22,950 bases of DNA from a virus. Shown in pieces: positions 1 to 22,950 of the stretch (within the stretch, counting starts at the first letter, position 1; every line of letters starts with the position of its first letter). Below the pieces are notes generated by a model. It did no database searches and was not told the origin of the DNA. It saw only the letters and a program-made list of their open reading frames with translations. Position numbers and translations under genes: made by a program. The stretch lies in IMG/VR virus record IMGVR_UViG_3300046454_000244, positions 1 through 22,950 of that record; one strand, 5' to 3'.

Positions 1-147
1 TACGCGCCCAAGCGCAAGGCGCCGGCGGCGCCCGAGGAACCGTGCCCGGTGTGCGGCTACATGGCGGCCAGTAATGCCGGCATGGCCGCACACAAACGGA
101 TTAAGCACCCGGCGCCGGCGCCGGCCAAGCGGCGCGGCCGGCCGCGC
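1..147. repeat. terminal direct repeat, left copy
   Basis: This segment recurs at 22804-22950 in the same orientation. The copies differ only at 127-128 (AA here, CC at 22930-22931). Both lie in the same reading frame of one gene, so the simplest reading is an assembly overlap of a circular or terminally redundant genome with a unit of 22,803 bp. A true short terminal repeat or a sequencing error at the contig end could also explain it. Confidence 0.9.
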
Positions 148-171
148 AAGGCCGAGACGGTCGCGGCCTAA
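1..171 (+). CDS. Lsr2-like/zinc-finger/AT-hook protein, C-terminal part (gene continues from 22453 across the join)
   Basis: Frame 1 is open from the first base to TAA at 169-171 and encodes residues 118-173 of the protein that starts at 22453. It carries the second C2H2-type finger (C132, C135, H148, H153; spacing C-x2-C-x12-H-x4-H), an Ala-Pro linker, and a basic tail KRRGRPRK that matches the AT-hook core GRP. AT-hooks insert into the minor groove of AT-rich DNA. There is no start codon of its own; it is partial only because the contig was opened inside the gene. The right-end copy of the tail reads Pro instead of Lys just before RRGRP. A hairpin at 219-251 lies 48 bp after the stop. Confidence 0.85.
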   Translation, partial: YAPKRKAPAAPEEPCPVCGYMAASNAGMAAHKRIKHPAPAPAKRRGRPRKAETVAA

Positions 172-179
172 CGACGCCG

Positions 180-191
180 GTGTAATTACAC
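180..191. promoter_or_regulatory. perfect 12-bp palindrome, possible operator
   Basis: GTGTAATTACAC is a perfect dyad with no loop, so it is more likely a dimeric protein-binding site than an RNA hairpin. It lies 9 bp after the stop of the Lsr2-like gene and is an AT-rich island in GC-rich DNA. No other copy was noticed. Which protein binds it is unknown. Confidence 0.3.
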
Positions 192-218
192 GGCGGGTTA
201 TCTCGCCATGCGGACGCG

Positions 219-251
219 CCCGGATACCGTTTCGTCACAGCGGTATCCGGG
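219..251 (+). terminator. hairpin terminator after the Lsr2-like gene
   Basis: CCCGGATACCG (219-229) and CGGTATCCGGG (241-251) form a perfect 11-bp stem with an 11-nt loop. Wobble pairs can extend its base. No U-run follows, which is usual for hairpins in GC-rich actinobacterial phages. It separates the ParB-like/Lsr2-like pair from the recombination operon that begins at 413. Confidence 0.6.
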
Positions 252-412
252 TGTCGTCATTTGTGCGCAATCCATTCCAATCGTGAAAAGTCAAGACTTG
301 GCAAACGTCGGCGGAACGCGGCAGGATTACGGCAACCTCACCAGCTAGCGGCAGATATCGGCCGGTAATTAGTGAGGCTATCCCCCAAACAGCAGACCCA
401 AAGGCGTGCCAA
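252..412. other. non-coding leader before the early operon
   Basis: No gene is supported here. It contains an interrupted dyad AAGTC-AA-GACTT (288-299) and a weak TTGGCA element (298-303) without a convincing -10 partner. AAAGG at 400-404 is a plausible ribosome site for the gene at 413. A promoter for the early operon is expected here, but I cannot place it. Confidence 0.35.
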
Positions 413-634
413 ATGGCAATTACGTTAGACGACATACCCGAGCTCATGACCCGGCACCAGACGGCCGGTTTCCTCAACCGCAGCGTTTCCACGGTTGACC
501 GCATGATTAAAGACGGCGAACTAGAGGCGGTCAAGATTCGCGGCGCCGTCCGCGTCTCCCGTACCGCGTGCGTAGCCGCGCTCAATGGTAAATCCAACCT
601 CCGGCGGCGTGGCCGCCCGCGTAAGGTCGCATAA
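413..634 (+). CDS. small MerR/excisionase-type HTH protein with AT-hook tail
   Basis: This 73-aa protein has a helix-turn-helix of the HTH_17/excisionase kind. Residues 11-50 carry the pattern LMTRHQTAGFLNRSVSTVDR, then a short wing with basic residues (KIRGAVRV). Such proteins act as excisionases or as early-gene regulators in actinophages. The last ten residues (RRRGRPRKVA) hold an AT-hook core nearly identical to the tail of the Lsr2-like protein that ends at 171. AAAGG lies 8 nt before the ATG. Its stop overlaps the next start (TAATG), so it heads the recombination operon. It lies far from the integrase in the linear map, which favours a regulator over Xis; I cannot decide between the two. 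Confidence 0.75.
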   Translation: MAITLDDIPELMTRHQTAGFLNRSVSTVDRMIKDGELEAVKIRGAVRVSRTACVAALNGKSNLRRRGRPRKVA

Positions 635-1410
635 TGCCCGCCGGCAAAGCCGGCGCCCAAGCAACTAGGTTTAACCGACGCAATCACGGCGCCGGGCATT
701 CCTACACGCTTGACGGCGCCAAGATTCCCGGCGTGACAACCGTTCTCGGCACGCTCGCCAAGCCGGCCCTAATCAATTGGGCCGCACGCACGGCGGCCGA
801 ATACGCGGTAGACAATTGGGCCGAGCTCGCCGACGCGCCCATATCCGAACGGCTTGACCGGATACGCACGGCGCACAACCGCAAGAATCGGGACGCCATG
901 ACCCGAGGTAGCCGAATCCATGCGGTTGCGTGCGAGGTTGCCGGCGGTAAGTCGGTGGACGTGCCCGAGGAAATCGCCGAACCCGTGGCGGCCTATGCCC
1001 ATTTCCTAGACGAATGGGATTTGCGGCCCGTACTGACCGAGGCGCCCGTATGCCAGACCGGCCACCGATACGGCGGCACGCTAGACGCCGTTATGCAATC
1101 CGACCGACTCGGCACAATCCTATTGGACATTAAAACGGGTGGGATATACCGCGAAAGCGTTTTGCAATTGGCGGCCTACCGTTACGCGACGCTGGCACTT
1201 GACGGCAACGGCGACGAAATCGACATGCCCGAGGTTGCGGGTTGCTACGTGGCGCACGTTCTCGGCGATACGGTCGAATTAGTGCCCGTTGACGCCGGCG
1301 AGAATGTTTGGCGGACGTTTCTCTATCTGTTGACCGTGTATCGGTGGAACAACCAACCCGATTACGACCCGATTGGATCGCCGCTCTATCCCGAGGCGGT
1401 CGGCGCATGA
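634..1410 (+). CDS. PD-(D/E)XK exonuclease (RecB/Cas4-like)
   Basis: This 258-aa protein matches phage RecB/Cas4-like nucleases. Motifs in order are a Gly-Ser-x-x-His box (H96), a Gly-Thr-Leu-Asp box with D151, the D165-I-K167 catalytic pair followed by Thr-Gly, and a QLAAY box at 178-182 typical of this fold. The expected role is 5'-end resection of linear double-stranded DNA to give a 3' tail for the RecT-like annealer two genes downstream, as in the lambda Red and RecE/RecT pairs. Its start sits in the stop of the HTH gene (TAATG), and its stop overlaps the next gene by 4 bp. No iron-sulfur Cys cluster is apparent, which argues against true Cas4. Confidence 0.85.
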   Translation: MPAGKAGAQATRFNRRNHGAGHSYTLDGAKIPGVTTVLGTLAKPALINWAARTAAEYAVDNWAELADAPISERLDRIRTAHNRKNRDAMTRGSRIHAVACEVAGGKSVDVPEEIAEPVAAYAHFLDEWDLRPVLTEAPVCQTGHRYGGTLDAVMQSDRLGTILLDIKTGGIYRESVLQLAAYRYATLALDGNGDEIDMPEVAGCYVAHVLGDTVELVPVDAGENVWRTFLYLLTVYRWNNQPDYDPIGSPLYPEAVGA

Positions 1411-1697
1411 CGCTAGCCGATTTCGACGGCGAGACATACGAACACGACCGGGACTACGGCCGGCTAGGAACCATGCTTAACCGCGTGCATTGGGTTGTCG
1501 CCGATGGTTGCTGGCATACGTTGGCCGAGCTCGCCGCGCTAACCGGCGGCACCGAGGCGGCCATATCCGCCCGGCTACGCGATTTGCGCAAACCCAAATT
1601 TGGCGCTCACACCATAGAGCGGCGCCACGTCGGCGCCGGCCTATGGGAATACCGTTACCGACCCAACCTAGGCGGCAAGCATGACGAACGGGCATGA
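1407..1697 (+). CDS. winged-helix DNA-binding protein
   Basis: The start is the ATG at 1407, which overlaps the exonuclease stop (ATGA); an upstream in-frame ATG at 1308 lies wholly inside the exonuclease and is disfavoured. This 96-aa protein has a predicted winged helix at residues 30-85: WHTLAELAALTGGTEAAISARLRDLRK looks like helices 2 and 3, and the following HTIERRHVGAGLWEYRY looks like a two-strand wing. Similar small proteins are common beside phage recombination genes. Its role is unknown. It may regulate the operon or help load RecT. It ends 17 bp inside the RecT gene. Confidence 0.7.
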   Translation: MTLADFDGETYEHDRDYGRLGTMLNRVHWVVADGCWHTLAELAALTGGTEAAISARLRDLRKPKFGAHTIERRHVGAGLWEYRYRPNLGGKHDERA

Positions 1698-2697
1698 AAT
1701 AGAGGTATACCGGCAAACGGATGATTGGGTTAGCGTGATGCGCCCGGTTGCCGAACTGGCCGAGCAAATCTCCGAAACCGAATTTGTGCCCGGCGCGCTA
1801 CGCGGCAATGCACCGGCCATTGCCGCCGCAATCTTGCACGGGCGCGAGCTCGGGTTACCACCGATGACCGCGCTATCCCAAACTCACGTAATAGACGGCC
1901 GGCCGTCCATTTCGGCCGAGGGACAACGGGCGCTAGTGCTCGCCGCCGGCCACGAAATCGAATTTGGCGAGCTAACCGACGCCACGGCCAGCGTGCGCGG
2001 CCGGCGTCATGGTGGCGAGCGGTGGACGGTTATTACGTGGACGCTTGACCGCGCCCGGCGCGCCGGAATCGCCAACCGCCCGCCGTGGCAGAGATACCCG
2101 CGCGCCATGCTCGCCGCACGCGCTAGCGCCGATTTGTGCCGGCTCATCTTCCCAGACGTTGTGCACGGCATGGCCGCCACCGAGGAACTAGACGACGCCG
2201 GCCCGGCCGAGTCGGCAGAAACCGTCACCAAACGCGCTACGCGGCCCGTACAGCGCCGAACCGACCCGCCGGCGCCCGACCCGACGCCGCCCGAGCTCCC
2301 GGCTGTAGACGGGCCGGCCGAGGCGCCGCCCGAACCCGAACCCGTGCCGTATGACGACGCGACAGACGGCGACCTAGAGGCGCGCGAACGCGAGGCGGCC
2401 GACTACGTACCCGAACCAAGCGTGACGCCGGCCCAACTAAAAATGCTGGCCGTCGTTTGGCACCGATACGGCGTCGGCGACGAAAAACGCCGAACCCTCA
2501 CGGCCGAGGCGGTCGGCCGCGACCTAGACGGTTCCACCAAAAACCTCACGCGAGGCGAGGCTAGTTGGCTAATCGACAATCTCACCCGGATATTGCGCGA
2601 GCTCGCCGCACCCGATGACCCAATGGCCGAACGAATCGACCCGGCCAAAGCGTACGCCGAACTAGTCGAATGGTTGGCAAATGGGCCGGCGCGTTGA
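1681..2697 (+). CDS. recT: RecT-family single-strand annealing protein
   Basis: This 338-aa protein matches the RecT family as found in actinophages. The N-terminal core (residues 1-165) has the typical run of an Ala-rich helix, ELGLPPMTALSQTHVIDGRP, SAEGQRALVLAAGH, and WQRYPRAMLAARASADLCR. The middle (about 180-240) is a Pro/Glu/Asp-rich disordered linker, and residues 240-338 form a basic/helical C-terminal part. It should anneal complementary single strands made by the upstream exonuclease, for recombination or genome circularisation. The order nuclease, wHTH, RecT, RusA is a coherent recombination module. The gene overlaps its upstream and downstream neighbours by 17 bp each. Confidence 0.88.
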   Translation: MTNGHEIEVYRQTDDWVSVMRPVAELAEQISETEFVPGALRGNAPAIAAAILHGRELGLPPMTALSQTHVIDGRPSISAEGQRALVLAAGHEIEFGELTDATASVRGRRHGGERWTVITWTLDRARRAGIANRPPWQRYPRAMLAARASADLCRLIFPDVVHGMAATEELDDAGPAESAETVTKRATRPVQRRTDPPAPDPTPPELPAVDGPAEAPPEPEPVPYDDATDGDLEAREREAADYVPEPSVTPAQLKMLAVVWHRYGVGDEKRRTLTAEAVGRDLDGSTKNLTRGEASWLIDNLTRILRELAAPDDPMAERIDPAKAYAELVEWLANGPAR

Positions 2698-2878
2698 ATG
2701 CCCGCCATGCCAAGCCGGCCGGCATTATGACTGTTACCACGGCGTATGCGATTGCCGCGCATGGATACACCGGGACGAAACCGACTACGAACCCGACTAC
2801 GACACCGACGCCGAGCTAGAGCGAGCGTTAGCGCGCTACGAACGCTCGGTGTATGGCGAGATAGGCGATATGCCATGA
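2681..2878 (+). CDS. small Cys-rich protein, probable zinc-binding
   Basis: This 65-aa protein starts inside the RecT gene and ends in an ATGA overlap with RusA. The N-terminal 30 residues hold six Cys and two His (CPPCQAGRHYDCYHGVCDCR), a plausible zinc-binding knuckle. The C-terminal half is acidic and helical. Many actinophage early operons carry such small Cys-rich proteins beside RecT/RusA; none of known function fits well. The operon position suggests a DNA-metabolism accessory. Confidence 0.65.
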   Translation: MGRRVECPPCQAGRHYDCYHGVCDCRAWIHRDETDYEPDYDTDAELERALARYERSVYGEIGDMP

Positions 2879-3309
2879 TCGAATTTACGGTACTCGGCAC
2901 GCCGCAACCGCAAGGATCGGCGATACGCGGCCGATTCGGTGGAATCCACGACGCCAACCGGGCACTAGCGCCGTGGCGGCAAGCCGTCATAGCCGAGGCA
3001 ATCCGAGCAATGGAAATGTACACCGACGAATACCCGATATGCCGGCCCGTCACAGTCGAATTAGACGCCTATTTCGTCCGGCCCAAATCGCATTACCGCA
3101 CCGGAAAAAACGCGGGAATGGTGCGCGAGGCAGTCGCCGGCATGGCGCACGCACAAAAACCCGACTTAGACAAACTACAACGGGCGCTAGGTGACGCGCT
3201 CACAATCGCCGGCGTCTTGCGCGACGATTCCCTCATAACGCGGTGGCTTGCGGCTAAATGGTGGGCCGACTCGGCGTTTATGGCCGTCCTAGTAAGCGAG
3301 GAACCGTGA
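2875..3309 (+). CDS. rusA: RusA-like Holliday junction resolvase
   Basis: The start is ATG 2875 (ATGA overlap with the previous stop); a longer reading from 2746 would add a basic N-terminus unlike the family. The 144-aa product has the RusA hallmarks: an N-terminal strand IEFTVLGTPQPQGS, a His/Tyr-rich middle, the KPDLDKLQRALGDAL helix with D97, D99 and D107, and the following GVLRDDSLI with D117/D118. These acidic residues bind the catalytic metal. RusA enzymes cut four-way junctions, here most likely those made by the exonuclease/RecT system or during packaging. Length and motif order are normal for the family. Confidence 0.88.
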   Translation: MIEFTVLGTPQPQGSAIRGRFGGIHDANRALAPWRQAVIAEAIRAMEMYTDEYPICRPVTVELDAYFVRPKSHYRTGKNAGMVREAVAGMAHAQKPDLDKLQRALGDALTIAGVLRDDSLITRWLAAKWWADSAFMAVLVSEEP

Positions 3310-3542
3310 AACCATGCCCGGCCGAATGCGGCCGACAAATCCGAGGCGCCGACGTACTCTGCCCGCATTGTCTCGACAAAGTAAGCCACGACACGCGCGC
3401 CGAGCTCTCGATTGCGTGGCGCACATTCAACCGCACGTTTAGCACGCCGTCTATGGCCGCATATGAGAGGGTAATCCGGCAAGCGACGCGCGAGGCGAGA
3501 TTATCCAACATGGCGGCGCACGGTGACATACCTCAAAATTGA
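3306..3542 (+). CDS. small zinc-ribbon protein
   Basis: The likely start is GTG 3306, which overlaps the RusA stop (GTGA). The 78-aa product opens with a C-x3-C ... C-x2-C arrangement (KPCPAECGR, then LCPHCLDK), a zinc ribbon, followed by a helical region with many Arg and Ala. The pattern is common in proteins lying just before phage replication initiators. An upstream in-frame ATG at 3258 would extend into RusA. It overlaps the DnaD-like gene by 20 bp. Its function is unknown. Confidence 0.65.
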   Translation: MKPCPAECGRQIRGADVLCPHCLDKVSHDTRAELSIAWRTFNRTFSTPSMAAYERVIRQATREARLSNMAAHGDIPQN

Positions 3543-3873
3543 CGACAATCTAGCCGACCACCCTAAAATTGTCGGCCTATCCGACGGCGCGTTTCGTCTC
3601 TATGTGGCCGGATTGTGTTACTCACAACGGCACCTAACGGACGGCATATTACCGCTCTCACAAGTGCCAAAATTGACGCCAAACTACCGGAAACGGCACG
3701 TAGACGAGCTCACCGCGCGGTTGCTATGGGCGCCCGTCGCCGGCCACGGATGGTACGAAATTCATGACTATCTCCAGTGGAACGACAGCCGCGAAACGGT
3801 CGCGAAACGGCGAGCTAACGGCCGGGCGAACGCCGAGAAAAGGTGGCGTGACGAGGGAGGATGGATAGGTTGA
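3523..3873 (+). CDS. DnaD-like replication protein, N-terminal winged-helix domain only
   Basis: The 116-aa product starts at GTG 3523. Its sequence (YLKIDDNLADHPKIVGLSDGAFRLYVAGLCY, given here only by its ends at residues 3 and 33) is the signature of the actinophage DnaD-like or replisome-organiser N-terminal domain. It ends with GWYEIHDYLQWNDSRE and a basic helix KRRANGRANAEKRWRD. Related proteins usually continue into a longer low-complexity tail. Here the frame stops at 3871, and a Pro/Asn/Thr-rich stretch that resembles such a tail follows in the -1 frame (3861-4007). So this is either a naturally short form, a recent frameshift, or a product with recoding. It likely helps start DNA replication. 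Confidence 0.75.
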   Translation: MTYLKIDDNLADHPKIVGLSDGAFRLYVAGLCYSQRHLTDGILPLSQVPKLTPNYRKRHVDELTARLLWAPVAGHGWYEIHDYLQWNDSRETVAKRRANGRANAEKRWRDEGGWIG

Positions 3874-4007
3874 CGACAAATGACGATATGCCAAACCCAT
3901 TGGGTACCCCATTGGGTACCCCGCATGCCAACCCCATTAGCTCACCTACACCAGCACCTAACACCAGCACCACAAAGTCTCTGCCCAACCCTTCCCAAAA
4001 CCGCTGA
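3861..4007 (+). CDS. low-complexity tail ORF after the DnaD-like gene (possible broken or frameshifted C-terminus)
   Basis: ATG 3861 opens a 48-aa frame, -1 relative to the DnaD-like gene, ending at TGA 4005-4007. It is Pro, Asn, Thr and Ser-rich and contains PLGTPLGTP from a 12-bp tandem repeat. The composition resembles the disordered tails of DnaD-like proteins, so it may be their displaced C-terminus. AGGGAGG (3854-3860) touches the ATG, too close for a normal ribosome site. TTG 3870 (TTGA overlap) is another possible start. No canonical slippery heptamer is visible. It may not be translated. Confidence 0.3.
   Translation: MDRLTTNDDMPNPLGTPLGTPHANPISSPTPAPNTSTTKSLPNPSQNR
3896..3919. repeat. 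two tandem copies of a 12-bp unit
   Basis: CCCATTGGGTAC occurs twice head to tail. Each unit contains the dyad CCCATTGGG and, with the next base pairs, GGGTACCC, so the stretch can fold in several registers. It lies 23 bp after the DnaD-like stop. It may be a structured RNA element or a replication-slippage product. Confidence 0.6.
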
Positions 4008-4137
4008 AAGTCTGTAAAGTTCGGGAGCGAACCAAAGTCCAAAAACCGCTCAACGACTATATCGGTTAATAGCTTTGGTTACTTCCAAAAATCGCTAACT
4101 ATAAGTAACGCGAGAGAAATTTGGAAGTGAATTTGAA
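4008..4137. other. AT-richer non-coding gap with nested inverted repeats
   Basis: This 130-bp gap breaks the otherwise overlapping early operon. It holds three dyads: GTTCG-ggag-CGAAC (4019-4032), GTTACTT (4078-4084) with AAGTAAC (4103-4109), and ACTTCCAAA (4081-4089) with TTTGGAAGT (4120-4128). The last two share bases and cannot form together. The 3' arm of the outer hairpin includes GGAAG (4123-4127), the likely ribosome site of the gene at 4138, so the fold could control that gene's translation. A promoter here is possible but not clear. Confidence 0.45.
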
Positions 4138-4560
4138 ATGGAACACGAAAAAGCCGCAGGATTAGCCAACTTAGTTGCGAAATACCGCCCGACGTGGCAT
4201 ATCCGAACAATTACCGACCAGATTGTCGGACTCGCCGGCGCCAATGATGCGACAATCGCGGCGTACGTTATTACGACTGCCATGGATTACCGAAACGTCC
4301 GGGCGCCGACCATGATTGCCGTTAAATGGAATCCCGATAAGCCGTGGACATTAGAAGCGGATAGGCCGAACCGGCCCGGGAGCAAAGAGCCGTGCGACAT
4401 ATGCGGCCGTACCGAATGGCAATGCAACCAAGTCATTAAAAACAAATGCGGAGACGGGCACACCTATATGCCGGCCATGCCGCGCGGATATCGGACCATA
4501 GAGGATAGCGACCTACTCGGCGCAATAGACGCGCTCGGGGGAATAGGCCGGCCCGTATGA
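4138..4560 (+). CDS. unknown protein with a C-terminal Cys cluster
   Basis: This 140-aa protein starts at ATG 4138 behind GGAAG. The N-terminal 75 residues look helical (AGLANLVAKYRPTWHIRTITDQIVGLAGANDATIAAYVITTAMDYR lies at about residues 6-51, split here by a predicted turn). Residues 80-120 hold C-x2-C and further Cys/His (PCDICGRTEWQCNQVIKNK), a likely zinc site. It does not match a family I can name. It ends in an ATGA overlap with the HNH gene. Helical repeat followed by a zinc site would suit a nucleic-acid-binding accessory, but that is inference. Confidence 0.65.
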   Translation: MEHEKAAGLANLVAKYRPTWHIRTITDQIVGLAGANDATIAAYVITTAMDYRNVRAPTMIAVKWNPDKPWTLEADRPNRPGSKEPCDICGRTEWQCNQVIKNKCGDGHTYMPAMPRGYRTIEDSDLLGAIDALGGIGRPV

Positions 4561-4865
4561 GCCCGAAAGATTACCGTTCAACTCGGCGTTGGCGGCAAAT
4601 GCGAGCATGGCATATCGCTAACGCCATACCGCCGGTTATATGTTGGCGTTGTGAGCAAGAAATAACCGACGTATGGAGCGCCGATTTGGGCCACATTGTC
4701 GATATGGTGGCCGAGCAACCCGGCGCACCGATACGGGTAGCGCTAGAGCATCCCGCATGCAACCGGGCGGCCGGCATGGCGCTCGCACGTGAACGCATGG
4801 CCGGGCCGGCACGGGCACGCACCAACTCGGCATGGATAAGCACCGAGCTCGGCCGCCATGGTTAG
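4557..4865 (+). CDS. HNH endonuclease
   Basis: This 102-aa protein fits the small phage HNH family. It has a C-x2-C zinc pair (ICWRCEQEI), the core LGHIVD where family members have a conserved His, and the closing HPACNRAAG (H-x2-C-N). HNH nucleases beside a terminase help cut or nick DNA during packaging in several siphoviruses; here it lies about 1.7 kb before the large terminase, with the GATCAT array and the leftward cassette between. Its start overlaps the previous stop by 4 bp. The D-x-G-H form of the core differs from the common D-H dipeptide. Confidence 0.8.
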   Translation: MSPKDYRSTRRWRQMRAWHIANAIPPVICWRCEQEITDVWSADLGHIVDMVAEQPGAPIRVALEHPACNRAAGMALARERMAGPARARTNSAWISTELGRHG

Positions 4866-5055
4866 GCCGGTGCTGGTTATCCAACTCCCGGCGTCTGTCT
4901 CGCAAGCGCAAGCGGACAACGTGAGGCGGCAAGCGCTGGCCGTCGTAGGTGAGAGCTACTACGTGCTAGTTGTGGGCGCCGACGTACGGGTTAGCGAGGT
5001 AGGCCGTTGGGTCTGGCAACGGGCGCTCAGACGCCGGCACGGGCCGGCTCTGTGA
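4858..5055 (+). CDS. small unknown protein
   Basis: This 65-aa protein overlaps the HNH gene by 8 bp and the next gene by 4 bp (GTGA). Predicted order is a strand (VRPVLVIQLP), a helix (QAQADNVRRQALAVVG), a strand (SYYVLVVGADV), then a basic end. That alpha/beta pattern is seen in short actinophage early proteins of unknown role. It has no Cys, signal or membrane segment. Confidence 0.6.
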   Translation: MVRPVLVIQLPASVSQAQADNVRRQALAVVGESYYVLVVGADVRVSEVGRWVWQRALRRRHGPAL

Positions 5056-5348
5056 CCGGCCGGGATTGGACGCCGGCCGAGCTAGCGGCCGAGGCGGAAC
5101 GGCGCGCCGAGCTAGAGGCGGCCGGCACGTGCCCGGACAGCGGCGACACGATCGCCGAATGCTGGGGCAGCGGACTCTGTGACTGCGCATGGATAGCGCC
5201 CGTACGTTGCGGCGCGTGCGGCGTTCACGTATGGAACATCGGACGGCACCGGCCCGTCTGCCGCCGGCGACCCGAGGCGCCCGGTAGCATGCCGGCCAGC
5301 GGTTCCCCCGAACGACCCGACCCGTTGGCGAGGATTGACAACATATGA
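5052..5348 (+). CDS. small Cys-rich protein
   Basis: The start is probably GTG 5052, which overlaps the previous stop. The 98-aa product begins with an acidic, Ala/Glu-rich helix (AELAAEAERRAELEAA). It then has a Cys-rich part with CWGSGLCDCAW and C-x2-C ... H-x3-C (CGACGVHVWNIGRHRPVC), which looks like a zinc finger. An in-frame ATG at 5007 would lie wholly inside the previous gene. The Pro/Arg-rich tail looks disordered. It ends in an ATGA overlap with the next ORF. Function unknown. Confidence 0.6.
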   Translation: MTGRDWTPAELAAEAERRAELEAAGTCPDSGDTIAECWGSGLCDCAWIAPVRCGACGVHVWNIGRHRPVCRRRPEAPGSMPASGSPERPDPLARIDNI

Positions 5349-5524
5349 CTAACCATGATTCCCCCGAGGTAAGGCTCATTAACGCATGGCTTGACAACAT
5401 GACAAGCCGGCAAAGGTGGGCAGCATTCGCTAGATATTGGTGGCAATGGGTATGGCATGGCCGGCGTGGTGCAGACGTATGGCTACTCACTACCGCAGTA
5501 GATAGCGGGTTGAATAAGCAATGA
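5345..5524 (+). CDS. small Trp-rich unknown protein
   Basis: ATG 5345 overlaps the preceding stop (ATGA), and its own stop overlaps the ATG at 5521. The 59-aa product has nine Trp, most in RWAAFARYWWQWVWHGRRGADVW (residues 24-46), so it may be amphipathic or membrane-associated. The chain of 4-base overlaps supports translation. The base composition becomes clearly more AT-rich from here, unlike the upstream genes. Function unknown. Confidence 0.5.
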   Translation: MTNHDSPEVRLINAWLDNMTSRQRWAAFARYWWQWVWHGRRGADVWLLTTAVDSGLNKQ

Positions 5525-5643
5525 CTAATGCAGTAATAGTATTGGGCATTGCGGTATTCATGTTGGCAATAGCTACCATTGTTAATAGCCTAACGATCAT
5601 GGTACATATGCGAACGCATAAGCGTAACGATCATGGAACATAA
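5521..5643 (+). CDS. 40-aa single-pass membrane protein candidate
   Basis: ATG 5521 overlaps the previous stop (ATGA) and the frame ends at TAA 5641-5643. Residues 4-29 are a continuous hydrophobic helix (AVIVLGIAVFMLAIATIV and on), followed by a short basic tail with MRTHKRNDHG. A role in superinfection exclusion or membrane association is possible. Its last 16 codons contain the first two GATCAT elements of the downstream array, so the ORF end may be dictated by that array, or the ORF may be chance. Confidence 0.4.
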   Translation: MTNAVIVLGIAVFMLAIATIVNSLTIMVHMRTHKRNDHGT

Positions 5644-5720
5644 ACACAAACGATCATGAAAGAATAGCGACCAAGATCAAAAAAGAATTCACAAAGATGA
5701 TCATGTAAAAGTGTGATAGT

Positions 5721-5746
5721 AAAGCGTGATATGGGTCACGTTTTTT
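5721..5746 (+). terminator. intrinsic terminator of the early operon
   Basis: AAAGCGTGA (5721-5729) pairs with TCACG and the following Ts (5736-5744), giving a 9-bp stem with one G-U pair and a 6-nt loop. A TTTTTT run (5741-5746) follows directly. This is the only U-tailed terminator I see in the window. It lies between rightward early genes and the leftward cassette, inside the GATCAT array. Confidence 0.7.
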
Positions 5747-5824
5747 CTCAGGGCCTAGGCCGGCAGAGCCGGTATCCTCTCCGTTTATCTACGGCCAGCG
5801 CCGACCCCCGTGTGACCTATTTCA

Positions 5825-5866
5825 CATTCTTTCATGATCATCTATTTGCATTCTTTCATGATCATC
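5825..5866. repeat. 18-bp perfect direct repeat, period 24
   Basis: CATTCTTTCATGATCATC occurs at 5825-5842 and again at 5849-5866. A third copy lacking one T and ending GATCGT is at 5905-5920, and an inverted copy (ACGATCATGAAAGAAT) is at 5651-5666. So the recognition unit is longer than GATCAT: an ATTCTTTC arm plus the core. Inverted placement on the two sides of the terminator is notable. Confidence 0.75.
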
Positions 5867-5938
5867 CCGGTAATTGAATTGGTATTAACGGTGATCATCT
5901 TCTGCATTCTTCATGATCGTTTGTGTGATCATCTTCCC

Positions 5939-6145
5939 TCATTCTCGGTGATCATCATCTATCCCCCATCCGTGCCATTCCCGGCGTAATCGCATTTCAT
6001 TTCCGTCTAATTCGGGATGCGCTAATAGTGTCGTGGCGGCCGCTTCAATTGCGACCGGCCATGATGCGCCGCGCATATAGGCAACCTCACTGAGATATTG
6101 CCGGCGGGTTATCCGTTCGTTTAGCCATTCGTTGTCACGTGTCAT
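5939..6145 (-). CDS. 68-aa unknown protein, leftward cassette
   Basis: The chosen start (ATG at 6145-6143) overlaps the upstream gene's stop by 4 bp. The product looks all-helical: DNEWLNERITRRQYLSEVAYMRG, then SWPVAIEAAATTLLAHPEL, with an acidic C-terminus (GIDDDHRE). The longer frame up to 6382 is the shadow of the zinc-ribbon gene. No family recognised. As the partner of a ribbon-helix-helix protein it could be a toxin, an accessory binder or a host-takeover protein; nothing in the sequence decides. Its 3' end reaches the last GATCAT element. Confidence 0.55.
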   Translation of the reverse strand: MTRDNEWLNERITRRQYLSEVAYMRGASWPVAIEAAATTLLAHPELDGNEMRLRREWHGWGIDDDHRE

Positions 6146-6411
6146 GCCCGCGCCCGCGCTCGCCGGCCGGCCCGGGTGGTCGGTTTCTTCTCGGCGGCCG
6201 CTCGCCACCGGTGCTCGGGCGTGCAGTATTTGGCCGTGCGCCGGCCGGCAACGAACCGCGTGCCGCACCATTGGCACGTGAGGCGCCGTGGCGCTAGGCC
6301 GGCGAACTCGGCGAGGTATGTCGAGACGACGGCCGACACGCTTGTGCCGGTCTCTAGCGCCGTCTGTCGGGCCGCTTGCCATATCTCGGGCGGCACTATC
6401 ACTGTGTGCAT
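6142..6411 (-). CDS. ribbon-helix-helix protein with C-terminal zinc ribbon
   Basis: Read leftward, the product begins MHTVIVPPEIWQAARQTALE, then GTSVSAVVSTYLAEFAGL: one strand and two helices typical of Arc/CopG-type ribbon-helix-helix DNA binders. It continues into LTCQWCGTRF ... YCTPEHR, a C-x2-C ... C-x3-H zinc ribbon, and a basic tail. I chose the ATG at 6411 because the domain starts there; GTG 6459 would add 16 residues. Neither has a clear ribosome site. It is the only leftward gene pair besides its 68-aa partner and divergent from the terminase. RHH proteins are usually autorepressors or antitoxins, so this is the best available candidate for a lysogeny regulator. Confidence 0.7.
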   Translation of the reverse strand: MHTVIVPPEIWQAARQTALETGTSVSAVVSTYLAEFAGLAPRRLTCQWCGTRFVAGRRTAKYCTPEHRWRAAAEKKPTTRAGRRARARA

Positions 6412-6471
6412 GTTGCGGTGGCGTCGGTAGCCGGTTGTCGGTTGGGTCACGGCGTGCACGCTAGCAAACCG

Positions 6472-6503
6472 TTGTCAATTGTCGTCATTCGGGGTCATAT
6501 AAC
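6472..6503 (+). promoter_or_regulatory. possible late promoter upstream of terminase
   Basis: TTGTCA (6472-6477) lies 17 bp before TCATAT (6495-6500), which overlaps TATAAC (6498-6503). On the other strand the same bases give TTGACA pointing toward the leftward cassette, so divergent promoters may overlap. An imperfect hairpin (6503-6510 with 6524-6531, two wobble pairs) follows. The match to consensus is partial. Confidence 0.35.
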
Positions 6504-6547
6504 CGGGATTCATTGCTATTAGTGATTCCGGCGCCGATAATTCGACC

Positions 6548-7969
6548 GTGAATCCCGAACCGCTATCGGCTACGCCGGTTGGCGTCCGGGCGCGGTCGGA
6601 TTTGCCCGGTTTGCGGCGCGTGGCGCGCGATATCGGGTTGAAACTCTGGCCGTGGCAGACGGAAACGGCCCGGGTGGCGCTAGAGACGACGCGCGGCCGT
6701 TGGCGCTACCCGATTGTCACGGTTTGCGTGCCGAGGCAGTCGGGCAAAACGACGCTAACCGGGTTACTCGCGTTTCATCGGTGCATGACCGTGCCCGAGG
6801 CGCGGGTTTGGTATACGGCGCAATCCCGAATGGACGCGGTAGGCCGGTTTCGCGATTTCGTGCGGCTTTTGCGCCGTAGCGAGCTCACAGAATTGCCGAC
6901 AACGACCCGGATTCGGCCTAATGAGCATTGGGATTACCGGGTTAAACTCGGCGTCGGCGTCGAATGCATTGAATGGTCGAATGGGTCGCAAATCCAAGTG
7001 TTTTCGCCGGCCGAGGATTCGTTGCACGGGTCAATTGCCGATTTGGTCATCATGGATGAGGCGCGTTTCTTCTCCGAGGCTAAAGGCCGGGCGCTTATGG
7101 CCGCCGCTTTGCCGACAATGGCAACCCGTAACGGGCAATTGTGGATCATTTCGACGGGTGGCGGCCCGGAATCCAAATTCTTGGCGGCCGAATTGGAATT
7201 GTCGCGCACCGAGGCAGGCAACCCGGATACCCGCCGGGCGCATTTTGAATACGGAATTGGTTTCGACATTGCGCCGCCGGATTTACTCGATAGGGTTTGG
7301 TCCGCTCACCCGGCCGCCGGCCAACCGGGCGGCCCGGTGTATGACGCGCTTGCGGTCGCCTATTCGGCTATGACCGAGGCGCAATTTGCGCATGAATACG
7401 GCAACCGTTGGCGCTCGGCCGACGAAACGCGGCTTATCCCGGCGGGCCGGTGGTCCGCCGGCGAATGGGCCGCCATGCCGGCCGGCGTCGTGTATCTCGG
7501 CGTTGACGTGGCGGCCGACCGCTCTAGCGCGGCCGTCGTGGCGTGCGTGGCCGGCGTTGTGCAAGTGCTCGACTACCGGCCCGGCGTGACGTGGCTTGCC
7601 GACCGCGTTCTAGAGCTCGCCGAGACCTATGACGCCGCGTCGGTGTGGATTGACCCGAGCGGCCCGAGCGGCGCGACGGCGCTAGAGCTACAGGTACGCT
7701 CGCCGGCCGCGCACGTAGCGACGCCGCGTGAGGTTTCGGCCGCGTGCGCCGCGTTTGAAGATTCGGCGATCACTGACCCGCCGTTACTCGGCCATATCGC
7801 GTCGCCGGCGCTTGACAACGCTGTCACGACGGCGGCCCATCGGAAAGTCGGGCAGGCGTGGCAATGGTCGCGGGTCGAATCCGGGCCGGTCCTACTCGCG
7901 GCAAGCCTCGCGTACGCGGCCTACAAAGCCGCTCTAGCGTCGCCGGTTGTCGCGCCGGCAATCTACTAG
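6548..7969 (+). CDS. terL: terminase large subunit
   Basis: This 473-aa protein is the DNA-packaging motor. The ATPase part has Walker A PRQSGKT (62-68), Walker B LVIMDE (166-171) and the coupling motif ISTGG (201-205). The nuclease part has LGVD with D320 and WIDP with D370, two metal-binding acidic residues, in the expected order. The start is GTG 6548 with no visible ribosome site. No small subunit precedes it: the next gene upstream is the leftward cassette. Length and motifs are normal for HK97-like siphoviruses. It heads the late operon; the portal starts 11 bp later. Confidence 0.95.
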   Translation: MNPEPLSATPVGVRARSDLPGLRRVARDIGLKLWPWQTETARVALETTRGRWRYPIVTVCVPRQSGKTTLTGLLAFHRCMTVPEARVWYTAQSRMDAVGRFRDFVRLLRRSELTELPTTTRIRPNEHWDYRVKLGVGVECIEWSNGSQIQVFSPAEDSLHGSIADLVIMDEARFFSEAKGRALMAAALPTMATRNGQLWIISTGGGPESKFLAAELELSRTEAGNPDTRRAHFEYGIGFDIAPPDLLDRVWSAHPAAGQPGGPVYDALAVAYSAMTEAQFAHEYGNRWRSADETRLIPAGRWSAGEWAAMPAGVVYLGVDVAADRSSAAVVACVAGVVQVLDYRPGVTWLADRVLELAETYDAASVWIDPSGPSGATALELQVRSPAAHVATPREVSAACAAFEDSAITDPPLLGHIASPALDNAVTTAAHRKVGQAWQWSRVESGPVLLAASLAYAAYKAALASPVVAPAIY

Positions 7970-7979
7970 GGGAGGACTC

Positions 7980-9332
7980 ATGTTCGACCGTCTAAAGGCC
8001 GCTCTATGGCCGCCGGGCGTCGTGCCCGAGGCGCGCGGTACTCAGGTTTTCACCGCGACCGATTACGGCCGTGACATTCTCCACAACGACCCGGACGGTT
8101 GGGAGGTTGACCAGCAATTTCTATGGTGGACAGACGGCCCGGGCGCCGGTACGCCGAACGGCTACGGCAACCCGCCACCGGACGCACGGGACGGCGGCGC
8201 GTACGGTGCGGCGGCAATCCCGGCCGTCATGCGTTGCACGTCTATTATCGCGTCAACCATTGCCGGCCTACCGTGGCGGCTATATCGCGGGTTCGAACAA
8301 ATGCCGACGCCGCGATTCATTACCGACCCGCAAGGCTTACGGCCAGACGGGCGCATTCCCGGTTATGGCACTATCAATGCCGACGCCAAATCAAATGTTG
8401 AGTTTTACGCGCAATGGATTACCTCCGCATTGTGGTTTGGTGACGGTTTGATTTGGACTCCGCGCGGCCGGGATGACACGGGTTCGCCCATTCCGCCGTT
8501 CTACATTCTCAACCCGTACGAATTGAATTATCACGACAATGATTGGTACGCCGGCGAGAATCGTATCGACCCGGCCGAGCTAATCCATTTGCGCGGCGAA
8601 CCGCCATACAAAATTGGAAAGTCGGACGGCATTATCGACCGTTTCGGGCCGGATTTGGGTTTGGCCGGCGCGTTGCGGCAATACGCAACCGGCGTTTTTA
8701 GCTCGGGTATCCCGGCCGGATACATTAAAGTCAATTCGCCGACCGTAACCGAGGCGCAAGCGACGACGCTAAAACAGAAATGGCTTGCGCAGCATGGCGG
8801 GCCGCGCCGCTCTATTGCCGTCCTTAATGCGACAACGGAATTTCACCCTATCGCCATTTCCCCCGTGGATTCGCAATTGGATATGGCTAAAACTTGGTCA
8901 TTGCGCGATATCGCGCTCGCATTCGGCGTGCCGGCCTATATGCTCGGCGTGCCCGGCGATAGCTCAACCTACGCCAACGTTGAAAGTCGGATGACCGAGT
9001 TACGCACGTTCACGTTACTGCCGTGGATTCGCCGGATTGAGGCGGCATTTGACGCGCTATTTCCGGCCGGAACCGAGCTCAAGATTATTACCGACGCGAC
9101 GCTACGCGCCGACACGACGGTCAGATATGCGGCCTACGAATCGGCGTTGCGCTCGGGTTGGTTGACGAAAGATGAGGTACGGGCAATGGAGGATCGGCCG
9201 CCATTGCCCGAGCAAGTATCGACGGCGCCCGAGGATACGTTGCCGCCGGTATCGCCGGCGCCCGATGACCAGACGGGAGGAACGCCGGCCGATGACCAGA
9301 TTGTCAACGAAACGCCGGCGCCGGTTGCCTAA
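7980..9332 (+). CDS. portal protein
   Basis: The start is ATG 7980 behind a strong GGGGAGGA (7969-7976); an earlier in-frame start at 7947 overlaps the terminase. The 450-aa product matches HK97-type phage portals: an Ala/Val core AAIPAVMRCTSIIASTIAGL near residue 79, WRLYRG, then a helical stem region with FGVPAYMLGVPGDSSTYANVE at about 320, a very conserved portal segment. It forms the dodecameric DNA channel at one head vertex. The C-terminus is Pro/Ala-rich. Its last 41 bp overlap the next small gene. Confidence 0.95.
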   Translation: MFDRLKAALWPPGVVPEARGTQVFTATDYGRDILHNDPDGWEVDQQFLWWTDGPGAGTPNGYGNPPPDARDGGAYGAAAIPAVMRCTSIIASTIAGLPWRLYRGFEQMPTPRFITDPQGLRPDGRIPGYGTINADAKSNVEFYAQWITSALWFGDGLIWTPRGRDDTGSPIPPFYILNPYELNYHDNDWYAGENRIDPAELIHLRGEPPYKIGKSDGIIDRFGPDLGLAGALRQYATGVFSSGIPAGYIKVNSPTVTEAQATTLKQKWLAQHGGPRRSIAVLNATTEFHPIAISPVDSQLDMAKTWSLRDIALAFGVPAYMLGVPGDSSTYANVESRMTELRTFTLLPWIRRIEAAFDALFPAGTELKIITDATLRADTTVRYAAYESALRSGWLTKDEVRAMEDRPPLPEQVSTAPEDTLPPVSPAPDDQTGGTPADDQIVNETPAPVA

Positions 9333-9501
9333 ATCGGCGTTCGCATTGCCCGGTCAACGGAAATACCCGATTGACACTAAGGCGCGAGCTCGGGCCGCTC
9401 TCGCCTACGCGGCGCGGGCAGATACGGCCGGGAGCTATAGGACGGTACGCGCGGCCGTCACCAAGAAATACCCGAGTTTACGAAAGACGGGCAAAAGATG
9501 A
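9292..9501 (+). CDS. small head-module protein with an LPKSAFALPG..YPI domain
   Basis: The chosen start is ATG 9292, 11 nt after GGGAGG (9275-9280), inside the end of the portal gene (41-bp overlap). The 69-aa basic product has LPKSAFALPGQRKYPIDTKARARAALAYAARA at residues 11-42 and ends with VTKKYPSL. In other phages this short domain occurs inside or at the end of proteases and other proteins (a DUF6582-like pattern, from memory). Here it stands alone between portal and protease. It is strongly basic, consistent with binding DNA or a scaffold. It ends in an ATGA overlap with the protease. Confidence 0.7.
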   Translation: MTRLSTKRRRRLPKSAFALPGQRKYPIDTKARARAALAYAARADTAGSYRTVRAAVTKKYPSLRKTGKR

Positions 9502-10037
9502 GATTAGAAATGGAAATCCGCTCGGTCGATACCGACGCGCGGACAATAGACGGCGTTGTGGTTCCGTATGACGAAACTAGCTATTTGACGCCGAACCCGG
9601 CCGGCGAACGGGTCATGCGTGGCGCGTTTACCAAGTCGGCGCGGCAACGGGTCGGCAAGATTTTCCTATTCCGGGAGCATGACCATACGCACCCTGTAGG
9701 CCGGGCCGTCGCGTTTGACGACGGCGACGCCGGCCTAGTCGGGAGTTTCCAAGTGCGCGCGTCGGTGCTCGGCGACGAAACGCTAGCCGACGTGCGCGAA
9801 GGTTACTTGCCGGCGCTCTCGGTCGGTTTCAAACCGCTCCAAACCCGGCGCGGCCGGGACGGCGCAACCGAGGTTGTCGCCGGTCAGCTCATGGAAGTGT
9901 CGCTAGTCGCGCTCGGCGCCTACGACGGCGCGCACGTGCTAGCCGTCCGCACGGCGTACAATCTCGCGCACTTTCCGCAACCAATTCGGCCGGACCTATC
10001 GCCAACCGTGCCCGGTTGGGTATACCTTTCGCCTTAA
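9498..10037 (+). CDS. HK97-type prohead protease
   Basis: This 179-aa product has the U35-type prohead protease features: an N-terminal MEIRSVDTDARTIDGVVVPYD-like opening (about residues 5-25), the His box FREHDHTHPVGRA with H61, H63 and H65, the Ser box YLPALSVGF with S108, and a closing LMEVSLVALGAYDGAHV. The Ser and His are the expected catalytic residues. It should cut the capsid delta domain and scaffold during head maturation. Start coupled to the previous stop (ATGA). The last 25 residues (FPQPIRPDLSPTVPGWVYLSP) look like a non-conserved tail. Confidence 0.93.
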   Translation: MRLEMEIRSVDTDARTIDGVVVPYDETSYLTPNPAGERVMRGAFTKSARQRVGKIFLFREHDHTHPVGRAVAFDDGDAGLVGSFQVRASVLGDETLADVREGYLPALSVGFKPLQTRRGRDGATEVVAGQLMEVSLVALGAYDGAHVLAVRTAYNLAHFPQPIRPDLSPTVPGWVYLSP

Positions 10038-10057
10038 ACGGGCGCCACCAAGCGACC

Positions 10058-10132
10058 GCCGGCCGTCATTTTCTCACGGCCGGCACTTGCCTCCCGGTAC
10101 CGACCGAAATTCATTCGTCGGCACCGGGAGGA
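10058..10132 (+). promoter_or_regulatory. two tandem hairpins in the capsid leader, second one hiding the ribosome site
   Basis: Hairpin 1: GCCGGCCGT (10058-10066) with ACGGCCGGC (10076-10084), perfect 9 bp, 9-nt loop. Hairpin 2: CTCCCGGTACCGAC (10091-10104) with GTCGGCACCGGGAG (10117-10130), 13 of 14 pairs, 12-nt loop. The capsid ribosome site GGGAGGA (10126-10132) is inside the 3' arm of hairpin 2. This could be a translational switch, an RNA-stability element or a processing site. Confidence 0.6.
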
Positions 10133-10135
10133 ACC

Positions 10136-11314
10136 GTGCAGAAATACCTTATGAGGCTTGTGGACGAGCGTAATTCGCTCGCCGGCCTCGCTCAGACGCT
10201 TTCCGATAAGGTCGCGGCCGATGACCGCGAAATGACCGACCCGGAAACGCAGCGCATGCGCGATTGGCAGGAACGCAGCGCCGAGCTCGACCGCCAGATT
10301 TCCGAGCACAACGAATTTCTTTCGACGCAGCGGTCATGGGCGAAATTGCAGGATTCGCTACGCACCAACGCCGAGGAAACCGAGCGCCCGGCCAGCGGAG
10401 CACTCGCCACGCGCGCCGGCGCCGGCCTAGAGACGCGCGGCGGTTGGGGTGAGGCGTTCACTAGTTCCGATGCTTTCCGGAGCTACAACGGGCACGGGAG
10501 CTCGGCCGAGGTTGTCCTCAATATCGAGCGCCGGGCGCCAATCGACACTAGTTGGATGACGGTTCCGAGCGCGATTTACACGCCGACGCCGTGGCAGATG
10601 ACTACGCCATTTCTCGACTCGATTTCGCATGAAACCGTTTCGTCAAATACGGTCGAATGGGTCGAATATCCGGCGTCGTGGCCGATTGCGCAGATTGTGG
10701 CCGAGGGAGCGCTCAAGCCTGAGGCGAATTTCGCGCCGACGCCGCAGACGGCAAGCCTTAACACGATTGCGCACCATAAGCCGATCACTCGGCAGGCGCT
10801 AGAGGATATCCCGCGCGTGCAATCCATTGTCGAAACCGCGCTACGCCAGGGCATTACCGCCAAGCTAGAGGCAGACGCGGCGGCGGCCGTGAACGGCGGC
10901 ACGTACGGGACGACAACCGGCACCGATATGTTGCCGGCCATTCGGCAGGCGCTCGGCGAGGTACAGGCGCGCGGATATGCGCAAGCTAACGCCGTCCTAC
11001 TCAACCCGGCCGATTGGGCAAGCCTTGATATCGCCGTCATGGTGGAATCGGTAGACGGGCCGGTAAGGGTTCCGTCCTATTGGGGCCTGCGGCCTATTGC
11101 GGCGCCGACCGTTGCGGTTGGCACGGCATTCGTCGGCGACTTTAAAGCCGGCGTCGTTCAATTCGAACGGAATACGGCTAGCGTCTATATGACCGACTCG
11201 CACGATGACTATTTCCTCCGAAACATTCTCGTGATTCTGGCCGAAACTCGGGCGCTTTCTGTCGTGGCACAGCCGGCCGCGATTCAGGAAGTTACCGTTA
11301 CCGCCGGCGCGTAA
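10136..11314 (+). CDS. major capsid protein (HK97 fold)
   Basis: GTG 10136 follows GGGAGGA; an in-frame TTG at 10016 would overlap the protease and cross both hairpins. The 392-aa product has an N-terminal coiled-coil delta/scaffold part (about 1-100, RLVDERNSLAGLAQTLSDKV and ELDRQISEHNEF), then the HK97 body with PFLDSISHETVSSNTVEWVE, ITRQALEDIPRVQSIVE (about 255), the LGEVQARGYAQANAVLLNP helix/strand (about 275-295) and GDFKAGVVQFERNT. The protease would remove the N-terminal part. It uses mainly CAG for Gln, unlike most other genes here, as expected for the most highly expressed protein. Confidence 0.94.
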   Translation: MQKYLMRLVDERNSLAGLAQTLSDKVAADDREMTDPETQRMRDWQERSAELDRQISEHNEFLSTQRSWAKLQDSLRTNAEETERPASGALATRAGAGLETRGGWGEAFTSSDAFRSYNGHGSSAEVVLNIERRAPIDTSWMTVPSAIYTPTPWQMTTPFLDSISHETVSSNTVEWVEYPASWPIAQIVAEGALKPEANFAPTPQTASLNTIAHHKPITRQALEDIPRVQSIVETALRQGITAKLEADAAAAVNGGTYGTTTGTDMLPAIRQALGEVQARGYAQANAVLLNPADWASLDIAVMVESVDGPVRVPSYWGLRPIAAPTVAVGTAFVGDFKAGVVQFERNTASVYMTDSHDDYFLRNILVILAETRALSVVAQPAAIQEVTVTAGA

Positions 11315-11316
11315 GC

Positions 11317-11652
11317 ATGACGGTTACGCCGGCACCTATCGACGCGCCGACCGTTGCCGAGGTCAGGCAATGGGTCGGCGTGACGGTAGCGTCATTGCCC
11401 GACGAATCGGTGCAACAGATTATCGACACCGAGGCGGCGTTACAGGGTCAATCTTGCGCATGGTTGGACACATACCCGATTGCGCTAAAGCAGGCGCTAT
11501 TGCGCCGGTGCGGCCGTACGATTGGCGGCCGGCAATTGCCGCTCGGATTGTCGGCAGATAGCTCCGGCGAATACGCGCCGGTGCGTCTGCCGTCATTCGA
11601 TGTTGAAATAGAGCGCCTAGAGGCGCCGTGGCGCGTAATCGCGGTCGCGTAG
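11317..11652 (+). CDS. head-tail connector protein (gp6-like)
   Basis: This 111-aa product begins 2 nt after the capsid stop. It opens with APTVAEVRQWVGV, then a helical body with QQIIDTEAALQGQSCAW and KQALLRRCGRTIGG, and a closing strand region (LEAPWRVIAVA). This pattern is usual for phage gp6-type head-tail connectors that dock under the portal. Position directly after the capsid is the expected one. No ribosome site is obvious, so translation is probably coupled. Assignment rests on pattern and order. Confidence 0.7.
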   Translation: MTVTPAPIDAPTVAEVRQWVGVTVASLPDESVQQIIDTEAALQGQSCAWLDTYPIALKQALLRRCGRTIGGRQLPLGLSADSSGEYAPVRLPSFDVEIERLEAPWRVIAVA

Positions 11653-12023
11653 TGGCCGAGGTAACCCGCGCCGATATCGCCGCCGCACTTGACGGCGTAA
11701 CCGTCGTTTGGTCCGGGCAGGATCACCAACTAGCCGGGTCGGAATCGCAACCGCCGGCGCTTTCCGTCTGGCAGGCGTGGCCGGATTGGCAGAGTGCCGA
11801 ATGGTTGTCGGCATGTCTGATTCAACGCACTTGGTCGGTTTATGTGATTCTGCCCGCCGGCGACGCGCAAGCGTGGACGACGGCCACCGACGCCGTTCTC
11901 ACGGCCGTACGCGACGCGCTAGTCATGCTCGGCCAAGTGCAACGGGCCGAGCCCATAGCGCTAGTTGCGGCCGAGCAATCCCTCACCATGCCGGCCGTGA
12001 ATTTCACCCTAGTTACTAGTTAG
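11652..12023 (+). CDS. tail terminator or head-tail joining protein
   Basis: GTG 11652 overlaps the last base of the previous stop (TAGTG). The 123-aa product has a helix (VTRADIAAALDG), strands around TWSVYVILP, a helix (AWTTATDAVLTAVRDALVML) and a final strand (PAVNFTLVTS). This alpha/beta layout, a helix packed on a sheet, matches tail terminator (gpU/gp17-like) proteins, which close the tail tube and join it to the head. Its place just before the tail-tube gene agrees. It could also be a second connector. Confidence 0.65.
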   Translation: MAEVTRADIAAALDGVTVVWSGQDHQLAGSESQPPALSVWQAWPDWQSAEWLSACLIQRTWSVYVILPAGDAQAWTTATDAVLTAVRDALVMLGQVQRAEPIALVAAEQSLTMPAVNFTLVTS

Positions 12024-12037
12024 AAAGGCGCTCCACA

Positions 12038-12466
12038 ATGGTCGCTAATTCAACCCGACTCGGGCCGGGCACGCTCACACTCGGCGATACCGCGTCGCCT
12101 CTCGATTTCTCGTGTCAGCTACAAAACGGCGTCGTTGCTTGGGATAACGACGCGGACGACGACATTACCGTTCTATGTGGTGACGTTGTGGCCGGCGCCC
12201 GAACCTATACCGCGACATTCTCGGGCACGTTTTTGCAGGATTTGGCCGAGGAAACCGGCATTGTCAACTATTCATGGACAAACAAAGGCTTGGCGGTCGA
12301 TTTCAGCTACACGCCAAATAACACGGCGGCGGCCGTTGTCGCCGGCACGCTGACCGTTGACCCGTTGGACGTTGGCAGCACCGAGGATTACGGCGCCGTC
12401 ATGACTAGCGATTTCGAATGGGATTGCGTTGGTGAGCCGACGTTGACGATTCCGGCCACGCCGTAA
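12038..12466 (+). CDS. major tail (tube) protein
   Basis: ATG 12038 follows AGAAAGG. The 142-aa product is strand-rich and acidic (NSTRLGPGTLTLGD, DFSCQLQNGVVAW, TATFSGTFLQDL, AVMTSDFEWDCVGEPTLTIPA), the composition of siphovirus tail-tube proteins. The short length fits the small-tube group without an Ig-like addition. It stacks in hexameric rings around the tape measure. Its stop overlaps the next start (TAATG). Confidence 0.85.
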   Translation: MVANSTRLGPGTLTLGDTASPLDFSCQLQNGVVAWDNDADDDITVLCGDVVAGARTYTATFSGTFLQDLAEETGIVNYSWTNKGLAVDFSYTPNNTAAAVVAGTLTVDPLDVGSTEDYGAVMTSDFEWDCVGEPTLTIPATP

Positions 12467-12843
12467 TGCCGGATGGGTCGAAAGTCACAGTACGCGGCGC
12501 CGCGCGGTTAGCGGCCACCCTAGCGAAAGCCGGACGCGACCTAGGGAAAATGGACACGGCTAACCGCTCGGTTGCTATGGCGATTGCCCAACGGTCACGG
12601 GCCGTCGCGCCCAAGAAATCGGGCCGTATGGCGCGCTCGACAACCGGCGCCGACTTGCCACCGAATGGAGCTCGGGTCATTGCCACGGCCAAATATGCCG
12701 GGCCGGTGCATTTCGGTGTGCCGAGGCACAACATATCCGCCCGGCCGTACGTCTCGGATACCGTCCACGCTTTGCAATCCACGTGGGTCGATACGTACGG
12801 CACCGAGGCACAAAACATTCTCAACAATGTGACGGGAGCGTAG
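12466..12843 (+). CDS. HK97 gp10-like tail/head-joining protein
   Basis: This 125-aa basic product begins with VRGAARLAATLAKAGRDLGK, has a helix (RSVAMAIAQRSRAVAPKKSGRMARS, residues 34-58), then ATAKYAGPVHFGVPRHNISARPYV, which matches the gp10/tail-completion pattern with a strand ending in a conserved Pro-Tyr and a bound Arg. Usually such a gene precedes the tail-tube gene; here it follows it. It starts inside the tube gene's stop. The role in head-tail joining is by family resemblance only. Confidence 0.72.
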   Translation: MPDGSKVTVRGAARLAATLAKAGRDLGKMDTANRSVAMAIAQRSRAVAPKKSGRMARSTTGADLPPNGARVIATAKYAGPVHFGVPRHNISARPYVSDTVHALQSTWVDTYGTEAQNILNNVTGA

Positions 12844-12845
12844 CA

Positions 12846-13181
12846 ATGCCGGACACGCCACGGCTTGACACGCCTAGGGTTCGCGTAACCATGACAGACG
12901 GCCGCGAACTAGACGTGCAAACCGAAAACCCGGATATGATTTTTTTCGACTTGGAACGCGCCCGCAAGAAATGGCCGGCGCTGACCGACGCGCCGTTTCT
13001 ATGGCTTAGCTATCTCGCCTATTCCAAGCTAAAGCGCTCCGAGCAAATCCCGGCGCCCGTGCCGGCGTTCGAAACGTGGATTTTAGATACCTCAAGCGTT
13101 GTCAATCTTGACGCCAACGGTAACCCGGCGATTGATAGCGAGAGCGCCGACCCTACCCGGCCGGCACTCGCGCCCGGTTAA
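12846..13181 (+). CDS. tail assembly chaperone, short form (gpG-like)
   Basis: ATG 12846 follows GGGAG. The 111-aa acidic protein begins with RVRVTMTDGRELDVQTENPDM, followed by FFDLERARKKWPALTDAPFLWLSYLAYSKLKR (residues 37-68), typical of siphovirus tail assembly chaperones. It binds the tape measure during tail assembly. The stop is at 13179. Its natural extension lies in the -1 frame (13139-13312), so a second, longer product is expected by programmed frameshifting. Position between tube and tape measure is the canonical one. Confidence 0.85.
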   Translation: MPDTPRLDTPRVRVTMTDGRELDVQTENPDMIFFDLERARKKWPALTDAPFLWLSYLAYSKLKRSEQIPAPVPAFETWILDTSSVVNLDANGNPAIDSESADPTRPALAPG

Positions 13182-13312
13182 TTGTCGAAATCGCCATAGC
13201 GACGCAAACGGCGCCGGCGCAATGGTGGAACGAAAGCGCGGAAACGATCATTACCGCCGTTGACATTCTCAACAAACAAGCCGAGGAAATGAGGCGCAAA
13301 CGTGGCCGGTAA
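13139..13312 (+). CDS. tail assembly chaperone extension in the -1 frame (gpGT-type frameshift)
   Basis: The -1 frame is open from 13139 to TAA 13310-13312 and contains no ATG, GTG or TTG until its very end, so it should be reached by recoding from the frame of 12846. It encodes LIVEIAIATQTAPAQ, WWNESAETIITAVDILNKQ and a basic end: the usual chaperone C-terminal domain of actinophages. No canonical heptamer (like GGGAAAG) is seen. The best slip is at GACCCTAC, where tRNA-Pro on CCT (13152-13154) can re-pair on CCC (13151-13153), giving a product of about 155 aa. It overlaps the tape measure start by 11 bp. Confidence 0.72.
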   Translation, partial: RERRPYPAGTRARLIVEIAIATQTAPAQWWNESAETIITAVDILNKQAEEMRRKRGR

Positions 13313-15170
13313 AGCCTCGCTCATTATTGATATTGTCGTCAACTCGGCTAAGGCGCAAGCCGAGCTCGCCGGCACGGCCAAAGCAACCGGCGGTTTCTCT
13401 AAAGGCTTATCCAAGATGGTTGCGCCGGCGGCCGCCGTTGTGGGCGCGGTCGCCGGGATTGCCGCCGCGTCGGTTAAGGCCGCATCCGACGTGCAACAGT
13501 CTTTCGGTGGCATTGAGGCGGTGTTTGGGAAAAATGCCGACCAAGTAAAAGGTTGGGCGAATGGCGCCGCGAAAACGGTAGGGTTGTCGGCCAATTCGTA
13601 TGCCGAATTTGCGACCAAGATTGGCGGCAGTCTGAAAAACGCCGGCTTTCCTATGGACCAAGTTGCCAAGAAAACGAACGACATGATTACCATGGGCGCC
13701 GACTTGGCGGCCACATATGGCGGCACAACAGCGGACGCAGTAGACGCCTTAGGCGCCGCTATGCGCGGAGAAGCAGACCCGGCAGAAAAATACGCGTTGA
13801 ATCTCAAGCAATCGCAAGTAAACGCGCAAATGGCGGCCGATGGAACCGACAAACTAACCGGCAAAGCGAAAACTCAAGCGCAAGCGCAAGCCGTCCTAGA
13901 GCTCGCCACGCAACAAAGCGCCGTCGCTACCGGCCGGTTTGCGTCGGAATCAGATACGGCGGCCGGGAGCTCGCAAATCGCGGCGGCCCAATTCGAAAAC
14001 GCGAAAGCCGCGCTAGGAACCTCATTACTGCCAACCGTCGTTGCGGCGGCCGAGGCATTCGGCAAATTTGCGAGTTTCATACAGAAAAACGCGGACGTGA
14101 TTATGCCCATTGTCATTGCGCTCGGCGCAATGGCCGCCGTTATCCTCATTGTCGCGGCGGCACAATGGGTTTGGAATAGCGCCATTTTTGCATTCCCGGG
14201 CACGTGGATTGCGCTAGCGGTTATCGCGCTAGTGGTCGGCATTGTCCTATTGTGGAAAAAGTGCGACGGTTTCCGAAACGCCATGATTGCCGCATGGAAT
14301 GCGATTAAGGCTGCATTTAGCGCGACGGTCGGATTTGTTAAGGCCGCCGTTGCGTGGATTGTCATGGCAGCGAATACGACCAAAAACGCGTTCGTCACGG
14401 CGTGGAATTTCGTTAAGGCCGTCGTTGCGGCCGTATTTGGTTGGATTAGCGCCCGAGTGCAAGCGTTTGCCAATTTGGTCCGGGCCGTCGCTAACGCGGT
14501 CAAGTCGGCGTTTAGTGCCGCATGGAACGCGGTTAAGTCTGCCGTTGGCGCGGCCGTCGCGTATGTCATGGCGCGCGTTCGGCAAATCCAGCAAATCGCG
14601 AGCTCGGTAGCGTCGGCCGTCCGCTCGGCATTTTCTAACGCATGGAATAGCGTTAAGTCGGCCGCGTCCGCTATGGCGTCCTATGTTATGTCCGCTATCC
14701 GCCGGCCGCTCTCGGCCGCAACGTCGGTGGCGAGCTCCATTCGCAACGCCTTTACTAACGCTTTCAACGCGCTACGCGGCGCGGCGTCCGGTCTGGCCGG
14801 CGCGCTCTCGGCGCCGTTCCACGCTATCGCCGGCGCGATTAACGGCGTCATTAGCGCCGTGCAATCGCTCATTGGTTGGTTGTCCCGAATCCATGTCCCG
14901 AAAATCTCGCTACCGAAAGGCGCCACGGCGTCTAGCGCGGCCGTAGGGTCGCCGGCCGGCGTGAGGGTAGCCGGCGGCGCCCGCGTGTCACAGACGGGCG
15001 CACATGGCGCGACAACGCACGCCACGGCCGGCGGCGTAACCGTCAACGTCACGGGCGCACTCGACCCGGAATCGGTGGCGCGACAAATTGAGAAGATTCT
15101 GACCGGCGCCAAGCGCCGGCGCACCGGCGTTGTGCTCTCGCAACGCGCGCCCGGGTTGGCGAGCGCATGA
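13302..15170 (+). CDS. tape measure protein
   Basis: GTG 13302 starts inside the chaperone extension, behind GAGG (13291-13294). The 622-aa product is Ala-rich and helical, begins with ASLIIDIVVNSAKAQAELAG, has the family segment SFGGIEAVFG (about 67-76), two hydrophobic segments (267-287 and 301-318), and five 40-residue repeats with W/F at 332, 368, 408, 448 and 488. It sets tail length and is probably ejected with the DNA. At roughly 1.5 angstrom per residue it predicts a short tail, below 100 nm. The C-terminus is Gly/Thr-rich and may contact the baseplate. Confidence 0.93.
   Translation: MAGKASLIIDIVVNSAKAQAELAGTAKATGGFSKGLSKMVAPAAAVVGAVAGIAAASVKAASDVQQSFGGIEAVFGKNADQVKGWANGAAKTVGLSANSYAEFATKIGGSLKNAGFPMDQVAKKTNDMITMGADLAATYGGTTADAVDALGAAMRGEADPAEKYALNLKQSQVNAQMAADGTDKLTGKAKTQAQAQAVLELATQQSAVATGRFASESDTAAGSSQIAAAQFENAKAALGTSLLPTVVAAAEAFGKFASFIQKNADVIMPIVIALGAMAAVILIVAAAQWVWNSAIFAFPGTWIALAVIALVVGIVLLWKKCDGFRNAMIAAWNAIKAAFSATVGFVKAAVAWIVMAANTTKNAFVTAWNFVKAVVAAVFGWISARVQAFANLVRAVANAVKSAFSAAWNAVKSAVGAAVAYVMARVRQIQQIASSVASAVRSAFSNAWNSVKSAASAMASYVMSAIRRPLSAATSVASSIRNAFTNAFNALRGAASGLAGALSAPFHAIAGAINGVISAVQSLIGWLSRIHVPKISLPKGATASSAAVGSPAGVRVAGGARVSQTGAHGATTHATAGGVTVNVTGALDPESVARQIEKILTGAKRRRTGVVLSQRAPGLASA
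14293..14775 (+). repeat. 120-bp periodic coding repeat inside the tape measure gene
   Basis: A motif like CATGGAACGCGGTTAAG (Trp-Asn-x-x-Lys) recurs at 14293, 14401, 14521, 14641 and, with Phe for Trp, 14761. Spacings are 108, 120, 120 and 120 bp. The copies are diverged between motifs, so the repeat is old. It fits a helical repeat of the protein rather than a fresh DNA duplication. Confidence 0.7.
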
Positions 15171-17101
15171 CCGCGCCTAGCGCCACGTGCGAACTATTCG
15201 TAGACGGCGTACGCGTGCCCGACACCGGCGCCGAGCTCGCCGGCCACCGCGTCACGGCGCTAGACGGCTTGCAAGTGTCATGGGGCCGAGACGGGCCGAA
15301 CGAACAACCCGGGCCGGCCGTATGCGATTTCGAAGTAATCGACCCGGACGCCGGCGATTCGTTCCTAGACGTTGTGCACGTCGGGTCGCATATCACCGTA
15401 TACGCAACCGGCGAGATTGCGGCCAGCACGCAACAGACGACATACGACAACGGGTCATTTGCCGGTCTGGCCGGGCCGGTGCCGGCCACGCATGCCGAGC
15501 TATTCAACGCGACCGCGTTTTATAGTTACGAGTCGATAGCGCTACAACCGCCGGCCACCGTAACCGCGCCCAACTATCCGGGCATCATTGTGCCGCCGCG
15601 CGTATTCGTCACGGATGGATTGCCGACCGCTTGGGATTCAATCCCGAAAGCGTCGATAAATGAGCAATGGCGGGTTCACGTATACATTGCGGCGCAAGCC
15701 GGCGTGTCGTTCACAATCGGCCTAGTCGCATATGCCACGCCGCACGCCGGCGCCTACCAAAACGGATTTGCCTACACGATGCCCGGCAATACCGGCACGA
15801 GCACCGGCGGGTATCAAACGTTTGATTTGACCGCGACGATAACCGCGCTACCCGTGCCGGCATGGTTGGCAATCCGGGTCGATTTCGGTGACCCGTATAT
15901 CGGCGCACGGTGGAATGAGCAAGTCGGCGATTGGCAGTCAAACCCGTACACGTGGAATAGCAATAAACCGCTCGGGTTCCGCATGTATGTTGACGATTTC
16001 GCGCTCTATCCGCCAACCGCGACCGCGCGCCGGGTCATGGTTTTTGACGGGAGCGCGTCGGATATCGTCATTACGCCGGACACGGCAACGCAAATATCGG
16101 TCAAATGCACGGCGGCCGATATCGGCGCCGAGCTCGGCAACCGGGTGATCGGCGACGACCCGTGGCCGGCGCAATCCATGATTACCCGCGCTAACCGGAT
16201 CATGACCCTAGCCGGCTTGCCGTTGTCTAATTTGACGGTTGACCCGCCGTTAGATTCGCTCTCGGTTTCCTACCGAGACGTTGACGCGCAACCGTCGTTT
16301 CAGCTATTGCAGGATTTGGCGCAAACGGTTGGCGGCACGTTGTGGACGGCAATTCACGTCACAACGGGTAGCTATATGTGGGTTGAAAACCCGGCTAACC
16401 GCGTCTCGGTCAAGCAATTCTCAGACACCGACGGGCCGGTCACAATTACCGGCGGTGGCAATGCTAAACCGCTCTCGGCGTGCGATATTCTCATGGAACC
16501 CGTTTCATGGGAGCAAGATACCGGAGACGTTATTACCGTCGTTGCTCTCACGTGGCAGGAACAAACGACCGACGACGACGGCCTACCGGCGCCGACCGAA
16601 CGCACGATTATCGTGCAAGATGACGACGCGATTTCAACCTACGGCACGCGCCGGCTGTCCTACGCCACCGAGCTAACGAATAGCACCGACGCCACGGCGC
16701 TCGCCGAGCGGCTACTCAACTCGGCGCGGTCGATTGGTTGGCGAATGGACGGCGTAACGCTTGATACGCTCGCCATGCCCGAGGAAATCGGTTCCATTGA
16801 CGACACGACGCGCGCGGCACTATTTCTCGATTTGCTTGACGGCACAATCCGAATGGGTTACGGCCTATATCTCATTGACTTGCCGGCATACGCGCCACGC
16901 GGCGCGGTCAACGGCGCCTATGTGGACGGCGGCAAATACACGTATGCGGCCGGCGGTTGGGCGCTAGACCTCACCATGACGCCGAGCGGCGGGCAAGGGC
17001 AGTCGGCTACTTGGCAAGATATGACGCGCCAAAATTGGGCATGGCGCGATTTCGATTCGTCTATCCGTTGGGTCGATTGTTTCGGGACGGCCGTCCCGTG
17101 A
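15167..17101 (+). CDS. minor tail/baseplate protein
   Basis: ATG 15167 overlaps the tape measure stop (ATGA). The 644-aa product is strand-rich. The N-terminus (CELFVDGVRVPDTGAEL, then VCDFEVIDPDAGDSFLDVV) looks like an OB-fold-type start of a baseplate hub or Dit/Tal-like protein. The middle (about 85-285) has a jelly-roll-like insert (VHVYIAAQAGVSFTIGLV, WLAIRVDF, FRMYVDDFALYPP), a pattern seen in carbohydrate-binding domains. The rest resembles a phage hub (SYMWVENPANRVSVKQF). It probably caps the tail tip and may bind the host surface. Fusion of hub and binding module is inference. Confidence 0.78.
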   Translation: MTAPSATCELFVDGVRVPDTGAELAGHRVTALDGLQVSWGRDGPNEQPGPAVCDFEVIDPDAGDSFLDVVHVGSHITVYATGEIAASTQQTTYDNGSFAGLAGPVPATHAELFNATAFYSYESIALQPPATVTAPNYPGIIVPPRVFVTDGLPTAWDSIPKASINEQWRVHVYIAAQAGVSFTIGLVAYATPHAGAYQNGFAYTMPGNTGTSTGGYQTFDLTATITALPVPAWLAIRVDFGDPYIGARWNEQVGDWQSNPYTWNSNKPLGFRMYVDDFALYPPTATARRVMVFDGSASDIVITPDTATQISVKCTAADIGAELGNRVIGDDPWPAQSMITRANRIMTLAGLPLSNLTVDPPLDSLSVSYRDVDAQPSFQLLQDLAQTVGGTLWTAIHVTTGSYMWVENPANRVSVKQFSDTDGPVTITGGGNAKPLSACDILMEPVSWEQDTGDVITVVALTWQEQTTDDDGLPAPTERTIIVQDDDAISTYGTRRLSYATELTNSTDATALAERLLNSARSIGWRMDGVTLDTLAMPEEIGSIDDTTRAALFLDLLDGTIRMGYGLYLIDLPAYAPRGAVNGAYVDGGKYTYAAGGWALDLTMTPSGGQGQSATWQDMTRQNWAWRDFDSSIRWVDCFGTAVP

Positions 17102-17114
17102 GAGGAAAAAACTA

Positions 17115-17651
17115 ATGGGTACTACGCCGCTATATGGAATCCCGTATGTTGAGCCTACCGATTTACTCGCCAACTATCCGGTAGCCGACAAAGCCAAAGC
17201 CGACCGGCTAGAGGTATTGCTCACAATGGGATGCTCGGCCCGGCACCGGAACTCCGGTGATATCGCAATGGGCGCCGGCACCGATGTAACGATTGACTAC
17301 AACGGGATTTTGGTGGACGACCCCGTTAATCTGCCATACGCCTCCGGTACGTGGACAGTCAAACTCGCCGGCGTGTATCTGATCGCTATTTCGACTTTCT
17401 GGCAAGCCGTTAGCGCGGTCGGCCCGACGCAATACACAAAGATTTACCGCAACGGCGTATCCGGGCCGCAAGCGATTCAATACCCGACCACAACGGCGCG
17501 TTATTCGACGCAAAACCTAGTCAACGTGAACCGTTACGCGGTCAACGACACAATCAAAATTGTCTGTAATCAGTCGGTCAATGCCGGGTCAATCATGGCA
17601 AACAGCGGCGGCCAGCAGACATCTTGCAGTATCACCCGAGTCGGACCATAA
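17115..17651 (+). CDS. minor tail protein with C1q/TNF-like C-terminal fold, candidate receptor binder
   Basis: ATG 17115 follows GAGGAAAAA. The 178-aa product opens with GTTPLYGIPYVEPTDLL, a conserved start of small phage tail-tip proteins. The rest (GTWTVKLAGVYLIAISTFWQA, then YTKIYRNGVSG, and NDTIKIVCNQSVNAGSI) matches the C1q/TNF-like jelly-roll of tail fibre heads, which form trimers. It lies directly after the hub protein, so a tail-tip receptor-binding role is likely. The fold is inferred from the strand pattern. Confidence 0.75.
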   Translation: MGTTPLYGIPYVEPTDLLANYPVADKAKADRLEVLLTMGCSARHRNSGDIAMGAGTDVTIDYNGILVDDPVNLPYASGTWTVKLAGVYLIAISTFWQAVSAVGPTQYTKIYRNGVSGPQAIQYPTTTARYSTQNLVNVNRYAVNDTIKIVCNQSVNAGSIMANSGGQQTSCSITRVGP

Positions 17652-17670
17652 ACAGAAAGGAATACCGGTC

Positions 17671-17943
17671 ATGGCGTATTACGACATTTCCCTACTCGCG
17701 CAGGATTACGACTTTACGCAACGCACGGCCGCATGCTACGCGTCGGAGACGGCCGGCAATGCGGCCGCAATTAACCCGGGAGAATGGGCAAACTCGCATG
17801 CGTGGCAGATTGCCGGCGCGCCCGGATTTGGTGACGCGTACGCGTCCGCGCTCGCTAGCGGCGTGCAGAATCCCGGCCGCGACCCGGCCGTCATTGCCGA
17901 CGCGCAGATTCTTTCGGCCGTGCAAGCGATTGGCACGCCATGA
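17671..17943 (+). CDS. small conserved tail-region protein
   Basis: ATG 17671 follows AGAAAGG (17654-17660). The 90-aa product begins MAYYDISLLAQDYDFTQRT, then CYASETAGNAAAINPGEWAN and ends with GFGDAYASALASGVQNPGRDP, VIADAQILSAVQAIG. I recognise this as a family of small proteins that follow minor tail genes in many actinophages (from memory); its function is not known. It ends in an ATGA overlap with the next gene. Confidence 0.75.
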   Translation: MAYYDISLLAQDYDFTQRTAACYASETAGNAAAINPGEWANSHAWQIAGAPGFGDAYASALASGVQNPGRDPAVIADAQILSAVQAIGTP

Positions 17944-18131
17944 TTGCCGCCGGCATTCCCGACCGCGACCGCTTGCCGCGTTGGCTATACGAACGCTATA
18001 GCCGCACGGTGCCGGCCGGCATTCGGTGGGAGGATTTGCCCGAGGCGACCCGGATTTACTGGCAGGAAGAAACCGACACGGTTATACGTGCCGTTATCAA
18101 ACTCGCCATTTACAAAATTGTGGAGCGCTAA
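17940..18131 (+). CDS. small unknown protein before the lysin
   Basis: This 63-aa product overlaps the previous stop (ATGA) and the next start (TAATG). It holds PRWLYERYSRTVPAGIRWEDLPEATRIYWQEE (residues 13-44), then a helix VIRAVIKLAIYKIV. A terminal amphipathic helix without a full membrane span makes it look like a small tail or lysis accessory. Function unknown. Confidence 0.65.
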   Translation: MIAAGIPDRDRLPRWLYERYSRTVPAGIRWEDLPEATRIYWQEETDTVIRAVIKLAIYKIVER

Positions 18132-19009
18132 TGTCTGTCGAAAATCCCGGGGGAATGCGCTACTGGCGAGGCGGCTACGTATGCGAATGCGTGACATTAA
18201 TTTATCCCGTCATGGAATCCCGAATGGCAAAAACGTTTGGGTTTTTCCAATACGGATACAACGCCGGCGGCGTTTCGGCGTCGGCCGGCACGCACGACGC
18301 CGGCGGGACAACCGACCACGGGCAAGATTCATGGGATGAGCTAACGATCCAACGGGAATGCGGTGCCGCCGCTTGGGGCCGGACGCCGGCCGAGGGATTC
18401 GACCCGCATTGTCATTCTGTCCTATGCGGTTGTCCGCACTTGAGCTCGGGCGCGGCCGACCAAGTAAACGACTACCGAAACGGCCGCAACGGGTTAGCGA
18501 ACAACGGGCCGGACACCGGGCCGGACGTTGCTTATATCACTTGGCAGGATGCATATTACAAATACGCCGGCGACAACCCACCGGAGGACGAAAGGCTATT
18601 CGGCATGACGAAACGGATTAGTAAGTATCGCGGCGACCCGCAGACATTTCAGACCAGCAACTATGACAAAACGCTCGCCACGTCGGACGACGGCGGGCCG
18701 ACCCTTGCCACCAATACTAGCGGGATGCTAGACGTAATTATCTACATTACCGGCGGCCTGGCGCGGGACGATGAAATCGGTTTCCGCTGGCAGTACGTTG
18801 GCACTAAAGGCGACGATACTAATATTGATTGGCAATCGTCGGTTATTGATTTCCGGTCAAACGGCGGCACCAACCGCGCGCAATACGTTCATCATTTCGA
18901 ACTCAAGCCGCAAGAAAACGGTTGGGATCATAAGCTACGCCTAGCGGTCAATACCGGCGGCAAAAAGGTAACGTTTGGCGCCATTGAGGTTAAAGGTTGG
19001 GAAGATTAG
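18131..19009 (+). CDS. endolysin candidate: M15-like peptidase domain plus binding domain
   Basis: ATG 18131 overlaps the preceding stop. The 292-aa product has, at residues 45-62, GGVSASAGTHDAGGTTD: H55 and D62 have the H-x2-G-x3-D spacing of M15-type (VanY-like) zinc peptidases. DPHCH (91-95) can give the third ligand, and QVNDYRNGRNGLANNGPD (116-133) is a segment I recall from actinobacterial wall-active proteins. Such enzymes cut peptide cross-links. Residues 140-292 are strand-rich (IIYITGGLA, AQYVHHFELKP, KLRLAVNTGGKKVTFGAIEVKGW) and may bind the wall. No lysozyme or amidase gene is seen elsewhere. Confidence 0.72.
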   Translation: MSVENPGGMRYWRGGYVCECVTLIYPVMESRMAKTFGFFQYGYNAGGVSASAGTHDAGGTTDHGQDSWDELTIQRECGAAAWGRTPAEGFDPHCHSVLCGCPHLSSGAADQVNDYRNGRNGLANNGPDTGPDVAYITWQDAYYKYAGDNPPEDERLFGMTKRISKYRGDPQTFQTSNYDKTLATSDDGGPTLATNTSGMLDVIIYITGGLARDDEIGFRWQYVGTKGDDTNIDWQSSVIDFRSNGGTNRAQYVHHFELKPQENGWDHKLRLAVNTGGKKVTFGAIEVKGWED

Positions 19010-19184
19010 CGAGGTTCTCGTTTGGATACCGGGCGCAATCGTCGTGCTCGGCGCCGCGATTCTTGGCCGGTGGCTAGCGTCGGTGCACCGCCGGGTGAAC
19101 GATCATGCCGAGCGGATAGCTCACCTAGAGGGACGCAACGCCGAGCGCGACGCCGGCGCCGAGGACACCGACGCCGCCGGCTAG
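18975..19184 (+). CDS. holin-like small membrane protein
   Basis: This 69-aa product starts at ATG 18975, inside the lysin gene (35-bp overlap); TTG 18984 is an alternative. One membrane span, VLVWIPGAIVVLGAAILGRWLASV (about 14-37), is followed by a charged helix (HRRVNDHAERIAHLEGRNAERD) and an acidic end. The topology and position directly after a lysin suit a holin or a spanin-like factor. Only one span is present, as in many small actinophage holins. Confidence 0.65.
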   Translation: MAPLRLKVGKISEVLVWIPGAIVVLGAAILGRWLASVHRRVNDHAERIAHLEGRNAERDAGAEDTDAAG

Positions 19185-19192
19185 CGGCACAA

Positions 19193-19234
19193 CAGACGGG
19201 CACGGTATCCCCCGAGAGGAACCGTGCCCGTCTG
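19193..19234 (+). terminator. late-operon terminator, perfect 14-bp stem
   Basis: CAGACGGGCACGGT (19193-19206) and ACCGTGCCCGTCTG (19221-19234) pair perfectly around a 14-nt loop. Only GTTTCG follows, so no real U-run. It lies 8 bp after the holin-like gene and ends the late operon. Confidence 0.75.
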
Positions 19235-19374
19235 GTTTCGCGTGCGTGACCCGTTAGCGCGCGCCCGGTGCCACCCTAGAGGCACGCCGGCCGGCACGTC
19301 TAGCTACCTCCGAAGCATGACGCCGGCCGGGCGCTCTAGCGCCCGCGTATGGCCGGCCGTTCGCATGATCATCT
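19235..19374. other. non-coding spacer between late operon and attP
   Basis: No gene is supported in these 140 bp. They hold a second short hairpin GGGCGC-TCTA-GCGCCC (19329-19344) and a GATCAT element at 19367, like those of the array near 5600-5950. Confidence 0.5.
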
Positions 19375-19391
19375 AATGACAATTTGTCATT
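19375..19391. repeat. inverted repeat, possible integrase arm or Xis site (left)
   Basis: AATGACAA (19375-19382), one central T, TTGTCATT (19384-19391): a 17-bp dyad. The same half-site recurs on the other side of the attP core (19597-19622), as expected for arm-type sites. Confidence 0.5.
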
Positions 19392-19432
19392 GAACCGGCC
19401 GACTACTGACAACGGGTGACGACGCGCGCCGA

Positions 19433-19471
19433 GCGTTTGCCCTAGTGAAACGGCGTTTGCCCTAGTGAGAC
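19433..19471. repeat. 19-bp direct repeat, two copies at 20-bp period
   Basis: GCGTTTGCCCTAGTGAAAC (19433-19451) and GCGTTTGCCCTAGTGAGAC (19453-19471) differ at one base. The 20-bp period is about two helical turns, so bound proteins would sit on one face. They end 12 bp before the tRNA-like core. A small hairpin TGAGAC-tttg-GTCTCA (19466-19481) follows. Confidence 0.75.
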
Positions 19472-19482
19472 TTTGGTCTCAT

Positions 19483-19532
19483 TCTTCGTTCACACCGAAG
19501 ATTGCCCGGGTTCGAATCCCGGATCGCCCACC
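19483..19532 (+). other. attP: attP core = 3' half of tRNA-Val(CAC)
   Basis: In order: anticodon stem TCTTCG (19483-19488), 7-nt loop TTCACAC with anticodon CAC (19491-19493), stem CGAAGA (19496-19501), short variable loop, T-stem CCGGG (19506-19510), T-loop TTCGAAT (19511-19517), CCCGG (19518-19522), acceptor strand ATCGCCC (19523-19529), A and CC. No matching GGGCGAT acceptor strand or D-arm lies upstream, so this is not a complete tRNA gene. Phage integrases often use a tRNA 3' end, restoring the host gene on integration. The integrase is 412 bp downstream. Confidence 0.88.
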
Positions 19533-19596
19533 CGGTATCTCCCCTAGTCAGAGCAACAATCGGACCCTCTCGGGACCACCGGTCAAGATCATTTCC

Positions 19597-19622
19597 CAAT
19601 GACAAAACGGCGCTTGTCATTG
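19597..19622. repeat. inverted repeat, possible integrase arm or Xis site (right)
   Basis: CAATGACAA (19597-19605) and TTGTCATTG (19614-19622) pair perfectly around 8 nt. It shares AATGACAA with the left site at 19375-19391. A GATCAT element lies just before it (19587). Confidence 0.5.
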
Positions 19623-19666
19623 ACGATGACTGCCGACCGGTGGGAATCTATGACGACGCGTGACCG

Positions 19667-19680
19667 TTGCGCTAGCGCAA
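19667..19680. promoter_or_regulatory. perfect 14-bp palindrome upstream of the integrase operon
   Basis: TTGCGCTAGCGCAA is a full dyad 31 bp before the ATG at 19712. As there is no loop, a protein operator is more likely than an RNA hairpin. It could control the integrase operon. No second copy was noticed. Confidence 0.35.
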
Positions 19681-19711
19681 GACCGTACCGACCACCCGAG
19701 AGGTTCACCCG

Positions 19712-19942
19712 ATGACGACCACCCGACCGGCGCCCGCGCCCATGACGCGCGCTACGGCGACCGCGACCACCGACCGTTACGGCAACCGCGCTTACGCGTG
19801 GCCGGCCGGCTACGGCGCCACCAAGGACGGCGCCGGCCGCATGCGGTGGACGGTTAGCTACCCGTCCGGTGACTACGGCATGACAGACACGCTCGGCGAG
19901 GCAATCGCATGGGCGAATCTTGACGCCGAGTCGGGCCGCTGA
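19712..19942 (+). CDS. small unknown protein of the integrase operon
   Basis: ATG 19712 follows GAGAGG (19698-19703). The 76-aa product has a Thr/Pro/Ala-rich start, then DRYGNRAYAWPAGYGATKDGAGRMRWTVSYPSGDYG (residues 21-56), which reads as short strands, and a helix TLGEAIAWANLDAE. This looks like a small alpha/beta fold with a closing helix. It stops 1 nt before the integrase start, so they are co-translated. It could be an excisionase or regulator by position, but it has no HTH. Confidence 0.6.
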   Translation: MTTTRPAPAPMTRATATATTDRYGNRAYAWPAGYGATKDGAGRMRWTVSYPSGDYGMTDTLGEAIAWANLDAESGR

Positions 19943-19943
19943 C

Positions 19944-21137
19944 ATGGCGAACATTTCCGAAATTACAGGCAAGCGCGGCACGACATATCGGGTTAACTAT
20001 GCGAGCGCGACCAAGCCGCAAAATTCCCGGACGTTCAAATCCGAGCGGCTAGCCAATCAGTACAAAAATTGGCGCGAACTAGAACCGGGCGCCGACGACA
20101 CGGCGTTTGATTTGAAATACGGCGCCGGTGTCGCGCCGGTGGCGCCGAGCTCGGCGAAACCGAAAGCGCCGACATTGGGCGAATTCTGGCCGCACGTGCA
20201 AGCCGGCGACGGGCACGGCGCTAACCGCTCGCAAGCATCCGACTCGGTTGTTCGTAATATGCTCGCTCATTTCCATGACCGACCGCTAGACGCCGTGACG
20301 ACGCTAGAGGTTAAGAAATGGGTTGTGCGTATGTTGAAATTGCCGCGCGAGAATGGCAAGCCGTACGCGCCGCGTAGCGTTGACGACGCAATAGCCGAGT
20401 TGCGCCGGATTTACCGCGCCGCCGTGTATGCCGGCCACGTGAAAGCCGACGCAAACCCGACGCTTAGCCGGCCCGGCCAACGGGTCGGCGTGCCGAAAGG
20501 CTACCGGGTTCGGCGCAAGATTAGCGACGCCGACGTTTACACGGTTGCCGAGCTCGACGCCATTCTTAAATGCGTGCCGCGCCGTTGGCTTGCGTTTTAC
20601 ACGGTTGCGGCCGACACGGGCGCCCGTACCGAGGAAATCGTCGGTCTGGCCGCTCGGCATTTCAATTTCGCCTCGGAATACCCGCTAACGCTCGGCTTAC
20701 AGGTTGCCGAGGAACAACGCTCGCCGGAATTCAAAATTGTCCTACGCGATTTCGCCAAAACAGAATCGTCGGATGACCGGGAAACATGGCTACGGTCGGC
20801 CACTATTGACGCCGTGCGCGACTACATGGCCGAATACCCGGCGGACGGCGAGACGCTATTTCGTACCGAGTCGGGCGCCATTCCCAACCAAGCCAATTTG
20901 CGCCGCATTTGGCGCGGCGCGTGCGAGGCGGCCGGCGTCCGGTATTTGCCGCCGCGCAACCTACGGCATACGGCCGCGTCTCATATGCTCGCCGCCACGC
21001 TAGACGTTGTGGAGGTAGCGCACCGACTCGGGCACAAAGACCCAAGCGTCACGCTCGGCACCTATGCGCGTTTCATGCCGCGCGCTCGCACAACGGCACC
21101 GGCCAAAATGGAGGAATGGCGGGACGGGCAGAAATGA
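19944..21137 (+). CDS. int: tyrosine integrase
   Basis: ATG 19944 lies 1 nt after the previous stop. The 397-aa product has an N-terminal arm-binding-like region (1-65), a SAM-like core-binding domain (about 75-180), and a C-terminal catalytic domain. The catalytic set is R228 (DTGARTEE), K272 (FAKTESS), R341 (NLRHT), H364 (RLGHKD) and the nucleophile Y374 (GTYARF). At the box II position that usually holds His three residues before R341 there is R338, a mild departure. It should recombine the tRNA-Val core at 19483-19532 with the host copy. Confidence 0.95.
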   Translation: MANISEITGKRGTTYRVNYASATKPQNSRTFKSERLANQYKNWRELEPGADDTAFDLKYGAGVAPVAPSSAKPKAPTLGEFWPHVQAGDGHGANRSQASDSVVRNMLAHFHDRPLDAVTTLEVKKWVVRMLKLPRENGKPYAPRSVDDAIAELRRIYRAAVYAGHVKADANPTLSRPGQRVGVPKGYRVRRKISDADVYTVAELDAILKCVPRRWLAFYTVAADTGARTEEIVGLAARHFNFASEYPLTLGLQVAEEQRSPEFKIVLRDFAKTESSDDRETWLRSATIDAVRDYMAEYPADGETLFRTESGAIPNQANLRRIWRGACEAAGVRYLPPRNLRHTAASHMLAATLDVVEVAHRLGHKDPSVTLGTYARFMPRARTTAPAKMEEWRDGQK

Positions 21138-21337
21138 GCGAGGTAGTTTTCACGACGGAAACCGTTGATTATGTTGTCTCGGCCCGGTGCGAGGTATGCG
21201 ACCTAGACACCGATGAATTACCCGTTGAAATGTGGGCGCAATGGACGCGCAATCACTTGGCGCTCCATGAACCCGGCGCGGCCGTCATTGTGTGGACATA
21301 TCGCCACTACGCCATATGGCGCATGGAGCAAGACTAA
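21134..21337 (+). CDS. small Cys-containing unknown protein after the integrase
   Basis: ATG 21134 overlaps the integrase stop (ATGA). The 67-aa product begins SEVVFTTETVDYVVSARCEVCDLDTDELPVEMWAQW (about 2-37), with one C-x2-C (ARCEVC) and two later His (RNHLALHEP), so it may bind zinc as a single short finger. The end (VIVWTYRHYAIWRMEQD) is a strand plus helix. Co-translated with the integrase; an excisionase or lysogeny-control role is possible by place, not by motif. Confidence 0.6.
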   Translation: MSEVVFTTETVDYVVSARCEVCDLDTDELPVEMWAQWTRNHLALHEPGAAVIVWTYRHYAIWRMEQD

Positions 21338-21347
21338 CCCGGACACC

Positions 21348-21380
21348 GAGCGCCGGCCGCCAACCATGCGGCCGGCGCTC
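21348..21380 (+). terminator. integrase-operon terminator, perfect 13-bp stem
   Basis: GAGCGCCGGCCGC (21348-21360) and GCGGCCGGCGCTC (21368-21380) pair fully around a 7-nt loop. CCGGACA (21339-21345) and TGTCCGG (21386-21392) can extend the stem outside. No U-run follows. The next 120 bp hold no gene and are extremely GC-rich with GGCC clusters. Confidence 0.7.
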
Positions 21381-21513
21381 TCGCATGTCCGGCCACGTGC
21401 GGCCCGTGGCCGGCCCGGGCCGGCCCGGCCTACCCTCCCGCCGCGCTCGCCGAGCTCGCCGGCCTACGGGCCGCGTACGGCCGGCCACGGCCACTAGTGG
21501 GATTCGGCCGGCG

Positions 21514-21542
21514 TTGACAGAAACCCTATGTAGTACTACCGT
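21514..21542 (+). promoter_or_regulatory. promoter with overlapping palindrome (ParB-like operon)
   Basis: TTGACA (21514-21519), 17 bp, then TACCGT (21537-21542) fits -35 and the TAnnnT -10. The perfect dyad GTAGTACTAC (21530-21539) overlaps the spacer and the -10, an ideal repressor position. This is the clearest promoter I see. A 12-bp tandem repeat (GACCCGTCCCCC twice, 21561-21584) lies in the leader. Confidence 0.6.
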
Positions 21543-21599
21543 CGCGCTCTAGTAGTGCCAGACCCGTCCCCCGACCCGTCCCCCGAGAGGAACGCACGC

Positions 21600-22487
21600 A
21601 TGCGCGTTACCGAAACACGAATCACGCCACGGCAGGCGCGTGATTGGCTAGAGCGCTCGGCGCAAATCAAACAACGCCACCTAAGCCGAGCTCGCATAGA
21701 GCGTTACGCCGACGATATGACCGCCGGCCGGTTTGAACTCACGCACCAACCTATAGCGATTGACCCTAACGGCTTGGTTTTCGACGGCCAACATAGGCTA
21801 AGCGCTATAGTGCTATCTAAAACGACCGTGACGCTTATGGTCGCCTATGACGCCGACCCGACAACGTTTGGCAAAATTGACTTGGGCATGCCGCGCACGC
21901 CGGGCGCTATCCTCGCGCTCGCCGGCTATACAGACGGCGCCGCGCTCGCCGCGTCGGCACGTTTGCTCATTGCCTACGACCGCATGACCCAAGACGGCAT
22001 GCCGCCGGGCACGGCGCTACGGCGCGTGACGGCGGCCGAAATTCAAACGCTAGTCGAGAGCGAGCGCGGCCAGCGCTTGGATTTGGCGCGGCACCCGGCC
22101 GCGCGGATATCGAAAGCAATCGGCCGGCAAGGCGTACGCACGCCAATGGGTACGTGCATTGTCATTATCAATGAGTCGCGCGTCGGCTCATCTACCCGCG
22201 CCGATTTCTTCGAACGCCTTGCAGACGGCGCCATGCTCGCGCCGCTCTCACCCGTTCTCGCTTTCCGCCGTTGGGTCGGTGGCGATTCCGGTTTCATTTC
22301 CCTACCGTCTCAAGAAAGGTCGGTGCATTTCGTCGCCAATTGCATAAAGACTTTCAACGATTGGATTAACGGCCGAGACCGAAAAACGGTAACATGGCGG
22401 CCGTCCACAAATGAGCCCATGCCCATTATCAAACGCGAAAGGAACGCGCACGATGACCCTAAAGACGATTCACTCGACGCTATGTGA
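21600..22487 (+). CDS. ParB-like nuclease-domain protein
   Basis: ATG 21600 follows GAGAGGA (21585-21591); an earlier GTG at 21555 would only add repeat-coded residues. The 295-aa product has TRITPRQARDWLERSAQ at its start, then RARIERYADDMTAGRFELTHQPIAID and DGQHRLSAIV (about 62-71), the ParB/Sulfiredoxin-like signature with conserved Gln-His-Arg. The middle helices and FISLPSQERSVHFVANCIKTFNDW agree with the actinophage version. These proteins are thought to bind or cut DNA; the biological role in phage is uncertain. It may regulate or protect the genome. It is first in its operon and overlaps the Lsr2-like gene by 35 bp. Confidence 0.82.
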   Translation: MRVTETRITPRQARDWLERSAQIKQRHLSRARIERYADDMTAGRFELTHQPIAIDPNGLVFDGQHRLSAIVLSKTTVTLMVAYDADPTTFGKIDLGMPRTPGAILALAGYTDGAALAASARLLIAYDRMTQDGMPPGTALRRVTAAEIQTLVESERGQRLDLARHPAARISKAIGRQGVRTPMGTCIVIINESRVGSSTRADFFERLADGAMLAPLSPVLAFRRWVGGDSGFISLPSQERSVHFVANCIKTFNDWINGRDRKTVTWRPSTNEPMPIIKRERNAHDDPKDDSLDAM

Positions 22488-22950
22488 TTTCCATTTGGAG
22501 GACGGAACCGAAATCGACGCGCCGCCCGAGTATCACCTCACGCTCTCGGCCAACGGCACGACCCGGGAGCTCGATTTGTGCGAGACGTGCTCGGCGCAAC
22601 TATCGACCGTGCTTAACCATGCGCTTGCGGTCGGTACCGCACCGGCCGTGAATGGCGAGAAAACGGATAAGCGCAACCTAGGCGCCGCTCGGGATTTTGA
22701 ATGCCCGGTCTGCCACCAATGGTATATCTCGCGTAACTCGCTCAATGTTCACGCGCGCACGGCGCACGACTTGGCCGGCGCCGAATGGGCCGAGCTCAAC
22801 CCGTACGCGCCCAAGCGCAAGGCGCCGGCGGCGCCCGAGGAACCGTGCCCGGTGTGCGGCTACATGGCGGCCAGTAATGCCGGCATGGCCGCACACAAAC
22901 GGATTAAGCACCCGGCGCCGGCGCCGGCCCCGCGGCGCGGCCGGCCGCGC
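22453..22950 (+). CDS. Lsr2-like protein with two C2H2 fingers and AT-hook tail (cut by the contig end, continues at 1-171)
   Basis: ATG 22453 lies 10 nt after AGGA. Closed through the join it gives 173 aa. Residues 1-60 follow the Lsr2 dimerisation pattern (TLCDFHLEDGTEIDA, YHLTLSANGTTRELDL, a helix SAQLSTVLNHAL), with C11, H14, C43 and C46 placed to bind zinc. Then come two fingers of spacing C-x2-C-x12-H-x4-H (C84/C87/H100/H105 and C132/C135/H148/H153) and the AT-hook RRGRPRK. Lsr2 proteins silence AT-rich foreign DNA. This architecture replaces the usual Lsr2 DNA-binding domain by fingers and hook, so it is likely a phage nucleoid or anti-silencing factor. Confidence 0.72.
   Translation, partial: MTLKTIHSTLCDFHLEDGTEIDAPPEYHLTLSANGTTRELDLCETCSAQLSTVLNHALAVGTAPAVNGEKTDKRNLGAARDFECPVCHQWYISRNSLNVHARTAHDLAGAEWAELNPYAPKRKAPAAPEEPCPVCGYMAASNAGMAAHKRIKHPAPAPAPRRGRPR
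22804..22950. repeat. terminal direct repeat, right copy
   Basis: Same sequence as 1-147 except CC for AA at 22930-22931, which changes Lys160 to Pro just before the AT-hook. The 19 bases after the mismatch match again, so the difference is internal to the repeat and not end decay. Confidence 0.9.

Follow-up and report, generated by a model that had tools for sequence, protein, structure and literature searches.

Our results indicate that a small actinobacteriophage encodes a protein in which an Lsr2-type dimerisation domain is joined to two C2H2 zinc fingers and a basic, AT-hook-like tail. In actinobacteria and in their phages, Lsr2 (PF11774 plus PF23359) serves as the xenogeneic silencer. 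The Lsr2-type identity of the N-terminus, which is too divergent for Pfam, is confirmed by sequence profiles and a structure model. Judging from this same material, we favour, on balance, the view that the protein is a self-associating, silencer-like phage DNA-binding regulator of low specificity, in which a zinc-stabilised Lsr2-type domain would be combined with the fingers and the hook-like tail.

The phage genome and the gene across its ends

The window, meaning the whole stretch of DNA analysed, is IMG/VR record IMGVR_UViG_3300046454_000244 (22,950 nt), a small actinobacteriophage genome. This assignment follows from the tblastn matches listed for the terminase, which are actinophages only, and from a phage gene set that includes integrase, excisionase-like, Cas4-type exonuclease, RecT, RusA and HNH genes. 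The ends overlap by 147 bp, positions 1-147 repeating 22804-22950 with two mismatches, so that the closed genome is probably 22,803 bp long and the gene under study spans the join. Once closed, its open reading frame runs from 22453 through the end to 171 and comprises 173 aa; 22453-22950 alone encodes residues 1-166. The mismatches (AA at 127-128, CC at 22930-22931) make residue 160, the first Lys of the tail, a Pro in one of the two end copies. The features are as follows.

19950-21137, + strand: phage integrase
21597-22487, + strand: ParB-like (DGQHRL) protein, phrog_5931, the upstream neighbour, overlapping the start of the gene by 35 nt
22438-22444, + strand: ribosome-binding site AAAGGAA, upstream of the ATG (direct reading)
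22453-22950, + strand: first 166 codons of the gene, the remainder lying in the end overlap
22453-22644, + strand: Lsr2-type dimerisation domain, residues 1-64 (model, profiles)
22483-22494, + strand: putative zinc-ligand pair 1, C11-x2-H14 (direct reading; kept in relatives)
22579-22590, + strand: putative zinc-ligand pair 2, C43-x2-C46 (direct reading; kept in relatives)
22696-22767, + strand: C2H2 finger 1, residues 82-105 (Pfam; pLDDT about 92)
22846-22911, + strand: C2H2 finger 2, residues 132-153, with a second copy at 43-108 (Pfam; pLDDT about 91)
1-171, + strand: second copy of the overlap, followed by the actual 3' end and stop codon of the gene (overlap comparison)
127-156, + strand: AT-hook-like tail KRRGRPRKAE, residues 160-169 (PF02178 below cut-off)
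413-634, + strand: excisionase/HTH-like gene downstream, whose product ends in an AT-hook-like RRRGRPRK

Domains of the phage protein

The N-terminus is tied to Lsr2 by four lines of evidence: an AlphaFold2 model, a profile built from relatives, a profile-profile score set against shuffles, and a Pfam match in a protein of the same architecture. Residues 1-166 were modelled from a 17-row alignment that held no classical Lsr2. The model contains the Lsr2 dimerisation fold of two strands and a helix (strands 27-33 and 36-42, helix 44-61), with low confidence in the first 10 residues, which are equivalent to the Lsr2 oligomerisation strand. Foldseek matches it to 4E1P, the dimerisation domain of Mycobacterium tuberculosis Lsr2, with probability 1.00, a target TM of 0.73-0.75 and an rmsd of 1.9-2.0 Å over 56 columns; the E-value of 0.13 is not significant, as is usual at about 55 residues. 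In VIA-align, 4E1P is also the top row, with Z 6.3 for 55 aligned residues, compared with 4.1 for the row below it. The strand pair that the sequence-only reading had made decisive is thus present in the model, in which the fingers also fold.

For the N-terminus, direct family searches gave little. PF11774 has no match in the protein at E-values up to 10 in a Pfam scan, and the PHROGs matches are weak (phrog_4061 at 0.0028, an Lsr2-like family at 0.16), as are the tblastn matches, which lead to Streptomyces phage proteins adjoining an immunity repressor and to a Gordonia phage Lsr2. The Streptomyces phage proteins carry CD...DLC-x2-H where ours has CD...DLC-x2-C. Profile A4, consisting of these relatives and the phage protein and including one Lsr2 row, was searched in 396 genomes of the phylum and retrieved Lsr2 proteins together with McsA-like zinc domains and short proteins that combine the N-domain with an AT-hook-like tail. 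Profile A5, built from six fusion proteins with no Lsr2 row and searched in 395 Actinomycetes genomes, retrieves full Lsr2 proteins at E-values of 1e-8 to 1e-6. Among its best matches are nine that Pfam calls as two-domain Lsr2 (PF11774, 2e-17 to 8e-21; PF23359, 1e-12 to 4e-17). When a nine-sequence N-domain alignment was compared by hhalign with six classical Lsr2 proteins lacking the ligands, the score was 37.2, against 8.8 ± 2.0 for column shuffles (maximum 15.3, n = 200). The phage sequence alone scored 17.9 against classical Lsr2 (shuffle maximum 16.3) and 50.3 against the other fusions. Finally, L097, a viral fusion protein with the same architecture, matches PF11774 at 5.5e-6 with 26.3 bits, below the curated cut-off of 29.6. 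Taken together, the model, the profiles and the relatives bear out the Lsr2-type N-terminus that had been read from the sequence alone.

The Cys/His ligands noticed in that reading are likewise present, as C11, H14, C43 and C46. They have the layout of a treble clef, with one pair after the first strand and the other at the start of the helix, and each of the nine fusion proteins retains the four-ligand set; the search pattern contained C43 and the fourth ligand, but not the first pair. From the sequence, the N-domain probably holds a zinc ion.

The C-terminal DNA-binding domain of Lsr2 with its RGR hook (PF23359) has no match in the phage protein, and the fingers occupy its place. Both have the spacing C-x2-C-x12-H-x4-H (residues 84-105 and 132-153), within the C-x2-C-x12-H-x3-5-H of C2H2 fingers; they lie above the Pfam cut-off (PF13894, E 1.5e-7; PF00096, 2.5e-6) and are modelled confidently by AlphaFold2 (pLDDT about 90). 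Two fingers are not expected from composition, since only 3 of 20,000 residue shuffles of the protein yield two. The gap between them is 26 residues. By direct reading, the positions that commonly read bases are Ser, Asn, Ser and Val in finger 1 and Ser, Ala, Gly and Ala in finger 2; the aromatic residue usual at the core position is missing from finger 2. The spacing and the small recognition residues would suit low DNA specificity. The tail has a GRP core with basic flanks, and scores 14.1 bits against PF02178, short of the cut-off of 17.4. Hence, of the proposal that two fingers and an AT-hook replace the Lsr2 DNA-binding domain, the replacement and the fingers stand, but the hook is weak.

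Fusion relatives and ligand-bearing bacterial proteins

Far from being an isolated case, the fusion recurs in a further eight viral contigs (L073, L075, L080, L082, L090, L092, L093 and L097). Viral contigs were scanned with a pattern of DLC-x2-[CH] and a C2H2 finger after it, which imposes the second ligand pair and the spacing of one finger. Independent of the pattern are the helix, the first ligand pair and its position close to the N-terminal end, and, in L080, L092 and L097, the second finger. L097 shares the layout of the phage protein with its two C2H2 fingers. In L075 and L082 the finger is recognised by spacing alone, with no good Pfam match. Of the 13 stop-free matches of the first viral pattern scan, six have no N-terminal ligands and were set aside as chance matches.

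Close relatives of the phage protein were found neither in INPHARED (megablast, and tblastn at 0.01) nor by peptide-pattern scans of IMG/VR and GTDB genomes; relatives came only through weak tblastn matches and degenerate DNA patterns. For a locus search, the N-domain family aligned as a whole proved too divergent. Two fusion relatives used as tblastn queries in INPHARED gave no match at 0.001. In 395 Actinomycetes genomes the fusion pattern had three matches, none of them a fusion; the pattern was codon-restricted and the sample small, so that absence is not implied. No description of an Lsr2 domain with C2H2 fingers was found in the literature searched, most subscription journals lying outside reach. 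The fusion proteins thus appear to be a small, undescribed family, and their sequences suggest that they are probably DNA-binding regulators.

The ligands had been taken as an addition made by the phage, a view that does not hold, given that bacterial Lsr2 proteins carry them too. All four are present in nine bacterial Lsr2 proteins and three in one, L039 being included with CDLH...LCRKH and both Lsr2 domains. The ligand positions correspond to D11, D14, S37 and N40 of M. tuberculosis Lsr2. In the nine Lsr2 proteins retrieved with A5, the first pair reads CD[LV]H in eight and CDLE in one, and the second is C-x2-H in all. The ligand-bearing bacterial set, mostly CDLH...LCxxH, comprises L039, L107, L115, L116, L117 and L120-L124. 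From their sequences these proteins apparently bind zinc, of which we found no account in the literature. A study of 2016 classed Lsr2 (4E1P) as a treble clef without zinc (PMC4999995), and both the fold of our N-domain and the ligand-bearing bacterial proteins agree with that proposal.

Other bacterial proteins carry the zinc-type N-domain in different settings. L034-L038, L040-L042, L048 and L050 are short proteins consisting only of a zinc-type Lsr2-like N-domain and a basic tail, often with RRGRPRK repeats resembling AT-hooks. In L111, L125 and L126, from Actinomycetes, the N-domain is followed by a C-terminal domain that resembles the DNA-binding domain of Lsr2 but lacks the RGR motif; L111 matches no Pfam family at 0.01.

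The gene lies among the integrase, the ParB-like gene and the excisionase-like gene. In L093 and L097 an HTH gene is found nearby, together with a phage integrase in the former and a recombinase in the latter. In all, two of the eight further contigs have the fusion beside confirmed recombinase genes; a neighbour in L080 looks integrase-like by eye, with no family confirmed. With the immunity repressor beside the Streptomyces phage relatives, this arrangement is compatible with a role in regulating early or lysogenic genes. The next gene in L021, the one related contig reached through the ParB-like neighbour, is not of the fusion family.

A small Cys-rich protein (CRxxGHxW...RCxxC) is encoded directly upstream of the fusion gene in three contigs (L097:3265-3606, L080:1151-1501, L093:2373-2765), and a similar one is found upstream in L073:6106-6435. 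The two that were scanned belong to phrog_4480. It is possibly a partner of the fusion protein, and was not seen in the 22,950-nt window.

Within the window, 5592-5955 is 58% AT, against 39% overall, and lies within the AT-richest part of the phage; it is a plausible candidate target of the protein. The AT-richest stretch, 5451-5950 (57-59% versus 39%), is located between the early genes and the terminase.

Function and relation to known silencers

From the computed N-domain fold, ligand set, finger fold, recurrence and, in some contigs, adjacency to recombinase genes, we infer zinc binding, dimerisation, DNA binding and bridging or coating of low specificity. The zinc-stabilised treble-clef domain of Lsr2 type would mediate self-association, and the two separate fingers and the AT-hook-like tail would contact DNA in place of the Lsr2 DNA-binding domain. 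The protein could then bridge or coat DNA with little regard to sequence, and in this way set the expression of early or lysogenic phage genes. Phage Lsr2 has been tied to the upkeep of lysogeny (PMC8612146). Ten residues are conserved in Lsr2, and the dimer contains a salt bridge between Asp28 and Arg45 (PMC3374832). Of the ten positions, five are identical in the phage protein (D12, D35, L36, L44, L48), two change conservatively to Leu (F25, I34) and three are altered (D11C, Y32R, W51A). By alignment, the salt bridge is lost, D28/R45 being replaced by N34/S51 in the phage protein, Met/Ala in L097 and Asn/Thr in L093. In the light of the model self-association is likely, but these changes mean that it is not assured.

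The same substitutions bear on the proposal that the protein enters host Lsr2 filaments through its Lsr2-type domain and, by means of its different DNA-binding parts, disrupts or redirects the silencing of incoming phage. This finds support in the Lsr2 fold of the model and in the knowledge that truncated H-NS variants and foreign silencers disturb filaments (PMC8612146), but the replacement of D28/R45, in L093 and L097 as in our protein, weakly suggests that the protein is less likely to mix with host Lsr2 at the known interface, and we regard such counter-silencing as rather doubtful. It also seems unlikely that the N-terminus is a plain McsA/ClpG-like treble clef, a generic zinc adaptor that binds proteins or RNA and is unrelated to silencing. 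McsA and ClpG zinc domains share its fold and the spacing of its ligand pairs, hhalign scores the N-domain alignment against McsA-like domains at 36.8, equal to Lsr2, NCBIfam reports a weak McsA match, and the ClpG zinc domain came third in Foldseek for the N-domain modelled alone, at lower confidence. However, 4E1P was first in that search, and the McsA match extends over fewer columns, 38, mostly near the cysteines, whereas the Lsr2 match spans the domain in full, with both the first strand and the helix end included. The basic tail and two C2H2 fingers also suggest DNA. In McsA and ClpG the zinc domain is joined to other partners (UVR motif, ATPase).

We give little credence to a sequence-specific repressor or Cro/Xis-like accessory factor, i.e. 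a dimer reading a defined operator through its fingers within the integration module. The gene does lie between integrase and excisionase-like genes, and no repressor family was found among the scanned part of the contig's other proteins, but the small, uncharged residues at the recognition positions, the long linker between the fingers and the missing aromatic core position of finger 2, all by direct reading, argue against defined operator recognition.

The favoured reading, a silencer-like regulator of low specificity, can be set beside several known systems. The phage protein resembles Lsr2 in its N-terminal dimerisation fold and, for some bacterial members, in a Cys/His set at the same positions, but where Lsr2 has its DNA-binding domain, the phage protein has the two C2H2 fingers and the hook-like tail. 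The proteins of phrog_4061, found in Streptomyces phages of camvirus type beside the immunity repressor, have the same N-domain with LDLC-x2-H and a basic tail, but they lack fingers, their second ligand is mostly Asp and their tail has a conserved LEEIEAMK. The Ku-Lsr2 fusions of cluster J mycobacteriophages are also phage fusions with one half of Lsr2 (PMC8612146), yet they keep the DNA-binding half and our protein the dimerisation half. In alphaproteobacteria, Ros/MucR proteins share the layout of an oligomerising N-domain and a zinc finger, with H-NS-like function (PMC9779718), and MucR demonstrates that this combination can silence AT-rich DNA as a xenogeneic silencer (PMC8857273, PMC9779718). 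MucR differs in having one larger zinc-finger domain and another N-domain; Ros/MucR is absent from the Pfam matches of the phage protein, no sequence relation was found, and the resemblance in layout is convergent.

It is possible, although we hold this only tentatively, that a phage family has rebuilt a xenogeneic silencer from actinobacterial parts, equipping a zinc-bearing Lsr2 scaffold with eukaryote-like C2H2 fingers in a MucR-like, convergent arrangement, and that the zinc form is the ancestral Lsr2. The four-ligand bacterial proteins lend support, at the level of sequence, to a descent of Lsr2 from a zinc-binding treble clef. If the inferred function is true, these phages have swapped the DNA-reading half of a silencer and kept the assembly half, which would allow a direct comparison of the two, assembly and DNA reading, as the determinant of silencing.
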